From positions 1-64,000 of the forward strand of contig JAPLFQ010000008.1 of the NCBI GenBank assembly GCA_026390595.1: a stretch of 64,000 bases of DNA. The letters run 5' to 3'. Numbering within the stretch: position 1 is the stretch's first letter; each line of letters begins with the position of its first letter. The translations under genes and the position numbers were made by a program. The DNA is from Ignavibacteriales bacterium (GTDB lineage Bacteria; Bacteroidota; Ignavibacteria; UBA10030). Shown here in pieces: positions 1 to 64,000 of the stretch. A model generated the notes under the pieces. It saw only the letters and a program-made list of their open reading frames with translations, ran no database searches and was not told the origin of the DNA.

Positions 1-82
1 GAACAGTATACTGCCCTGATGTCACATCTGCAACCACGGCTTCTCTAAATGCGGAACTGTATTGACGAACTACCTTTTCCAT
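1..82 (-). CDS. Transposase, N-terminal fragment (partial at window edge)
   Basis: The first 27 codons read from an ATG at 82-80 down to base 1. The peptide begins MEKVVRQYSSAFREAVVADV and continues TSGQYTV. The 'RQYSxxFREAVVxxVxSG' pattern is the start of the helix-turn-helix domain of IS3-type OrfA/transposase proteins. AGGAG lies 8 bases upstream of the ATG. The rest of the gene is outside the window, so whether it is intact is unknown. The family assignment rests on this short N-terminal pattern only. Confidence 0.6.
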   Translation of the reverse strand, partial: MEKVVRQYSSAFREAVVADVTSGQYTV

Positions 83-141
83 GGTCCTGGCTCCTGTCGA
101 TCGGTAAATGATTACCTGTCAACTTTTTCCAGGACGATACA
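1..141 (-). mobile_element. Terminal part of an insertion sequence, cut by the window edge
   Basis: On the minus strand the stretch reads from a putative IS end beginning TGTATCGTCCTGGAAAAAG (near base 141) through a Shine-Dalgarno sequence into a transposase-like reading frame that runs off base 1. The TG dinucleotide at the end and the HTH-like N-terminus suggest the IS3 superfamily, but only one end is visible, so neither the inverted repeats nor a target duplication can be confirmed. It lies about 40 bp beyond the 3' end of the RND permease gene. Confidence 0.55.
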
Positions 142-182
142 TTCCGTCTCACGTCTTCCGTCTCCCGTCTCCCGTCTCACAC
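142..182. repeat. Degenerate CGTCTCC-type short tandem repeat
   Basis: Between the IS end and the stop codon of the RND permease gene lies a run of about five 7-8 base units of the form CCGTCTC/CGTCTTC/CCGTCTC. It has no coding capacity. Similar degenerate short tracts occur at 5335-5396 and inside two sorting-domain coding regions. Confidence 0.6.
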
Positions 183-3100
183 TTACGCCTTCTGCTCAGC
201 CGCCGGAGCTTCTTTCTTTTCCTTCGAGAAAAACGTATACATCGCCGGAATGACAAAGAGTGTCAGCACGAACGAGAAGAACAACCCGCCAATCACGACG
301 ATACCCATCGAGACACGACTTTTTGCGCTTCCGCCGAGGGCAAGTGCAATGGGCAAAGCACCCAGCATGGTGGCAAGACTTGTCATCAGGATAGGGCGAA
401 AACGGGCTGCTGCGGAGAACTGAGCCGCCTCCAGCAGTTTCATCCCTTTTGCCTTTTGCTGGTTGGCGAACTCAACGATCAGGATTCCGTTTTTTGTCAC
501 CAGTCCTATGAGCATGATGATACCGATCTCGCTGAAAATATTCAGCGTCTTTCCCGTGATCCAGAGCGACAGAAGCGCTCCGGCAAGAGCGAGCGGAACC
601 GTCAGCATGATCGTAAAGGGATCGATGAAACTCTCGAACTGCGCTGCGAGCACAAGATAGATCAACACGAGCGCAAGCAGGAAGGCGAACAAGATATTTG
701 ATGAACTTTCCGAGTAGTCACGCGATGCACCCGCAAGAGCCGTTCGGAATGACTCATCCAGCACAGTCTTCGAGATGCGATCCATTTCGGCAATACCGTC
801 GCCGATCGTCTTCCCCGGCGCCAGAGCCGCAGAGACTGTGGCCGCTTTGAATCGGTTGAAGTGATACAACTGGGGCGGTGCGCTCTCCTCTTTCACCGTG
901 ACCAGGTTGTCCATCTGGATCAGTTTTCCCTGGTTGTTCCGGACATAGAGCGATCGCAAATCGAGTGGCTCGTCGCGGTTATCCCGATCGACCTGGCCGA
1001 TGACGGAATACTGGAAGCCATTCATTTCAAAATAGGAGAACCGCTGCCCGCTGAACGCCAGCTGCAGGGTCTGCGCAATGTCGACGATGGACACGCCGAG
1101 GCTCCGTGCGCGGTCCCGGTCAATGGTGATGTCAATTTGCGGCTTGTTGAATTTCAAGTTGACGTCCGCGTTCACAAGAATGCTGCTCTTGCTCACCTCG
1201 TCCATGAACTTTGGAAGCACCTGCCTGATTTTCTCGAAGTCCTGGTTCTGGATCACATAGGCCACCGGTTGTCCGCTGCGCATGCCGCCGCCGCTGGCGC
1301 TGATGGTTTGTTCCTGTGATACAAAGACACGTGCTTCCGTAATACGTCGCGTTCTGGTCGTCAGCCAGTCTGCAATGTCCTGCTGTGATCGTTTTCGTTC
1401 GTTGGGCTCCGAAAACATTATGCGCATATTGCCGGTGTTCAGGGAACTGAAACCCCCGACGAAGCTCAGGCAGATGCGTTTTTCCGGAATCGAATCGTTG
1501 ACCATTGCCACCAACCGGTCCAGCACAGCGTCCGTGTATTCGAACGAAGCCCCCTCGGGTGCGGTGGCCGAGAGGCGCAGGTAGCTTCTGTCGTCCAGCG
1601 GCGCGAGTTCAGATTGAAGGCTTGAACCGATCAACACCATGATGAGAAGCGATGCAGCGATGATCGCTGTTGCCAGCCAACGGCGTTGCATGAACCGTGT
1701 CAACAGATTTTCGTAGATGCGGTTGAGAGCTACAAAATACCGTTCGGTCACTTCATAGAACCGCGTGTGGGCACGTTTCTTACGGATCATCCGGGCATTC
1801 AGCATTGGGGTCAGAGAGAGCGAGACAAATGCCGAGATGAGGACCGCACCGGCGATGATAAGTCCAAACTCACGGAACAACCGCCCGACGAAACCCTGAA
1901 GGAAGATAATCGGGAGGAACACCGCCGCAAGCGTGATGGAGGTGGAGATGACTACGAAGAAGATCTCTTTGGAGCCGGCAAACGCCGCCTCCATCGGCGC
2001 CATCCCCTGCTCGACTTTCTTGAAAATATTCTCTGTCACCACAATCCCGTCGTCCACCACGAGTCCCGTGGCAAGTACAATGGCCAGCAAGGTGAGAATA
2101 TTGATCGAAAATCCCATGATGTACATGATGAAGAACGATCCGATCAGCGAGACGGGAATATCGATGAGGGGGCGAAACGCAATGACCCAGTCGCGGAAGA
2201 ACGCATAAATGATCAGAATAACGAGGGTTACGGCGATGAGTATGGTCTCTTGCACTTCCGTCACGGACCGCTTGATAAACCGCGTGTTGTCAATGGAGAT
2301 GTCCATCCTGTAATCGGCCGGAAGCTCTTTCTTGATCTGCTCGAACCGTCGGTAGAATTCATCGGCAATTTCGAGGTAGTTGCTCCCGGGCTGCGGAATG
2401 ACGCCGACAGCCACCATCGGAACACCTGACTGGCGAAGGATAAATTCTTCGTTTTCCGGTCCAAGGACTGCGTATCCGACATCACTGAAGCGAACCGTCC
2501 GGTTAGCCTCGGTTTTCAGGATGAGGTTGTTAAACTCCTCTTCCGTTCTCATCCTTCCTTTTGTATTGACGATAAGCTCTGTCTGGTCGCCGGAGAGCTT
2601 CCCCGACGGGAGATCGACGTTCTCCCTGTTGAGGGCAGTCCTTACGTCAAGCGGCGTCAGGCCGTACGCCACAAGCTTCCTGGGATCCAGCCACATGCGC
2701 ATGGAGTACCGCTTCTGTCCGCGGATCTGGACCGAACTCACTCCGGGAATCGTCTGAAGGTTCTGAGCGATGACGTTCTCAGCGTAGTCGCTCACCTCAA
2801 GCTGATTCTTCGTATCGCTCTGCAGCGTGAGCGATATGATGTCATCGGAATTAGCATCCGCTTTCGTCACGACGGGCGGGTTGTCAACATCCTGTGGCAG
2901 CGATCGGGTGGCTCCGGATACTTTGTCGCGCACGTCATTTGCCGCGGCTTCGAGATCAGAGTCGAGGTTGAACTCCACGGTGATGTTGCTGCTCCCCTGG
3001 CTGCTGCTTGAAGAGATGTTGCGGACGCCGGCAATGCCGTTGATCGCTTTTTCGAGCGGTTCGGTTATTTGCGACTCGATGACGCTCGCGTTCGCGCCCG

Positions 3101-3254
3101 CGTAACTCGTCCGGACGCTGATGATCGGAGGATCGATGGCAGGATATTCACGAATGCCGAGGAATGTGAAGCTGATGATCCCAAACAGCAGGATGACCAG
3201 CGACATCACAATCGCCAGAACGGGGCGTTTGATACTTATCGAAGCGAGACTCAT
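183..3254 (-). CDS. RND-family efflux transporter permease (AcrB/MexB-like)
   Basis: Inner-membrane proton-driven pump of 1023 residues, the usual length of the HAE-RND family. The N-terminus (MSLASISIKRPVLAIVMSLV) is the cytoplasmic start plus TM1. GLVVDDGIVVTEN around residues 395-410 is the TM4 motif with the two proton-relay aspartates, and GLVTKNGILIVEFANQ near residue 930 carries the TM10 lysine. Two large periplasmic loops separate the two six-helix halves. The adaptor gene lies 35 bp upstream on the same strand, so the two are probably co-transcribed. No TolC-like outer-membrane gene is seen in the window. The substrate cannot be deduced; the family exports drugs, solvents or lipids. 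Confidence 0.95.
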   Translation of the reverse strand: MSLASISIKRPVLAIVMSLVILLFGIISFTFLGIREYPAIDPPIISVRTSYAGANASVIESQITEPLEKAINGIAGVRNISSSSSQGSSNITVEFNLDSDLEAAANDVRDKVSGATRSLPQDVDNPPVVTKADANSDDIISLTLQSDTKNQLEVSDYAENVIAQNLQTIPGVSSVQIRGQKRYSMRMWLDPRKLVAYGLTPLDVRTALNRENVDLPSGKLSGDQTELIVNTKGRMRTEEEFNNLILKTEANRTVRFSDVGYAVLGPENEEFILRQSGVPMVAVGVIPQPGSNYLEIADEFYRRFEQIKKELPADYRMDISIDNTRFIKRSVTEVQETILIAVTLVILIIYAFFRDWVIAFRPLIDIPVSLIGSFFIMYIMGFSINILTLLAIVLATGLVVDDGIVVTENIFKKVEQGMAPMEAAFAGSKEIFFVVISTSITLAAVFLPIIFLQGFVGRLFREFGLIIAGAVLISAFVSLSLTPMLNARMIRKKRAHTRFYEVTERYFVALNRIYENLLTRFMQRRWLATAIIAASLLIMVLIGSSLQSELAPLDDRSYLRLSATAPEGASFEYTDAVLDRLVAMVNDSIPEKRICLSFVGGFSSLNTGNMRIMFSEPNERKRSQQDIADWLTTRTRRITEARVFVSQEQTISASGGGMRSGQPVAYVIQNQDFEKIRQVLPKFMDEVSKSSILVNADVNLKFNKPQIDITIDRDRARSLGVSIVDIAQTLQLAFSGQRFSYFEMNGFQYSVIGQVDRDNRDEPLDLRSLYVRNNQGKLIQMDNLVTVKEESAPPQLYHFNRFKAATVSAALAPGKTIGDGIAEMDRISKTVLDESFRTALAGASRDYSESSSNILFAFLLALVLIYLVLAAQFESFIDPFTIMLTVPLALAGALLSLWITGKTLNIFSEIGIIMLIGLVTKNGILIVEFANQQKAKGMKLLEAAQFSAAARFRPILMTSLATMLGALPIALALGGSAKSRVSMGIVVIGGLFFSFVLTLFVIPAMYTFFSKEKKEAPAAEQKA

Positions 3255-3289
3255 AGTGGAGATCTTCTCAGAGTAAACCGATGACTATA

Positions 3290-4348
3290 CTATTGATTGA
3301 CCGTCACGTTGACCGGCATGCCGGGACGCAGCTGGAGGATCCCCGTTGTGAGGACGGTATCTCCCTCAGAGAGTCCGGAGATGATTTGAATGACGGAGGG
3401 CGTACGGACTCCTGTCTTGACAGACACGCTCACCACAACTCCGTTCTTTTTTACGAGGACTGTCTGCCCTTTCAAAACAGGGATGATCGCCTGGGTAGGA
3501 ACCATCAAGGCGCCGCCTGGTTGTTTCAGTCGCAATTCGACATGCACATAGCCGCCCGGGTAAATTGCTTCACTCTTGTTCTCGCACAGAGCGCGCAGCT
3601 GCACGGTGCGCGTCGCGGGCTCGATCTCGGGTTCAATGGCATACACCTTCCCCATGAACTGCAGATTTGTCTCGTCGCTCTGTAACTTCACCAGGTCACC
3701 CACGCGAACTTTTCCGGCGTATTTTTCGGGTATCGCAAAATCCACCTTTAGTGGGTTGATCTTCTGGACACTCGCGATGCGCGTCGTGGGAGCCACATAA
3801 CTCCCTTCGCTCACGTAGCGCAGTCCAACGATCCCATCAAAGGGAGCTCGGATTTCCCGCTTACGGATGGAGGCGACGAGATTTTCGCGATCTGCATTCA
3901 GGGTAGCAAGCATGCTGATCGCAACATCGTGCTGTTCCTTACTCGTGTTGCCGGTCTCCAGAAGTCTCTTCTGCCTCTCGGCCTGATCGGCCGCGAGCTG
4001 AATCTGAAGTTCGGTCTTTTTCAGTTGAGCCTGCAGATCATCGCAGTTGAGTTTGAGCAGCAAGTCGTTCTTCCTGACGTGGGCCCCTTCCTTGAACGTA
4101 ATGGTCTGCACGATACCCGATGCTTCTGCGGCCAGGTCCACCGATTCGGATGCGAGGACTGTACCGGAGGAGTTCACGACGTTGTCGAGCGGTTGCGACG
4201 TGACGACGACGCCGCTAACCGTCATGCCGCCGGGGCGTCCACCGGCCCGTTGAGCTGGCCCCTCATTGGATTTCGAGCTGCAGGATAAGAAGCCGAGCGA
4301 ACAGCTTAAGACTGTGAGTACGAGGGTAACGCGAAGTAGTTTTGCCAT
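3290..4348 (-). CDS. RND efflux periplasmic adaptor (membrane fusion protein), lipoprotein
   Basis: Bridges the RND permease to an outer-membrane channel. The chosen start gives a 352-residue protein beginning MAKLLRVTLVLTVLSCSLGF and followed by a lipobox ending in the cysteine of FLSC, so it is a lipid-anchored adaptor. A further 26 in-frame codons upstream would put the signal peptide internally and are rejected. Visible parts are a lipoyl-like half (ASGIVQTITFKEGAHVRKND), an alpha-helical hairpin rich in K/E/Q, the second lipoyl half (IRAPFDGIVGLRYVSEGSYV), a beta-barrel and a membrane-proximal domain. First gene of the pump operon. Confidence 0.93.
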   Translation of the reverse strand: MAKLLRVTLVLTVLSCSLGFLSCSSKSNEGPAQRAGGRPGGMTVSGVVVTSQPLDNVVNSSGTVLASESVDLAAEASGIVQTITFKEGAHVRKNDLLLKLNCDDLQAQLKKTELQIQLAADQAERQKRLLETGNTSKEQHDVAISMLATLNADRENLVASIRKREIRAPFDGIVGLRYVSEGSYVAPTTRIASVQKINPLKVDFAIPEKYAGKVRVGDLVKLQSDETNLQFMGKVYAIEPEIEPATRTVQLRALCENKSEAIYPGGYVHVELRLKQPGGALMVPTQAIIPVLKGQTVLVKKNGVVVSVSVKTGVRTPSVIQIISGLSEGDTVLTTGILQLRPGMPVNVTVNQ

Positions 4349-4810
4349 AGGATTGAACGTATCGTTACTTGAGATCAGGAAAAATGCAGGGGATCGGTCA
4401 GGCGCGTTACAGGAGGTGAAGCGCATCGTGGTGTACCCCTACGTATCATAGATAAACGAATGTCCTTCGAAAAAGTCTCGTGAAAAATTCTCATCGGCGA
4501 GAATAATCTCTTAGGAGTACCTGGTCGTGCCCTCCCACAACAGACGCCTCACGGTGCCAAATCCTTCAATATTTGCAGATGTATGATTGCCAAAGGCGCT
4601 TTGCGTGAGGTGGCACGAACGCAGAGCCTCGATAGAACCGGCTTTTCAAACATACAGCGGCATTGGCAAAGAATCAATCTGTATTGTTCCGGCTTTCTTT
4701 GTTACTATGTCACAAATCGTTGGGGCATTGAAGATCTGGTGATGAACACAACGATATCATTCGGGGAGATCCATAGACACCGTTTCTACTCGCACAGGAA
4801 GGACTCATTC
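4349..4810. other. Divergent intergenic region between efflux operon and PAS gene
   Basis: About 460 bp separate the adaptor start (minus) from the PAS-protein start (plus), so promoters for both directions should lie here. An open plus-strand frame extends upstream of the PAS gene from 4583, but its sequence does not look like protein. No convincing -35/-10 pair, riboswitch or terminator was recognised. Confidence 0.5.
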
Positions 4811-5158
4811 ATGAAAGAAGAAGGTTGGATTCGCGAATTCCCGGCTGCCATCACTGTGTGCAATCAGAATGGAATCATTCTCTCGTTGAACGACAAGGCG
4901 TGTGTATCGTTCGCTGATGACGGGGGGAAGAATCTGATCGGTACAAATCTGCTGGATTGCCATCCCGAACCTGCAAGAACAAAAGTGGAAGAGCTTCTTC
5001 AATCGGGAGCGTCAAACGTCTACACCATTGAGAAGGGCGGGGTCAAGAAACTGATCTATCAGTCCCCCTGGTATGACGACGGCAAGTACGCGGGACTTGT
5101 CGAACTCTCGCTTCCGATACCGGCAGAGATGCCGCATTTTGTGAGAGATAAGAAGTAG
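4811..5158 (+). CDS. Small stand-alone PAS-domain protein
   Basis: A 115-residue protein that is essentially one PAS fold: 'FPAAITVCNQNGIILSLNDKA' is the typical PAS N-terminal beta pair and helix, 'NLIGTNLLDCHPEPA' the loop, and 'KLIYQSPWYDDGKYAGLVELSLPI' the last strands. There is no output domain, so it would act as a ligand- or redox-sensing partner of other proteins, or as a remnant. The start is set by AGGAAGG eight bases before the ATG; two upstream in-frame ATGs lack this. The TAG stop codon abuts a palindromic intergenic element. Confidence 0.7.
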   Translation: MKEEGWIREFPAAITVCNQNGIILSLNDKACVSFADDGGKNLIGTNLLDCHPEPARTKVEELLQSGASNVYTIEKGGVKKLIYQSPWYDDGKYAGLVELSLPIPAEMPHFVRDKK

Positions 5159-5160
5159 AA

Positions 5161-5325
5161 CCTATCTCAAAAATGCTCACGCAAAGGCGCCAAGACAGCA
5201 AAGACAAGATCTTGAGGTGAAAATTTTCTCCTTTGCGGCTTTGCCTGCCCGCCGCACCAAAGCAGTGCTTTGGGCAGGCGGGCGTGAAATTCTCATCTTA
5301 CCGAAGTGTATTTTGAGATGACCTC
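5161..5325. repeat. Palindromic miniature element with nested GC-rich hairpin
   Basis: The ends carry ATCTCAAAA (5164-5172) and its inverse TTTTGAGAT (5311-5319). Inside are a 'cgcaaaggcgccaag' tract, its counterpart 'cctttgcggc', and a hairpin with arms CCTGCCCGCC and GGGCAGGCGGG around an inner palindromic loop. The arms resemble those in the elements at 17151 and 20728. The left end directly follows the TAG stop of the PAS gene. No coding capacity. Confidence 0.6.
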
Positions 5326-5334
5326 CAGTTGAGT

Positions 5335-5396
5335 CGATGAGTAATGGAGAGATGGCCCGATGGCCAGATGACCCGATGACAAGATGGTGAGATGAT
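5335..5396. repeat. Degenerate GATG-based tandem tract upstream of aldo/keto reductase
   Basis: Six to eight units of GATGRCCMGATG-like sequence ('gatggccagatgacccgatg') fill the last 60 bp before the aldo/keto reductase start. The tract covers the region where the leader and ribosome-binding site lie, so unit-number changes could alter expression; that is inference. Confidence 0.55.
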
Positions 5397-5399
5397 TCT

Positions 5400-6278
5400 A
5401 TGGACATACGTGATTTCGGGACGACGGGAATCAGGGTCTCAGCCTTGGGATTGGGCACCGGCCATCTCGGCGATGAATCGCTGTCGGCGAAAGATGCTGA
5501 ACATCTTCTGAACCGCGCCGTCGATATGGGAATTACGTTGTTCGACACCGCACGGGGTTATGAACGCTCAGAAGAGAGGATCGGTAAATACCTTTCGCAT
5601 CGTCGTGCCGAGGTGGTGATCTCGACAAAGGTCGGATACGGAATTCCTGGATTCTCCGACTGGACGTACGATTGTGTTCTGGCCGGTGTGCGCCAGGCGA
5701 TGCAGTTGATGAAGACCGACTATCTGGATATCGTCCACCTCCATTCGTGCCCGGTTGAAGTTCTGCGGCAGGGAGACGTGATCGATGCGCTTCAGCGGAC
5801 TGTTGAACAAGGAAGTGTCCGCATAGCAGCCTATTCGGGAGAGAACGAACACCTTCACTTCGCGCTCGATTCAGATCGATTCAGAAGCCTTCAGTGCTCG
5901 ATCAACATCTGTGATCAGCGAGTGCTCGATGCCATGCTTCCAGCCGCGAAGAAACGTGGGATGGGAATCATCGCAAAGCGGCCGGTCGCGAATGCGCCAT
6001 GGAGGTTTTCAGAATGTCCGGTGGGCCGCTATGCAGAGGAATACTGGAAGCGGTGGAAGGCGATGAATCTCGATTTCGGAATGCCCTGGCAGGAACTGGC
6101 TCTCCGATTTGCAGCGTTTACGTGGGGCGTGGACTCGTGTATTGTTGGAACCACGAACCCCGCTCACCTTCAGCAGAACGCTGAATATCTCAATCGAGGA
6201 AAACTCCCTCAAGACGTGGTTGACGAGCTCCGCAGTTCTTTCAGGAAACACGACAACAACTGGCTGGGGCAGGTGTGA
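5400..6278 (+). CDS. Aldo/keto reductase
   Basis: A 292-residue NAD(P)H-dependent oxidoreductase with the AKR (beta/alpha)8 barrel. The catalytic tetrad is visible: Asp49 and Tyr54 in LFDTARGYERSEERIG, Lys77 in ISTKVG, His115 in DYLDIVHLHS. The N-terminal 'FGTTGIRVSALGLGTGHLG' is typical of bacterial AKRs acting on sugars or small carbonyls. The C-terminal 'GVDSCIVGTTNPAHLQQN' is the cofactor phosphate-binding region. It appears monocistronic. The true substrate is not deducible. Confidence 0.92.
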   Translation: MDIRDFGTTGIRVSALGLGTGHLGDESLSAKDAEHLLNRAVDMGITLFDTARGYERSEERIGKYLSHRRAEVVISTKVGYGIPGFSDWTYDCVLAGVRQAMQLMKTDYLDIVHLHSCPVEVLRQGDVIDALQRTVEQGSVRIAAYSGENEHLHFALDSDRFRSLQCSINICDQRVLDAMLPAAKKRGMGIIAKRPVANAPWRFSECPVGRYAEEYWKRWKAMNLDFGMPWQELALRFAAFTWGVDSCIVGTTNPAHLQQNAEYLNRGKLPQDVVDELRSSFRKHDNNWLGQV

Positions 6279-6314
6279 GGTTCGGTTTCATCTTGGATGT
6301 CTCATGACCGAACC
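6279..6314. terminator. Weak hairpin between convergent genes
   Basis: GGTTCGGT (6279-6286) and ACCGAACC (6307-6314) form an 8-bp stem around a 20-base loop, directly after the aldo/keto reductase stop and before the convergent TonB receptor stop. There is no T-run on either side, so a terminator role is tentative. The remaining 170 bp up to 6489 hold nothing recognisable. Confidence 0.3.
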
Positions 6315-6489
6315 GCCAATCCCGAATGGATCCTGCTGGGCCGGAATCGGCAACTACGCAGATCCGCATGTGGCTTGTTTACGATTGTGTGTGAATAGCC
6401 ACGTAATTGGGGAGAAGGCTCTTCAAAGGGGCATGCCAGCCTCCGAATCTCCGCTGGCTTTGCACAAAACCCGAATCCGCTGCCGCAAA

Positions 6490-8769
6490 TTAGTACTGCA
6501 CCGTCAATGTCGCCGAAGGATAGAACGACAACATGTTGACTCGCTGACCCGTCCGCCGGTCGAAGTAGAAGATGTTCTTGTTGTTGTATACATTCAGGAG
6601 ATCGACTCCGGCGTTCACATCCAAGCCGATCACCCGGAAGTTGTAGCCTACACCAATGTCCATTCTATGATATGCCGGGAGACGTACGGCGTTCTTCGGC
6701 CCGAGCATGATGAACGGCGACCCGGTCTCCGTCTCGAACTGTGCTGGAAACAAATTCCCGAATGTCATTCGGTCAAAATAGGCCACAGTCTGAGAAAACG
6801 GGAAACCGGAGCCATACTCCCATTTCAGTGTCGTCGTCAGGCCTTTTGCTGGATGAGAAACGGCCAAGAAATTGATGTGGTGCCGCCGATCATAGCGAGG
6901 GTAATAGAAAAATCCTCCGTTGTTGATTCTTACCCAACCCAGTGAATACACTCCATAGAGATCGACGATTTGAAAATGAGATCGGAGTGTCAGTTCAGCG
7001 CCACACGCGTTACCTGAGCCCATGATGTAGTCGGGATCAAAGACGTCAATTTTGTCACGATTGTATACCGAAAGTGAATTGTATCGCTTGTAGTAGGTCT
7101 CGAAATTCAAAGTCGTCTGTTCCGTGAGGTTTCCGGAAATCCCCACGACATAATGGTCCGCTTGTTCTGGTTTGCTATCCTGCGACAGACTAACCCATGC
7201 ATCAAAGATTGACAGCACATCATCTTCATTGTCAATTGTCATCATACGTTGCGAGAATCTCCCGAATGAGGCTTTTGCCCTCCACGTACCTGCCAAGAGA
7301 TAGCTGGCATTGACACGAGGCTGTATTTCTCGTAGAGGATCGGACCCACTGAGGAGATAGCCAAGCTGGAGGTGGAACCCTCCGTCAAGTGCAAAAGGAC
7401 CCATCACGGTAGAATATCTAACCCACGACGAAACCTCCAGGGGAGTTCCCGCCAACTCTTGAAGTACGCCAAGCCTGTTTATGAAGCTGTATCGAAGTGT
7501 AGGAAAGTTGAAGTCAAATCCAAAATAGTATAGGTCCTGTGGTCCGGTATACAGTGTGGCATTCACGCGCATGCCCCCTTCTTTTACAGAAGTCGAAGCA
7601 GCAGTGATATTGCCATCTATGCTAGCACTCCTTTCTGCAGCATAGCTGCTGACATAAACCACGCAATTCACGAACATTTTGTCCGTCGGCAATCCTGAAC
7701 CAGATATTGCAAAGCCGTTGTTCTTCCAGGTATAATCTGATTGCAGATTGCTCCGTGCGGCCATGTTGTCTCCGCTACTGAGAAACGAGAATCCAAACTT
7801 CGAAACCCCGCTCGCTTGAATTGAGACTTTTCCCGTCAGATCATAGAATGACACCGGAATATCCTGGCCAACGATATTGCTAAATGTCCGTGAGGAAATT
7901 GACTTCCGGCCGTTTACGATAACCGAAGTCTGTGAGCTGAGAGGCCCCTCGATCCCAAGCTCCGATGACAACAGATTGATATTTGCTCGAGACGCCAGTT
8001 TGTCGGCCCGACCATCGCGGGCTGTGATGTTTACCACAGATGAAAGTCGTCCTCCGTATCCTGGAGGGAATGCGCCGGTATAAACTTCAACATTGTCTAC
8101 CACCTCTGGGCTGAAGACACTGTATATTCCGAGGGCGTGGAATGGGTAGTAAATCCGAATTCCATCAAACATGAACAAGTTTTGATCACCCGCTCCTCCT
8201 CTCACATAGAATCGGGCACTCACATCGCTCGTCGATACGATTCCAGGAAGGAGCTTCAGCGACTGGAGGAGATCCTGTTGCCCCGCTACCGGGACTTGTC
8301 TTAAATCTTGTCTCTCAAGCACATGGACACTTGTTGTCTTCGTTTCCAACTCGAGTTGTTTTCGGGGGGCAGTGACAATTACCTCCTCCGATAGCACTGG
8401 TACGGAAGCAAGGGCAAAATTGAGTTCAACCGCTTGTCCTTCCTTGACAACCAAAGCCCTCGATGCCTTTACATAACCAATCGAACTCGCTGATATCTCG
8501 TAGGTCCCCGGCGGCAACTTGGAGATGAAATAGAATCCCAGATTGTTTGCCGCCGACCCCCAGGTGGTGCCGACTACCGAAATGTTGGTAAATGGAATGC
8601 GTTGCCGCGTGAGACTGTCTGTCACAGTGCCGTACAAATCGCTGGTCTGGGCATTCGACGATCCCACGCAAGCCACGAGCAGGCAGAAGCAGGCCACAAT
8701 CGATCCCTTGTTTCGCGCTACGGCCCATTGAGCCACTGTTTTAGAACAACTTGTGCCTGTCGATTTCAT
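6490..8769 (-). CDS. TonB-dependent outer-membrane receptor with carboxypeptidase-like N-terminal domain
   Basis: An outer-membrane beta-barrel importer of about 759 residues. After a signal peptide ending SSNAQ comes a carboxypeptidase-regulatory-like beta domain (LYGTVTDSLTRQRIPFTNIS, about residues 45-125), then the plug (RFYVRGGAGDQNLFMFDGIR; VEVYTGAFPPGYGGRLSSVVNI) and the barrel, which ends in an aromatic-rich strand. ATG 8769 is preceded by GGAG at 6 bases and is preferred over ATG 8781. The DUF4249-type lipoprotein gene lies just upstream, a pairing common in Bacteroidota. There is no SusD. The cargo is unknown; the context of a secreted peptide and thiol-oxidoreductase-like genes may be relevant. 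Confidence 0.9.
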   Translation of the reverse strand: MKSTGTSCSKTVAQWAVARNKGSIVACFCLLVACVGSSNAQTSDLYGTVTDSLTRQRIPFTNISVVGTTWGSAANNLGFYFISKLPPGTYEISASSIGYVKASRALVVKEGQAVELNFALASVPVLSEEVIVTAPRKQLELETKTTSVHVLERQDLRQVPVAGQQDLLQSLKLLPGIVSTSDVSARFYVRGGAGDQNLFMFDGIRIYYPFHALGIYSVFSPEVVDNVEVYTGAFPPGYGGRLSSVVNITARDGRADKLASRANINLLSSELGIEGPLSSQTSVIVNGRKSISSRTFSNIVGQDIPVSFYDLTGKVSIQASGVSKFGFSFLSSGDNMAARSNLQSDYTWKNNGFAISGSGLPTDKMFVNCVVYVSSYAAERSASIDGNITAASTSVKEGGMRVNATLYTGPQDLYYFGFDFNFPTLRYSFINRLGVLQELAGTPLEVSSWVRYSTVMGPFALDGGFHLQLGYLLSGSDPLREIQPRVNASYLLAGTWRAKASFGRFSQRMMTIDNEDDVLSIFDAWVSLSQDSKPEQADHYVVGISGNLTEQTTLNFETYYKRYNSLSVYNRDKIDVFDPDYIMGSGNACGAELTLRSHFQIVDLYGVYSLGWVRINNGGFFYYPRYDRRHHINFLAVSHPAKGLTTTLKWEYGSGFPFSQTVAYFDRMTFGNLFPAQFETETGSPFIMLGPKNAVRLPAYHRMDIGVGYNFRVIGLDVNAGVDLLNVYNNKNIFYFDRRTGQRVNMLSFYPSATLTVQY

Positions 8770-8784
8770 TATTCGCTCCATGAA

Positions 8785-9786
8785 TCACCGCTTGTTCCAA
8801 ATGAAGTTATCGGGTAACTCCTGCACGAGAGAGTCTAGCGTGTAGGCTCCGAATACACCGACTCCGCCAACCACATTTGTGTAAAGGGGCTCGTCCAGTC
8901 GCACTGAAAGTGGGTCGCCGTTGGCGTGCGCCACTTCGTAGTAGTTGTAGAGATTTTCTTCGACCTGAACTAGTTCGAACATTGCTCGAGTGAACGTAAT
9001 TTTAAAATTTGGATATTTGCGGTATGCAATCTCGAGCAAGGCTTTCTGGTATTGATCATTTCGATATACCGCCGCCGAACGATTTTTGTATCCTGCGGCT
9101 GACATCTCGGCGTAAACTACGCTGGTGAATACTTTCGGGAAAATCGAGGAAAGAGGAATGATCGTGCGCTCCTCAATCCATTGCCCGTTTTTTAAGACAC
9201 TGTAGTAAATGTAGAATCGTCCGATCCATCCCCTGGCCCCAGATCCCAAGTCGACCGTGAAAATGACTTCATCTTTCGCCTCATGCGAACCCGGAGATTG
9301 GAGGACTGCAATCGAGCTGGGAATCATCATTAGGAAAGGCTTATCTGGCACCCTGATTGTTGACAAGGCTTGTCCAAGTTCGGGTGCTCGAATCGATAAT
9401 CGATAAGATGATCCGTAGTTAATTTCGAGCGGCCGCGCGTAGTAAGCCCTAATGGGGAAAATGTATCGCGACGTATCTGGCCTGGCGAAGGTCGTGTCCC
9501 GCATGGCATAGTTCGAATCACCTTTTTGGATCGTCACTATTGCGTTCGGGATGAAATTGTCGGAAGTGTAGGCGAGCGCGTCGAAACCAACCGGCATATA
9601 GGTGTGTTCAACACGAACGAATTGGAGATTGCGATCCGTGGAGAGGACTGAGAATACGACGGCATCATTCTCCAGGGGGCCTCGAGGATTGAACGGCTGG
9701 TTACATCCGAATACCCCGCACGCAATCATACCCAGAAATAATCCACTGGTTTTCAATGGCTCTCGGAGAAACTTTATTAAATGCAC
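8785..9786 (-). CDS. DUF4249-like lipoprotein, partner of the TonB receptor
   Basis: A 333-residue surface or periplasmic lipoprotein: the signal peptide ends in lipobox GVFGC. A beta-rich N-terminal part follows (NAVVTIQKGDSNYAM-like segment), and the C-terminal motif 'YTNVVGGVGVFGAYTLDSL' resembles the end of DUF4249 proteins as I recall them. These are often encoded beside TonB receptors in Bacteroidota and have no established biochemical role. The GTG start is supported by GGA five bases upstream. The gene ends a few bases before the receptor gene, so the two are almost certainly co-transcribed and probably form an outer-membrane complex (inference). Confidence 0.75.
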   Translation of the reverse strand: MHLIKFLREPLKTSGLFLGMIACGVFGCNQPFNPRGPLENDAVVFSVLSTDRNLQFVRVEHTYMPVGFDALAYTSDNFIPNAIVTIQKGDSNYAMRDTTFARPDTSRYIFPIRAYYARPLEINYGSSYRLSIRAPELGQALSTIRVPDKPFLMMIPSSIAVLQSPGSHEAKDEVIFTVDLGSGARGWIGRFYIYYSVLKNGQWIEERTIIPLSSIFPKVFTSVVYAEMSAAGYKNRSAAVYRNDQYQKALLEIAYRKYPNFKITFTRAMFELVQVEENLYNYYEVAHANGDPLSVRLDEPLYTNVVGGVGVFGAYTLDSLVQELPDNFIWNKR

Positions 9787-10015
9787 TGTGATCCTTTCTC
9801 ATCTGTCGTTCATTCATGTGGAGTTTCCGGCATTGTGACCACGTTCAACCCGAGTCGGCTAGTTCTGTCAAACAGAATAGAATATATCCTACTCTGTTGA
9901 TTCACCTCCCACTGTGACGACAGGCGCACGAGATGACCGTGAGTCGTAATCTAAACTCGCCATTTCCTAAAATCAAGGCGTTGATCGATATCAAACTGTC
10001 CCAGCGAGCCCCGGT

Positions 10016-10528
10016 TCACCGGATCGGATGGTCGCTGAGTTTCGAGTCAGTGACGTCAATGCTTGAGATGGATTTCGGTCGCAGGAAAATGCTCGCGTAG
10101 TAAGATATCCCCGACAAGAATGCATTCCTAACAATGGAGATGACATTGATCTCGGACGAAAAGGTGTTTCCAAAGCATCCGCACGATCCTTCGACGTGAT
10201 TCACCAAAGCAACGCATAAAACAAATGAAAAAAGCACGAAAAGGCATGAGATCAACACAAAGACGTATCTTTGGTACAATCCGATCAATGCAAGAATTCC
10301 AAGAAGAATTTCAATGAAGATGACATCCATTAGGACAACTTCCGCCCAAGGATATGAAAGGCCCACCTTTTCAGCGAGGTCAAGAAACGGAATGGGACTT
10401 TTCATTTTCGCAACTCCAGAGAACAACAACAACCCCGCGAACATTAACCGAGAAACGAAGAGAAATGCCCTAACCTTGTAGTTCTTCTGAGATCCGTTTA
10501 TCGATTCTTTCGAATTGCGCAGTTCCAA
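10016..10528 (-). CDS. MauE/DoxX-like membrane protein with CGCFG motif
   Basis: A 170-residue inner-membrane protein with four predicted helices ('LMFAGLLLFSGVAKM', 'VVLMDVIFIEILLGILALIGL', 'YVFVLISCLFVLFSFVLCVAL', 'NVISIVRNAFLSGISYYASI'). The loop EGSCGCFGN carries the CxCFG motif of MauE proteins, which in methylamine dehydrogenase maturation supply disulfide-forming or -isomerising power together with the thioredoxin-like MauD. The TTG start is preceded by AGGGGG. It lies 20 bp after the CxxC thioredoxin-like gene, matching the mauE-mauD partnership. The substrate is plausibly the four-cysteine secreted peptide at 12362-12571 (inference). Confidence 0.82.
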   Translation of the reverse strand: MELRNSKESINGSQKNYKVRAFLFVSRLMFAGLLLFSGVAKMKSPIPFLDLAEKVGLSYPWAEVVLMDVIFIEILLGILALIGLYQRYVFVLISCLFVLFSFVLCVALVNHVEGSCGCFGNTFSSEINVISIVRNAFLSGISYYASIFLRPKSISSIDVTDSKLSDHPIR

Positions 10529-10548
10529 CCTTTCCCCCTAAGATAGCC

Positions 10549-11181
10549 TCAATTCGCTTCGACCCATTTTATGTGATCCTTCGCTTCTGGTGCATGCAAC
10601 GCATTTGCAGCACGCCTAATGAAAACTGATCTCGTTCTCTCAGCTTTGCTTCCAATTCTTGAACAAGCCAAAACGGTTTTATCACTCGTCGCGAGCAAGA
10701 TGATGCTGTCATTCTGAAGCAGAACTCGGCGATCTAACGCAGAAACATTGAAATAGGGAGCCCGCGTCCCGAAAACTCCCCTGAATGTCGCTTCTCCCAA
10801 AGCGGTGTCTTTACCACAAAAAATCCCAATCCATTGAGCTGGATCAATCTCACATTTGTTTTCTCTTAGGCCGATGAGGTATTCCTTTATGAGGTTTCCG
10901 AAACATGGCCTGCAGGACGAATCCGTCAAAACGACCACAAAGTTGGGATGAGTCCACGACGTTTTGCAACTAATCCGTTTGAGTGCAGTGGGATCGTCTC
11001 GGAACACCTCCATAATATTGACTCCCTCAATTCCCGAAGCCCAGAGATCCTCTTGTGTTTGTGGACTCAATTGCCCACCACCTCCAAGCAATTCGGATTC
11101 ATAGAATCTGTAACCGACGATAGCTGCCACGACTATGGTCAACAACACCAGCAATCCATTTTCCCAATTCATCTTCGTCAT
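10549..11181 (-). CDS. Membrane-anchored thioredoxin-like protein with CxxC (MauD/TlpA-like)
   Basis: A 210-residue protein with an N-terminal membrane anchor (LLVLLTIVVAAIVGYRFY) and a periplasmic domain in which 'FVVVLTDSSCRPCFGNLIKEY' is the strand-turn-helix carrying a redox-active CRPC. Downstream strands are diverged from classical TlpA, so the call rests on the CxxC context, the anchor and the MauE neighbour. Its start overlaps the stop of the beta-propeller gene by four bases (ATGA), implying translational coupling. Expected role: disulfide exchange in the envelope, probably reloaded by the adjacent MauE-like protein. A peroxiredoxin-like role is less likely because there is no TxxC motif. 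Confidence 0.72.
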   Translation of the reverse strand: MTKMNWENGLLVLLTIVVAAIVGYRFYESELLGGGGQLSPQTQEDLWASGIEGVNIMEVFRDDPTALKRISCKTSWTHPNFVVVLTDSSCRPCFGNLIKEYLIGLRENKCEIDPAQWIGIFCGKDTALGEATFRGVFGTRAPYFNVSALDRRVLLQNDSIILLATSDKTVLACSRIGSKAERTRSVFIRRAANALHAPEAKDHIKWVEAN

Positions 11182-12248
11182 TGATGTCGGCTCCTAAATC
11201 TGTAAAGGGTCATCTCGTAGCTCTTTGACAAAGTCGCGTCAAGCTCTCGAGTCGGTCTTGTCCATGACGCAAATGTATAGTTGCCAAGATATATAATTGG
11301 CGATGAAACCTCGTACGCCCGGGAAATACTCGTTCCAGTTGAGAGGCAATATAGCTGCACGTAAAACTTCGTTTCCTCATGTCTACCCGATGCAAATGAT
11401 ACCATTACGTGCTCTGCAGTCACAAATCCTAGCGAGGAAACCCTTGAATTGTTAAAGACTTCGTCCATGAGCCCTCTTACGCGTTCGTCGCGATATCTCT
11501 TGCGAAGTGTCTTCGTCTCGGAGATTTTGTAGCTTGTGGGATCGATGTCGATTTCAGAGAGATCGCTCCCGGAAAGCAAGAAAATCACTTTGGCCGACAC
11601 AAAGGCAAGCACCGTCACACCTTCCAAATTCGTGGCGAGAGCTTGGCTCACCAACATTTCATTCCTGATCGATTCGGGTCCTGAAGGCAGGTAACCCTCA
11701 TTCGGGTTCTTGATCTCACTGGCCGTTCCCAAAGGAGATACCACAAGATGAGAGGATTGTTTCTCCCCGAGTGCACGACGAAAGTGCACGACTCTGTCCC
11801 GAACGATGTCGAAAGTCATTGTGTACTTGGTCGCCGACTGGAAGGTCGATATCCATCCTTTGTCCAAATCAAACAACGAAATTTCGTCTGTCAGGGCGTC
11901 CATAATATATATTTGCCCATCACCAAGTACCCGAAAATCTTGGATCTTCCTCAATTCGCCCGGTCCGAATCCTTGTTTTCCGACGAGCTTAATCAACGTC
12001 CCGAGAGTGTCGAACACACCAATCAAGTAATCTGGAACAAGGGCGACATACACGCGGCCCTTCGCATCAGTTCTAACCCTCATATCCCGACTACACCTTA
12101 GACTATCCGGCAATTGAAGGCTGACCTTCCGTATCGATTCTACCAATTCTCCAAATTCTTCAGGTGCCCTAGCATGGTCCGGCTTGATCCACCTGCAACC
12201 GTGAACATTCAACATGAAAAACACGACTACCACCATCATTGGTCGCAA
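11178..12248 (-). CDS. Six-bladed beta-propeller lipoprotein
   Basis: A secreted lipoprotein of about 356 residues. Repeated blade motifs are seen, for example 'VYVALVPDYLIGVFDTLGTL', 'GFGPGELRKIQDFRVLGDGQ' and 'IYIMDALTDEISLFDLDKGW', the pattern of the 6-bladed beta-propeller (NHL-like) proteins common in Bacteroidota. A TTG at 12248 has GGAGG at 8 bases and gives a short lipoprotein signal ending in NVHGC; ATG 12239 or 12236 are alternatives, while the long upstream extension is rejected because it buries the signal peptide. It sits between the four-cysteine peptide gene and the CxxC protein gene. In mau loci the large dehydrogenase subunit is also a beta-propeller, but no sequence-level similarity to MauB was recognised. 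Confidence 0.78.
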   Translation of the reverse strand: MRPMMVVVVFFMLNVHGCRWIKPDHARAPEEFGELVESIRKVSLQLPDSLRCSRDMRVRTDAKGRVYVALVPDYLIGVFDTLGTLIKLVGKQGFGPGELRKIQDFRVLGDGQIYIMDALTDEISLFDLDKGWISTFQSATKYTMTFDIVRDRVVHFRRALGEKQSSHLVVSPLGTASEIKNPNEGYLPSGPESIRNEMLVSQALATNLEGVTVLAFVSAKVIFLLSGSDLSEIDIDPTSYKISETKTLRKRYRDERVRGLMDEVFNNSRVSSLGFVTAEHVMVSFASGRHEETKFYVQLYCLSTGTSISRAYEVSSPIIYLGNYTFASWTRPTRELDATLSKSYEMTLYRFRSRHQ

Positions 12249-12279
12249 TGGTTTTACCTCCAATTGTAGATTTCTGCAA

Positions 12280-12309
12280 GCAGGCCCGGCTCCAACGCGC
12301 CGGGCCTGC
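12280..12309 (-). promoter_or_regulatory. Strong hairpin between peptide and beta-propeller genes (attenuator/processing site)
   Basis: GCAGGCCCGG (12280-12289) and CCGGGCCTGC (12300-12309) form a perfect 10-bp GC-rich stem with a 10-base loop. On the minus strand it follows the peptide stop by about 50 bases and is not followed by a T-run. This fits a partial terminator or RNA-stabilising hairpin, giving much more peptide mRNA than downstream mRNA. Confidence 0.6.
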
Positions 12310-12361
12310 GCCGACGAAAGAAATGACCCCATACGAACAAAGGGCCGTCATCTGGTATGTG

Positions 12362-12571
12362 CTAGTCCACACATGATGTTCTGGCGCACTCCCATCGGGT
12401 TGGCACTTCGATGCACACATATGATACGTAGTTGCCCCATGTATCATAAATACAATAGTACAACCAGATCTCAGGCAAATCTGGTTGGGGTGGTTTGGAC
12501 TGCGGCATTACCGCCTGCATCCCAACCAACAACAGTATCACGAGATAGGCTAGTTTTAGTTTCCTACGCAT
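12362..12571 (-). CDS. Small secreted four-cysteine peptide
   Basis: A 69-residue precursor: signal peptide MRRKLKLAYLVILLLVGMQA followed by VMPQ, leaving a mature peptide of about 45 residues rich in aromatics (Trp36, Trp45, Trp60, several Tyr) with four cysteines at 40, 53, 62 and 67. The start is unambiguous: AAGGAGG five to six bases before the ATG. It is the first gene of a run that continues with a beta-propeller lipoprotein, a CxxC protein and a MauE-like protein, so two disulfides are likely formed by those neighbours. It resembles in form the short exported peptides (NVEALA type) found next to beta-propeller genes in Bacteroidota, but the NVEALA motif itself is absent. Function unknown. 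Confidence 0.72.
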   Translation of the reverse strand: MRRKLKLAYLVILLLVGMQAVMPQSKPPQPDLPEIWLYYCIYDTWGNYVSYVCIEVPTRWECARTSCVD

Positions 12572-13707
12572 AACGTCCTCCTTGAATGTGGTTGATTGAT
12601 GCTTGTGAATTACTTACCTGGCACACCCGACCAGCGTGAAATGGATTGCAGGTTCTGGATTCACCCTCACGCCGGCAAAGTGTTAGGGGTAAGATCAGTG
12701 ATTCTGCAAATCAGGGTCTAGCATGATTTAGATACACGCAATTGCATGTGCCTCACTATTCCGCGTGCATCGGGCAATCCGGCGAGCTCAGCCGATTGTC
12801 AGGCCGTTCCCCGTCGCCCTCCGTCTTGGGATATTTGTGGCTTTTCCACTGCCAGAAGATTCCCAGTTGCACCTTTCAATTCCAGCGATCGCCTCGGCTT
12901 GAGTCATTTTCCGTCTCACACCGTTGGGGTATGATCCATCCGGGTGTGTGATTCTTTCACGCGGGCTGTATCTATCACTTTTGTTGATGAGCATTATCTG
13001 ATGAGTCTCTGCGATGAACTCTCATCAAGGAGAGGATGACTTGAATTCAATATCGGAGGCGCGCCACGGCTCCAATTCTATTACAACACAACGCGCGGGC
13101 CGTCTCTTTCTTGCCATCCGGGGCGCGAACTTCCATCGCGCTTCAGTCTTGTTGCCGTCGGTCACTTTCCTGCGACATTTGTACCACGCTGATTCCCGAT
13201 TCTCTTGCCATACGCCTTGCAGCCAAAGAGACCAAATCGCCTGTAAAAATCAATCCTGTTTTGTACTGATCCCGCCCTAAGCTTTCCGCAGTATCAACAT
13301 TTGAGCCCTGTTTCGAGAAGACTTTACTACAAGACGCGAACTAAGTCAAACCCGCCTGCAAAGCAGTGTGTGCGTCGGCCTCTCCCTTTCCCAGTAAGTA
13401 ATTCGCATTACGCCGCCGTACGTACTTTACAGTATTGAATTCCGACCGTTGTATTCTCTTCTTCTCGTTGAACCCTTAGGCGCGGTCATCCCCCTTCCTC
13501 GCTCATTGTTCAATGGGCCAAGACTGTGCCATCCTCATTCTTTTCATTTACGCATCAATCGATTCGCGCAGTGCGCTGGCACCAAGCTTGGCCAGTGCTC
13601 CGGGCGCGATCACCTCCGATCCTTTCCTCTTGTTCTTGACCACTCACTACGAATGACAAACCACAAGTGGTATTCTAAGAATGCAACCATCACAAGAGGA
13701 TATCTCG
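12572..13707. other. 1.1-kb non-coding divergent region
   Basis: Separates the minus-strand peptide operon from the plus-strand duplicated-domain gene. Short open frames on both strands (for example 12742-12951, 13014-13280, 13449-13787) have no ribosome-binding site, no hydrophobic or domain pattern and rely on rare-looking codons. A Shine-Dalgarno-like AAGGAGAGG at about 13026 precedes only a two-codon frame. The region should contain both promoters. No riboswitch, tRNA or mobile end was recognised. It could be decayed DNA. Confidence 0.5.
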
Positions 13708-14439
13708 ATGAAATCCCAAAATCAGATGTCAACGATCACACACAAAACACACACGAATCACGTGACACATGTTTCTTTCACGGGTAACGAGAACCATGTC
13801 ATCACATTGGACAAGGCCATGCTGCTTATTGAAGAGTACCGCCGATCAGTGCCGGAGGGTAGTCCTTTGGGCGGAGCATTTTCCTCTGACAATTTCAACC
13901 AATTGCTTCGACAGCCAACGTGTGTTGGAATCAGGATCTACAATGCAGCAAATGACGACGACAGCCCTACCTTTGTTCTCGTTGGTGTCAATTCGAACAA
14001 CAACGACCTTTTCGCCGGTATCCTGGTAACGCAACCTAGCATGAACCCGAGTTCACTGTTGGGCATGCTCACCGAAACCAACCCAGCCCCGACTGATCAG
14101 TCCCAAAGCGACTCAGCCATTGGGCTCAGTTTTCCCGGCACCGAAGCGCAGTTGATTAGCCTGGCTGAAGCCTCTCGACTTACCCGCAACTTCAGGGACT
14201 CCATTCAAGGATCAATCACCAAGGGGGGCTTCTTCGGCAGGAAAATATTTCACAGGATACTGAGCCAGCCGGGATGTGTCGGAATTCACATCTATTTCGC
14301 AAGACGTGAGGACGGAAGACAAACGTTCGTCCTCGCTGGTATTGATGCATTCGGCCGCCACTATGCAAAGTGGCCTTTCGGAGACGACACCTATCTTTGT
14401 CCTCCACTCTGTGCGCCGAGCAATGTTCTAAACCACTAA
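13708..14439 (+). CDS. Uncharacterised protein with tandem-duplicated 'GCVGIRIY' domain
   Basis: A 243-residue soluble protein without signal peptide. Two homologous segments are visible: residues about 31-105 (ITLDKAMLLIEEYRRSVPEG ... QPTCVGIRIYNA ... TFVLVGVNSNNNDL) and 149-220 (ISLAEASRLTRNFRDSIQGS ... QPGCVGIHIYFA ... TFVLAGIDAFGRHY), followed by a cysteine pair in CPPLC near the C-terminus. I recall single-domain uncharacterised Bacteroidota proteins with the same 'QPGCVGIRIYY..LVLVGVD' core; no function is known to me. The ATG at 13708 has AGAGGA seven bases upstream and is chosen over 13681. It is monocistronic, with a strong terminator, and is followed by a sensor-kinase locus. Confidence 0.75.
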   Translation: MKSQNQMSTITHKTHTNHVTHVSFTGNENHVITLDKAMLLIEEYRRSVPEGSPLGGAFSSDNFNQLLRQPTCVGIRIYNAANDDDSPTFVLVGVNSNNNDLFAGILVTQPSMNPSSLLGMLTETNPAPTDQSQSDSAIGLSFPGTEAQLISLAEASRLTRNFRDSIQGSITKGGFFGRKIFHRILSQPGCVGIHIYFARREDGRQTFVLAGIDAFGRHYAKWPFGDDTYLCPPLCAPSNVLNH

Positions 14440-14445
14440 GTCTTC

Positions 14446-14490
14446 GAAAGGGCAAGAGGCGAGTGCCTCTTGCCCTTTCAAGTTGTTTTT
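14446..14490 (+). terminator. Strong rho-independent terminator
   Basis: GAAAGGGCAAGAGGC and GCCTCTTGCCCTTTC form a perfect 15-bp stem with a four-base GAGT loop, followed by AAGTTGTTTTT. It lies seven bases after the stop of the duplicated-domain gene and separates it from the downstream kinase operon. Confidence 0.93.
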
Positions 14491-14522
14491 CCCTACATTC
14501 AGATATTACATGGCCCTCAGAC

Positions 14523-15179
14523 ATGAGCGTTTACTTCTTTCAGAATTGGTCCTTCGTCGCCCAGGTGGTTCCTGTTGTTCTCACGTGGTTATTCTTAAGG
14601 CGCATGACGAGGCCGTTGAGAGTCTTCTCGGCGTTCCTTGTCGTTTCTCTGGTCTCTACTGTTCTGAATTCTTATCTGAGCCTGCACAAGATCCACAATC
14701 TCTGGGCCTCCAATTTGTTCATGCCCATTCAGTTCGGAATGCTTGCATACTTTTTTTCATTCTATGTCGGCCATTCAATCCAACGTGCAATCCGCTTGTC
14801 CATTCCTATTTTCATTTTGCTCTGGTCTATCAATTTTCTCTTCCTGGAGTCAATCTTTACTTACAGCATGTATGCCAAACCAATCGAGTATATTCTTCTG
14901 GCGGCCATTTCGGCAATTGCTCTATTGACAAATTATAGACGAAATCTCTTATCTCCGCGGTCTGATCCTCTGTTCTGGATCGGCTCCGGTGCACTGTTGT
15001 ACTTTTCAAGCACGGCCATTCTATTCGCGATGAGTTCAATCTTATTGAGTATTTCACCGCAGGCTCTCAGAACGGTCCTCTCAATTCAGGGCATGATCAG
15101 CATCCTGATCAATCTTTCTTACACCATAGGAATCCTGTGCCTACGCCACCAGTCGACCTACTCTGGCCAACCATCATAG
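14523..15179 (+). CDS. Multi-pass membrane protein upstream of histidine kinase
   Basis: A 218-residue integral membrane protein with about six to seven hydrophobic helices (e.g. 'FVAQVVPVVLTWLFL', 'FSAFLVVSLVSTVLNSYLSL', 'LSIPIFILLWSINFLFLESI', 'YILLAAISAIALLTNY'). No recognised domain; the layout resembles membrane sensor modules that are normally fused to a kinase. The 3' end overlaps the kinase start by 43 bases, so the two are translationally coupled. It may be the sensory input of that kinase. The ATG lacks a clear Shine-Dalgarno sequence; the longer upstream frame runs through the terminator and is rejected. Confidence 0.7.
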   Translation: MSVYFFQNWSFVAQVVPVVLTWLFLRRMTRPLRVFSAFLVVSLVSTVLNSYLSLHKIHNLWASNLFMPIQFGMLAYFFSFYVGHSIQRAIRLSIPIFILLWSINFLFLESIFTYSMYAKPIEYILLAAISAIALLTNYRRNLLSPRSDPLFWIGSGALLYFSSTAILFAMSSILLSISPQALRTVLSIQGMISILINLSYTIGILCLRHQSTYSGQPS

Positions 15180-16339
15180 CAATCACCGCCGTCTTTACTA
15201 TCGGTGCGGTTTTCGTAGTTAGCATTTACTTCGGTCAGCGCCGGTATATCCGATCCCAAGAAACAGTGCTCGCACGCCTGCAAGAAGAGGTTGCCGAGCG
15301 CACGCGGGCGGAACAGCAATATCGGGATATCTTTGAAAATGCAGTCGAAGGTATCTTCCAGGTAGCGACTAACGGCGATCTGATTACCGCTAATCCAGCT
15401 CTCGCCCGGATCTTCGGATACGTTTCACCCGAACTTTTGATGAGGGATATCAAGTCGGAGGTCCGACAGTCCCTTCTCCCAGAATTTCGTCAAAAACGTT
15501 TTCTCACCATTCTCGAAGAACAGGGTACAGTGGCAAATTACATTTCTACAGCCTTGAGGGAAGATAAGAAGAGAATATGGGTGTCTACAAACATCCGGGC
15601 GGTGAGAGACTCTAAGCAAGCAACTTTGTATTTCGAAGGTACCATAGAGGACATCACCGAACGCAGACAGGCTGAGCGGCTCCAGCGTGAGCTCTCGAGA
15701 AGGATCCTCGAGGCGCAGGAATCCGAACGGAAGCGAGTTGCTTTTGAGTTGCACGACAGCGTTAACCAAATGCTCTCGTCGGTCAGGTACCGACTCAAAT
15801 CTGCCGAAGAGACGTCCCGCGGAAAAATCCGTAATGGATGGGACGGTGCTCAGGAAAGCCGGGTATTGGTGGAGAAAACCATCCAGGAGATAAGGAGAAT
15901 TTCCAGAAACCTGAGGCCAAGCGCCCTTGATGACCTGGGTTTGGCCGCCGCCGTGCGCACTCTGAGCGACGAATTCGTCAAACGCACCGGGATACCCCTG
16001 CAGGTGGATAGTTCAAAATTGACTCGCCGCTTGCCTCCAAATGTTGAATTAGCCCTGTTTCGTGTTGTTCAAGAAGCGCTGAACAACATCGAAAAGCACT
16101 CGCAGGCGAAAAGCGTCAACATCCGATTGGCGCTCGGCAACTCTGCTGCACTTGCAGTTATCATCGATGACGGCAAGGGATTCAACCCTGTGACACTCAA
16201 CCGACAGAAGCAACGAGGATTGGGGCTCATCAGCATGAAGGAGCGGGCTTCACTCCTGGGAGGGTCGATGACGATCGACTCTGCTTCCGGCAAAGGGACG
16301 AAAGTTGAAGCGCGTATTCCCCTTATCGTCCGAAAGTAA
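15137..16339 (+). CDS. PAS-containing NarL-type sensor histidine kinase
   Basis: A 400-residue membrane kinase from a GTG start. One helix at residues 10-32, a short coiled coil (RSQETVLARLQEEVAERTRA), a PAS domain about 60-178 ('YRDIFENAVEGIFQVATNGD' to 'FEGTIEDITERR'), then a HisKA_3 dimerisation domain with phospho-accepting His206 in FELHDSVNQ, and an HATPase domain with N box (VVQEALNNIEKHS), G1 (IDDGKGF) and G2 (QRGLGLISMKERA). It phosphorylates the NarL-type regulator encoded 24 bp downstream. The coupled upstream membrane protein may supply the input. Confidence 0.93.
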   Translation: MPTPPVDLLWPTIIAITAVFTIGAVFVVSIYFGQRRYIRSQETVLARLQEEVAERTRAEQQYRDIFENAVEGIFQVATNGDLITANPALARIFGYVSPELLMRDIKSEVRQSLLPEFRQKRFLTILEEQGTVANYISTALREDKKRIWVSTNIRAVRDSKQATLYFEGTIEDITERRQAERLQRELSRRILEAQESERKRVAFELHDSVNQMLSSVRYRLKSAEETSRGKIRNGWDGAQESRVLVEKTIQEIRRISRNLRPSALDDLGLAAAVRTLSDEFVKRTGIPLQVDSSKLTRRLPPNVELALFRVVQEALNNIEKHSQAKSVNIRLALGNSAALAVIIDDGKGFNPVTLNRQKQRGLGLISMKERASLLGGSMTIDSASGKGTKVEARIPLIVRK

Positions 16340-16363
16340 TTCACAATTGAAACGGGTTCTGCC

Positions 16364-17032
16364 ATGAAAACCAAGCAAATTCGTCTCATGCTCGCTGATG
16401 ACCATCCTGTCGTCATTAGTGGCGTCAAGAATAGTCTTGCGGATGCTCGGCAAATTCAGGTCATCGGCGAGATTACTGATGGTGCACAGGTCATATCGGC
16501 CGTTCAGAAGCTCAGGCCCGACATTCTCCTTCTCGACATTGCGATGCCCGGAATGAACGGTCTCGAGATCACACGCAAGCTCGCCAAGGCAGCGCCACAA
16601 GTCAAGGTTATTGCATTTACTATGCATGACGACAGGGAGTATGTCCTCGAGGTAGTTCACGCGGGAGCCAGAGGTTACGTCCTCAAAGAAACCTCAACAT
16701 CCGAACTCATTCGAGCAATAGAAACGGTATTCAATGGCGAGACCTTTTTCAGTGAGTCGGTTGGGAAGGTCTTGCTCAACGAACAATTCGGAGCGAAGCC
16801 TGGCACCAAGATGCCGACTCTGTCTCAGCTCTCGCATCGAGAGAATCAGATACTCAGGCTTCTCGCAGACGGCCTCAGCAATAAGCTCATTGCGGCCAAG
16901 CTCAAGGTCAGCGTACGCACTATCCAAACACACCGCCAGCACATCATGAAGAAGCTCGGTGTTCACACGGTGGTCGAGCTCGTGAGGTTTGCAATTACCA
17001 GAGGACTCTCCGACATACAACATATCAAGTAG
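16364..17032 (+). CDS. NarL/FixJ-family response regulator
   Basis: A 222-residue two-domain regulator. The receiver has the acidic pair in LMLADDHPVV, phospho-acceptor Asp58 in ILLLDIAMPGMNG, a switch Thr86 and Lys108 in GYVLKET. The C-terminal LuxR-type HTH (about 150-215) reads LSHRENQILRLLADGLSNKL followed by IAAKLKVSVRTIQTHRQHI. It is paired with the preceding histidine kinase. Targets are unknown; neighbouring genes on the other side of the terminator, such as the duplicated-domain protein, are candidates only by proximity. Confidence 0.95.
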   Translation: MKTKQIRLMLADDHPVVISGVKNSLADARQIQVIGEITDGAQVISAVQKLRPDILLLDIAMPGMNGLEITRKLAKAAPQVKVIAFTMHDDREYVLEVVHAGARGYVLKETSTSELIRAIETVFNGETFFSESVGKVLLNEQFGAKPGTKMPTLSQLSHRENQILRLLADGLSNKLIAAKLKVSVRTIQTHRQHIMKKLGVHTVVELVRFAITRGLSDIQHIK

Positions 17033-17081
17033 ACTGTGCGCATCTATGCCAAAGCGCAATTTCAAGACAATGTCCCCTCCC

Positions 17082-17118
17082 ACAAAAAGAAGAGCCAACC
17101 CGTTTTCAGATCGGCTCT
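17082..17118 (-). terminator. Rho-independent terminator for the leftward lipocalin-like gene
   Basis: AGAGCC (17091-17096) and GGCTCT (17113-17118) extend through wobble pairs into a stem of about 10 bp. On the minus strand the hairpin is followed by TCTTTTTG. The T-run is only on that side, so it ends leftward transcription coming from 17339. It also sits 50 bp after the plus-strand response regulator stop. Confidence 0.65.
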
Positions 17119-17150
17119 CTAATCGGCAATCGTCGAATTTCATGCGCCTC

Positions 17151-17341
17151 TAACAGGATGTTGAAAAACGAACCGCAGAGAGCGCCCGCCTGACCTCGGT
17201 GGATCTCCGTGGCGGGCAGGCAAAGAACCGCAAAGAAAATGTTGACTGTCCTTTTTCATCCAAAAACTCAAACCCTTGGCGCTCTTGGCGGCCTTGGCGG
17301 TTCATCTTATTCTTCGAAACTAGAATTTCAACAACCTGCTA
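17151..17341. repeat. Palindromic miniature element with TARCAGGWTGTTGAAA ends
   Basis: The left end TAACAGGATGTTGAAA (from 17151) and the inverse right end TAGCAGGTTGTTGAAA (reading down from 17341) match at 14 of 16 positions. Inside are an inverted 'aaccgcagag / ttggcggttc' pair and a hairpin with arms CCCGCCTGACCTC and GGCGGGCAGG around a 13-base loop. The same arms and loop length occur in the elements at 20728 and 21373. The right end contains the TAG stop codon of the gene at 17339-17797. Non-coding. Confidence 0.7.
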
Positions 17342-17797
17342 AACAGGCACATAATGATGCTCAGTGAATCGATTCCAACCTTTCTTCGTTTTTGATTCGA
17401 CCGCCCAGTTGATTCCCCCGTTGTCCCCTGGCCAATAAATCATGCGCGCCAAACCCGCCGGCATTTGAGCCTCAAATGCGACAGCCTCAGGGTGGATGTC
17501 GCGTCCGTCGGTCAAGATCCCCTGCGATCGCTTCCCGTCCGACGTGAAAGACCAGAAAGAGAGTTTTCCATCGTGGAAACCGAACAGGGCGATTTCTTCG
17601 TACATACCCTTATCAAATTTCCATTGCGCGCGGAGTTGAACACAAGTCCCATTCAGAATGGACTCAAACGTGCGCGTACATCCGGCTGTTCCGTATCCCG
17701 CCGGTAATTTTGTCTCTGTCTTCCAACTACCAATGAGCGGAGCCAGGATGCCGAGCTTGCCCCGTCCTTTCTTCCATTGTGCTTTGATCTTCGCCAT
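17339..17797 (-). CDS. Small lipocalin/DUF1579-like protein
   Basis: A 152-residue protein from ATG 17797, preceded by AGAGGGA. The segment 'KLGILAPLIGSWKTETKLPA' near the N-terminus and following alternating strands ('GTCVQLRAQWKFDKGMYEEI', 'LFGFHDGKLSFWSFTSDGKR') look like a small beta-barrel of the DUF1579/lipocalin kind. No catalytic motif is evident, and the function is not known. The longer frame upstream overlaps the DinB-like gene and is rejected. Its TAG stop lies inside the end of a palindromic element. Confidence 0.6.
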   Translation of the reverse strand: MAKIKAQWKKGRGKLGILAPLIGSWKTETKLPAGYGTAGCTRTFESILNGTCVQLRAQWKFDKGMYEEIALFGFHDGKLSFWSFTSDGKRSQGILTDGRDIHPEAVAFEAQMPAGLARMIYWPGDNGGINWAVESKTKKGWNRFTEHHYVPV

Positions 17798-17883
17798 CTT
17801 CTTTCCCTCTTGTCTTCGCCACAGTGGCAGCGACAACCTTTTTGATGATGAGCTCGCACCTGGCCACACGCCGGGATTCGACT

Positions 17884-18408
17884 TTACTCGTAGCGGGCTT
17901 TCAGAATATCCAGGTGGTGCCGTTCGTGTCCAAGAATGATATAGGCAATTCCCCGCACAGAGAATTCCCGCCCGCTCGCCACGCCTCTTCTGATCCATGC
18001 GTCAGCATCCAGGTGCCTGAACAAGAACAGGCTTGACCGACGCACCGATTCAAACTCGTCTGACAGGTCTGTCAACCGGCGGTCCCCAAACGTCGCCGCC
18101 TTCATCCAATCGTCCTGTTCAATTCCAGGGAGCGGTCCGGGAGTCTTCCGGGCAAAAAAGAGCGCCCGGTATCCAAAAACACGCTCGATGTCGATGATGT
18201 GACCGACGACTTCTTTGACGCTCCACTTGTCGGGCGCGTATCGCTTGTCTCCGGCCGTCATCGGCAAAGAGCGCAGGTAGGAAAGTGTCTGCTCCCCCTG
18301 GAGGGCCATTGCATGAACGACATCATTCTCCGGCACGAGCTTGACGTACTTCTCATAATATTCGAAATACTCAGTGGAATCCGGTCGGATCTGTGCAGGG
18401 TTTGGCAT
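17884..18408 (-). CDS. DinB-family putative metal-dependent protein
   Basis: A 174-residue four-helix bundle protein of the DinB/DfsB type. The three metal-ligand histidine positions are visible: WSVKEVVGHIIDIERVFGYR and, near the C-terminus, 'YIILGHERHHLDILKARY'. The N-terminal 'YFEYYEKYVKLVPENDVV' is typical of the family, whose members include thiol transferases and many proteins of unknown role. ATG 18408 has GAGG six bases upstream and is preferred to 18420. It reads in the same direction as the lipocalin-like gene about 90 bp downstream. Confidence 0.85.
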   Translation of the reverse strand: MPNPAQIRPDSTEYFEYYEKYVKLVPENDVVHAMALQGEQTLSYLRSLPMTAGDKRYAPDKWSVKEVVGHIIDIERVFGYRALFFARKTPGPLPGIEQDDWMKAATFGDRRLTDLSDEFESVRRSSLFLFRHLDADAWIRRGVASGREFSVRGIAYIILGHERHHLDILKARYE

Positions 18409-18541
18409 AAAGTGCCTCATTGAAATGAATTGTCTTGCTCCAAAGCAGCTTGTTGGATCATTGAACAGCAAATTTGCGATGGAGGTTCCTGAGAGATCAT
18501 TGTCCTCTTCCAGCCCGTCTCTCGAGGTGCGCACTGATCGT

Positions 18542-19714
18542 CTATTTCTGAAGTATGAACTTTCTGGTCTGTACAAATTCTCCAACCCGTAGACGATAGT
18601 AATACGTTCCGCTTGCCAGGCCCGATCCGTCAATTGTGACCTGGTAGGAACCAGCCGAGAGTTCGGTGTGCACGGCAGTCATACGTTCCCTCCCCAGCAG
18701 GTCGAAGATTTTCATCGTCGCCAACCCCGCAATCGGAATCCGGAAGCCGATGATCGTGCCCGCATTGAACGGGTTGGGATAGTTCTGAAAAAGTTCAAAG
18801 GAAGCCGGGCCGGCGAAGACATCGTCTTGTATAGAGGTCATGGGGAAGACCGATGTGATCGTGAAATCCACCCAGAACAAACCGCTGCAATTCGGAACCG
18901 CCGATCGGAGCGCGCTCCCGATGACAGAGGGAGGATCGGCATATTGTCTCCACCAGGTTGTGTCGACCTTGTAGCCAAACTGGAAGGCCACATTGTTGGG
19001 GGCGAATTTCGTTCCCCACGCCTTGAATTCACTCACCATCGAGCTCAGCGAAGGGAACTGTTGGCTGTCATCGACAAAGAGGATGCTGCCCCTGTACGAA
19101 GGAGGCATCCAGCTTGGTGCGTAATGTTTCAGAAAGAGTGTGTATGTGCTGTCGAACGATTTGACCTTTGATTCCCATGAGAGCGCCTCGCCGTCGGTCA
19201 ACTTACGTCCTCCCGAGTTCGTGTTGGTATAGTACCACTCGACGTCCACGCCAAAACCCTTCACACACGGGTGCTGCTTGTAGCGGCTGAGGACGAGCGA
19301 GATAAGCGTGTCCATCGACGCCGCTCCTGGTTCAACCTGAAGCCAGATGTTGAACCCTGCGGAATCGAAGCGGGAAAGGTACGATTCGTTCTGGTCCGTG
19401 CCGATGAACTGAATATTGGGATAAGTGCGTCCGTCTCCCGGGAAATTCATTTGCGTCACGCCGCTGCCCTGGTAGAGGCTCACGATCCAGATTCCTGCAG
19501 GCGCGGCCCCGGAGAACTTGCGGGCCATTTGTTGCCCGGCCGAGATCCAATAGTCAACCGACGGAAACTGCCTGTTAGGATAACTGCCCAGAACTCGCGA
19601 AGCCCGAAAGCCGGCAACGAAAGGGGCTGTCGATGACTGACGCTGGACGGTCTGACTTTCTGACTTCACTGCAATCGCGAACACAAGAGCAAGAAGGATA
19701 CATGTTCTCTTCAT
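18542..19714 (-). CDS. Secreted T9SS protein with possible TIM-barrel glycosidase domain
   Basis: A 390-residue exported protein: signal peptide MKRTCILLALVFAIAVKSES, a catalytic-like domain of about 280 residues and a C-terminal T9SS sorting domain (FELFQNYPNPFNAGT ... GTYYYRLRVGEFVQTRKFIL). In the middle, 'HPCVKGFGVDVEWYYTN' looks like a barrel strand ending with acidic catalytic residues in the style of GH18-like enzymes, and 'SILFVDDSQQF' resembles a later strand. I cannot name a family with confidence. It lies 26 bp downstream of a methyltransferase gene. ATG 19714 gives the better signal peptide than 19732. Confidence 0.65.
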   Translation of the reverse strand: MKRTCILLALVFAIAVKSESQTVQRQSSTAPFVAGFRASRVLGSYPNRQFPSVDYWISAGQQMARKFSGAAPAGIWIVSLYQGSGVTQMNFPGDGRTYPNIQFIGTDQNESYLSRFDSAGFNIWLQVEPGAASMDTLISLVLSRYKQHPCVKGFGVDVEWYYTNTNSGGRKLTDGEALSWESKVKSFDSTYTLFLKHYAPSWMPPSYRGSILFVDDSQQFPSLSSMVSEFKAWGTKFAPNNVAFQFGYKVDTTWWRQYADPPSVIGSALRSAVPNCSGLFWVDFTITSVFPMTSIQDDVFAGPASFELFQNYPNPFNAGTIIGFRIPIAGLATMKIFDLLGRERMTAVHTELSAGSYQVTIDGSGLASGTYYYRLRVGEFVQTRKFILQK

Positions 19715-19739
19715 TGAGGCTCGCTCATTCAATAGACCA

Positions 19740-20573
19740 CTATGCTTTTTCCGATTCGATCATCACAAACGGTACGCTCAGATGAATACACCCGTCCACT
19801 TCGGCCTTCGCATTCATTCTCGATTCAATCTGCTCAAAAACGCTCTTCTGTTCTTCTGGCGCAATGATGCTTTTCCAGGGCCCGAGAAATGCCATCCGGA
19901 TGAAGGAGTGATTCAGCATGGTTGTTCCGCTCGCGAACGTGTATCTGAACGCATCGTGCGTGACAACCGGAAGCGTGAACGCGTTCTTCTGCAGATCGGC
20001 GACCAATTCATCCAGTGGTCTTCGTTTTGCCCGGATATGCTTCTTCATTGTTTCTATCCATTCCACCTGGCCTCGCTCGCGCAGCACATCCTCCATGACG
20101 GTGTAGAACTCCATCATGGTCGTGTCCAGGTTCATCGTGGCAAGAAACTGAGCCCCCCGCTTTGACACCCGGGCACACTCGGAAAGCACCCGGTCCAGGT
20201 CGTCGACATTGTTGATGCCATTATTGCTCACGATCAAATCGATGCTGTTGTCGGCAAGCGGGATGCTCTCGGCGTGACCCTCGATAAGCTGCACATTCTC
20301 GATTCCATATCGGTGAATCTTGTTCCTCGTCCGTTCCAGCGCACCAATCCAGGGATCGATGCCGATGACTTTGCTGCCAGCCCCGAGTCTCATCGCAATT
20401 TCGAGGAGTGGAAATCCCGTACCGAAACCGATGTCGAGCGCCGTGATGTTCTTTCGATACCGGATCGCATCCAACAATGTGAGGCCAAAAGGAGCCGACC
20501 AGAGCGGGAGTTCGTCAATCATGGAGACGAGTTCCGGGTCTTCAAGGTCGAATGACTCATCGAGATAATTCAT
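19740..20573 (-). CDS. SAM-dependent class I methyltransferase
   Basis: A 277-residue soluble enzyme. SAM-binding motif I is ALDIGFGTGFPLLEIAMRLG, the acidic residue ending strand 2 is in KVIGIDPW, and motif IV lies in NSIDLIVSNNGINNVDD, followed by 'RVLSECARVSKRGAQFLAT'. This is the UbiE/Methyltransf_11 layout for small molecules. The substrate is not deducible. No clear Shine-Dalgarno sequence was seen, so the start (20573 or 20663) is uncertain; 20573 is chosen because homologous-looking sequence begins there. The secreted protein gene follows after 26 bp. Confidence 0.82.
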   Translation of the reverse strand: MNYLDESFDLEDPELVSMIDELPLWSAPFGLTLLDAIRYRKNITALDIGFGTGFPLLEIAMRLGAGSKVIGIDPWIGALERTRNKIHRYGIENVQLIEGHAESIPLADNSIDLIVSNNGINNVDDLDRVLSECARVSKRGAQFLATMNLDTTMMEFYTVMEDVLRERGQVEWIETMKKHIRAKRRPLDELVADLQKNAFTLPVVTHDAFRYTFASGTTMLNHSFIRMAFLGPWKSIIAPEEQKSVFEQIESRMNAKAEVDGCIHLSVPFVMIESEKA

Positions 20574-20727
20574 GGTCTTGTTGGACTGTTGACTGCCGGA
20601 ACCCACCGTGGCAGAGAAGCTTCTCTCTCCGGTTCGATTGAACCTGAGGCTTGGAGATGGCATGCGTGTGATAAACTACGTGAGTAAGAGGAGAGTGTCA
20701 AACGAAGAAGATGAAAATCAAAGAAAT

Positions 20728-20883
20728 GGGGCTGTCCCAAATGTAGGTCGACCTGCCCGCCATTTCTGTTCCTAGAGGTCAGGCGGGAATGCTATTTCGA
20801 CCACCTTCAGGATCCTGAAATCTCCGAAACTAAAGAAATCTCGATTTACTCGAAGAGGTCGAAAGTACTTCTGGGACAGCCCC
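20728..20883. mobile_element. MITE-like element, copy 1 (156 bp, 12-bp perfect inverted repeats)
   Basis: Begins GGGGCTGTCCCA and ends TGGGACAGCCCC. Between them is a hairpin with arms CCTGCCCGCC and GGTCAGGCGGG plus a segment 'ctccgaaactaaagaaatc'. A sister copy lies at 21373-21555. The two differ mainly by a 25-bp hairpin present only in copy 2. Together they bracket the gene at 20921-21349. No transposase is encoded. Confidence 0.85.
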
Positions 20884-20920
20884 GTTTCGAGAACTCCGGC
20901 ATGAAGGGCCGCGACGGACA

Positions 20921-21349
20921 TCACAGCTTTGCTTTTTCGATGAGTCTCGTTCGTGTCAGAATCTCGCAATAGCGTCGTACTCGGGCGTCATCGGTGAACT
21001 GAGCGTTGCGCGAGATGGCGAAATCACCGCGCTCGCTTCGCAACTCGTGCAAGAGCATCGCTGCCAGCAGCCGGGCAGGCGGTTCGTTCTGCTCGCCATT
21101 GAGTATGTGCATCAACGGAATGATACAGCGACCCCACTCGTGTCCTGGAGCCCGAGCCTTCATCCGTTGAAGCAGCATCGCAGCCTTGATCTGCTGCTCC
21201 GGCGAGCCGCTTTCAAGCGACGTGGCTATGGTTGTTTCCATGTGCTTGATCTGGGCTATCGAAAGAGGAGAACCTTCGATTGGCTGAAACGCAAACAGCG
21301 CGGAACAGGTAAATATCCCGCCCAACGCTGCAACGATGAACCGCTTCAT
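20921..21349 (-). CDS. Small exported alpha-helical protein bracketed by two MITE-like copies
   Basis: A 142-residue protein with a signal peptide (MKRFIVAALGGIFTCSALFA) and a helical body in which 'SGSPEQQIKAAMLLQRMKAR' and 'EPPARLLAAMLLHELRSERG' look like two HEAT-type helical pairs. No catalytic motif; not assigned to a family. Strong ribosome-binding site GGGAGG before the ATG. Two sister inverted-repeat elements lie 38 bp beyond its stop and 24 bp before its start, so gene and elements could form one composite unit. Confidence 0.65.
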   Translation of the reverse strand: MKRFIVAALGGIFTCSALFAFQPIEGSPLSIAQIKHMETTIATSLESGSPEQQIKAAMLLQRMKARAPGHEWGRCIIPLMHILNGEQNEPPARLLAAMLLHELRSERGDFAISRNAQFTDDARVRRYCEILTRTRLIEKAKL

Positions 21350-21372
21350 GACATCCTCCCTTGGTTATGAGC

Positions 21373-21555
21373 GGGGCTGTCCCAAATGCCAGCCCGCTAC
21401 GCGTTCTGGCGGGTAGGTCGACCTGCCCGCCATTTCTGTTCCGAGAGGTCAGGCGGGAATGCTATTTCGACCACGTTGAGGATCCTGAAATCTCCGAAAC
21501 TAAAGAAATCTCGACTTACTCGAAGAGGTCGAAAGTACTTTCTTGGGACAGCCCC
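21373..21555. mobile_element. MITE-like element, copy 2 (183 bp, with nested 25-bp hairpin)
   Basis: The same 12-bp ends as copy 1 (GGGGCTGTCCCA at 21373, TGGGACAGCCCC ending 21555) and nearly the same interior. It carries an extra 25 bp at 21389-21413 with arms CCAGCCCGC and CTGGCGGG, plus 2 bp near the right end. The extra hairpin recurs, 22 of 25 identical, on the minus strand at 24939-24963 in the flank of the DUF559 unit. Confidence 0.85.
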
Positions 21556-21668
21556 TTCTCATATACTTTACGCAGGTAAAGCGTCGGGGTTACAAAAAGG
21601 GAGAATCACTCGCGATTTGGCAAAAGTGGGAATTGCGTAGGGAGAGATTTCGCGGAAAAAAGAGATCG

Positions 21669-22433
21669 TCAGTACCGAATCACATCTATGGTTGGATCGA
21701 TCTGCGATGCGGCGTCGTGGTCGATCATCCATCTCAGAGAACCTTCGGCGGGACGGACCATGGTCGCAGGCAGATCCCGCGTTGGCTTCGACGTGGCGAG
21801 GACGCGTTGCACGATGGAGGCTTTTCTTTTGCCGGAGACAAGGAACAGAATTTCCCGGGCGGAATTGATGATTGGAAACGTAAGCGTGATCCGTTGAAGT
21901 GGTTGACTCGGATTCATAGCGGGGCGCACAAGAGCGACTTCTTCATCAACAACCCTCGTGCCGGGAAAAATGGAGGCCACGTGTCCGTCTTCACCAACAC
22001 CCAGCAGAACCAGATCGAATCGCATCTCCTTGTCACCAAACGCAGAACGGATGTCGGCTTCGTACTCTTCTGCCGCCGACAAAGGATCCAGTTCTCCCTT
22101 CAACCTATGGACATTTTGCCGCGGGATATCAATCCATGAAAGCAATGATCGTTCAACCATTCCGTAGTTGCTCTGCGCGTCGTTCGGCGATACCGATCGT
22201 TCGTCCGAGAAGAAGAGATGAACGCTGTTCCAGTTGACCTGGTCCTTGATCGGTTCCATGCCGAGGCGGCGGTAGATCTGGCGTGGTGTTTCTCCACCCG
22301 ACAATGCGACGAAACACACGCCGCGATCGTTGATCGCCGTGGTCATGATTCTCGCGATCTCCTTGGCAGCATTGTGCTCAAGCTCCGACGTGTCTTTGTA
22401 CACTGTGACGAACGATCGTTTTTCCAGACTCAT
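21669..22433 (-). CDS. pgl: 6-phosphogluconolactonase
   Basis: Hydrolyses 6-phosphogluconolactone to 6-phosphogluconate, step two of the oxidative pentose phosphate pathway, in the cytoplasm. The 254-residue sequence has the NagB/RpiA-like fold signatures: FVALSGGETPRQIYRRL, 'VHLFFSDERSVSPNDAQSNY' and 'FDLVLLGVGEDGHVASIFPG'. The start codon overlaps the zwf stop by four bases (ATGA), so both enzymes are made from one message. The gnd gene for step three is separate, at 60.9-62.3 kb. Confidence 0.95.
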   Translation of the reverse strand: MSLEKRSFVTVYKDTSELEHNAAKEIARIMTTAINDRGVCFVALSGGETPRQIYRRLGMEPIKDQVNWNSVHLFFSDERSVSPNDAQSNYGMVERSLLSWIDIPRQNVHRLKGELDPLSAAEEYEADIRSAFGDKEMRFDLVLLGVGEDGHVASIFPGTRVVDEEVALVRPAMNPSQPLQRITLTFPIINSAREILFLVSGKRKASIVQRVLATSKPTRDLPATMVRPAEGSLRWMIDHDAASQIDPTIDVIRY

Positions 22434-23917
22434 AATTCAGGCTCAGGATGATCCCCACGTTGAAGAATACTGTTATGTACCCACCAGCGCCCGTCGCGGC
22501 CGAGGAGATCGTCGGCAGCTGCCGGCCCCCACGTCTGCGGCTTGTATTGAAGCAACGGAGGAGCGTGCTCGCTCTCCCATCCGGCCCGGACACCGTCTAT
22601 GAAATTCCAGGCAAGCTCGATCTCATCGCTCCGAGCAAACAATGAGGCATCGCCGTTCAACGCGTCGAGCAGAAGCCGTTCATACGCTTCCGGAATCGCT
22701 GTCGCGCCGAACGAGTTACGGAAATCGAAGTCCATTTCCACGGGCCTTGTTTCCATTCCCTGGTCCGGAACTTTCGCGATGAACCGCAGGTGTATCCCTT
22801 CGTCGGGCTGAATGCAGATCGTCAGACGGTTGGTGAACAATTCTGTTCTGCCGGCATGGGTGTCCAGAATTTGCGTTGGCGGGCGGCGGAACTGCACAGT
22901 GATCTCTGAAGCTTTGTCCCTCATCATCTTGCCCGAGCGGAGATAGAAGGGAACTCCCTGCCAGCGCCAATTGTCAACGAACAGTCGCAGCGCCGCGAAG
23001 GTTTCCGTGCTTGAGTTCGGTGCGACGCCCGGTTCCCGTGTATAGCCCTCGTAGTGCGCGCGCACGGTTGAGACAGCCGAATGTTCGGGTGAAATCTGCC
23101 TGAGTGCGCTCAGCACTTTCACTTTCTCATTGCGCAGCGCATTCGCCTCGAACGCAACCGGAGGCTCCATTGCCACGAGCGTCAGGAGCTGGAGCAGATG
23201 GTTTTGAAACATGTCGCGCAGAACACCTGCGCTGTCATAGTACCCTGCCCGGTGTTCGACACCGACGGTCTCTGATACGGTGATTTGGACATGATCGATG
23301 TAGTTGCGGTTCCACAGCGGCTCGAAGATCGCATTGCCAAAGCGAAACACGATCATGTTCTGGACTGTCTCTTTTCCGAGATAATGGTCGATCCGGTATA
23401 TCTGATTTTCGTTGAGTGCGTTGTGCAGCTCCTGGTTCAGGGCAAGCGCAGAAGGAAGATCCCGTCCGAATGGTTTCTCGACGATCAAACGACGATAGCC
23501 GGTCTTCCCCGTTTCCTCGAGGAGGGCCGCCTCAGAAAGATGCCGGACAATGGTGGTATAGAATTCCGGTGCCGTTGCAATATAGTACATACAATTGTGA
23601 GGAGTACCTGCGACACCGGCGATCCTTTGTGCAAGTGACTGGTAGTGCTGCACCCCTTCAAGTTCACCCTGCTGGTAGAACAGATGCGATGCAAAGGCAT
23701 TCCATTCATCCCCGCTATATTGATCAGCTGCGAACTTTCTGACCGCCGCTTTCATCAAGTCCCGAAACGTCTCCGTCGAGAGCGGTTTGCGGCCGTAGCC
23801 GATAACGTGAATGTGTTCAGGAAGCCGTTTCTTCCGATAATTGTTGAAGAGCGCGGGGAGCAGTTTCCGTGCAGTCAGATCTCCCGTGGCCCCAAAAATA
23901 ACGATGACCGTACTCAT
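22430..23917 (-). CDS. zwf: Glucose-6-phosphate dehydrogenase
   Basis: Oxidises glucose 6-phosphate with NADP+, the first step of the oxidative pentose phosphate pathway. The 495-residue protein starts MSTVIVIFGATGDLTARKLL (the GASGDL-type dinucleotide motif) and has the active-site signature RIDHYLGKETVQN. 'YRRLIVEKPFGRD' and 'GVPFYLRSGKMM' are further family hallmarks. ATG 23917 is chosen; an upstream extension of 39 codons is not protein-like. It is translationally coupled to pgl. Confidence 0.96.
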   Translation of the reverse strand: MSTVIVIFGATGDLTARKLLPALFNNYRKKRLPEHIHVIGYGRKPLSTETFRDLMKAAVRKFAADQYSGDEWNAFASHLFYQQGELEGVQHYQSLAQRIAGVAGTPHNCMYYIATAPEFYTTIVRHLSEAALLEETGKTGYRRLIVEKPFGRDLPSALALNQELHNALNENQIYRIDHYLGKETVQNMIVFRFGNAIFEPLWNRNYIDHVQITVSETVGVEHRAGYYDSAGVLRDMFQNHLLQLLTLVAMEPPVAFEANALRNEKVKVLSALRQISPEHSAVSTVRAHYEGYTREPGVAPNSSTETFAALRLFVDNWRWQGVPFYLRSGKMMRDKASEITVQFRRPPTQILDTHAGRTELFTNRLTICIQPDEGIHLRFIAKVPDQGMETRPVEMDFDFRNSFGATAIPEAYERLLLDALNGDASLFARSDEIELAWNFIDGVRAGWESEHAPPLLQYKPQTWGPAAADDLLGRDGRWWVHNSILQRGDHPEPEL

Positions 23918-23996
23918 CAAGACCGTGATTCTTTCATCTGGTTCAGCAATGACGTCTTTTTGCCCGGGTAATATACGAACACCGCAGACAAGAGAG

Positions 23997-24027
23997 AAGC
24001 CCGATCTCGGTGCGCCGGATCGGGCTT
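23997..24027 (-). terminator. Hairpin between acetylesterase and zwf genes
   Basis: AAGCCCGATC (23997-24006) and GATCGGGCTT (24018-24027) form a perfect 10-bp stem with an 11-base loop, 37 bp after the acetylesterase stop (minus strand) and 80 bp before the zwf start. The tail is only pyrimidine-rich (CTCTCTTG), so termination may be partial. It separates the pectin genes from zwf-pgl. Confidence 0.6.
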
Positions 24028-24063
24028 CAGACATTCTCCAAAAAGAAGCACGCTCACTGTAGA

Positions 24064-24843
24064 TCAGATCTTCTGCAAAGCCTCAAAGACCAGTCGTGCA
24101 ACCTCGACAGCCCCTTCCGGCTGAAAATGCGTATTGTCTTTCTGACCATCGGGATAGGCTTCAAAAGTACTTGCTGGAAGGTTCATGAAATAGTGGCTGG
24201 TGACGTACTCCTGACCCTTGGAAGTAAAGAAGTCGCACGAGAGTTGCGTCAAATCGATGAGTCGGACACTGAGTTCTTTCGCCACCTGTTTCACCGCATC
24301 CGGATATTCTCCGTGCACACTCGTGAGCTTCCCATCAGCCCATGGATAATTGCGGTTCACGGGCGTGAGGAGGATTGGTATTGCCCCTTTTTCACGGGCT
24401 TGATTCACATACAGACGAAGGTATTCTTTGTATCCTTGCACAGTGACATACCGCTCAGGTTTGTCTTTTGCTGCGTCATTGTGGCCAAACTGGATAAGAA
24501 TCAGGTCATTGGGCTTCAGCGATTCATACACAGAGGCCCATCGCCCTTCCTCAAAAAACGTCCGGGTACTGCGTCCACCGCGTGCACTGTCGACAACCAA
24601 CACACTGTCGGCCTTGATGACGTTTCGCATCTTGAAAAGACTGTCACGACTCATGAAAGTCTGGAATACCTGTCCCCATCCGGTGATGGGAAAACGTTTG
24701 GTCTTGTAATCATCGTAGATCGTGTAATCAGCCACCGTCGAGTCACCTATCAGGAAGACTCTGACGATTGTCTTGTCCGCGGTCTGGCGGAAGCCGACCA
24801 GCAATCCGAACAGCAGCAATGCGATCAGGCGTGCGTGTCTCAT
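24064..24843 (-). CDS. Exported SGNH hydrolase, rhamnogalacturonan acetylesterase-like (CE12)
   Basis: Removes acetyl groups from rhamnogalacturonan I so that lyases and hydrolases can act. The 259-residue protein has a signal peptide, block I GDST in VFLIGDSTVADYT, 'GWGQVFQTF', block III FGHNDAA, and the C-terminal Asp-His pair in 'YPDGQKDNTHFQPEGA'. This is the layout of CE12/RhgT enzymes. It is the downstream end of the pectin region. A second CE12-type domain occurs at 46419-47936. Confidence 0.9.
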   Translation of the reverse strand: MRHARLIALLLFGLLVGFRQTADKTIVRVFLIGDSTVADYTIYDDYKTKRFPITGWGQVFQTFMSRDSLFKMRNVIKADSVLVVDSARGGRSTRTFFEEGRWASVYESLKPNDLILIQFGHNDAAKDKPERYVTVQGYKEYLRLYVNQAREKGAIPILLTPVNRNYPWADGKLTSVHGEYPDAVKQVAKELSVRLIDLTQLSCDFFTSKGQEYVTSHYFMNLPASTFEAYPDGQKDNTHFQPEGAVEVARLVFEALQKI

Positions 24844-24912
24844 AGGTGTTGAATCTCCCGAATAGCTCCGTTCTCTTTATGATCGGTTTTACTTTTCCTT
24901 TAGTGTTCCCCC

Positions 24913-25493
24913 AAAGCACACACCTCTCAACTCCCCTCCCCGCCAGACCGCATGGCGGGCTGGTCTCACCCCACATCCTCTCACACGAGAGGGGACGCTT
25001 AATTCTTGGACTTGTCTTCGTCAAGCAGCTTCGTATCCGACGGTCGTCGAGTCTGTATCCAATGAGCAATTGAATCGACGACACCCTCAAGATTCTGCTT
25101 CACTTCTTCGTCAGAAAACCTAAGGAATTGGATTGAGAACTTCTCAATATCACGCTGTCGCTGGCTGTCTTTCGTGAGCTTCCCCTCGTGAGAATCACCA
25201 TCGATTTCGATAGCAAGAAGTAGCTTTGGGCAAAAGAAATCGACGACGAATTCATCGATGGGCTTCTGGCGATGGAAATCGTATTCAAGCAGCTGCTTGT
25301 TCTTCAGTTGCTTCCAGAGTAGAATCTCGGCGAGAATCATGTTGTTGCGCAACATTCTGGCAACTTGCTTCAACCGCGGGTTGTATGGGAGTACTTTACG
25401 TCTCATTTCCTAGTTCCTGATCGAAGCTTGAACAGTCCCCTCTGTGCGTCCGCCTGTGCGAAGGCGAGAGGGGATGGCAGGGGTGTGTGCTTT
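24913..25493. mobile_element. DUF559-nuclease unit bracketed by inverted repeats
   Basis: AAAGCACACACC at 24913-24924 is repeated in perfect inverse at 25482-25493. In both arms it is followed, after exactly eight variable bases, by CCCCTC and then a GCC-rich stretch, so the repeat extends to about 30 bp. The 581-bp interval contains one gene (24999-25406) plus internal hairpins: CCTCTC/GAGAGG just after its stop, CCCCTCT/AGAGGGG before its start, and the 25-bp hairpin seen in the MITE-like copy at 21373. It interrupts the pectin gene run between two esterase genes. Confidence 0.72.
24999..25406 (-). CDS. DUF559 (Vsr/PD-(D/E)xK-like) endonuclease
   Basis: A 135-residue small nuclease-fold protein. 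'LLWKQLKNKQLLEYDFHRQK' followed by 'PIDEFVVDFFCPKLLLAIEI' and DGDSH gives the core: Asp56, then Glu67-x-Asp69, then His73. 'RDIEKFSIQFLRFSDEEV' is the closing part of the DUF559 domain. The family is related to very-short-patch-repair and restriction-like nucleases; its biological role is not established. It has nothing obvious to do with pectin. The flanking inverted repeats and hairpins suggest it is the only gene of a small mobilisable unit (inference). Confidence 0.9.
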   Translation of the reverse strand: MRRKVLPYNPRLKQVARMLRNNMILAEILLWKQLKNKQLLEYDFHRQKPIDEFVVDFFCPKLLLAIEIDGDSHEGKLTKDSQRQRDIEKFSIQFLRFSDEEVKQNLEGVVDSIAHWIQTRRPSDTKLLDEDKSKN

Positions 25494-25528
25494 TCTTTGC
25501 CAATGTCGCTTAGAAGCACACACGCTCC

Positions 25529-26518
25529 TCATCTTCCTTTGAGCGTCTTGTCTAGGAACGTGACGATGTAACCGAGCGCTTCATCAAACCACGGATGGAA
25601 GAGCCAGAACGGATGCGGTGTATTGGAAATGGTGTGCACCTCGGAGTAGATGCCGAGTTTCTTCATCTTTGCGATGCCTTCATCACGGCCGGCATGATAC
25701 CGCGGCAAGGAACTGTTCACGAAGAGAATCGGAGCGGTTGTCTCGCCAAAATAATTGATCGGTGATGCTTCCCGCCAAAGGTCCGGCTTCTCCTTGAATG
25801 AAGCGCCAAACCATGCTTTCCCCGCCGATGGCTTTTCGGGAATACTGTCTTTCGCGCTCTCAGCGGGATCGGTGAAATCCAGCACGCCATCGATGTCGAT
25901 AACGGCCTGCACGCGGCTTGATTGGCGCAGGTCCCCAAGTGAGCCTTCGAACCCCTCCACGTCCCCTGTCGTTCCCAGAAACGCCGCAAGCTCACCACCT
26001 GCGGAGCAGCCATACACTGCAATCTTCTTTGGATCCATGTTGAACTTCCCTGCGTTCCCCCGCATCCACCGGATGGCCGCCTTGAGGTCGTGAACACCAG
26101 TTGGATAGAGTGCTTCTGTCGATAAGCGATACTCTACCGTGGCGGTAACATATCCCTTCGCCGCCAGGTGCTGTGCCATCGGCCATTCCATCTGCCGGTA
26201 CCCCGATCTCCAGCCGCCTCCGTGAATCAACAGTACGGCCGGGTACCCCTTCGCCAATTTTTTCACCGGCGCGAAAAGGTCGACGTGAAGGTCTCTGGAA
26301 CCATCGCTCGCGTACACGATATTCTCCTGAACAGTCACTCCTGAGGGGACCTTTGGTTCAACAAGTCTCGCGTGCGGATACTGTTTGAGCACTTTCGCCG
26401 CTGTATTGCTGACTGTAAATGAAGTATCACGCGGCACCGAAACCACTGCTTTTTGCTGAGCAGCAGATACGCACACAAGAACGAGAATTGCAGTCAGGCA
26501 TGAGAATCGTTGTACCAT
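25529..26518 (-). CDS. Exported alpha/beta-hydrolase esterase
   Basis: A 329-residue secreted esterase with a signal peptide ending VSAAQQ. The oxyanion motif is HGGGWRSG (about residue 99) and the nucleophile elbow is GCSAGG with Ser172. The fold and 'NGRDLHVDLF'-style N-terminus match the BD-FAE/acetylesterase group, so a carbohydrate acetyl- or feruloyl-esterase acting on pectin is likely. The start is set by GGGAAGG five bases before ATG 26518. It lies 25 bp downstream of the PL10 lyase gene. Confidence 0.85.
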   Translation of the reverse strand: MVQRFSCLTAILVLVCVSAAQQKAVVSVPRDTSFTVSNTAAKVLKQYPHARLVEPKVPSGVTVQENIVYASDGSRDLHVDLFAPVKKLAKGYPAVLLIHGGGWRSGYRQMEWPMAQHLAAKGYVTATVEYRLSTEALYPTGVHDLKAAIRWMRGNAGKFNMDPKKIAVYGCSAGGELAAFLGTTGDVEGFEGSLGDLRQSSRVQAVIDIDGVLDFTDPAESAKDSIPEKPSAGKAWFGASFKEKPDLWREASPINYFGETTAPILFVNSSLPRYHAGRDEGIAKMKKLGIYSEVHTISNTPHPFWLFHPWFDEALGYIVTFLDKTLKGR

Positions 26519-26543
26519 GGCAACCTTCCCTTTCAAAGAAATC

Positions 26544-27686
26544 TTACCGGAGGACATTCCTTACGGAGTGTTTCTTCACCCACTCCGGGTATTCTTTCTC
26601 GAGCAATCGTTGAGGCCAGTACCCCAGCCAGCTATAGTGGTTCCGACGTTCGAATGATATTTCCGCGAGGGCGTAGCGCTTGACTCCATCTCTGCCGCAG
26701 AAGAACGGCCTGTTCGTACCAATTTCGTAGAACCTTGCCCACATCGGCTTGGCCGAAGAATCTTTGAGGACGATCCTGTTTCTTCCTTCAGGTCCGAGTG
26801 TGTCGGACACTTCGGTCACTTTGATCCCGTAGATTTTCACCTTCTTGAACCATTTCACAGCCGCCTGCACGGAGGCGATGATTTCACCGGTCGGGTTCTC
26901 AATGCCCATGAGGAATTCAATGATGCCAACAGATTCTTCACCGCTGAGGGAGGGCAATTCGTACGTCCTCGCTTTCGCCGGACTGAAATCCTTCTCGTCG
27001 TGCTGAGCACACCAGGCTGTCAGATCGCCGTTGACGCGGATCTGGCATTTGAGTATGCACCGGATCCCTTTTTCCACTGCCGTTGCGGCCTTTGCCTTTC
27101 GTTCTTCATCGAGGAATGCGAAGTCCGCACCTCCGCGGGAAGCATCCCGCAGGAGTTTCATTGCTCCGATCATAGCGTCATCGTTGAACGTGATGTGCGA
27201 ATAGTACCCCTGTCGCAGCGGATAGAACTGCGGCCACCCTCCGTTTTCGTACTGAGCCCGGAGCAAATAATCGAATCCCCGAATGAAGGAAGTTTTGAAC
27301 TGGCCGAGCTTTGTCTCCCGATACACCTTCGCGAGATAGCGGAGCTGTGTGTAGGTAGCGCTGTTATCGATCGTAGAACTATCGAGATGGTTGATGGCTT
27401 TCAGCTGTTTTCGTGAAACTTCATCCAGCACTTCTGCCATGTCGATATTTTTTGGCCATCCGCCCGAAGGAAACTGATACAGCAGCAGGTTGTCTGCAAT
27501 TCTGATAGCTTCCGGGCTCCCGTACCAGTGTTCCCGTTGGGTGAGAGACGCCCACCAATGTACGGTTTTCGCATTCTGAGCAAGACCACTCGACAAAACG
27601 ATGAGAAGAAGCAACGTCGTCGGTACAAGTGAGGACCAGATTCCGCCTCTACGCTCGCTCTGTTTCGACAGATCACCGCGGATCAT
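26544..27686 (-). CDS. Exported pectate lyase, PL10 family
   Basis: Cleaves homogalacturonan by beta-elimination. The 380-residue protein has a signal peptide (SLVPTTLLLLIVLSSGLAQ) and the (alpha/alpha)3-barrel PL10 signatures 'NNLLLYQFPSGGWPKNIDM'-like N-terminus, 'YLLRAQYENGGWPQFYPLRQ' and 'NGDLTAWCAQHDEKDFSPAK' followed by ARTYELPSLSG with the catalytic Asp/Arg region. It corresponds to the PelA/Pel-15E type. AGGAG five bases before ATG 27686 fixes the start; a 33-codon upstream extension is rejected. Next downstream is the alpha/beta esterase. Confidence 0.93.
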   Translation of the reverse strand: MIRGDLSKQSERRGGIWSSLVPTTLLLLIVLSSGLAQNAKTVHWWASLTQREHWYGSPEAIRIADNLLLYQFPSGGWPKNIDMAEVLDEVSRKQLKAINHLDSSTIDNSATYTQLRYLAKVYRETKLGQFKTSFIRGFDYLLRAQYENGGWPQFYPLRQGYYSHITFNDDAMIGAMKLLRDASRGGADFAFLDEERKAKAATAVEKGIRCILKCQIRVNGDLTAWCAQHDEKDFSPAKARTYELPSLSGEESVGIIEFLMGIENPTGEIIASVQAAVKWFKKVKIYGIKVTEVSDTLGPEGRNRIVLKDSSAKPMWARFYEIGTNRPFFCGRDGVKRYALAEISFERRNHYSWLGYWPQRLLEKEYPEWVKKHSVRNVLR

Positions 27687-27839
27687 TATCTCTCCTGAAC
27701 AGGGACTCAACGTGCTTAGAAACAACCACGCCCGCGGTAAAAGGAATTTGTGATAACCGATATTGCCCGACCCGGAGCAGGTCACGAGTCATTCTCCTCT
27801 ATAGCCCGGATCGTTGCTTCGCTACAGTTCAACCAGGTT

Positions 27840-28031
27840 GTCCGACAGTTGCACTGTCGGACTCAACCCATGCGAGAGTTCCACTCTCGGGTTTTCCCCA
27901 AGGTGTTGATCTCTTCGGGCAAAGAACAGGTACACATGGCCGCTGCATGAGGAGTTTGGTAACAAGTTTAACTGATCTTCTGGAGTAAGACTCCAGCATG
28001 GGCCTTCTTCGACAGTATAACTGTCGAAGAA
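27840..28031. repeat. Four hairpins with AGT-NNN-ACT core, in two pairs spaced 30 bp
   Basis: Perfect dyads lie at 27840-27862 (10-bp stem, loop TGC), 27873-27889 (7 bp, TCC), 27980-27996 (7 bp, AAG) and 28005-28031 (12 bp, ATA). In all four the loop-closing triplets are AGT...ACT. Centres fall at 27851, 27881, 27988 and 28018, so each pair is spaced exactly 30 bp. They occupy the otherwise empty interval between the outer-membrane barrel stop and the PL10 gene start (27687-28182). None is followed by a T-run. Confidence 0.8.
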
Positions 28032-28182
28032 CAGCAGGCACGCGGGGAACAATGGTCGATGATGAAACACAAAAAGGGTAAAGTAAGTGAAGCTCCTAGG
28101 CTCAAACAGATGGTTTCACGCTACCTGGGCGGACTTTGTTCCTTTTGGCGGAGAGATAGAGAACTTGTGTGACTCACCACTG

Positions 28183-29730
28183 CTAGTTCATCCCTGGAAT
28201 CGTATAGGAAAAACTCGCAACGACGCTGCTGGTAAATTGCCGGTTGATGCTCACCGCGTTGGACCAGGTGTCAACATATTTCATGTCTGCATACTCATAG
28301 GTGACATTGAGCATCCCGTTCGCCACCTTCACGCCGCACCCGAGCCCGTACACCGGATAATTCACCGGCTCGCCGCGAATGCCTGCCGTGAGAGGCTGAT
28401 AGACTTCCTGATAGTTGCTGACGCCTCCGCGGATGGTGAGCCATGGGTTCGCCTGTAGCTCACCCCCGACATGCAGAACCGAACAGGAGAGCCACGGATT
28501 TGTCACCGATCCACCAGCGCTGGTATAGTCCGCGGATGCATAGGGTCGAATCTCGTAACTGATGCCAAGCTTCAGATTCTCTCTGATCCACAGGCCAATC
28601 CCAAATGAACCACGCCACGGAAGCGTAATCTTATCCTGGCCGCTGATCGAGCCGGACGTGTGGACTGTAATCGAATCAATCTTGGAGAGGAATCTCTTTG
28701 ACGCCGCGACCGAATCCTGCGAGAATGTCATGGTAAAATCCCGCGTGATCGTCGTTGGCGGCTTGATCGAGAACCCGAAATTGAAATACCGGCTGGTGTA
28801 CTCAGCGCTGAGCGCAAACTCGGCGCCGCTATAGTCGGACGTTCCGGTTTTCGTATAGCTCGTCGTACCCGGCCGGTCGAGTCGCATGGAACTGGTGAAG
28901 AAGAGCATTCTGCCGCGACCAACCTGCACTTCGATGTCATCCGTGCTTCCCTTGAGGATCATGCCGCTGACACCGACGGAAAGTTTCTCAGAGATGGATG
29001 CAGAGAGTGCACCGCCATAACCGTAAATCGATCCATCCCGTTGCTGGTACGACTGATACCAATAGGAAACGTAGGGATTCCGGTCCAGGCCGGCGGTGGC
29101 TATTGTCCCGTTCAGAACGGAAAGGACAGAGGGAGTCATAACGTTGTTGTTCTGATAGAACCAGTTGAGGTTCGCGTACTCCGTCGCGCCCACGGCCCCG
29201 ACCATGCGGATGCCGCCGAGTGTGAACGGCGCTGCCGCGCTGAATTGAATCGGCACGCTCTTGTTTTGTGATCTGCTCCAGTTCGGTCCGATCGAGTCGA
29301 ACGGCCGCTGCACGGAATCAGCCTGAGTTCTGAGAATGACTTTGATGCCCGCGTAGTACGCGTTCGTGTCTGGATCACTGATCAAGCCCGTGGTTCCTTC
29401 CAGAAGAGGAGCAAGGGCCGATGTACCCTGAACTCCGGCATAGTGCTGCTCCTGGTAGGAGTTCCCAAGCCTCTGCAGCCCGCCGATGGAGAATTGAATG
29501 CCTTGCAGAGAGGTCAAGGAGGCCGGATTCGTAAACATCAATGAAACGTCGTTTTTGATACCGAAGGTGATGCCCCCCGCACCGCGCGCCGCTGCAGATT
29601 GAGTGGTTGTCTGGCTCAATCCCTGGAAGGTCAACGGATTGCCGTACCCCTGCGCAACCACCTGCTGTGCACAAAGCAAGAAGAGACAGAGGAGCATCAC
29701 ATATGCGAATGTGTTGTCTATGTGTTTCAT
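28183..29730 (-). CDS. Outer-membrane beta-barrel protein (OmpP1/FadL-like)
   Basis: A 515-residue exported protein: signal peptide ending VVAQ, then 'GLSQTTTQSAAARGAGGITFG' and NDVSLMFTNPASLTSLQG, the N-terminal pattern of the FadL/OmpP1-type barrels in Bacteroidota, followed by alternating amphipathic strands and ending YTIPGMN. Last gene of a five-gene run (GH28, TonB receptor, secreted T9SS protein, PorV-like protein, this protein). Its ATG overlaps the stop of the PorV-like gene (TAATG). It may be a diffusion channel for oligogalacturonides; that is inference from context. Confidence 0.75.
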   Translation of the reverse strand: MKHIDNTFAYVMLLCLFLLCAQQVVAQGYGNPLTFQGLSQTTTQSAAARGAGGITFGIKNDVSLMFTNPASLTSLQGIQFSIGGLQRLGNSYQEQHYAGVQGTSALAPLLEGTTGLISDPDTNAYYAGIKVILRTQADSVQRPFDSIGPNWSRSQNKSVPIQFSAAAPFTLGGIRMVGAVGATEYANLNWFYQNNNVMTPSVLSVLNGTIATAGLDRNPYVSYWYQSYQQRDGSIYGYGGALSASISEKLSVGVSGMILKGSTDDIEVQVGRGRMLFFTSSMRLDRPGTTSYTKTGTSDYSGAEFALSAEYTSRYFNFGFSIKPPTTITRDFTMTFSQDSVAASKRFLSKIDSITVHTSGSISGQDKITLPWRGSFGIGLWIRENLKLGISYEIRPYASADYTSAGGSVTNPWLSCSVLHVGGELQANPWLTIRGGVSNYQEVYQPLTAGIRGEPVNYPVYGLGCGVKVANGMLNVTYEYADMKYVDTWSNAVSINRQFTSSVVASFSYTIPGMN

Positions 29731-30755
29731 TAGAATCCCACTCCTAAGCTTATGCGATGAACATTTCCAAGGTTGTAGTTGAGGGCTCCGTAACTATAGT
29801 CGAACGACATCCTCAGCTGAGCCACAGACTGCTGAAAACCAACCCCGGCAGTGAACCCGTCCGCGTCATAGTTGAATTTATAACCGGCGCGGAGCGCAAC
29901 GCTGCCGGCGTACACATACTCCATCCCGACGTGAGCCTGCTGTGCGTAGTCATTCGGTTGAAACAGATCGAACGCGATTCCCAGCCGGCTCTCTTCACTT
30001 TCAGCCAGAAGAGCATTGGTGCCGATCAGGTCTCCCGCAATGCCAACGCGCAGCGCCATGGGAACCGGTGATGCTTCTGATGCATACCGGACATTTGCGC
30101 CGAAGTTCTGCATCGACGCGGCAATCCGTACGGTTCGGAAGCCTGTGTTGTAGTTCAGTCCAAAATCAAAGATGAGACCATCTCCCCACGTGTTCACGGT
30201 TGACGTGTCACCGGAGCTCGAGACTGCAACTGCCGTTGCTCCGTTGTAGAGCGATTCACGGGCGTATTTCACCGAAAGGCCCGTCGAGAACTTGTCGGTG
30301 ATCTGGCTCGCGTAGCTCAATCCGACGAGGTACGTGAACGGGTGAAATGAGTTTCCCGTAAGCCCCGGAGTACCGATATCATCTTTGTACGGGGATGCCC
30401 AGAGCGCCTCGGGGATTTCTCCAAAATCGACGTACTGGAGTTGCAGCCCAACAGCTCCAAAGCTCGCCACTGGCATTGCAAAGGAAAGCGCTCCCTGCTT
30501 CGTATCAAAGATCCATTTTAGATATGTCATCGAGAGTTCGCGTTTCTCGATGTTTGCCACGCCCGCGGGATTCCAGAACACCGCCTCGGCGCCGGATGCC
30601 AGTACGCTGTAGGCATCACCCATCGCCGTTGCGCGGGCACAAGGCATAACCTTGAGGAATTGCATCGATGTACTGCCGACTTTCTGCGACCATGCGTTCG
30701 GCGAGAACAACAATATCGCAAGAAACGGCAACAGGTATGTTGTGATTTTTTTCAT
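29730..30755 (-). CDS. PorV/PorQ-family outer-membrane protein
   Basis: A 341-residue protein with signal peptide MKKITTYLLPFLAILLFSP and the hallmark 'CARATAMGDAYSVLASGAEA' plus VFWNPAGVANI of PorV/PorQ proteins, which shuttle T9SS cargo from the translocon to the attachment complex at the cell surface. It lies between a secreted T9SS-type protein and a second barrel protein, so it may be a dedicated shuttle for pectin enzymes. The long upstream extension overlaps the preceding gene and is rejected; the start is the ATG at 30755 with GAGG 11 bases upstream. Confidence 0.85.
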   Translation of the reverse strand: MKKITTYLLPFLAILLFSPNAWSQKVGSTSMQFLKVMPCARATAMGDAYSVLASGAEAVFWNPAGVANIEKRELSMTYLKWIFDTKQGALSFAMPVASFGAVGLQLQYVDFGEIPEALWASPYKDDIGTPGLTGNSFHPFTYLVGLSYASQITDKFSTGLSVKYARESLYNGATAVAVSSSGDTSTVNTWGDGLIFDFGLNYNTGFRTVRIAASMQNFGANVRYASEASPVPMALRVGIAGDLIGTNALLAESEESRLGIAFDLFQPNDYAQQAHVGMEYVYAGSVALRAGYKFNYDADGFTAGVGFQQSVAQLRMSFDYSYGALNYNLGNVHRISLGVGF

Positions 30756-30768
30756 TGTTCTCATGTCC

Positions 30769-33120
30769 TCAATGTATAATGACGAATTTTCCGGTAGCCC
30801 GAACACCAGTGTCGTTGTCTTCCACGATGTAGAAATACACTCCCGAGGCGATTCGCTGGCTGTTACGCGAAATCTGGAACCATTCGTGCGAGTACGTGTT
30901 CGAGTTGTGTTCAACCGTCCCGATGAGCTGACCGCTATAGGAGAATACTCTGATCGTAGAGTTCTTCGGCAAACCGTAGAACCCGACCTTGTCTTTGATG
31001 TCTCCTTCTCTTGTCGATCCGCCAAAACTGCTGGACAAAATGAGGGGGTTGGGGGCGACGTAGAGACTTCCACCCAGAGCTAGTACGGCTCCCTTTTGAG
31101 TAGGATGATAGGTGATGTTGGTCATTCCGCTCTTTCCACCGAGCGAGTCAACCGTGATCACTGCGTAATAGTAGTTTTCACTCAACAAGCTCGCAGCATC
31201 GCGGTACACGTAATTATTGGGATATGCAACGTCCTTGTTGAAGTAGCGTGGATCCCTGATTCCTACACTGTCCAGGCGGGTCCATGGTCCCAATCCTTCA
31301 GGGGATTTCAGGACGATGTAATGGCTCATACCGGCCTTGATGCGCCCTGCAGCTTTCGCGGATTGAACGGCCGGCAGTGCGGTGAACCCTTCAACCTGCG
31401 GGCCCCATACAATCTTGTTCTTCACATCTGCCGCGTCATAGACAAAGAGCGCGGGGGCGGGTATAGGAATGTAGGTTTTCGTTGACCCATAGACTCCTGT
31501 CTCGGGTGAGTTCTCGGGCTTAAACTGCAATTTGTTGTAGTTCACCAAATCGCCACCGACGTACATCTGAATCGCCCGATCTGCCACATCGCGCAGTGAG
31601 ATGACCGGGGAAGGATCGGCACTGGAGATTTTTCCTGTAACGTACCAGGGAAGCTTGTGCGTTTTCAGGTACGCACTTCCCATGTAGCTGACACCGGCGA
31701 TCCCTGAGAGTCCCGGATACGTCAATGAATCATACCAGCTGACCACGGGTTCGTAGTACTGACGGGAGGAACTGAAAGCCCCGCCTGCATCCCGATAGAC
31801 GGTGTCTGCCGGCGTTCCCGGACCATACCCTACGAGTTGTGCAATCGTGAACTTGAGATGCTGACCCTTCGCGAACACGTAGGGTCCGTACGATGAATAG
31901 TGCAAGGTCGTCTGTGAGTAGTTTCCGTTGCTGAGTGCTCTCGGTCTCCCACGGCCTTGCCAATAATCCATGAGCGCCTTATTCGTTACCGGGTCAACCG
32001 CTTTTGTTGGAACATTGTACGTAGCCCAGTAGGTCGAGTCTGTTTTTGCAGTCGAAGTGGTGGACTTGAAATCGAATGCGGAGTATGGACGCGCCGAAAG
32101 GGTTAATCCATAGGATATCGCCCGGGAGGCACTCAGATCGACATTTCTATTGGGTATTTGCTGAGCAGTGTACGGCTGCAGGAACTTGCCGTTCGCATCC
32201 CAAACACGGGCGGTATCAGTCAATGTGTACGATGTCAAGTTCTTCGCCTGCAGATGGTCGTAATCGTAGTGGAGCATCATGACGCCGACCGCTTGAGGCC
32301 CGTTCAGTCCTCCGCGATTTCCGTCACCGGACCATGCATTGAAATACTGCGGATCGGGAAATCCATCTCTGCCGTGCACATAGCTCAGGTAGCGAGTAAA
32401 ATTGTATCTGGCATAGACTTCGCGTGCGCGGGTTGTCACAGAAGATTCGTTCCATACTCCATACCGCCTCTGGAGACTTAATGCTGAAGGGGCAATGGCG
32501 TTCTCAAACATCACCATACCATCTGTGTAGTCGATAACGTCATCGTTGACGATATCGTACTCGATGATAAGGAACGCATCGTACCCGGGGAAGCTCCATG
32601 CTCTGCTTGTTTGTGTGATTGTGAGCTTCATCGGGTCGGTCGTCCGGTATTTCGTGACGATGATCTCTTCTGCTTCATTTGGATTGTAGGAGGAGTTCAG
32701 CGATCCGTCTGCGAGGATCGGAAAATTCTCCGTCCGCGTAATGCTGCCGGGAATGACGTAGATGCCGGCAATCGTTGTGGCATTGCCGGATCCGTCCGTG
32801 ATTCCGCCGCATGCTTTCGCGACGTACGTTCCGTTGATCTTGGCCTGGAAAAGGATCCCGCCGCCAAATCCATTTTGGTGTCCCCAAAACACAATCTGGT
32901 TCAATGTCTGTCTCGAATTGGGGGGCCATTCCAGCGACGACGTCCCTTCGGGCAACCCGATGGTGGTCGAATTACTCGCTTCCAGGGCCCTCCCCGTTTC
33001 ACCGGTGTTATAGATCGTCTGGCGGAGCATACTGCGCGTGTGCGTCTTGAAATCACGCTGCGACAGCGCTACAGACGAGAATACAATCACCATGAGAAGG
33101 AAAACTGTTGTGTGTTTCAT
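30769..33120 (-). CDS. Large secreted protein with C-terminal sorting-type domain
   Basis: A 783-residue exported protein (signal peptide ending SVALSQ) of unknown catalytic nature. The body has no glycosidase motif I recognise. The last 100 residues have fibronectin/sorting-domain character: 'LYVAPNPLILSSSFGG', 'STIRVFSYSGQLIGTVEHNS' and 'IASGVYFYIVEDNDTGVRAT', ending KFVIIH, which fits T9SS export. Position between a TonB receptor and a PorV-like gene suggests a cell-surface glycan-binding partner of the receptor that takes the place of SusD; inferred from order only. Confidence 0.65.
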   Translation of the reverse strand: MKHTTVFLLMVIVFSSVALSQRDFKTHTRSMLRQTIYNTGETGRALEASNSTTIGLPEGTSSLEWPPNSRQTLNQIVFWGHQNGFGGGILFQAKINGTYVAKACGGITDGSGNATTIAGIYVIPGSITRTENFPILADGSLNSSYNPNEAEEIIVTKYRTTDPMKLTITQTSRAWSFPGYDAFLIIEYDIVNDDVIDYTDGMVMFENAIAPSALSLQRRYGVWNESSVTTRAREVYARYNFTRYLSYVHGRDGFPDPQYFNAWSGDGNRGGLNGPQAVGVMMLHYDYDHLQAKNLTSYTLTDTARVWDANGKFLQPYTAQQIPNRNVDLSASRAISYGLTLSARPYSAFDFKSTTSTAKTDSTYWATYNVPTKAVDPVTNKALMDYWQGRGRPRALSNGNYSQTTLHYSSYGPYVFAKGQHLKFTIAQLVGYGPGTPADTVYRDAGGAFSSSRQYYEPVVSWYDSLTYPGLSGIAGVSYMGSAYLKTHKLPWYVTGKISSADPSPVISLRDVADRAIQMYVGGDLVNYNKLQFKPENSPETGVYGSTKTYIPIPAPALFVYDAADVKNKIVWGPQVEGFTALPAVQSAKAAGRIKAGMSHYIVLKSPEGLGPWTRLDSVGIRDPRYFNKDVAYPNNYVYRDAASLLSENYYYAVITVDSLGGKSGMTNITYHPTQKGAVLALGGSLYVAPNPLILSSSFGGSTREGDIKDKVGFYGLPKNSTIRVFSYSGQLIGTVEHNSNTYSHEWFQISRNSQRIASGVYFYIVEDNDTGVRATGKFVIIH

Positions 33121-33150
33121 GTTGGATTCTCGCTAATGGTTTGTTGGTTT

Positions 33151-36144
33151 TCAAAATTCAATGGAAATGCCGACATAGAATGCCCGCGGTGAATTGTCAT
33201 ACAGCATGAACGAGTGATCCTCGGCGAAGGCGCTGCCGAAATTCTGATCATCCCAGTACAATACTCCCTGAGCCGGATCATTGAATGCATACTGTGTGTA
33301 TCGTCTCGTCGCATCGTTCTGGTCGATCTTGTTCGCCGTGCTGAAGAGATAGTTGTAGTTGTAGATCTTATCATTGAAAACATTGAAGATCTCAACGTAG
33401 AACGTGGCGGGCATTCCGAAGAAGTTTTTGAGAGCCTTCGACACCCGCATATTGGTATTGTATTCGGCCGGCGACCGGAGCCCGTTCACTTCATTTGCGT
33501 TGTTTGCCGACGTGTACGGCCTGCCGCTGCGGGCAAACGAATTGAGCGACACCACGAAATTATCGAACGGATAAATCCCCCAGATTTGTGGCCCAAATTG
33601 GTCTCGCGTGACATACGCGAGATTGAGAATAAGATTGTGCGTACGGTCAAAGTTGAGGAGCACGTCTTTGATCGGAACTTTGGAGACGGCATCCGTCGAG
33701 ATCTTGCCTGAAAGGTCCTTGGTGATCGAAACCGGAGCGTTCGAGGCGGACGAGCTCTTGCCCGTCGCGACGCTGAACTGATAGTTCAGGGATCCCGTGA
33801 GAGCTCCTCTCCTGTTGGAGAGTTGAACACGGAACCCGCGCACATCGGCGTAGTCCCGGTTGAAGTACGAAAAATAGCTCGTGCCGGTGGAGAGATTCGT
33901 AAAGACTGCCTGGTCAATCAGGTCTTTGATGTCTTTGTAGTATCCGCTCACATCGAGCGTGAATCCCTGCCCCAACCCCTGCATGACTCCGATGTCGTAC
34001 TGAGCCGTCACCTGCGGCAGAAGCCGGGGATTCCCCAGGCTGGACACCGACGGGGAGGAAGGCGGCGGGGGCATCTTCTGGTTCGTCCCGAGCACGTTCT
34101 GGAATGACGGGCGCTGCATGAACGTTCCATAATTCAAATGAAACACCGTTGTAGTCGAGACGGGGAACGAAACGCCCACGCGCGGCTGCAACCGTCCAAT
34201 GGGCTTTGCGGTCGTTTTCGGCGCAGCATCGGCGCTGTAGTTCAGCGTCGGATTGCCGGCTTCGTCCGGGATCACAAACGGATCGAACTGATTGGAGTAG
34301 TAATCGTTGTTCGAATTCCACACATCCCATCGCAATCCAACATTTGCGATCATTCCCTGGAATTCCATCTTGTCCTGCAGATACAAGGCCGCCTCGTACG
34401 GATTGCCCGAGAACTTGGTCAACCGGATGCTCCCCTTTGATGCTATCTGGGAAATATCGTTGACGGCCAGGTCATAGTAGTTGGCCTGAATTCCACCGTT
34501 GACAAGATGCGAGTTGGTAATTTGGCTCGTCATCGATGCGTCCAACGAAACCGTCGTGGTCTTCCTGTCGAAGAAATTGCTGTTGTTGTTGCCGAGGTAG
34601 AAGAACGTCTTCCCGGTCATGTTCTGGTAGAACATGAAATTCATGGCCCGGGAAATGATGGCCGTTCCGGTCTCCATGTTTCGCACTGCATCCGTGATCA
34701 CGTCGTAGTACGGTGAACTGCCCAAACGGTACGCCGTGTGGAGGGCATTGAGTTTTACCTCGTAGAACGTCCTCGGGCTGATGGCATGCGTGAACCGTGC
34801 TCCAAACTGCGCGTTCGCCTTTTGCTCATAGGAAATCCCCAAAATCCGATCCCATACCCATTGATAGAATCCTGTTCCGCCCCCGAGGATGTTTGTGGAT
34901 TCATACTGATATCCGCCGCTCAACCTGAGTGTTTTGCCAGAGCCGAGGTCAAATGTAAAATTCCCCATCAATTGGTACTGTTTGTTCGGCTCTTCGGTCG
35001 GGACAACGGCATTTTCGACATTGGACCGGAGTGCAAGGAACATCGTCACTCCCTGAGCGAGAGGTCCACCGGCGGCACCCTCCACGCTGTAATCGATTTG
35101 CGATGTCCAATAGTTCTTGTTCAGATCTCTCGACGTCGCGCTCTGCCATAACAACTTGGAGAACTGCAGCATCAGCGTTGAATCACCGCCGAACGCTGTG
35201 GGCGTCCACCCGACGATAGGTTTGTTTCCGGTTGATGCGTCACCGTATTTCCAGAAATTCGGATCGGCGAGCTTCTGAAGGTATGGCTGCGCGCTCTGGT
35301 CGTACACACTCGGACCAAAGTACTTCAACCCGGGCGCACGTCCCCGTACTTCAAGCCTTGTTCTCCACTGGTCTGGTTTACCTTCTTTCATGGTAATGTT
35401 CACCACGCCTGATTGGGCGTTTCCGTATTGGGCACCAAATCCGCTCGTGATGACTTCCACTTCTTCGACTGCACTCAGGATTGGTCTGAACGCTGCTGTC
35501 GCGTCGTATGGGTTTGTGATTCCCATACCTTGCAGCATATAGTACTCTTCATTCGCACGGCCGCCGCGGAAGTGCCCATCCGTCACATCGGCAGCCAGGC
35601 CAATGACGTCACCGATATCCCTCATGCCGGCCAGGCTTTGCACGTCTTCAGGGCGTATGACCGTGCTCGTGGATGTCTTCTCCGGCTGCACATCCGGACG
35701 GGTGGCCTCGATGACTACTTCGTTCTGGATCAGTTCGGTCAGTTTTAGTTTGAAATCCACCACCGTTGTTCTGCCGGAATTCACGATGACGCCCCCCTGC
35801 ATTATCCTCTTATAGCCGATCACCGATGTCTGCACATCGTATTTTCCCGGTGGGACATTGAGTATGAAGTACGTGCCATCGGCATCGGTGGAAGCTCCCA
35901 TCACCGTGCCAACGACGATGACGTTGCAGCCCGGCAACGGTTCGCCTGTTGCATCGTCCATCACCTTGCCCGAAATCTTACCGCCGCTCTGGGCTAACAG
36001 CGAGCCGGCTGCCAGCAGCATCAGAACGAAGATGCCGAGAGCAATCCGGGCTTTCAGCCGCGAAGGATGAACACCTTGCCATTCAAGGCCCGGCATGGGA
36101 AGCATCCTGCAGCCCGCGGTTCGCGAGGAAACACTGGTTGTCAT
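33151..36144 (-). CDS. TonB-dependent receptor for pectin-derived oligosaccharides (putative)
   Basis: A 997-residue outer-membrane importer. ATG 36144 has AAAGGA six bases upstream. A long N-region precedes the signal helix 'ARIALGIFVLMLLAAGSLLA', then a carboxypeptidase-like domain (ISGKVMDDATGEPLPGCNVI), the plug ('VITSGFGAQYGNAQSGVVNI') and a long barrel ending RAFYVGISIEF with the C-terminal aromatic. It follows a GH28 gene and precedes a large secreted protein and two outer-membrane protein genes, so its cargo is probably oligogalacturonides (inference). There is no SusD homologue next to it. Confidence 0.9.
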   Translation of the reverse strand: MTTSVSSRTAGCRMLPMPGLEWQGVHPSRLKARIALGIFVLMLLAAGSLLAQSGGKISGKVMDDATGEPLPGCNVIVVGTVMGASTDADGTYFILNVPPGKYDVQTSVIGYKRIMQGGVIVNSGRTTVVDFKLKLTELIQNEVVIEATRPDVQPEKTSTSTVIRPEDVQSLAGMRDIGDVIGLAADVTDGHFRGGRANEEYYMLQGMGITNPYDATAAFRPILSAVEEVEVITSGFGAQYGNAQSGVVNITMKEGKPDQWRTRLEVRGRAPGLKYFGPSVYDQSAQPYLQKLADPNFWKYGDASTGNKPIVGWTPTAFGGDSTLMLQFSKLLWQSATSRDLNKNYWTSQIDYSVEGAAGGPLAQGVTMFLALRSNVENAVVPTEEPNKQYQLMGNFTFDLGSGKTLRLSGGYQYESTNILGGGTGFYQWVWDRILGISYEQKANAQFGARFTHAISPRTFYEVKLNALHTAYRLGSSPYYDVITDAVRNMETGTAIISRAMNFMFYQNMTGKTFFYLGNNNSNFFDRKTTTVSLDASMTSQITNSHLVNGGIQANYYDLAVNDISQIASKGSIRLTKFSGNPYEAALYLQDKMEFQGMIANVGLRWDVWNSNNDYYSNQFDPFVIPDEAGNPTLNYSADAAPKTTAKPIGRLQPRVGVSFPVSTTTVFHLNYGTFMQRPSFQNVLGTNQKMPPPPSSPSVSSLGNPRLLPQVTAQYDIGVMQGLGQGFTLDVSGYYKDIKDLIDQAVFTNLSTGTSYFSYFNRDYADVRGFRVQLSNRRGALTGSLNYQFSVATGKSSSASNAPVSITKDLSGKISTDAVSKVPIKDVLLNFDRTHNLILNLAYVTRDQFGPQIWGIYPFDNFVVSLNSFARSGRPYTSANNANEVNGLRSPAEYNTNMRVSKALKNFFGMPATFYVEIFNVFNDKIYNYNYLFSTANKIDQNDATRRYTQYAFNDPAQGVLYWDDQNFGSAFAEDHSFMLYDNSPRAFYVGISIEF

Positions 36145-36226
36145 GTGAGATCCTTTCACTTAATGAACTGAATCTGTTCCGCTTTCAATACTGCTGCCGT
36201 ATACCTGCTCGCTCAGCCTCAATCAT

Positions 36227-37636
36227 TCACTGTACTTTTTCCGAAGCTTTCCGAAACGTCGTCTTCACATTTATCAGGCTGAGGTCCTTCACATTATCGA
36301 GGACATCCGCTTCCGCCACGTTGTTGAATGTGCAGTTTTCGATGTGAATTCCCGTCGCTGGTGATCGATCATAGGCGCGGATCCACACGCCAAACTGGCT
36401 CTTGCTGCACTCCACGTTTCGTACGTCAACGTTCCGGACAATGGGTGTGAAATTCCCCTTATCGCCCTCTTCATAATAGAAATCGATTTTCACCACCGCT
36501 TCAGCAACCTGCCCTATCTTCACGTTGCGCATAAACACGTTTTCGATCACGCCGCCCCGGACTGCGTTGGTCTTGATCCTGAGCCCCCTGTCGAGGTTCG
36601 GACTATCCATTGCGCACTCTTCGGCAAACACGTTCCGTACACTTCCGCTCACTTCGCTCCCTATGACAACACCGCCGTGACCGTTACGCATGGTGCATCC
36701 CTGAATAATAATATTCTGGCAAGCCACATTGACGCGCCTCCCATCACTGTTCCGGCCTGACTTGATCGCGATGCAATCGTCGCCCGTGTTAAAAAAGCAG
36801 TTCTTGATGAGAACGTCCGTGCACGATTCCGGATCACAGCCGTCATTGTTCGGCCCCTGTCCTTCTGTTGTCACATTGATGACTGAAACATTCTTGCAGA
36901 GAGCGGGATTGAGAAACCACATCGGAGAGTTTTTGAATGTGACGCCCTCGACGAGGACATTCTTGCACCGGTACGGCTGGAAGAAATTTGGCCGCAAATA
37001 CGATCCCTCACCGAAAACCCGGTCTTTGACAGGGATGTTCTTCTCTCCCATATCCAGGAGCTTCTTTCTTGCTTCGTTCTGGTTCTGCTTCCCTGCTCCC
37101 GCCTGCCGGTTTCCTTTCCAGGACCACCAGTTGTCATCCGATCCTTGTGCATCGAGTGTCCCCTCCCCCGTAACTGCAATATTGTTTTGCTCGAACGCGT
37201 AGATGAGTGCGGAATAATTCATGCACTCAGTCCCTTCCCACCGCGTAAAGACGACAGGAAGATACAGTTTCGGATCAGTGCTGAACCGTATGGTAGCGTC
37301 TTTGGAGACATACAGGTTGACGTTGCTCTTCAGATGGATTGCGCCTGTGATAAACACGCCCGCCGGCACTACAACCCTGCCCCCGCCTGCCTTGTTGCAT
37401 GTAGTGATTGCATCGGCAAACGCCTTGCTGCAATCGGTTTTTCCGTCAGCGACAGCGCCAAACGTCGTCACATCAAAATCTCTTTTCGGAAACGACGGGG
37501 GTACGATCCGTTTCAGAATCGATGGTAAGACACTCCAGCCCTGGCTGCCAGAAGTTTCCTGTCCGGCTTGCGATGATGCAAGACATAAGAAGAAGAGGAA
37601 TAGTCCAACGGTGAATTTGCTGCGTGAGGAGTTCAT
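36227..37636 (-). CDS. GH28 polygalacturonase, exported
   Basis: A 469-residue right-handed beta-helix enzyme hydrolysing alpha-1,4-galacturonosyl or related pectin linkages. Signal peptide NSSRSKFTVGLFLFFLCLAS. The four GH28 hallmarks are present: GPNNDGCDPESC (NxD), TGDDCIAIKSG (catalytic DD), NGHGGVVIGSE (GHG) and RGLRIKTN (RIK). ATG 37636 is preceded by AAAGG; ATG 37654 is not. It is the first gene of the operon with the TonB receptor. An exo-acting galacturonase is likely because the substrate-entry insert (HWW-like 'DNWWSWKGNRQAG') is long; this is inference. Confidence 0.95.
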   Translation of the reverse strand: MNSSRSKFTVGLFLFFLCLASSQAGQETSGSQGWSVLPSILKRIVPPSFPKRDFDVTTFGAVADGKTDCSKAFADAITTCNKAGGGRVVVPAGVFITGAIHLKSNVNLYVSKDATIRFSTDPKLYLPVVFTRWEGTECMNYSALIYAFEQNNIAVTGEGTLDAQGSDDNWWSWKGNRQAGAGKQNQNEARKKLLDMGEKNIPVKDRVFGEGSYLRPNFFQPYRCKNVLVEGVTFKNSPMWFLNPALCKNVSVINVTTEGQGPNNDGCDPESCTDVLIKNCFFNTGDDCIAIKSGRNSDGRRVNVACQNIIIQGCTMRNGHGGVVIGSEVSGSVRNVFAEECAMDSPNLDRGLRIKTNAVRGGVIENVFMRNVKIGQVAEAVVKIDFYYEEGDKGNFTPIVRNVDVRNVECSKSQFGVWIRAYDRSPATGIHIENCTFNNVAEADVLDNVKDLSLINVKTTFRKASEKVQ

Positions 37637-37695
37637 GTGCGCCTTTGTGTGCATTGGTATAATGGAGTATTCTTGCTGATCCCAACCATTCGTGG

Positions 37696-37844
37696 CAATC
37701 TGTACTGATCCGCGTCAATCCGTGGTGAATTGCTTTTCAACAGCAACCACGGATCTACACAGAAAACCACGGATCAGAAACAACTGTTGTTCTTGTCGAT
37801 CTAATCATCCGTTACAATCCGTACGAACCCGCGCCAATCCGTGG
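37696..37844. repeat. Dispersed 'CAATCCGTGG' repeat cluster
   Basis: Two 30-bp direct repeats, at 37696-37725 and 37815-37844, both ending CAATCCGTGG, match at about 25 of 30 positions. Between them two inverted copies of CCACGGATC (about 37747 and 37770) make the whole interval palindromic. It lies between the GH28 and alpha/beta-hydrolase genes, is non-coding and is not followed by T-runs. Confidence 0.7.
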
Positions 37845-37855
37845 CTATCTTTCTC

Positions 37856-38722
37856 TCAGTTGATCAAACCGCGTACTCTGAGCCACACAATCAGATCTTT
37901 CGTCCACGGAAGCGTATTGGCAAAGGGAGACTTGTCACCCAGTCCGAGACCGTGCCTTCCATGTTCGTAGACATGAAGATCGAAGGGGACCTTGTTCTCC
38001 TCCAGCGCCTTCGCGAACTCAAGGGTGTTCTTCACGCTGACGGCACTGTCTTCGTATGTATGCCACAGAAAGCATGGGGGAGTCGCCGCCGTAACCTGGA
38101 GTTCATTTGAATACAGCTTCACCAGTGCTGCTGACGGAGTGAGTCCGAGAAACTGCTCACGCGAAATCTTGTGGCTGATCGGCCCCATCGAGATGACCGG
38201 ATAACAAAGAATTCCGAAATCGGGACGCGAACTGACGCGCTCAATGGAATCCGGGGAAGATCGGTCTCCATCGTCGAAATGTGTCATCATCGTTGATGCG
38301 AGATGTCCGCCTGCAGAAGACCCCATGATACCGATCTTCTTTGGATCGACTTTCCATGCACGCGCCTGGGAACGGACCATCCGGATTGCCCGTGCGGCAT
38401 CTGCAGTGATATCGGGATATTTGTAGCCGCCTCCGCCATGACGGTACTTCAGGACAAACGACGTGATCCCGTGCGAGGCCAGGAACCGCGCATAGTCTTC
38501 TCCTTCATGCTTTGCAAGGCCTCTGTACGCTCCTCCCGGACAGATAATGATTGCAGCACCGTTTGGTTTTTCCGAATCCGGGAGATACAGTGTCAGCGTC
38601 GGGTTGTCCTTGTCAGCTTTGTCTGCCAGCAGCGGCCAAAGGTTGATCGGTTGTTGAGCCGAGCTGCGTGAAAACGCGACGCAAAACACGAGGGCGAGCA
38701 CTCCGAAGTGCGTGAAGTTCAC
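37856..38722 (-). CDS. Exported alpha/beta-hydrolase (acetylesterase/xylanase-esterase-like)
   Basis: A 288-residue secreted esterase from a GTG start with AAAGGA five bases upstream. Oxyanion loop CPGGAY at residues 61-66, nucleophile elbow GSSAGG with Ser136, Asp-His near the C-terminus ('DLHVYEHGRHGLGLG'). This is the dienelactone hydrolase/acetyl-esterase layout found with pectin and xylan enzymes. Likely role: removing acetyl or other acyl groups from pectic sugars. Next gene of the run is a CE8-like enzyme. Confidence 0.85.
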   Translation of the reverse strand: MNFTHFGVLALVFCVAFSRSSAQQPINLWPLLADKADKDNPTLTLYLPDSEKPNGAAIIICPGGAYRGLAKHEGEDYARFLASHGITSFVLKYRHGGGGYKYPDITADAARAIRMVRSQARAWKVDPKKIGIMGSSAGGHLASTMMTHFDDGDRSSPDSIERVSSRPDFGILCYPVISMGPISHKISREQFLGLTPSAALVKLYSNELQVTAATPPCFLWHTYEDSAVSVKNTLEFAKALEENKVPFDLHVYEHGRHGLGLGDKSPFANTLPWTKDLIVWLRVRGLIN

Positions 38723-38789
38723 GGGGATCCTTTGGGTTTGTTAGATGTCAAGGAATCTTGGATAATCGCCAATTGGTAATTTTGTGCTG

Positions 38790-40046
38790 CTAACGAGTGG
38801 TAAAGTGCCACAAAGGGCCTTTGACCGTATCCCGACCCACGATCTCATCAATGCGCCAGTAGTATCGTGTGTTCGGCTCAAGGGCACCGACCTTGAAGCT
38901 CCGCTCCGATTGTATGGCCACTCTCTCTGGATTTGTTTCTTTGCTGAAATAGGCAAGACTGGCGCCTGAATTTCGTGAAGGGACCCAGGATATTTCTACT
39001 TGTGTTGTCGGAACGCTATAGGAAGCGTTGCGCGGTTCTGGCTGCGACACACACGGGAGCACCGACGGCATTGTCCCTTCCGGGTCCCATTTGCCGGCAA
39101 ACGTCCAGCGCGCCGAGATTTGATCTGCTTTCGGTGAGCCCTCGGCTTCAGTCAGGTTGTCCGCAAACCAGTCGTAGTCTCCCCCTTCACGGTGACAATT
39201 GTAGAAGTAATGGCGCGCTCCCCATTTCCAGACATCGGCATTCGGAGAGACCGGGAGGTAAATCGGCTTGTCAGCCATGGAGCGTGAAAAAATGCAATCA
39301 AGCAGATAGATCTGGGCATCCCGATGATGCCTTCCAAGAGGAAAGTTCGGCACTCCGTCGAAGCTCGAATACCGGATGACAAATTTCTGGTCCTTGTCGA
39401 ACCTCCCGTCATGCCAGATGCTTGCGCTAAGGTTATGGCCGAAGAATTTGCTGTCGGTTATGTAGCACCAACCTCTCGGACAGACATAATCGACGTGACC
39501 TTCGAAGTAGCAATTGGCGTGATAGTACAGTCCGTTGGCGCGGTTCCACAAGCTCACCGTATCATTGCCGTCAGCAATGACATTGCAGTAGAGGATCATC
39601 ACACGAGTCCCGTTTCCCCTGATCGCAAACTGATGTGCGGCCGTGTGATAGAGAGAGCCATAGTTGTTGTAGATCGTCATGTTGGCCAGGACGATATCAG
39701 TCGCGAGTGAATCGATGTTGACAACACCGGAGCCCCAGTCACTGCCATTATGGGCCTTCGTCCAGTTTTCTCGAAGCTCCGCATAGACGATCCGCGTGCT
39801 GTCACGATCTTCACCGACAAGCGTGACGAAGCTTCTCTCGATGAACACTTTCTCGTGATACGTCCCCTTCTTGATTAACACAATCACCGGGATCGAGTTG
39901 TTTTTCGGAATCGAGTTCAGCGCATCCTGGATCGTCCGGAACATCCCGCTTCCATCAGCAGCAACGATAATCTGCGCGCGCTCACCGGCAGTTGCAATGG
40001 CGATTCCGTACAGAAGCACAATGAAGAGCTTTGTCACGCGTCTCAT
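38790..40046 (-). CDS. CE8 pectinesterase-like protein with atypical active site plus fibronectin-type domain
   Basis: A 418-residue exported beta-helix protein. CE8 landmarks: GTYHEKV (residues 61-67), Gln139 in AAHQFAIRGNG, Asp162 in GNDTVSLW, Asp186 in EGHVDYVCP and Arg239 in LGRHHRDA. The usual QDT is NDT (Gln to Asn161) and the usual LGRPW lacks its Trp. The catalytic Asp pair and Arg remain. About residues 335-418 form a fibronectin III-like domain (VEISWVPSRNSGASL ... NTRYYWRIDEI). It may be a pectin methylesterase with altered specificity, or a binding relative. Signal peptide present; AGGA precedes the ATG. Confidence 0.82.
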   Translation of the reverse strand: MRRVTKLFIVLLYGIAIATAGERAQIIVAADGSGMFRTIQDALNSIPKNNSIPVIVLIKKGTYHEKVFIERSFVTLVGEDRDSTRIVYAELRENWTKAHNGSDWGSGVVNIDSLATDIVLANMTIYNNYGSLYHTAAHQFAIRGNGTRVMILYCNVIADGNDTVSLWNRANGLYYHANCYFEGHVDYVCPRGWCYITDSKFFGHNLSASIWHDGRFDKDQKFVIRYSSFDGVPNFPLGRHHRDAQIYLLDCIFSRSMADKPIYLPVSPNADVWKWGARHYFYNCHREGGDYDWFADNLTEAEGSPKADQISARWTFAGKWDPEGTMPSVLPCVSQPEPRNASYSVPTTQVEISWVPSRNSGASLAYFSKETNPERVAIQSERSFKVGALEPNTRYYWRIDEIVGRDTVKGPLWHFTTR

Positions 40047-40063
40047 GAGAGGTCCTGGCCGGT

Positions 40064-41428
40064 TCAGCTTGGTTTCTTTGCCTGAGGAACGATGTCCGAC
40101 AGATCAGCAATACGGATCGTCTTGCCGAAATCGATACTATTGCGAGCCGCCACACCTATGAGAACAGCCATGGCACCATCCCGCACGTTCGCCGCCTGCT
40201 GCAAGGTATCGGGAGCAGCAGGATTGCGGAATATTTTATCTTTCATCAGCGGGTCGCCGCCGTAGTGATCCGCTTCGATGCGCGGGAGCTTGAGAAATTC
40301 CGCTTTGCCGAAACTGTCGGTAATGTGTATCTCATCGAAATTCTCCATCGGCCAGGGCTGTTTCTCGTGCATCCAGAAATCCATCCGGCCTTTCGTTCCG
40401 TTGAAGGCGATACGAAATCCTTCGTAGGGCGAATAGGTGGTGAGGGAATAGCTCACCTGGACTTTGTTTGCGTACCTGATTTGTACCGCCATTTTGTCGA
40501 AAATGTCAATGTCCTCCTTCCACACGCATCCATCGCGGGTGTAACCGTCATACTTCTCATTATCAGCATAGAGTTGCATCAGCCGTTTGTCCTTCGTGAG
40601 GTCAAAAAAGAACTTACATTTGTCCTTGTGGGGACACGGACGGCAATGCGTGTGGCGGAACTCGTGATTCTTCCCGTAGAATTCAAGTGCACCGAACGCG
40701 TGTACTTCTTCCGGATCGGAATCGATCCACCAGTTTAGAAGATCGAAATGATGTGATGCCTTGTGATTCAGGAGCGTTCCTGAACTCTCCCGCAGGCGGT
40801 GCCAGCGGCGGAAGTAGTCTGCCCCATGATACACGTCCAGGTACCAGTGAAAATCGACCGATGTAATGCGTCCAACCCGTTCCTGCATGAGCAGTTCTTT
40901 GATCTTTCCTGCCGTGGGCGGGTACCGATAGTTGTGCGCCATGATCAGTTTGTTCTGCGATTTTCTCGCCGCGTCGAGGATGACCTTGAGCTTCTGCTCA
41001 TTCGTCGTCATCGGTTTCTCGGTGATCACATCACAGCCCATTTCAAGAGCTTTCGCGATGAACGTGTGGTGCGTCCCATCAACCGTCGTCACGATGACCG
41101 TCTCGGGTTTGGTCTTCGTGATCATTTCCTCGAAGTTCGTGAATGTGGGGCAGGAGGCGTTGAGCATTTTCTTTGCTGTCTCGGCACGCCCCGGGTTGAT
41201 ATCGCACAGGCCTACAAACTCGACAAGGTCTCCATAGTCTTTCAGGACGCTTGTTCCCCACATCCCGGTTCCGCGATGGCCCGTACCAACCATGGCGAGC
41301 CGTCGTTTCGGCGCGAACGGCTGTGACAACGTGATCGAGGGCATCTGATTCAGAATGACAGCTCCTGCTGCGGCAGTTGCCGTTGATGCGACAAATTTTC
41401 TCCGAGTCAACATGTTGTCGGAATCCAT
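40064..41428 (-). CDS. Tat-exported Gfo/Idh/MocA-family oxidoreductase
   Basis: A 454-residue protein with a Tat signal (LTRRKFVASTATAAAGAVIL), Rossmann motif 'RLAMVGTGHRGTGMWG', and the sugar-binding EKPMTTN motif (VITEKP) of the Gfo/Idh/MocA family. These use tightly bound NAD(P) on sugar substrates; Tat export means it folds with cofactor before reaching the periplasm. GGGAGG seven bases before ATG 41428 fixes the start. A cysteine cluster 'THCRPCPHKDKCKFFFDLTK' is unusual for the core family and could bind metal. It probably acts on a pectin-derived sugar or glycoside. Confidence 0.9.
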   Translation of the reverse strand: MDSDNMLTRRKFVASTATAAAGAVILNQMPSITLSQPFAPKRRLAMVGTGHRGTGMWGTSVLKDYGDLVEFVGLCDINPGRAETAKKMLNASCPTFTNFEEMITKTKPETVIVTTVDGTHHTFIAKALEMGCDVITEKPMTTNEQKLKVILDAARKSQNKLIMAHNYRYPPTAGKIKELLMQERVGRITSVDFHWYLDVYHGADYFRRWHRLRESSGTLLNHKASHHFDLLNWWIDSDPEEVHAFGALEFYGKNHEFRHTHCRPCPHKDKCKFFFDLTKDKRLMQLYADNEKYDGYTRDGCVWKEDIDIFDKMAVQIRYANKVQVSYSLTTYSPYEGFRIAFNGTKGRMDFWMHEKQPWPMENFDEIHITDSFGKAEFLKLPRIEADHYGGDPLMKDKIFRNPAAPDTLQQAANVRDGAMAVLIGVAARNSIDFGKTIRIADLSDIVPQAKKPS

Positions 41429-41448
41429 TGCAAATCCTCCCTGAGATT

Positions 41449-42987
41449 CTACTTCGTTAAAATCATTCTGCTCGTGCTTGAGGCTGCGCCCGCTTGAAGG
41501 CGACAGTAATAGACTCCGCTTGAGAACGACGATGCATCCCATCGCACCGTGTACGCACCGGGTTGAAGCACATCATTCACAAGTTCTGCAACTTCTCTGC
41601 CGAGCGCGTCATACACCCTGAGTCTCACAACACTGACCGCTGACAGCTGATAGCTGATAACCGTTGTTCGATTTCCGCCATAGGCGGATCCGCCTCCGGC
41701 GGAGAACGGATTGGGATAGTTCTGAGCAAGCCTGAACTCCGGTCTTGCCATTGCCTCGTCACCAACTCGCGTCAGGGGTCCCGCTTCGAACGCGCCGAGA
41801 TCGGGAGCGCTGCCAGTGTAAGGCAATCCGACATCGATGCCCGCATCGATCATCCGGCTTGACGCCGCAAGGCGGAGAAATGACGATGCCGGCAGTCTTC
41901 CATCAGCGTTTCTCGGTGCTGTTACAAATGCAGTATCAATGCTCTTGAAGTCTGCAGCCGAGACGGTAAACCCCTGCCAGCTGTTTGCTACCTGCGTACC
42001 GCTGGAAATCCCGACCACTCCTTCCAGTGAAATGCAGTTCTTGATGATGTGTGTCTGTCCGGAATCGACGATGTTCTTGAAATGAAAATTGTCCCCCTTG
42101 TTCCGGAATGCCGTGCAGTTGTAGAGAGTTTGCCCGGCGGTGTTGTTGTTTTCATCGAAACCGCGACCGGTGTTGGCGGCATTGTCGAACGAGACACAGT
42201 TCTTGACGGTGTGCGGGGTCGAAATGAAGTTGCCCCCGAGCTTGAAACCGTTTCCATTGCCATCGAAACTGCCGGAATACCAGACATCGACGCCATTGCG
42301 AAATGCGAAACAACTGTCGATAAGCACGGAGCCGGTGGCCATCCAGAGATCCCAGCCGTCATCGGAGTTCAAGTACGCTCTGCATCCCCGAAACACGTTG
42401 CCCGGCCCCACCGTCCATTTTGCGCTGAATCCGTCTGCGTTGCCACCGATTGGAGGATCGTAATTGCGATATGCATCGCAATTGAGAATCAGGTTGTTCG
42501 ACGGTCCCGGAGCCGCTGAGCCGGTAAGGTGGAGCCCCGTATTCTTATTGTCGTGGATCGCGCAATTCTCGATGATGTTGTAGTTTCCTGAGATGTTGAT
42601 GCCGTTGTGGCCGGCATTCCTCACCTCAAGACCCTTCAGGTGATAGTAGCTTCCGCTGACGCTGATGCCGTCTGACGTGTTGCCGGTGCAATCAAGAATC
42701 GGCGTCTCGCCCGGATACGCCCACAGTTTGATAAGACTTCCTGCCTGAGCGATTTTGCTCAAGCTCAGCTTGGACGTGCCGAGCAGATAGACACCGCCGC
42801 GCAGGATGACGACACCACTCGCCCCGACCGCGGTCAAACCTTTTGAAACTGATTTGAACGGCTGATCGATCGTACCAGCGTTCGTGTCACTTCCCGTCGG
42901 AGACACATACACCGTCGTCTGTGCAGGACTCACATGCAGAACCAGCACCATCAACACCGCCCAGCCACTCAATCGCAAACAACTCAC
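41449..42987 (-). CDS. PL9-type pectate lyase with T9SS sorting domain
   Basis: A 512-residue secreted right-handed beta-helix lyase. 'VYVSPTGSDTNAGTIDQPFK' opens the domain, and 'GNADGFSAKWTVGPGNVFRG' followed by CRAYLNSDDGWDLW is the PL9 hallmark with the calcium-site aspartates and catalytic Lys. The C-terminal 85 residues are a T9SS sorting domain (FRLAQNYPNPF ... SSGVYYCRLQAG). That domain is interrupted after NYPNPF by an extra glycine-rich stretch encoded by two tandem hairpins (see repeat at 41674). GTG start with GGGAAG upstream. Confidence 0.9.
   Translation of the reverse strand: MSCLRLSGWAVLMVLVLHVSPAQTTVYVSPTGSDTNAGTIDQPFKSVSKGLTAVGASGVVILRGGVYLLGTSKLSLSKIAQAGSLIKLWAYPGETPILDCTGNTSDGISVSGSYYHLKGLEVRNAGHNGINISGNYNIIENCAIHDNKNTGLHLTGSAAPGPSNNLILNCDAYRNYDPPIGGNADGFSAKWTVGPGNVFRGCRAYLNSDDGWDLWMATGSVLIDSCFAFRNGVDVWYSGSFDGNGNGFKLGGNFISTPHTVKNCVSFDNAANTGRGFDENNNTAGQTLYNCTAFRNKGDNFHFKNIVDSGQTHIIKNCISLEGVVGISSGTQVANSWQGFTVSAADFKSIDTAFVTAPRNADGRLPASSFLRLAASSRMIDAGIDVGLPYTGSAPDLGAFEAGPLTRVGDEAMARPEFRLAQNYPNPFSAGGGSAYGGNRTTVISYQLSAVSVVRLRVYDALGREVAELVNDVLQPGAYTVRWDASSFSSGVYYCRLQAGAASSTSRMILTK
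41674..41703. repeat. Two tandem 15-bp hairpins inserted in frame in a sorting domain
   Basis: TCCGCCATAGGCGGA (41674-41688) is directly followed by TCCGCCTCCGGCGGA (41689-41703). Each is a palindrome with arms TCCGCC/GGCGGA and a three-base loop. Read in the PL9 gene they encode a Gly/Ser-rich insertion (SAGGGSAYGG) just after the NYPNPF motif. The length (30 bp) keeps the frame. Confidence 0.85.
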
Positions 42988-43053
42988 GTCAGAACTTCCC
43001 TTTCTCTTGTTACCCTGACCAAAGCCGCCTATAGACGGACCCGCGGCTACGCG

Positions 43054-44688
43054 TCACTGAATGACTATCGCTCCCTGTTTCACATCTTGACCAAGTTCGA
43101 TGTCTTTCTTCGCCCTGGCTATGTCGCCCCGTTGCACGCGGATCCTCTCCGTGCTCGCTCCTTGAGCGCGGAGGAAGAGGGCGGCTTGCGATGCCGTCGT
43201 GATTTTCTCAAGCTGCACGTTTTTCGTGTTCTTCACCGACAGGACCGGTCCGGATTTGAAATTCAGCCACACGTCAAGCAGCGTGAATCCATCTGCGTCC
43301 TCCATACTCATCGCCTCATCAGACGTTATGGCGATGTTTTTCAAGGTGACGCTTTGAATCGGCGCTTCGGCGAGTCCGCGTACGAAGAGAGCGTTCTTCG
43401 CTCCGTCGCACACGATGTTCCTGATGTCAAAATTCCGGAAGTACGGGATCTTCGCTTTCGCCGGATCGAAATCAGCATTCCCTTCATAGAACATATCAAA
43501 CAGAATGGCTGAGGTCGCAATATCCTTCATCCGAATACCATCGACAAAGATGTTCTCCACCTTGCCACCCCGATCACGAGCCGACTTGAACCGCAGACCG
43601 ATATCCGTTCCGATGAACGTGCAATTCCTGACGGAAATATTTCGTATCCCGCCGTCGGTATTGCTGCCGATGACGAAACCGCCGTGGCCGTGATACACGA
43701 TGCAGTCGGCAATGACAATGTTTTCGAGAGCAAATTCCCTGTTCTTGACAACGTTCGACTTCATGCAGATGCCATCATCACCGGCATCCAGCACGTTTTT
43801 GAAGAACAGTACATTCCTGCACGCACCGATATCGGCAGCGTCAGTATTTTGCCCCCACCAATTGTTGATAACGGTTGTGTTACAGATGATGACATTGTCA
43901 CAGTCCGACGGATGCAGTGCCCAGCCCGGGGTATTGGTAAACGTCGGACCATCGATGAGCACTCTGCTACATCCGACCAGATCGAGCATTGTCGGACGGA
44001 GGAACTCCCTTGCCCCGGCGATCTCTTCCGGTGTCGGCTTCTTGTTTTCTCTGCGAAGGTTCTTCAGGAATTCCTCGCCGTTCATCGCCTCCTTGGAAGG
44101 CCACCACATCTTGCCGTCTGGGGTGACCACGCCCCCTGAGGCGACCAGGTCTTTCCACTGTTTGGCGGTGAGTTTCTCCTTCTTGACAGGGCGCCAGTAA
44201 TGACCGTTGCCATTGAACGTCCCCGTTCCGGTGATGGCGACATTTGTCAACTCTTGACCATGAATCGGCGACGTGACCCGGTTCCCTTTTGTCGGCACGG
44301 CGTAGTCTTCAAACTTCGGACTGAAAATCACCAGTGCGCCGGTTTCGATACGGAGTTCGATATTGCTCTGAAGCCCGATTGGTCCGGTGAGCCACGTTCC
44401 CGGCGGGATCACAACTGTTCCCCCTCCCTTTTTCGCGCACGCCTGGATCGCGTTGTTGATCGCTGTGGTGTTCATCGTGTGCCCGTCGGCCACGGCTCCG
44501 AAGTCCACAATGCTCATCTGCTGCGCCGGGATCTGAGGCAGTTGGATCTGAGGCATCGCGAACGGCAGATTGGCAGTGTACGACTTGATTTCCTGTTCCA
44601 GCGTTGCAGACCATTGCGCGGCCACAGGGCACGACAACAGTGCGCTCATGGCGGCAAGGACGAATCCCGTGCGTACTCGCTTATGCAT
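43054..44688 (-). CDS. GH28 family glycoside hydrolase, exported
   Basis: A 544-residue beta-helix enzyme with signal peptide MHKRVRTGFVLAAMSALLSC ending VAAQ. GH28 hallmarks: QNTDAADIGAC (first Asp), DAGDDGICMKSN (DD), YHGHGGFVIGSN (GHG), IGLRFKSARDRGG (RFK). It is longer than the other GH28 in this window and has an insert (HYWRPVKKEKLTAKQWKDLV and following) typical of exo-polygalacturonase or rhamnogalacturonan-acting members. AAGGAG seven bases before the ATG. Neighbours on both sides are pectin enzymes. Confidence 0.93.
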   Translation of the reverse strand: MHKRVRTGFVLAAMSALLSCPVAAQWSATLEQEIKSYTANLPFAMPQIQLPQIPAQQMSIVDFGAVADGHTMNTTAINNAIQACAKKGGGTVVIPPGTWLTGPIGLQSNIELRIETGALVIFSPKFEDYAVPTKGNRVTSPIHGQELTNVAITGTGTFNGNGHYWRPVKKEKLTAKQWKDLVASGGVVTPDGKMWWPSKEAMNGEEFLKNLRRENKKPTPEEIAGAREFLRPTMLDLVGCSRVLIDGPTFTNTPGWALHPSDCDNVIICNTTVINNWWGQNTDAADIGACRNVLFFKNVLDAGDDGICMKSNVVKNREFALENIVIADCIVYHGHGGFVIGSNTDGGIRNISVRNCTFIGTDIGLRFKSARDRGGKVENIFVDGIRMKDIATSAILFDMFYEGNADFDPAKAKIPYFRNFDIRNIVCDGAKNALFVRGLAEAPIQSVTLKNIAITSDEAMSMEDADGFTLLDVWLNFKSGPVLSVKNTKNVQLEKITTASQAALFLRAQGASTERIRVQRGDIARAKKDIELGQDVKQGAIVIQ

Positions 44689-44749
44689 CCTGTAACTCCT
44701 TCATTGATTGTACTAACAGCGCTTCCTTTTTCGAAATGACATCAGTCTC

Positions 44750-46405
44750 TCATCTCTTCAACCGATCAATTCTGAACCAATCGACATCTGCGTACCCCGA
44801 TTTGTTCGATGCGTCCGAATTCAAAGAAAATATTCCAACTTTGCTTCCCACCCACTGCCCTTCGCGCGCTGTGAATGTCGTTCCAAGTGGAAGAAACAAC
44901 ATACCATCCGTACTGTAGCTGAAGGAGCAAAGAACGTTGGCGATACTATCTGATTCGTTCTCAGGGTGAACTTCTACGCGAAGATAGATTTCCGATCCTG
45001 AGACCCCGACCGATGCCAGGGTTTCTTCCGGCGTTCCTTTGTCGGCTTTCGTGCAGACAATCTGCGAAATGGTGTAGTCCTTATCCGCCTTGCCGATTCC
45101 AATGTAGGAATAATCGAGTCCGAAGACCACGAGGCCAAATCTCTCTCCAACCGAAAGTGCTGCACAATCAACCTTCGCCGTTGCGGAGTACTTCGGAGCC
45201 GGCATCTTCTGGAGCATCAGATTCGGAACGGTCCACAAGTTCCTGTTCTTCTGCGAAGGGGATTGGGAATAGAGTCTGAGCCACCCGTTCCTGGCGTTGA
45301 GTGAATACCAGCTGCTCTTGAAGTTGGCTTCCCATTGCCATTGCAGCCCGAGTGTTGAGGAATCAAATTCATCACTCGTTTGCGGCACTTCGATCGGATG
45401 CGTCGCACCGACATTTGGCTTCTTGTGCGTTGTTACTGGTTCGCCGATACCATTCTTGTCGTAGTCGGATCCGATTATGGGCCAGTCATGTTCCCACCGC
45501 ATCGGCTGGAGATGGACAATCCTCCCGTAGGCATATCGATCCTGAAAGTGGACAAACCAATCCTCGCCGGTCTTTGTATCGACCCAGGCTCCCTGATGTG
45601 GACCGTTGACGTTCGTGCTTCCCTGTTCCAGAACCTTTTTGTCCTCGTACGGTCCAAAAATGTTCTTCGAGCGAAGAACGGTCTGCCATCCGGGTTTCAC
45701 GCCGCCCGCAGGAGCAAAGATATAGTAGTAGCCGTTGCGTTTGTACAGTTTCGGCCCCTCGATGGTCGGGTGACTGAAATGGCCGACGAACACGACGATG
45801 CCATCGTCGAGGATCTCAGTCCCATCCCTGTTCATCTTGTTCACGGCGAGAATGCTCTTGATGCCTGCACGACTGTTCGCCCATGCGTGAACCAGGTACG
45901 CGTTTTCATCGTCGTCCCAGAATGGGCATGTGTCAATCCACCCCGTGACTTTTCGGATCAGGCGGAGCGGCTCCCAGGGTCCGGCCGGGTTCTTCGCCTT
46001 CGTCAGAAATACCCCCCTGTCCGGATCACCAAAATAAATGTGGAATTCGCCGTTGTGGTAACGCATGGACGGAGCCCAAATGGCCTTCCCATGTTGCGGC
46101 ACATCAAATTCGTTGTACGGATAGTGCGGCGCAGCGTGACCGATGATGGTCCAGTTCACGAGGTCTTTGGAGTGGAGAATCGGGAGTCCAGGGAAATGCG
46201 AGAAGCTCGACGACGTCATATAGTAGTCGTCCCCAACACGAATGACATCCGGGTCGGAATAGTCGGCATAGATGATCGGGTTCGCATATGAACCATCGCC
46301 GTTGTCGGGCGTCCAGACGTCTTTCCGCGCAGACGGCTGCTGCGATCGCGCGACTTGTCCGATGGACACCAGAGCTATCGTACACAGTATTGCCAGAAGG
46401 CGCAC
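44750..46405 (-). CDS. GH43 beta-xylosidase/alpha-L-arabinofuranosidase-like enzyme
   Basis: A 551-residue exported five-bladed propeller enzyme plus C-terminal beta-sandwich (about 370-551). Catalytic acids visible: Asp in YADYSDPDVIRVGDDYYMTS, Asp in WIDTCPFWDDD, Glu in HPTIEGPKLYKRNGYYYI. It probably trims arabinan or other side chains of pectin. The GTG at 46405 is preceded by AAAAGGA five bases upstream and starts a proper signal peptide (VRLLAILCTIALVSIGQVAR). An in-frame ATG at 46582 would lie inside the upstream gene and is rejected. Only 13 bp separate it from the acetylesterase gene. Confidence 0.92.
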   Translation of the reverse strand: MRLLAILCTIALVSIGQVARSQQPSARKDVWTPDNGDGSYANPIIYADYSDPDVIRVGDDYYMTSSSFSHFPGLPILHSKDLVNWTIIGHAAPHYPYNEFDVPQHGKAIWAPSMRYHNGEFHIYFGDPDRGVFLTKAKNPAGPWEPLRLIRKVTGWIDTCPFWDDDENAYLVHAWANSRAGIKSILAVNKMNRDGTEILDDGIVVFVGHFSHPTIEGPKLYKRNGYYYIFAPAGGVKPGWQTVLRSKNIFGPYEDKKVLEQGSTNVNGPHQGAWVDTKTGEDWFVHFQDRYAYGRIVHLQPMRWEHDWPIIGSDYDKNGIGEPVTTHKKPNVGATHPIEVPQTSDEFDSSTLGLQWQWEANFKSSWYSLNARNGWLRLYSQSPSQKNRNLWTVPNLMLQKMPAPKYSATAKVDCAALSVGERFGLVVFGLDYSYIGIGKADKDYTISQIVCTKADKGTPEETLASVGVSGSEIYLRVEVHPENESDSIANVLCSFSYSTDGMLFLPLGTTFTAREGQWVGSKVGIFSLNSDASNKSGYADVDWFRIDRLKR

Positions 46406-46418
46406 GTTGGTCCTTTTC

Positions 46419-47936
46419 TCAGAAGGCAAGTACCGGTGATGCGTTCCCGAGCAGCCAGCGGAAGAGATTTTCTGCCGCTTTGTCATTTTCAAACTCCACG
46501 GGGAGTTTCCGGTGCTCGATGTACTCGTTGTAGAGCCAGGGATCTCCCACCGCGAAGACTCCTCCCTTCCCCACCTTTGCATACGCGATGATCACGTCAC
46601 CGTGATCTGTCAGCACGGCGGAAGCCGGGGATTCGATCGTGAGAGTGGAAACTTCCTTCATGTATATCTTCTTGAGCCCTTTGAACATCGGGTGATCCGG
46701 AAAGACGTCGAACTTGCCCATATCGTACGCATTGCCCGTCACCTTGTTCCTGCTGTCCTCGTTGAAATGGATGCCGAATTTCTCCGGCAGTTTGTTGAAA
46801 TGTTCAAACTCAGCATTCCCCTTATCATTTTCCATAAGGACGAGGATGCCGCCGTTCTTCACCCAGTCAGCAATAGCCTCAGCGGCAGCATCATCCATGT
46901 AGTTGGGCCGCTCCGTTTCCAGAGGCGTATCCGGATCAACGATAATGTACATGCTTGCCCGGCGGAGGTTTTGCGGCGTAGGAGCTTCGGACAGCGTGTC
47001 GAGAGACGCACCCAGGTTCACGATCTTGCTTCCGAGGATAGAGAACCCCGAGTTCGCCGTGTCATGCCACACATAGTGAAATCGTTCGGACACTCCCTTC
47101 GCATTCTTCTTCCACTCGTTGTTGTAGAACTGGTCGAGAACGACCATCTTGTTGATTCCCACGACCGTGTTCGCATCGAATGGTCTGAGAGACTTGCTCA
47201 GCGGAAGCTTAAGCTCCTGCAGATCGTCTGCGATGAGGCGGGCAATTTTCAGAGCCCCGGATTCAGTGAAATGGGTATCATCTTCCTTTCCGGCGGGATA
47301 CGCTGAGAGGAAACCCGGTTTAACCCAGAGGAAATCTTTCCTGGATTCGTCTGGTCCCATCTTCTGAATCAGCTGCATGCTTTTCTTGTGTAGATCGATC
47401 AGGGGGACTTTCTCGTCTGCTGCAACTTCCCGCACGATACCGGGATATTCGCCGTGAGTGTCAACAAGTTTACCCTCTTTATCAAATTTTCTCCGGCTGA
47501 CAGGCGTGAGCAAGATGGGATGAGCCCCTTTGGACCGGGTCTCGTTGACAAAACGGAGCAGGTTCTTCTTGTAGTCGGTGCGTGGTTCGGCGTACCGGGA
47601 GGTATCTTCTTTCTTTGGATCATTGTGCCCAAACTGGATGAAGACCCAGTCGCCCGGCTTCAGTTTCTCGCAGACCGTCTGCCATCGTCCTTCTGCAATG
47701 AAGCTTTTTGTACTGCGGCCGTTGCGGGCGTGGTTTTCGATGAGAACATCGTCACCGAAAAAGAGCGGAAATACCTGCCCCCAGCCGCGTTCCGCCGTGC
47801 CGATAACCGGCTTGTCTGCCATCGTCGAATCACCGATGAGAAACACCCGAACAGAACTTTCAACGAAGAAGCCTGGCAAGAGCAATGTGAGTGTCAAAAT
47901 AACAGTGAGGATAAGCAGCCGTTGGCGTATCTGCAT
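46419..47936 (-). CDS. Two-domain CE12-type acetylesterase fused to a glutamine-amidotransferase-like (DUF4350-like) domain
   Basis: A 505-residue exported protein. Residues about 29-255 are an SGNH domain: VFLIGDSTMADKP with Ser37, QFGHNDPKK with Asn105, Asp-His in 'YPAGKEDDTHFTESGALKIA'. Residues about 265-505 are a second domain with 'RASMYIIVDPDTPLETERPN' and 'AIADWVKNGGILVLMENDKG', then 'GGVFAVGDPWLYNEYI', resembling the class-I glutamine-amidotransferase-like domain attached to unsaturated rhamnogalacturonyl hydrolases. It is a fusion of two activities usually encoded apart or with GH105. ATG 47936 has AAAGG upstream; a TTG at 47969 is less likely. Confidence 0.85.
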   Translation of the reverse strand: MQIRQRLLILTVILTLTLLLPGFFVESSVRVFLIGDSTMADKPVIGTAERGWGQVFPLFFGDDVLIENHARNGRSTKSFIAEGRWQTVCEKLKPGDWVFIQFGHNDPKKEDTSRYAEPRTDYKKNLLRFVNETRSKGAHPILLTPVSRRKFDKEGKLVDTHGEYPGIVREVAADEKVPLIDLHKKSMQLIQKMGPDESRKDFLWVKPGFLSAYPAGKEDDTHFTESGALKIARLIADDLQELKLPLSKSLRPFDANTVVGINKMVVLDQFYNNEWKKNAKGVSERFHYVWHDTANSGFSILGSKIVNLGASLDTLSEAPTPQNLRRASMYIIVDPDTPLETERPNYMDDAAAEAIADWVKNGGILVLMENDKGNAEFEHFNKLPEKFGIHFNEDSRNKVTGNAYDMGKFDVFPDHPMFKGLKKIYMKEVSTLTIESPASAVLTDHGDVIIAYAKVGKGGVFAVGDPWLYNEYIEHRKLPVEFENDKAAENLFRWLLGNASPVLAF

Positions 47937-48047
47937 GAAAGACACCTTTTGTTTACGTTGATGTTTCAACTCGGTGGTTTTGCCCTGGATGGTTGTTTCT
48001 GCTCAGTCCCCATCCTCAGAGAAACCTGTTCTCGATGCTCTGCTTGT

Positions 48048-48202
48048 CTAGCAGGATGCGGAAAAACTAAGTTCGCGTCACGTTGAGCGGTCCCGAGCGA
48101 GGTCGAGGGACGAAACGTCTCAATTGAGGCAAACAACAGGCTTCGACTTCGCTCAGCCTGACGAAGTTTGTCCTTTGGATGCCTTTTTCCGCATCCTCCT
48201 AG
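48048..48202. mobile_element. MITE-like element with CTAGSAGGATGCGGAAAAA ends
   Basis: The left end at 48048-48066 and the inverse right end at 48184-48202 match at 18 of 19 positions. The 155-bp interval is non-coding and contains 'gagcgaggtcgaggga' and its near-inverse 'cttcgacttcgctcag'. The right end carries the TAG stop codon of the LacI-type gene. The ends resemble those of the element at 17151 (TARCAGGWTGTTGAAA). Confidence 0.8.
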
Positions 48203-49287
48203 TTCGTTTTTGCCGCCGCCCTGGCGCCGATCGGCTTCAGGGCCTCGACACGCGTTGGCTTCTTGACGAGACAGGTTTCACGCAGTATCAACTCGGTCGG
48301 AATCTCGAGGTGCTGTTCGCGCACTTCACCCGAGTTATTGATCATATCGAGAATCATCTCCACCGCTTTCGTCCCAAGCTCCTGGGTCGGTTGGTGGACA
48401 CAGCTCAGCGAAGGAGAAAGAAACCGGTTGACGTCGCTGTCTCCAAAACAAATAATGTCGATATCGTCCGGGATACGGAGGCCAAGTTCTTTCGCCGCTT
48501 CATAAATGCCGAGAGCCACCGGGTAGGTCACCGCAAATACAAACTCAGGCATTTGCCCGCTCTGATACAACCGCTTGAATCCTTCGTAGCCGTCAGCCTT
48601 GCCGAAGCCGGCATGAACAACCCATGCGCTGTTGATGGGTACATTGTATTGTTTCATCGCCTGCTCGAAACCAAGAAGCCGGTTCCGGCCGATGTTGATT
48701 TCAGGGTTGCCGCCGACGAAACCGATCTTGCGATATCCTGTTTTGATTGCATGCTCGATCGCCTGAAACGCTCCGCCCTTGTCATCGACCAGCACGCTGC
48801 TGAAGCCGGGAATGCCGGGGCCTGGCATGCGGTCGACAAATACGACATGGATTCCCATCTTCTTGATCCACCTGAAGATCTCGGCGTCCCTGGTTTCCTG
48901 CGATACCGAGATGATCATGCCGTCAACTCTCATCGAAACGAGCGTCTGGATATGCTTCTTCTCACGCTCCGCGTTTTCCTGCGAAACCGTGAGGATGGTT
49001 TCATAGTTGTGGTCGAATGCAGTGTTATAGATCGCCTCGATCACCGATCCGAAAAAGAAGTGGGCAATCTTCGGAATAACGACTCCGAGCATGTTCGAGC
49101 GACGCGCGGAGAGGTTTCTCGCGATGAAGTTCGGGCTGTAGCCTAGTTCGCTTGCGAGTTTTCTTATCCGATTCGCCGTCTTTTCGGAGATATCAGGATG
49201 ACCCCGCAGTGCCTTCGAGACTGTCACGCGCGAGACCTTGAGTTTCTTGGCGATGTCGTCCAGAGTAATATGAGCTGAACGTTTCAC
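48199..49287 (-). CDS. LacI-family transcriptional regulator
   Basis: A 362-residue DNA-binding repressor. HTH and hinge: 'ITLDDIAKKLKVSRVTVSKA' then LRGHPDIS and 'ANRIRKLASELGYSPNFIAR'; effector domain of the periplasmic-binding type (MLGVVIPKIAHFFFGSVIEA ... GFVGGNPEINIGRNRLLGFE). It probably binds a pectin breakdown product and controls the surrounding genes. The GTG at 49287 has AAGGAG five to six bases upstream; a GTG six bases earlier is too close to that site. A matching operator-like palindrome lies at 59406-59419. The stop codon is in the end of a mini-element. Confidence 0.94.
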   Translation of the reverse strand: MKRSAHITLDDIAKKLKVSRVTVSKALRGHPDISEKTANRIRKLASELGYSPNFIARNLSARRSNMLGVVIPKIAHFFFGSVIEAIYNTAFDHNYETILTVSQENAEREKKHIQTLVSMRVDGMIISVSQETRDAEIFRWIKKMGIHVVFVDRMPGPGIPGFSSVLVDDKGGAFQAIEHAIKTGYRKIGFVGGNPEINIGRNRLLGFEQAMKQYNVPINSAWVVHAGFGKADGYEGFKRLYQSGQMPEFVFAVTYPVALGIYEAAKELGLRIPDDIDIICFGDSDVNRFLSPSLSCVHQPTQELGTKAVEMILDMINNSGEVREQHLEIPTELILRETCLVKKPTRVEALKPIGARAAAKTN

Positions 49288-49346
49288 ACACACGCTCCTT
49301 CGACCGATGGTCGATTCAGTAACAACCGCAGATTACACTTGATCAT

Positions 49347-50621
49347 CTATTTCCGTGCGCTCCGGGTCGTCCCCGCTGCACGTTCAATTTCTATAGAAGC
49401 CAGCAGAAACGGGCCGTATCCTTTCATGTCGTTCACGCGTTGCGCCTCACCGACATAGTATTCATAGCTTCCGTCCCTGTAAGGTTTTCCCCCGAGCCCG
49501 GCTCCCTGACACGTATGGAGGAGATCGACAAAGCCATTCGCTTTAACAGACACCAGGTTGTCGACAATTCCCTTGAACGTTTCTTTGGCTGATCGCATAT
49601 ACGTCTTGGGCAGATAGCCTTTGTTTGCCCCCCGGGCAAAGGCGTAGGCGAACATGCCCGACGCGGACGCTTCCAGGTAATTTCCTTCCCGGGTCCCCTG
49701 ATCCAGAACCTGGTACCACAAGTGAGTCTTCTTGTCCTGGAATTTCAGCAGCGCGGCCGACACATCCCTGAGAATCGGCAGCAGCTCTTTCCTGCGAGGA
49801 TAGTCCTTCGGGAGAATGTCGAGCACATCCACGAGCGCCATTGCGTACCATCCGATTGCTCTTCCCCAGAAATGCGGGGAGCAACCGGTCTTCGGATCAG
49901 CCCATCGTTGTTGTTTGCTTTCATCCCAACCATGATACAACAATCCGGTTTTCGGATCGCGGGTGTGCTTGTAGATAAATACAAACTGGTTCACGATGTC
50001 GTCATAGTCACGCGGCTCTTTCGTCATCACCGCATACCAAGCGTAAAATGGTTCACCCATGAACAATCCGTCCAGCCACATCTGGTAGGGGTAGATTTGC
50101 TTGTGCCAGAATCCCCCTTCATTCGCCCTTGGTTGGTTCTGAAGCTGTTTTCTGAGCGTGTCAGCGGCGCTCTTGTATTTTTGCTCCTTCGTCGCCTCAT
50201 AGACCGTGAGCAATGCTCTGCCGACGGCGATATTGTCGATGTTGAAGTCTTCATACTTGTACGTTTTGATGGATCCCGATTCTTCAACAAACTGATCGAG
50301 ATTCCCTTTGATGAAATCGAAGTAACGCTGATCTTTCGAATGCAGCCACATGCTGCGCAACGCCACAAGCATGAGCCCCTGCTCGTAGTTCCAACGCTGG
50401 TTGGGTGAGAGAGAGTCGTACGTTACTGCTCCCGCATGACGCAGCACGAATGACTCTGCGATCCTCTTGGACCATGGCCACGATGCGGGTATTTGTATGG
50501 AATCGGGAAACGGCGAAGCAACGACATCGGTTTTTGCCGGTTGCGTGTTGCCGCTGCCACCGCATGGTAACGGTGCCAGCAACAGAAGGGGAATCAGTAT
50601 TCCAAGATGTGTCTTGTTCAT
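49347..50621 (-). CDS. GH105 unsaturated rhamnogalacturonyl hydrolase, lipoprotein
   Basis: A 424-residue exported protein; signal ends LAPLPCGGSG, a lipobox with Cys20, so it is probably membrane-anchored. It removes the 4,5-unsaturated galacturonyl residue left by pectin lyases. (alpha/alpha)6-barrel signatures: 'QRWNYEQGLMLVALRSMW', 'YPYQMWLDGLFMGEPFYAWY' with the catalytic Asp region, 'GLLYHGWDESKQQRWADPKT' and SPHFWGRAIGWYAMALVD, all characteristic of YteR-like GH105. It lies 60 bp upstream of the LacI-type gene. Confidence 0.94.
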   Translation of the reverse strand: MNKTHLGILIPLLLLAPLPCGGSGNTQPAKTDVVASPFPDSIQIPASWPWSKRIAESFVLRHAGAVTYDSLSPNQRWNYEQGLMLVALRSMWLHSKDQRYFDFIKGNLDQFVEESGSIKTYKYEDFNIDNIAVGRALLTVYEATKEQKYKSAADTLRKQLQNQPRANEGGFWHKQIYPYQMWLDGLFMGEPFYAWYAVMTKEPRDYDDIVNQFVFIYKHTRDPKTGLLYHGWDESKQQRWADPKTGCSPHFWGRAIGWYAMALVDVLDILPKDYPRRKELLPILRDVSAALLKFQDKKTHLWYQVLDQGTREGNYLEASASGMFAYAFARGANKGYLPKTYMRSAKETFKGIVDNLVSVKANGFVDLLHTCQGAGLGGKPYRDGSYEYYVGEAQRVNDMKGYGPFLLASIEIERAAGTTRSARK

Positions 50622-50754
50622 GGTTCTCTCAGTTGGAGTGCATGGGATCGCGGCGCCGTATCGTTGTTGAGTTGGAGAATCTTTGAAAGAAAGTATGTCT
50701 GCCTGGCGATAGCTCGTTCGCCATCCAGTCCTCCGTGCGAAGCTCCGGGCAGCA

Positions 50755-52464
50755 TCACTTCATAAGGACCATTTTGCGCGTCTGGACAAAGTCCCCGGCG
50801 CGTAGTTGATATAGATATACACCTGAACTCAGACGCGATGCATCGAACATGGTCCGGTATGATCCCGCAGCAAACCGCCCATCGACGAGCATGGCGACTT
50901 CGCGTCCAAGAAGATCAAAAACTTTCAGCGTAACGAAGCATTGAGCTGATAGCTGATAGCTAATAGCTGTGCTTGGATTGAACGGGTTCGGATAGTTCTG
51001 GTCAAGCGAGAATTGACCCGGAACCGTGCTCCCGTATCTCACTTCCGTTGTTGTGGACGGATCGCTTCCGACAAGCTCATTGAGATATTTCTCAAGCATC
51101 GTATAACCATTCGCGCCCACGAGATTGCGATCGGTGGCATCAGCGGGATTGAGGCCATGAGACGATTCCCAATCATCAGGCATTCCGTCGTGGTCACTAT
51201 CAACCGGAGCGGCAATGCTCTTCAGCGTGGGCCATCCCCCCACGTCCGTCTGCGAATCGATCATCCCGTACACTCTTGTCGTGTCAAACCCCTGTGCTTT
51301 CGCATACGTCCGGCCTCCGAAGGTCACCGTACCGGATCGAGTCTCATAGACAATTCTGCTATCGACTGTGTCGCGTGTAGGGAAAGCAGCCCCTGCATAT
51401 TGCAGAACAAGGTCGTATGCCTGCTGTGGGGATTGCATGATCACCGGAAGAACAGGAAATGGTGTGCTTGCTCTGAGACTTGAAAGATCCTTCGGTGCAA
51501 TTGTCGGCACTACGCCACCGGCCCAGTTGTCGTTCGAGATCGTCGGATTCCCCTCAACAAAGTTGCCCTCGACATACCATCGGCCGACCGTGTCGGAAGG
51601 ATTATAGATCCTTGACCTCACGCTGCTCTTCGTGGCAGGTCCCGGCTTGTAGTAGTTGTTGACAAAATTCGCCGTGCTTGCCTCTCCGCCGTACGCGCTA
51701 TTGAATCCCCAGTTGTAGATAACGTTGTTTCGCAAATCGATATTGAAACACGCGGTCGTCGTGCCCAACCCTGACAGCCTTGGATTGCGGCTGGAATGGT
51801 GTGCCAGAAGGTTGTGGTGAAACGAGGTGTGATCCTTCCCACCCCATATTCCGCCATACCCATGAGCCCCCTTCGGGTGACTCGAATTGTAAAGGCTCTC
51901 ACTGATGATACACCATTGCACGGTCACATAGTCGTTGCCGTAGTACGAGAGTGTTTCGTCCTGACTCCAACTCGCCGAACAGTGATCGACAATAATGTGG
52001 TTTTTGTACCCCGTGGTCGCGTTTGTAAACCCGCTCATCGCGTCACTTTCCCCTCCCGATTCATCGCCAAGGCGAACTCGCAGGTAGCGGACAATGACCT
52101 CATTTGCGCTGACGACCAAGGAATACTTCCGGAGACAGATCCCATCGCCGGGGGATGTTTGACCCGCTATCGTGATTGAGTCCCTTGAAATTTTGAGATC
52201 TGAAACCAGAATCATTGTCCCGGAGACCCGGAACACCACAGTGCGCGCACCGCTTTGATTAACGGCCCACCGCAATGTGCCCGGAACGTTGGTAGCGTTC
52301 GTATCGAAGAGAGTTGTTACTTCCAGCACTTTTCCACCTCGTCCGCCCTTGGTATACATCCCTCCCCCCTCCGCTCCGGGGAAAGCACGCACCTGCGCAT
52401 CAACCCGGAGACCAACTCCCAGCACACCAACAATTATCATCACGACTAAGAAACGACGGTTCAT
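50755..52464 (-). CDS. PL1-type pectate lyase with calcium-binding repeat and T9SS sorting domain
   Basis: A 569-residue secreted lyase. 'RAFPGAEGGGMYTKGGRGGK' opens the domain; 'NHIIVDHCSASWSQDETLSY' and 'TSFHHNLLAHHSSRNPRLSG' are PL1-like calcium and catalytic regions. DSDHDGMPDDWESSHGLNP is a calcium-binding (thrombospondin/dockerin-like) segment, then a T9SS sorting domain ending 'SSGVYLYQLRAGDFVQTRKM'. The sorting domain contains a degenerate AGCTATC tandem tract (50943-50970) encoding AISYQLSA. The start is uncertain (52464 or 52470); no Shine-Dalgarno sequence. Confidence 0.9.
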   Translation of the reverse strand: MNRRFLVVMIIVGVLGVGLRVDAQVRAFPGAEGGGMYTKGGRGGKVLEVTTLFDTNATNVPGTLRWAVNQSGARTVVFRVSGTMILVSDLKISRDSITIAGQTSPGDGICLRKYSLVVSANEVIVRYLRVRLGDESGGESDAMSGFTNATTGYKNHIIVDHCSASWSQDETLSYYGNDYVTVQWCIISESLYNSSHPKGAHGYGGIWGGKDHTSFHHNLLAHHSSRNPRLSGLGTTTACFNIDLRNNVIYNWGFNSAYGGEASTANFVNNYYKPGPATKSSVRSRIYNPSDTVGRWYVEGNFVEGNPTISNDNWAGGVVPTIAPKDLSSLRASTPFPVLPVIMQSPQQAYDLVLQYAGAAFPTRDTVDSRIVYETRSGTVTFGGRTYAKAQGFDTTRVYGMIDSQTDVGGWPTLKSIAAPVDSDHDGMPDDWESSHGLNPADATDRNLVGANGYTMLEKYLNELVGSDPSTTTEVRYGSTVPGQFSLDQNYPNPFNPSTAISYQLSAQCFVTLKVFDLLGREVAMLVDGRFAAGSYRTMFDASRLSSGVYLYQLRAGDFVQTRKMVLMK

Positions 52465-52506
52465 GAGCATTGCATTAACTAATGGGCGGGTGCGCGCTCT
52501 CAACTT

Positions 52507-53511
52507 TCAACGAGCACTCGTAGGATCCCAGTTGTCGAACCCCTTCAAAACATTGCGCGTCATGAGGAGGCCCGATTCCACCTTCGTCAGCTGACGCGAC
52601 CACGTGACTCTGGAAGCGGGGTTGGCTCCTGGGCCCGTGCTGTTGTACTCGGAATAACGGGCTGTTGTCTCAGCTTCAGGCTTACTCCAATTATGCCACC
52701 CTTCCGGCCGGATGTGCTCCCCCATCTCGCAATTCACAAACGTCGTGTAGGCATAGAGGCGCCACGGTCGACCCAGATACACCTTTCGCCCGACGCTGTC
52801 CGAAAGCAGCCTGCAGCGAAGAAACACGAAACCGTATTGTTGTGTCGGGGGTGTCGAAGCGGCGGTAACGTACGAGTTCACTTTGCTGATGATCGTGCAA
52901 TTCTCAAACACCGCGGTCGCAGCCCCGAAGATAAAGTCTGTCGTCCCCTCGATTGTGCATCCCACATAATATTGCCGGCTGTTCTCGCCTGACGAAAACA
53001 ACGTATCCTGATTTCCCACCAGCCTGCAGTTCTTGAAAATGCAGCGGTCTCCTTCGACATGAAGAGCGACTGCCTGGCCTACCCGTCCTGCGGAGTTGAC
53101 GAATGTGATATTCTCGAAGGTGATGTTGTTCCCCGCCACCATGCACGTAAACGACGTGAACGTATTGAATTTCCTGCCTAGCGAGTCTGTCTTCCCCGAA
53201 TAATCGTTGTACGTGATCACCGTGCTGTCCACATCCTGGCCGATGATCGCAATGTGCGTCTTCCATGTGGGGATAAGAAGTTTCTCGTTGTACACCCCGT
53301 TCTTTATGAAGATAACATATTGCCGTTCGGCGTAATCCCGGCAGGCAGTGATTGCCTCCTGGATCGTTTTGAAATTGCCGCTTCCATCCCGGGCAACGAC
53401 AAAATCGTACGATGCCTGGGAGCGAAGCGGTGAATAGAAGCAGAAACAGGCCACGAATACAAAGAGCCGACAAAGCTGTCGAGTGACGCGGTTACGGAGT
53501 TGCGTTTTCAT
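52507..53511 (-). CDS. CE8 pectin methylesterase
   Basis: A 334-residue exported beta-helix enzyme de-esterifying methylated homogalacturonan, which prepares it for the lyases. All active-site motifs are intact: NGVYNEKL, Gln146 in GQAVALHVEGDR, Gln168-Asp169-Thr170 in GNQDTLF, Asp192 in EGTTDFIFG, Arg248 and Trp250 in LGRPWR. Signal peptide 'LCRLFVFVACFCFYSPLRSQ'. ATG 53511 is chosen; 79 upstream in-frame codons are not protein-like. It lies 42 bp upstream of the PL1 gene. Contrast with the atypical paralogue at 38790. Confidence 0.94.
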   Translation of the reverse strand: MKTQLRNRVTRQLCRLFVFVACFCFYSPLRSQASYDFVVARDGSGNFKTIQEAITACRDYAERQYVIFIKNGVYNEKLLIPTWKTHIAIIGQDVDSTVITYNDYSGKTDSLGRKFNTFTSFTCMVAGNNITFENITFVNSAGRVGQAVALHVEGDRCIFKNCRLVGNQDTLFSSGENSRQYYVGCTIEGTTDFIFGAATAVFENCTIISKVNSYVTAASTPPTQQYGFVFLRCRLLSDSVGRKVYLGRPWRLYAYTTFVNCEMGEHIRPEGWHNWSKPEAETTARYSEYNSTGPGANPASRVTWSRQLTKVESGLLMTRNVLKGFDNWDPTSAR

Positions 53512-53714
53512 TGCGTTAGTAAATTGATCATCACAATAAGCGCCCGCGGGAGCACCAAGAGAAGCGTTATGAAGGGAGAGCAGAGTCTGAGAGCGGGAGG
53601 CTATGAACCTGTGGGAAAAAGACGAGCGAACGCTACTGCGAAATTGCCTGCCCCTTGGTATGCACCCTGTCCCCAGCCGCACGGTCACAACGACCAGGAG
53701 AAGAATCTTGTGCC

Positions 53715-53744
53715 GGGGCTGGAGAAGGCACCGTCCAGCCCCGT
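53715..53744 (-). terminator. GC-rich hairpin after the beta-helix gene
   Basis: CGGGGCTGGA and TCCAGCCCCG form a perfect 10-bp stem with a 10-base loop, about 25 bp after the stop of the beta-helix gene (minus strand). There is no T-run, so it may end transcription only partly or protect the mRNA 3' end. The rest of 53512-53768 holds nothing recognisable. Confidence 0.5.
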
Positions 53745-53768
53745 TCACAAGAGAGATGCTCTTGGAAG

Positions 53769-56057
53769 TTACTTCATCAAGATCATTTTCTTCGTTTGTA
53801 CGACATCCCCAGCCTGGAGACGGTACAAATAGATACCCGAACTCAATGCGGACGCGTCAAAGTTTACATGATAACTCCCAGCAGACAACACCTCGTTCAC
53901 GAGGGTTGCAACCTGCTGGCCCAGGATGTTGAAGACATCGAGGGTCACAGGGCCACTCTTCGACAGCGAGAACTGCAGCGTGGTGGACGGGTTGAACGGA
54001 TTCGGGTAATTCTGAGAAAGCTCTATTGACCGCGGAATGATGTCCTCATCGCGCACTGCAGTTGCAACGGTCGTGGAGCCTTTGATTTCAGCAAGTTGGG
54101 TGTATACGTACTTTGAGTTGGATGCTGCTCCTGTGTACCAAGGATAGATCCGGAAGTATAACGTCTTGCCGTTCGGAACCGTGGCCCCGATTTTGTAGGC
54201 GTAGCGTGTCGTAGCTGTCACGCTCCCCGAATTGGGAAGGGTAACCGTATCGGCATTCGCTCGTATCTTGCTGGCAAATGCGGCATCCGTTGAATAGTAG
54301 GCATTGAACCTCATGCTGCCCGTGCCGCCGCCGCAGCTCCAGAAGGAAACCGAGTCGACCACAAAAGCATAACCCGACTTCGGCGCAACCTGTAACTGGA
54401 TGTAGCGTGTCGCCACTTCTCCAGTTTCGGGACCCCACGAAGTACCGGTTATTCCGCCGTCAGCTGATGGCCACCAGCGCATGTTTCCTGTGCCAAGCGG
54501 ACCATTCGGCGTGCCGGTGAAACTGCGAACGAAAAACTCGCTGCCGCTGATCGGCTGGCCAACCACGTTCCCAACGGTTGTGGAGGGATTCGCACTGTCC
54601 GGCAGGATGAGGTTCCAGACTACGGATGCTGGGCCAGGTCCTGTAGGTGTACTTGTCAACCACTGGGCTTTCTTCGTCGGGAACCAGTTCAAATCACCCG
54701 CAGGAAAACCGTCGTTTCCGGCTGCGTAGATAGAAGAGGTCGTAGGATATGCGCAGTTCAGTTCATCGCGCAGCTTCGCGTAACCCCAGCGATCATAGTC
54801 ATTCGGGTCTGTCGCCGTGCCATAGGTCCACGCACCCGGTGTATTCTTGCCTTTCTTGCCGCCGTTGTCTGCCCTGTACCAACGAGCGAGTTGCGTCATT
54901 GTGGCCGGCACTTTCGGCAACGTGACACTTACTTTCTTGAATGCGTTCACTGAATCGGCACCCAGTTTGCCGTTGATGTGCCATGTCAGGGGCGAACCCT
55001 CCCCCGTGACACCGACAGAAGCAAACTGATTGTAGAACGCCTGCCCGGAATCAGAGATGGCGTAATAGTTGTTGGAGATCGTCCATTGAGTCGTCGTATT
55101 CGGATACGAGAAGATCCAGTTCATGCGTGCTTTGCCGAACTTATCCAACTCACCGCTCGGGATAAACTCTGCCTGCCGCGAGATATCGGAGTCATTCCCC
55201 ATGATGAACGGATCGAGCAAGAAGTTGTTCGTGATGATGACTTTGCTCCCCACGGAACCGAGCGAAAGCATTCCGTGGTACGACGTGCCGTTCACGAGCG
55301 TGTTGTGATCGAACATGAAGTATTTCAATTCACCCGTCACAGTGGCCCCAGAAGCCGGATAGTGACGGACAATACGATCCAGCCAATTCACGAAGGTATT
55401 ATTGATCATGATCAACGAGTCGCACGCTACATTTCTCAGGTCAATCGCCTTGCCGGCTCCCAGGTTCGACCGTCCCAGGTACCCCATATTGGCAAAGACA
55501 CTGTTCGTGATCTTGACGACGGATGGGACACCATCCGTACGGATATGGTTGCCATTGGAGTTCGAGATGATGCAACTATCGATGGTGATGCTGACGCCCG
55601 AGATCGTTGACGGAATATTGATCAACGCTCCCTGCATGTTCCAGCGATTCGTGTCGACGAGTTCATAAAATCCCGTCACCTCCAGATTCTTCATCGAGAG
55701 ACTTCCGCCAAGCTGGAACAAATTGCCCGGGGGATTCCACGGCGTTGTGCCGGTTCCGCTCGGGTAGAGCATGACCACCGGTTTCTTGGTCGTCGAGCTG
55801 TCATTCGCTTTAATCCGCAGCGTCCAGTTGCCCGTGTTCGTAAACACTGCGTTGGAAAGATAGAGCGCTCCGCGTGTCAGCACATAGACGCGGTTTGGCA
55901 GCTTGCCGTTTGCCGCGGTATCAGCTGCAATTTGCTGGTTCAAATATTGACTCCCTTGCCCGAGCCACGGCACGAGCCGCAGTTCCTGCGAGAACAGAAG
56001 AGCGGGAAGCAGGAAGACCAGGCAGATGAGGCACAACATGGTCCGCGTGTTTTTCAT
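53769..56057 (-). CDS. Secreted right-handed beta-helix (pectate-lyase-like) protein with T9SS sorting domain
   Basis: A 762-residue exported protein. Signal peptide ending LLFSQ; a beta-helix about residues 30-330 ('SMKNLEVTGFYELVDTNRWN', 'ITIDSCIISNSNGNHIRTDG', 'DSLIMINNTFVNWLDRIVRH'); a linker region with 'TQLARWYRADNGGKKG'; a jelly-roll-like domain about 500-660; and a T9SS sorting domain (IELSQNYPNPFNPST ... 'SSGIYLYRLQAGDVVQTKKM'). Probably a polysaccharide lyase or pectin-binding protein; no family is named with confidence. AGAGGA precedes the ATG. The TonB receptor gene lies 121 bp upstream. Confidence 0.75.
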   Translation of the reverse strand: MKNTRTMLCLICLVFLLPALLFSQELRLVPWLGQGSQYLNQQIAADTAANGKLPNRVYVLTRGALYLSNAVFTNTGNWTLRIKANDSSTTKKPVVMLYPSGTGTTPWNPPGNLFQLGGSLSMKNLEVTGFYELVDTNRWNMQGALINIPSTISGVSITIDSCIISNSNGNHIRTDGVPSVVKITNSVFANMGYLGRSNLGAGKAIDLRNVACDSLIMINNTFVNWLDRIVRHYPASGATVTGELKYFMFDHNTLVNGTSYHGMLSLGSVGSKVIITNNFLLDPFIMGNDSDISRQAEFIPSGELDKFGKARMNWIFSYPNTTTQWTISNNYYAISDSGQAFYNQFASVGVTGEGSPLTWHINGKLGADSVNAFKKVSVTLPKVPATMTQLARWYRADNGGKKGKNTPGAWTYGTATDPNDYDRWGYAKLRDELNCAYPTTSSIYAAGNDGFPAGDLNWFPTKKAQWLTSTPTGPGPASVVWNLILPDSANPSTTVGNVVGQPISGSEFFVRSFTGTPNGPLGTGNMRWWPSADGGITGTSWGPETGEVATRYIQLQVAPKSGYAFVVDSVSFWSCGGGTGSMRFNAYYSTDAAFASKIRANADTVTLPNSGSVTATTRYAYKIGATVPNGKTLYFRIYPWYTGAASNSKYVYTQLAEIKGSTTVATAVRDEDIIPRSIELSQNYPNPFNPSTTLQFSLSKSGPVTLDVFNILGQQVATLVNEVLSAGSYHVNFDASALSSGIYLYRLQAGDVVQTKKMILMK

Positions 56058-56178
56058 GAGACGATCCTCTTGATTAAGTGTAGGTGTATTGAGTTATGGG
56101 AGAAGAACCACATTCGTGTTGCCATTCATCAGGAGGGGGGCTCTGTGGTCGAACGCCATCCCACCCATAGTCGTATCC

Positions 56179-59178
56179 TTAAAAATCCACCCTCACACCG
56201 AAGTCCGCCGTCATGCCGTACCGCTGGCTGACATTGAGCCTCGTCCAGTCGTACACCCTGTTCGTCGTGTACGTACTTTCTTCGACATTCATCAGATTGC
56301 TGACACTCATAAGCAAAGCAACATGATCCGAGAATCGTTGTTTGACCGTCAGATCCCAACGCGTGTACTTACCGGTAATACCGTCCGTCAATCCTCCCGG
56401 CGAAAAGGTTCGATTGAACTGCCCCTGGTAGAACACCGACATGCGGGCGGAGAAATCACCGACATCGATGCCGAGCGCCACATTTCCATAGAACTCCGGC
56501 TGTCCATCCAACTTCTGCACGCGATCGATGATGCGGTTGGAATAAAATGGCGTCGCAATATCACCGAAGTCTGTATGCTGGACGACCCAATTCGTGTCGA
56601 TGAGGGTCGCAACGAGATGCGCTTCCGATCGCACGATGGAGAAATTGTACGACAGCACCAGGAACTGCAGATAGCTCGGCAGGAAACTGAGGTTTGCCTG
56701 ATGTTCAAATTCAAATCCCCACACCTTTGTCGGCTTCGAGGAATTGTAGGGAACGGTCAGCTGATATCCCCCTTTTGTCAGGGCTGTATTCCAGTGAATC
56801 CCAAGGCTGTCAAGGAACCTCGGACCGACAATTCCCCCCTGGCTGAGTATGTGCACGTCGTCTGATATCTCCTTGTAGAACGCGGAGACAGAGACAAGAC
56901 CAATTGTGTTGCTGAAAATCGACGTGTTCACTTCGTAGTTCCAGGCTTTGGATACCCTCAGGGTAGGATTGCCAACGATGAGAGACGCTGACGCGGCCGA
57001 CTGAGCAAAAAGCTTGATCAACCGTGCGTTGTAGTCGGGTCTGGCAATGGCTTTGTACGCTGCGAGACGAACGTTGAGAAATTCGGCAGGTCGAACCGTC
57101 AGGTGAAAATTCGGCAGCCAGATCGTCTCTTCATATTTCGTTGTCGTGTCCTTCACAACTCCGGTCGGAGTCGGAAAGCCTCCGAGTGAGCCAGTGCCCG
57201 GGACAAACCGCGAAACGTAGTCGTTCGACTCACTTTCAACGCGCAAACCCGCGATAAAAGTGACATCCCGCCCAATATTCAAGGTGTTCATCAGATAGCC
57301 CGCCCCCAACCGTTCCGTGATATTATAGTAGTCAAGGTCGGCGGTGTTGTCCGTATAGTATTCGGTCCCCGCTGCGGTCCCGTTCTTGTTCAGATTGTAC
57401 CATTCCCGAACAGCATCACTGTTCATGAGAGGATTGAGCGTATAGCGATTGAAAAGATCCCTTATCGCCGGAGAAGGATCAAGGAAGTCCGTGAGCGAAG
57501 GGCTGCGTACCTGACTGTTTGCAAGGTATCGCTTGTAGAACGAATCAAACCGGGTGCCCGTGAGGTTCTTCGGTTGCCAGGCAAAGCCCAGATAGTATGG
57601 TGCGAAAAGTCTGGATGATTCCTTGGTCCTCGTCGTGTACTTGTATTTTCCCCCCATTTTCACCTCGCCGGCAAACATGTCACCGAGCGTGTATTTTCCC
57701 TTCCCATCGAGGTATCCGCTTCGCTCAGTCTGGCTGTTTCGCTCGGTGCTGAAGATGCCGGAGTCAATAGCGGCAACTGCAAAATTGTTCACGGCGTAGG
57801 GAATAACGACTTCGGGATTCGATTGGATATACAGATTGGGGGGAAGATCCATCCCAGACGTCGCATGCCCGGCCGCATCGCGCCTGCCGATTGCTTCGAA
57901 ATAATCCAGATAGTAGTCGAAGGGCAAATCAGCAACCGACCGGGCGTAGGCTCCGCCCCACGTGAAGCTCAACCCCTGAAGAAAATTCTCTCCGCGGACA
58001 GAAGTATTGAACGCCGTCACCTTCTGGTCCCGGGCTTCGGTCTCGTAGTAGACGGGAGTGCTGCCGGCATTGTTTGTGGGATAGTTTCTCATAAACGTGT
58101 TGTATCCCCGCTGCGTGCCGTTGTAGTTTACGCTCATGCGGACAGATCCGCTGTCCGGAGTATTCACATCAAGCAACAGCGTCCCCCCGTCGCGCTTTCT
58201 GACTTCATCGACAAACTGCAGCTTGAAATTGCTCACGAAGTAGGTGGCTGGACGGATATCGTAGCGGTCTGAATAATTGATTGTCGTCTGTTCGTTGCTC
58301 CGAATCCTGTTCTCCAGGTTTCCGCTCACCTGCACTCCGAGGATCCCGTCAAAGAAGCGCTCTCCGTAGCGAAGGCTCAGGTCATATTGCTTCGCAGAAT
58401 TCATCAGTCTGTTGTAATCCCCCTTGATGTCAGCTTGCAATTGTCTTTTGGAGGGCGCCCTTTTCGTAACGAGGTTGACGCTCCCCGCAATCGCATCGGC
58501 GTCTTTGTCCGGAGTGAGCGCTTTAGACAACTCGATACCGGACAATGAGCCCTGAGAGATTGTGCTCAGGTCGACACCGCGTGAATCTGCGTCTGTCGCG
58601 GCTATTTTGACGCCATCAATGGTGACGGTTGTAAACTTGTCGCTGAGGCCGCGGAGTATGACCTTGTTCGCTTCGCCGCCGGAGCGGAGGATGGAAACTC
58701 CGGGCAAACGACCGATGGATTCCGCAGCATTTGCATCCGGCAATTCTCTGATCTTTTGTTCAGAGACAACATTGATGATCGTGTTTGAGGCGATCTGTTG
58801 GTTCATCGCCGCGACCTGGCCGCGCATCTGTGCGGTGACAACAACTTCCTGACCCTGGATGACGGTGGAATTCAGTTTCACATCCAGCCGTTTCGCCGGG
58901 TTCTTTGAGAAGTCCACTTCAATCGTCTTCACTTCGTAACCGATGCAGGAGATCCGGATACTATAAACTTTTTGAGGAATTCCCGTGATGGCGTATTCAC
59001 CTTCGATGTTCGTCGCGTTCCCCATTCCGGTACCAACGAGAACAACATTGACTCCGACGAGTTTCTCCTGCGTGAGCGTGTCAGTGACAACACCCCGGAG
59101 AGTGGCCTGGCCGAAAAGGGCAGCAGGAAGAAGGAGAACAATGATAACAAGGAGAAGTATGGAGAGCGAAGACTTCAT
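56179..59178 (-). CDS. TonB-dependent receptor under LacI-type operator (putative pectin oligomer importer)
   Basis: A 999-residue outer-membrane importer. Signal peptide 'SILLLVIIVLLLPAALFGQ', carboxypeptidase-like domain (LRGVVTDTLTQEKLVGVNVV), plug with 'NAAESIGRLPGVSILRSGGE' and VILRGLSDKFTTVTIDGV, barrel ending YGMTADFGVRVDF. The plug 'GRLPGV' motif places it with the TonB receptors of plant-polysaccharide loci in Bacteroidota and Proteobacteria (often without SusD). GGAG five bases before the ATG. It heads the gene run that continues with beta-helix, CE8, PL1, GH105 and LacI genes. Confidence 0.92.
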   Translation of the reverse strand: MKSSLSILLLVIIVLLLPAALFGQATLRGVVTDTLTQEKLVGVNVVLVGTGMGNATNIEGEYAITGIPQKVYSIRISCIGYEVKTIEVDFSKNPAKRLDVKLNSTVIQGQEVVVTAQMRGQVAAMNQQIASNTIINVVSEQKIRELPDANAAESIGRLPGVSILRSGGEANKVILRGLSDKFTTVTIDGVKIAATDADSRGVDLSTISQGSLSGIELSKALTPDKDADAIAGSVNLVTKRAPSKRQLQADIKGDYNRLMNSAKQYDLSLRYGERFFDGILGVQVSGNLENRIRSNEQTTINYSDRYDIRPATYFVSNFKLQFVDEVRKRDGGTLLLDVNTPDSGSVRMSVNYNGTQRGYNTFMRNYPTNNAGSTPVYYETEARDQKVTAFNTSVRGENFLQGLSFTWGGAYARSVADLPFDYYLDYFEAIGRRDAAGHATSGMDLPPNLYIQSNPEVVIPYAVNNFAVAAIDSGIFSTERNSQTERSGYLDGKGKYTLGDMFAGEVKMGGKYKYTTRTKESSRLFAPYYLGFAWQPKNLTGTRFDSFYKRYLANSQVRSPSLTDFLDPSPAIRDLFNRYTLNPLMNSDAVREWYNLNKNGTAAGTEYYTDNTADLDYYNITERLGAGYLMNTLNIGRDVTFIAGLRVESESNDYVSRFVPGTGSLGGFPTPTGVVKDTTTKYEETIWLPNFHLTVRPAEFLNVRLAAYKAIARPDYNARLIKLFAQSAASASLIVGNPTLRVSKAWNYEVNTSIFSNTIGLVSVSAFYKEISDDVHILSQGGIVGPRFLDSLGIHWNTALTKGGYQLTVPYNSSKPTKVWGFEFEHQANLSFLPSYLQFLVLSYNFSIVRSEAHLVATLIDTNWVVQHTDFGDIATPFYSNRIIDRVQKLDGQPEFYGNVALGIDVGDFSARMSVFYQGQFNRTFSPGGLTDGITGKYTRWDLTVKQRFSDHVALLMSVSNLMNVEESTYTTNRVYDWTRLNVSQRYGMTADFGVRVDF

Positions 59179-59405
59179 GATAACTCCAGTGCAGGATTTG
59201 AGTTTGGCAAATCAACATCGGGAAACGTGAAGAGGCTGCTTACTCGCCGCTCAGGAGCGGGAACACATTGATCAGCCTCGGATTTCGGCTTCCTGATTAT
59301 AGATGAGAGCATGGTTGGAGGTTCGGTGCAACCCTTTTTTCGCGTGGACGATGCGAATCTGGTTCGATGGTTCGGATGAGCGGAAACCCAGGCGCTCTGA
59401 TGTTA

Positions 59406-59419
59406 CTTAATCGTTTACT
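59406..59419. promoter_or_regulatory. LacI-type operator-like palindrome
   Basis: TAATCGTTTA at 59408-59417 is an imperfect dyad with the central CG typical of LacI/GalR-family sites (8 of 10 positions symmetric). It lies about 24 bp downstream of the predicted -10 element, where a bound repressor would block elongation. The LacI-type gene at 48199 is the natural candidate binder. Confidence 0.5.
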
Positions 59420-59441
59420 TTACCGATGACGGTGCGACACT

Positions 59442-59470
59442 ACTTTAAGAAAAGAAACGGGTTTTGTCAA
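59442..59470 (-). promoter_or_regulatory. Predicted sigma-70-like promoter of the TonB receptor gene
   Basis: On the minus strand TTGACA (59470-59465), a 17-base spacer and TAAAGT (59447-59442) match a housekeeping promoter with perfect -35 and 4/6 -10. Transcription would start near 59435 and leave a leader of about 257 bases before the ATG at 59178. The -33/-7 motif usual in Bacteroidota was not identified here. Confidence 0.5.
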
Positions 59471-59493
59471 GTGTTTTCAGGGACTTGAGGCCA

Positions 59494-59543
59494 ACAGAAA
59501 GGGCGCCGTTCTCAATATTGCAAAAGCACGAGAACGAGCGCCC
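59494..59543 (-). terminator. Terminator after uxaE
   Basis: On the minus strand GGGGCGCTCGTTCTC pairs with GAGAACGGCGCCC (stem of about 13 bp with a one-base bulge), followed by TTTCTGTT. It lies about 40 bp after the uxaE stop and before the receptor-gene promoter, so it separates the two transcription units. Confidence 0.65.
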
Positions 59544-59581
59544 CTTCGGGTGAAGATGAGATTCCGGCCTACAGCACAGGC

Positions 59582-60832
59582 TCAGGTACCAAAAAACAGC
59601 GGTACGATATGCCTTTGATAGAGGTTTTCGGAAACGTTGTTGGCAATCGTGTCCCGGTACTTCACCAACATTCCAATGTAGCGATCCCCCATTTCCGCGG
59701 CAACTTTGTACCCAACATGAAGCAATTGCCTGAAATGGAGATTGTATCGGGGATCTGTCTGATTGTGTCTGAGCGCGCACGCATAGTCGTCACTTCCCCA
59801 TGTCTGGATTTTCTGAGGATCGGGAAGCTTCGACCTGTCGATATTGATGACGGTTTCGTACGGTTTGCACAGCTCGTCGATCCTGCTGAAAGCAGTTGCG
59901 TAAATTTCCTGTGCAATCTTCAGTCCCTCTCCACCGGCAGACGCCAGACCGATGAGTTCTTCCAGCCACGTCGTCCCAGCTGTCTTCAAATGCAAGCCTG
60001 CATTTTGCTTTTGCATGGCACGGCGGATCACCGGATAGAGCGAGAACTTATCGCTGCCGGAATGTACGCTCAGCTTGAGGTTCTTGGGAAGATCGAACGT
60101 CTTGATTGCATGCTCAATCACCAGCAGATCCTCCTCGAACTCTGTCGTGAATTTCTCTACGCTCCCGACGTAGTCGATTCCCTTCAGGAACGAGCCGGTG
60201 AACTTCGGCGCGATCGTTTGTACGCGCACACCTTCTTCCGCAAGCGCAGCCAGAATGAAAAACAACTGTGCGGGCGTCTGCGGTTCGTTTGCCTCGTCCG
60301 TCGACACCTCGGCCACAAAATTTTCCTCCCCCTTCTTCGTAGCGATGTGCCGGTAGATTCTGCCGGCCTCTTTCACCGCGAAGAGGTACTTCCGCCCGAT
60401 TGCATACAGATCGTCTTCCGTTACCTTCGTCGTCGTATGAACACCGGCCAGCGGAAACGCAGCGGTATGCTTCATCATCGATCGGACGAATGCTTCAATG
60501 TCCTTCTCCTCCGCCGCTTTACCGATGAAATCAGCCACATCGAGTGTATAGAAGTTGCTCGAATCGAGGAACAGATCAACATTCTTCAAGCTGATATGAT
60601 CTGCGTCGACGTAGTGCGCATAGCGCCAGCTGCGTTCCTTGACTGCGGAATCAGCCGCGATTCTCGTGTCGGCGGGTTTTGTTCCAACGATTGTATGTTC
60701 TCGGAATGATTTGTTCCACACGGGTACTATCTGTACACCGCGCTGAGCGGCGTGTTCGAGCGCCTGCAGCTGTGCCGCGCCCTGATGTCCAAACCTGTCA
60801 CCAACTCCAATGGAATATTTTTCCAGTATCAT
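59582..60832 (-). CDS. uxaE: Tagaturonate epimerase (UxaE family)
   Basis: Converts D-tagaturonate to D-fructuronate in the galacturonate branch of pectin catabolism, in the cytoplasm. The 416-residue sequence reads MILEKYSIGVGDRFGHQG at the start, and 'TIAPKFTGSFLKGIDYVGSV' followed by 'LKLSVHSGSDKFSLYPVIRR' and 'GLHLKTAGTTWLEELIGLAS' matches the UxaE family as I know it (metal-dependent barrel). GGAG lies six bases before ATG 60832. It is the last gene of a run larA-like, pdxB, gnd, uxaE and links the pectin region to sugar-acid metabolism. No uxaC/uxaB/kdgK/kdgA are seen in this window. Confidence 0.85.
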   Translation of the reverse strand: MILEKYSIGVGDRFGHQGAAQLQALEHAAQRGVQIVPVWNKSFREHTIVGTKPADTRIAADSAVKERSWRYAHYVDADHISLKNVDLFLDSSNFYTLDVADFIGKAAEEKDIEAFVRSMMKHTAAFPLAGVHTTTKVTEDDLYAIGRKYLFAVKEAGRIYRHIATKKGEENFVAEVSTDEANEPQTPAQLFFILAALAEEGVRVQTIAPKFTGSFLKGIDYVGSVEKFTTEFEEDLLVIEHAIKTFDLPKNLKLSVHSGSDKFSLYPVIRRAMQKQNAGLHLKTAGTTWLEELIGLASAGGEGLKIAQEIYATAFSRIDELCKPYETVINIDRSKLPDPQKIQTWGSDDYACALRHNQTDPRYNLHFRQLLHVGYKVAAEMGDRYIGMLVKYRDTIANNVSENLYQRHIVPLFFGT

Positions 60833-60891
60833 GCGTTTCTCCGTTCTCTTTGTCAAAGTGCTTCATGTTGTCGAACGACATCGCCCTGCTG

Positions 60892-62346
60892 TTACACGAT
60901 ATAGGTCGACGATGCTGTGTCTCCTCCGCGGCCGGTCCAATTCGTATGGAAGAACTCTCCGCGCGGCTTATCGATCCGCTCAAACATATGTGCTCCAAAA
61001 TAGTCGCGCTGCGCCTGCAGAAGGTTTGCCGGCAGGCGTGCGTTGCGATACCCATCGAAATAGTTCAGTGCCGTGGAAAATGCGGGAATCCAGACTCCAT
61101 GCATCACTGCGGTCGCGATCACGCGCCGCCATGCTTCCTGCGATGCTGCGATCTTCTCCTTGAAGAACGGATCGAGCAACAGGTTTGCAAGCGTCGGGTT
61201 TTTCTCGAATGCCTCCTTGATCTTGCCGAGGAACGCCGAGCGGATGATGCAGCCGCCACGCCACAGGAGCGCGATGCCGCCATAGTTCAGATTCCATTTG
61301 AATTCATCCGCCGCCGCACGCATCAGGGTGAAGCCCTGGGCGTACGAGACAATTTTGGACGCGTAGAGAGCCTTCTCAAGATCCCCAAGAAACGCCTTCT
61401 TGTCGCCCGTAAACTTCGTGGCGGGGCCTTTCAGCACGCCGGACGCCGCCACCCGTTCTTCTTTAATAGCAGAAAGACAACGCGCAAACACGGATTCGCT
61501 GATCAATGTGAGCGGGATTCCGAGATCGAGCGAAGTCACACTCGTCCATTTTCCTGTCCCCTTTTGGCCCGCGGTATCGAGAATCTTGTCCACGAGCGGC
61601 TGGCCATCTACGTCTTTGTAGTCAAGGATGTCCCGCGTAATTTCAATCAGATAGCTGTCAAGGTCCCCTTTGTTCCAGCCCTTAAAGACTTCGTGCATCT
61701 CGCCAGCGTTCATACCCAGCAATTCGTGCATGATCTGATAGGCCTCGCAGATGAGCTGCATGTCGCCGTATTCGATTCCGTTATGGACCATTTTGACGAA
61801 ATGCCCCGCTCCGTCGTTTCCCACCCAATCACAACATGGGGTTCCATCTGCCACTTTGGCGGCGATGGATTGGAAAACGGGCTTCACCTGAGGCCAGGCC
61901 GCCGGAGAGCCCCCTGGCATGATCGATGGACCCTTCAGTGCTCCTTCCTCACCTCCGGAAACGCCCGTCCCGATGTACAAGAACCCCTTCGACTCAAGGT
62001 ACTTTGTCCTTCGGATGGTGTCGGGGAAGTGCGAATTCCCGCCATCGATAATGATATCGCCGGCATCCAGGTGCGGAATAATCTGCTCGATGAATTCATC
62101 GACCGGTTTCCCGGCTTTCACCATGAGCATAACCCGGCGAGGCTTTTTGAGGGAAGCCACGAGCTCGGCGATCGAATGCGCGCCGAGGATCTTCTTTCCC
62201 TGAGCACGCCCCTGAATGAAATGATCAACTTTGTCGACGGTCCGGTTAAACACCGCAACTGTAAACCCGCGGCTTTCAATATTCAAGACAAGGTTTTCTC
62301 CCATCACCGCCAATCCAACGAGTCCGAAATCAGCTTGTTGTTGCAT
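60892..62346 (-). CDS. gnd: 6-phosphogluconate dehydrogenase (decarboxylating)
   Basis: Oxidative decarboxylation of 6-phosphogluconate to ribulose 5-phosphate with NADP+. The 484-residue length is standard. Rossmann motif [18 protein letters not shown] followed by NRTVDKVD, the signature '[20 protein letters not shown]', '[20 protein letters not shown]', catalytic Lys region '[20 protein letters not shown]' and the all-alpha C-terminal domain are present. It lies 59 bp upstream of uxaE and about 24 bp downstream of pdxB, so it is part of their operon although its partners zwf-pgl are 37 kb away. Confidence 0.96.
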
Positions 62347-62369
62347 GCTTTTGCTTTCTGTTGTTGTGT

Positions 62370-63497
62370 CTAGTGTAGTGTTTTGAATCCTATTGCCTTC
62401 ACGATCGGCTCCAGTCCATCGCGTGCATGGAGCAACCTGACGGTGTACGTCGGGAACTCCCTCCGTAACGGATACTCACCGCGCTGCTTCTCAAATGCCG
62501 CCGGAAACATCCGGAGTCTGGCATCATCTGTAAGTACGTCATACGTGCGCTTCACGAGACCCGCGACCACGTTCTGCGTGCTCTGGTTGGCGCACTCAAC
62601 TTCGAGCGTCGTGCTTGCGGGCAATGGCACTTTTTCAGGGTACCATTCGTGAAGATCCAATCCGAAGAAACGACTGAATGCCTGCACACTCATCGCTGTG
62701 CCGTTGGCTTTTCCATCTGCGGAATAGCCGGCAATATGCGGCGTCGCGATTCCAGCGAGGCGAAGAAGATCCGGGTCGATATCGGGTTCATGCTCCCATA
62801 CATCCAGCACCGTGTCCTTCATCGGCCTGCTTTTCAGAACCGATTTCAGTGCTTCACCATCCACCACTTCCCCCCGGGACGAATTGATGAGGATGTGATC
62901 TTTTCTGAATTTCGCAAGCAGTCGTTCATCCACCATGTGCAGCGTTTTGTCCGGGCCATCGGGATTCAAAGGAACATGAAACGTGACAATATCCGACTGG
63001 TCGATGAGCGTATCGAGCGATACGAAATCCTTTGATCCCTCGTGACGTTCGCGCGGGGGATCGTTCAACAACACTCTCATCCCGAGCGCCTGGCAGAGCT
63101 TCGCCACCTTGCGGCCGACGTTTCCGACACCTACGATGCCGATGGTTTTCTGAGCAAGCTCAAACCGGTGCTGTTCGGCAAGGTGAAAGAGCGCCGCGGC
63201 AACGTACTGCTGGACAGAGGATGCATTGCAGCCGGCGGCGTTCGTCCAGAAAATCTTGTTCGCATTACAGAATGCAGTGTCGATATGATCAAACCCGATT
63301 GTCGCCGAGGCAATAAACCTGACCCGGGTCCCTTCCAGCAATTTCCGTGTGCATTTCGTCCGTGTGCGGACGATCAGCGCGTCGGCATCCCGGATGTCCG
63401 CCTGTCCGATCTCATGCCCCTCGAGATAAAGGACCTCGGCGTGCGGCTCGAGCACTCCCTTGATAAACGGAATGTTCCTATCGATGACAACTTTCAT
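62370..63497 (-). CDS. pdxB: 4-phosphoerythronate dehydrogenase-like 2-hydroxyacid dehydrogenase
   Basis: A 375-residue NAD-dependent D-2-hydroxyacid dehydrogenase. The N-terminus [20 protein letters not shown], then '[20 protein letters not shown]' and '[20 protein letters not shown]', are typical PdxB. The Rossmann motif is [16 protein letters not shown]; catalytic Arg in [13 protein letters not shown], Glu in [10 protein letters not shown], His in [13 protein letters not shown]. The C-terminal extension of about 80 residues also fits PdxB (pyridoxal phosphate synthesis). In this operon an alternative role on a sugar-acid intermediate is conceivable. No Shine-Dalgarno sequence; the ATG is the only sensible start. 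Confidence 0.88.
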
Positions 63498-63551
63498 TCG
63501 ATTCGTTCGGTGAGATACTGTGAAGGCTGACGTGGAACGATGCTCCCTCTG

Positions 63552-64000
63552 CTATCGAAATCGATCCCGGTGAGCCCAAAGCCCCAATGCGGGATTTGAG
63601 ACAAAGAATACTTTCTCGCCATCGGGCATTGTGTTGAATCCTTCGCTCAGCGTGCCCGGGTTGTACTTCGCCATCATCGTGTTCAAATCGGCGTAGTGGA
63701 AGTTGACGCTCTCAATTTCCTGTTTCGTGAGATGTCCCGGGCAGTACGTGATCGAGAAACGTCCCTCAGACGAGCCGTGGATGAGGTGGGCAGCAGCACT
63801 CAGGTTATGTTTCAGATCTTCCGTGCTCTCTACATACCGCAACACTTCAGGGGTGGTCACATATCCGTACTTGCGTATAAGGACATCGATCTGCTTGTCC
63901 TCGCCAAATTCTTTCAGGCCGGGGGCCAACACGATGAGTTCCCCCCCATCGGCGATTGCCATCCTGGTCCGATACACACTTTTATTGCCGAGCCACGTGC
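63552..64000 (-). CDS. LarA/DUF2088-like protein, C-terminal part (5' end outside window)
   Basis: The open frame continues to the window edge (last visible residues TWLGNKSVYRTR, then MAIADGGELIVLAPGLKEFG). 'DGGELIVLAPGLKEFGEDKQ' followed by IDVLIRKYGYVTTPEVLRYV is the C-terminal region of nickel-pincer lactate racemase-like (DUF2088) proteins. About 149 residues are visible, roughly a third of such a protein. In sugar-acid loci LarA homologues can epimerise or racemise other 2-hydroxyacids, which fits the uxaE operon (inference). The stop lies 54 bp before pdxB. Confidence 0.75.
   Translation of the reverse strand, partial: TWLGNKSVYRTRMAIADGGELIVLAPGLKEFGEDKQIDVLIRKYGYVTTPEVLRYVESTEDLKHNLSAAAHLIHGSSEGRFSITYCPGHLTKQEIESVNFHYADLNTMMAKYNPGTLSEGFNTMPDGEKVFFVSNPALGLWAHRDRFR

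Follow-up and report, generated by a model that had tools for sequence, protein, structure and literature searches.

A DUF559 gene between tagged hairpins separates two esterase genes

The window analyzed here is a stretch of 64,000 nucleotides from an Ignavibacteriales bacterium (assembly GCA_026390595.1, contig JAPLFQ010000008.1, positions 1 to 64,000). It contains a catabolic run that includes a GDSL esterase/lipase gene and a BD-FAE-type esterase gene, between which lies a short unit whose sole called gene is an intact DUF559 ORF (Table 1). As the original prediction, made from the sequence of this DNA, had proposed, the unit splits the two esterase genes, encloses exactly one gene and bears hairpins on both sides of that gene. 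The left hairpin has been invaded by a second palindrome.

Table 1. Features of the DUF559 unit and its surroundings in the window.
Feature	Position	Strand	Basis or remark
Mobile unit core (tag-hairpin-DUF559-hairpin-tag)	24913..25496	.	Inverted repeat and homology to the G028:C403 element
Left outer tag AAAGCACACACCTC, reverse complement of the GGGGTGTGTGCTTT type	24913..24926	-	12-bp partner of 25482-25493
Left hairpin CTCCCCTC..GAGAGGGG	24931..24994	.	Disrupted by second palindrome inserted at 24939-24963
DUF559 nuclease gene, 135 aa	24999..25406	-	Pfam DUF559, E 9.3e-29
Inner border upstream of gene (..TCGAAGCTTGAACAGT)	25407..25436	.	Similar in gene-less copies, judged by eye
Right hairpin CCCCTCT-23 nt-AGAGGGG	25437..25473	.	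R1 match and fold
Right outer tag GGGGTGTGTGCTTT	25480..25493	+	Partner of left tag
Further partial tag AAGCACACACGCT	25514..25526	-	About 20 bp outside the unit, abuts the BD-FAE gene end
GDSL esterase/lipase gene (host)	24064..24843	-	Left of insertion
BD-FAE-type esterase gene (host)	25529..26557	-	Right of insertion
Pectate lyase gene	26544..27785		Next after the BD-FAE-type esterase gene

Each end of the unit has the GGGGTGTGTGCTTT tag outermost and the hairpin CCCCTCT..AGAGGGG inside, the latter measuring 37 bp in intact copies. Both hairpins of the window were supported by DNA folding, with z scores of -2.2 for the left one (as a single strand) and -2.0 for the right one. The spacing of the further partial tag resembles that of tag-to-tag pairs elsewhere in the genome (outward pairs, 27-28 bp). 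The palindrome within the left hairpin (CCCGCCAGACCGCATGGCGGGCTGG) has counterparts in the relatives G027 and G028, where similar inserts are seen in the hairpins of some copies (L284, L290) and also in the BD-FAE/GDSL gap of G027.

The perfect 12-bp inverted repeat with its CCCCTC block is present as claimed (24913-24924 and 25482-25493), and lengthens to 26-nt arms of 81% complementarity that take in the CCCCTC/GAGGGG block. Taken alone, the 12-mer was rejected as proof of a unit because such an arm pair is also present in 22 of 1000 dinucleotide shuffles and, when the real window sequence is cut into 126 tiles of 1 kb, in 15 of these; it is the recurrence of the arms in sequence comparisons, rather than the arms themselves, that we find persuasive. 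A structured RNA was likewise rejected as the identity of the unit, given that Rfam produced no match within 24700-25700 at E values up to 1. As for the predicted length, 581 bp holds for the core and not always for the whole repeat, since in relatives, including several copies of this genus, the repeat often runs about 85-100 bp past the tags; this extension is absent, by eye, from the window copy.

The unit is inserted at the pectin locus

Homologs of the BD-FAE gene were found in all five same-genus genomes searched, with 56-77% identity. In three of them (G025, G027 and G029) the BD-FAE and GDSL genes are adjacent, with no DUF559 match between them; in G026, a GDSL match was not found in the fetched BD-FAE locus, and in G028, where the GDSL gene was matched only in part, a gene-less copy of the element fills the gap. 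G028 also carries a gene-bearing copy on another contig (L049, identical over 1300 bases to G028:C403), the protein of which shares 73% identity with the window DUF559 protein. Homology between the window and this copy covers 24915-25496, is interrupted only at the inserted palindrome, and was not detected outside these limits at the sensitivity used.

A second case was provided by a gene-less copy of the window's own genome (C6:14711-14876), which is missing from the corresponding gap of both G027 and G028. That gap holds another repeat in the two relatives (L261, L262), made up of GGTGCC..GGCACC and AGAAGTCGGACTTCT-like palindromes, and similar sequence is also found near the DUF559 gene of contig C7 (L001).

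Presence and absence of the element are thus clear at the pectin locus and at C6:14711. A base-precise empty site or target duplication was not found at these two places, in Winogradskyella, in the Azospirillum and Sinorhizobium plasmids or in the Deinococcus hpa operon; at the first two places the gaps of the relatives contain other sequence. The comparison of syntenic pectin loci that had been suggested yielded three loci without the gene and no empty site readable to the base. At the level of sequence, these comparisons show the unit to be an insertion.

The arms are found elsewhere, both with and without the gene

R1, a covariance model of the arm (hairpin plus GGGGTGTGTG tag), was trained on 18 copies of the ends taken from this genome, including the right arm of the window and excluding the left one. 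The model matched the right arm, a training sequence, at 25435-25490 (+) with E 1.2e-15, and the left arm, outside the training set, at 24916-24996 (-) with E 2.5e-11. At least 26 matches, the 18 training copies included, were found in this genome, most forming gene-less pairs, and at least 200 in the 32 genomes of the family, spread over 18 of them; these counts are lower bounds, as scoring was confined to the 150 best candidates of each genome. The arms are neither absent elsewhere nor always conserved with the esterase genes, the pattern that had been named as speaking against insertion.

The pairing of the ends was classified among the 150 matches listed of the 200. Most pairs have their tags outside, with 34 gene-less pairs (20-61 bp between ends) and two gene-bearing ones of 438 bp each, namely the window and G028:C403. 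Tags inside were found in seven gene-less (27-112 bp) and three gene-bearing pairs (375-460 bp), and direct orientation in one gene-bearing (G012:C33) and three gene-less pairs. Several G028 contigs terminate in or near copies of the element (L289-L294), as near-identical repeats breaking the assembly would give.

Gene-bearing and gene-less copies show the same ends, and the gene-less ones retain bases that border the 3' end of DUF559 (the left border) in full copies. Over 16 such borders, the mean was 8.6 matches of 14 compared to 5.1 when shuffled, and four of the 16 were identical. Since they retain bases of the gene border, the gene-less copies look like derivatives produced by internal deletion; alternatively, a gene-less copy may have gained the gene. 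Of the 71 DUF559 hits in the family, at least 13 have an R1 end no more than 350 bp away among the 150 matches listed of the 200. This genome has three DUF559 genes, and the two outside the window unit are accompanied by hairpins of different sequence.

The DUF559 protein is predicted to be an EDxHD-like nuclease under selection

Residues invariant among 26 aligned sequences include E27, D56, E67, D69, H73, D80 and R96, so that the predicted catalytic residues are intact in the window protein. The dN/dS ratio between the window gene and L049 was 0.12 (NG86) or 0.15 (YN00), and the protein is therefore under selection to remain intact, as judged from these codon comparisons. Database matches were weak with PADLOC and PHROGs, and the NCBIfam match to PRK09767 (DUF559; E 2.5e-18) fell far short of the cut-off of that model.

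With a mean pLDDT of 81.5, the predicted structure matched the DUF559 protein of Neisseria gonorrhoeae 3hrl (Z 16.0), I-Bth0305I, a homing endonuclease (Z 11.8 over 94 residues), a mitochondrial ribosomal protein (Z 9.5) and Vsr (Z 9.4 and 9.0); weaker rows for a Holliday junction resolvase (6.3) and for TnsA of Tn7 (6.1) may mean only a common arrangement. E27, D56, H73 and D80 were equated with the residues that name the EDxHD family by their order only. One report assigns a DUF559 gene to this family (PMC9403480).

The resemblance of the predicted fold to Vsr raises the alternative that DUF559 is a repair or structure-removing nuclease that guards the host from palindromes, in which case its association with hairpins would be regulatory or selective and not mobile. 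In a study on Caulobacter, the SOS response of a methyltransferase mutant depends on a DUF559 protein, for which a role in mismatch repair is proposed (PMC12907096). Nevertheless, the gene and its hairpins form an insertion that is missing from close relatives and recurs at unrelated sites, and a repair gene needs no flanking inverted copies of a family repeat, which makes such a housekeeping role very improbable as the explanation of the unit.

Hairpins accompany DUF559 genes in several phyla

The original prediction had placed DUF559 genes in similar hairpin-rich sequence of other genomes as well, and this was borne out in a set of 84 standalone loci, composed of 60 short-frame matches from Bacteroidota and 26 of 35 earlier loci, less two that were too short. 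The 60 loci were drawn from the matches listed, with short open frames, contig ends skipped and at most two per genome, and are not fully independent. A C-to-G hairpin was found within 250 bp in 79 of the 84 loci, and on both sides in 51. The corresponding figures from these loci were 36 and 6 of 106 for other ORFs (120 aa or longer), and 96 and 9 of 504 for random windows. The loci without a scored hairpin were L130, L132, L151, L156 and L164. When left and right flanks were compared as inverted repeats, 33 of 59 loci scored above 99% of a same-locus null and 20 of 59 above 99% of a cross-genome null. To the left of a DUF559 unit of Winogradskyella, a 121-bp stretch (L063, 2655-2775) is present again to the right of the unit, as a direct repeat with 83% identity at 3767-3887, about 1 kb away.

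The association is found in several phyla, as far as hairpin scoring and inspection of sequence can show. Outside Bacteroidota, scored hairpins were present at loci of Ardenticatenales, Roizmanbacteria and alphaproteobacteria, and hairpins were judged by eye at 15 further DUF559 loci from a plasmids collection. In nine of these they lie on both sides of the gene, in Sinorhizobium (L300, L303), Deinococcus (L304, L310, L312, L313), Picosynechococcus (L305), N. gonorrhoeae (L306) and Azospirillum (L307); in five they are one-sided (L301, L302, Sphingomonas L308, Shinella L309 and Escherichia coli L311), and in one, from Synechocystis (L314), they are absent. At the N. gonorrhoeae locus, whose protein is of the 3hrl family, the gene lies between similar hairpin-plus-tag blocks that form a direct repeat instead of an inverted one. 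Three Deinococcus species carry DUF559 at three different hpa operon junctions, and a fourth inside a paa operon; catabolic operons thus recur as insertion places (L310, L312, L313, L304), in parallel to the catabolic run of the window.

In E. coli, ycjD adjoins hairpins of similar style. In strain MG1655 (L320, 1040-1480) the 3' end of ycjD enters a hairpin block, after which a hairpin-plus-tag block comes. A 131-bp stretch downstream in L311 occurs at a median of five places per E. coli genome having any (3943 of 5426 genomes). The palindromes beside ycjD and beside the DUF559 gene of Sinorhizobium meliloti L300 share the style of those described here, and may be akin to box C of E. coli and to the RIME repeats of rhizobia, respectively. 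Among the papers listed by searches of a PMC collection, none linked RIME or box C to DUF559, or DUF559 to repeats of any other kind.

Larger genes with a fused DUF559 domain were considered as a negative control. In the flank test, 13 of 20 such loci ran off the stretch, and of the seven measured two exceeded 95% of the null and one exceeded 99%; in the hairpin test, 14 of 20 were too short, and the remaining six had a hairpin downstream in three cases and upstream of the frame in none. As most stretches were too short and, in five of the six measurable loci, a hairpin lay directly upstream of the domain, the fused genes were unusable for this purpose. Such a hairpin, seen next to the domain in some of six fused loci among L179-L198, suggests that a larger gene may in some cases have acquired a DUF559 unit by in-frame fusion.

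Repeat number and arm sequence follow DUF559

Repeats were counted in 296 Bacteroidota genomes with the pattern CCCCT-n-AGGGG-n-GGGGTG, designed after viewing the flanks in this genome and in the first set of 35 loci, and DUF559 matches with E up to 1e-15 were considered strong. The mean number of pattern hits per genome was 9.4 in the 126 genomes with a strong DUF559 match, 0.9 in the 45 with a weak one and 1.2 in the 125 with none, whereas the reversed pattern gave totals of 20, 6 and 58 hits in these groups, respectively. Over all 296 genomes, the number of pattern hits correlated with the number of DUF559 genes (Spearman rho 0.62). The share of genomes with at least four hits differed by 0.43 between groups, of which permutation within families left 0.28, and the within-family excess of repeats with DUF559 was significant (2000 permutations; p-value: 0.0005). 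The link is therefore partly common to whole families, with a significant excess within them.

Exceptions were found in 13 of the 296 genomes, which have at least four and up to 34 pattern hits and no strong DUF559 match. When 12 of these were searched again with the DUF559 profile, 11 yielded nothing at E values of 0.1 or below, and G254 had a weak match. In such genomes, either the gene was lost after the repeats had spread or another enzyme suffices. Four of them (G115, G190, G218 and G254) contain 11-34 hairpin-plus-tag hits each, and the copies listed from G190 have in common a second small palindrome (GTCAGTTTACTGAC) between hairpin and tag.

Within the 32 genomes of the window's family, R1 ends are present in 17 of 23 with DUF559 and in one of nine without it. 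These figures bear on the possibility that DUF559 is a passenger, and that the hairpin pairs are mobilized by another enzyme, such as a Y1/HUH transposase of the RAYT type acting in trans. Y1_Tnp has nine matches in this genome and is found in 30 of the 32 family genomes, and repeats exist in genomes without DUF559, as a passenger role would allow. However, DUF559 is found in 17 of 18 R1-bearing genomes compared to six of 14 lacking R1 (p-value: 0.0037), whereas the corresponding figures for Y1_Tnp are 18 of 18 and 12 of 14 (p-value: 0.18), and for this reason RAYT in trans was rejected as the driver. The nearest Y1_Tnp, among the seven listed of nine, lies about 3.8 kb from a listed R1 end, and a passenger acquired by chance would not turn out to be DUF559 in one phylum after another. 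We thus regard it as unlikely that the gene is cargo.

The arms also vary with the protein, a comparison that the original prediction had suggested. Between loci of different genomes, the arms are less alike the more distant the proteins are (median scores of 192, 42, 26, 24 and 22 by distance bin, the closest bin including loci that share one genomic site), and none of 300 permutations reached the observed relation to protein relatedness. On the other hand, the orientation of the tags relative to the gene, labeled in 67 of 98 loci, changes 21 times on the protein tree compared to 22.5 when shuffled, so a clade-bound tag orientation was not supported.

This independence from the gene tree would also be expected if hairpin repeats that were already in place served a free-standing EDxHD homing nuclease both as target and as the homologous flanks, while these repeats arose and spread by other means. 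In line with such homing are the predicted fold and residues of the protein, the occurrence of the gene in both kinds of interval between repeats, with tags outside and with tags inside, and the existence of repeats without the gene. Against it, arms and gene covary and, at sites unrelated to each other, share homology as a single block, genomes with more DUF559 genes tend to have more repeats, and gene-less copies bear traces of the gene border, though gain of the gene at that point would look alike. Homing as the whole explanation therefore seems quite unlikely.

A candidate mechanism for the spread of the repeats

On balance, we consider it probable that the unit is a mobile element of REP-like kind, in which the DUF559 nuclease targets the element's tagged hairpins and moves the gene-less copies in trans. 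Each end is a tagged palindrome, consisting of a C/G-rich hairpin and a nearby CACCCC/GGGGTG tag, and two facing copies of this end enclose a single gene for a putative DUF559 endonuclease of EDxHD/Vsr fold. The nuclease would bind the tagged hairpin cognate to it, which would probably be present as a cruciform or, during replication, as single strands, and cut there; repair would then copy or transfer the segment into new intergenic sites, and the same enzyme could move gene-less pairs of the same ends in trans. We infer recognition, cutting and the route of transfer from the association, the covariation, the insertion and the predicted fold. Counting against this mechanism are the repeat-rich genomes that have no strong DUF559 match and the failure to find a target duplication at the loci compared, together with the number of family DUF559 hits near listed R1 ends (at least 13 of 71) and the different hairpins around the other two DUF559 genes of this genome. 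The loci in direct orientation (G012:C33 and Neisseria), tag orientations that do not follow the tree and the unclean fused control weigh on the same side.

A wider proposal, which we hold tentatively and judge possible though somewhat short of even, is that small DUF559 nucleases are dedicated mobilizers of C-rich-tagged palindromic repeats across phyla, forming a second REP-like system that does not depend on an HUH enzyme and whose range would take in Bacteroidota, Deinococcus, rhizobia, Neisseria and E. coli. Bacterial genomes commonly contain short palindromic repeats, and DUF559 is a candidate spreader of one widespread kind. If this were so, it would explain repeat families whose driver has no name yet: a protein family of unknown function would gain a function, and many unexplained repeats a mechanism. 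The idea becomes testable in E. coli K-12, where ycjD adjoins such hairpins, and a nuclease of about 120 residues acting on hairpins would be of interest to enzymology.

Comparison with known mobile systems

In its predicted catalytic fold (Z 11.8) and its conserved acidic and histidine residues, among them the E, D, H and D of the family, the DUF559 protein resembles the EDxHD homing endonucleases, of which I-Bth0305I is an example, as they are described in PMC3943268 and PMC9403480. Unlike these, the gene of the unit is free-standing between hairpin repeats and has no Rfam intron match, the 135-aa protein lacks a long separate DNA-binding region, and the elements occupy non-allelic sites with abundant gene-less copies. 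An EDxHD catalytic core is thus predicted to be present, but the non-allelic sites and the gene-less copies are not those of classical homing. In the original description of a minimal mobile or homing-like element, mobility agrees with the insertion and with arms that recur with and without the gene; recognition of the palindromes by the nuclease, and movement by homing rather than transposition, are proposed features.

Terminal inverted repeats and short derivatives that keep the ends of a gene-bearing parent are shared with MITEs. Unlike the MITEs of insertion sequences, the parent gene encodes neither a DDE nor an HUH transposase, and target duplication was not seen. RIMEs and related rhizobial repeats, with which DUF559 loci such as L300 invite comparison, are treated as sequences of unknown function in PMC2573895.

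REP sequences were divided in a 2013 survey into a GTAG class that has a partner enzyme and a CGTC class apparently without one (PMC3733652). According to the same survey, CGTC REPs have A/T pairs in the first and second positions, a stem of 8-9 bp and mostly loops of 4-5 nt, and, like the unit described here, they are tagged palindromes arranged in inverted dimers, occur in Bacteroidetes and alphaproteobacteria, and do not flank RAYT genes. The unit differs from them in its CCCCTC/GAGGGG stems, formed by a T-A followed by four C-G pairs, in its loops, which measure 23-24 nt in this family, and in its C-rich tag, although the bases CGTC do occur beside the hairpins of the left end.

The closest organization is that of REPtrons and REPINs, which combine GTAG-tagged REP palindromes with a RAYT (TnpA_REP) transposase, as set out in PMC3733652 and PMC8266576, and the comparison with REP/RAYT systems offered in the original prediction was apt in this respect. 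Both have short tagged palindromes, often in inverted pairs, scattered gene-less copies, a single repeat-flanked gene, and repeats that vary with that gene; among the 150 R1 matches listed of the 200, gene-less inverted pairs number 34 with tags outside and seven with tags inside. The two differ in the enzyme, a DUF559 endonuclease of PD-(D/E)XK type as opposed to a Y1 HUH enzyme, the listed Y1_Tnp places lying elsewhere in the genome, and in the tag at the foot of the palindrome, which is CACCCC/GGGGTG (CACACACCCC/GGGGTGTGTG) and not GTAG. With a different partner enzyme and a different tag, the unit would work like a REPtron without being one.
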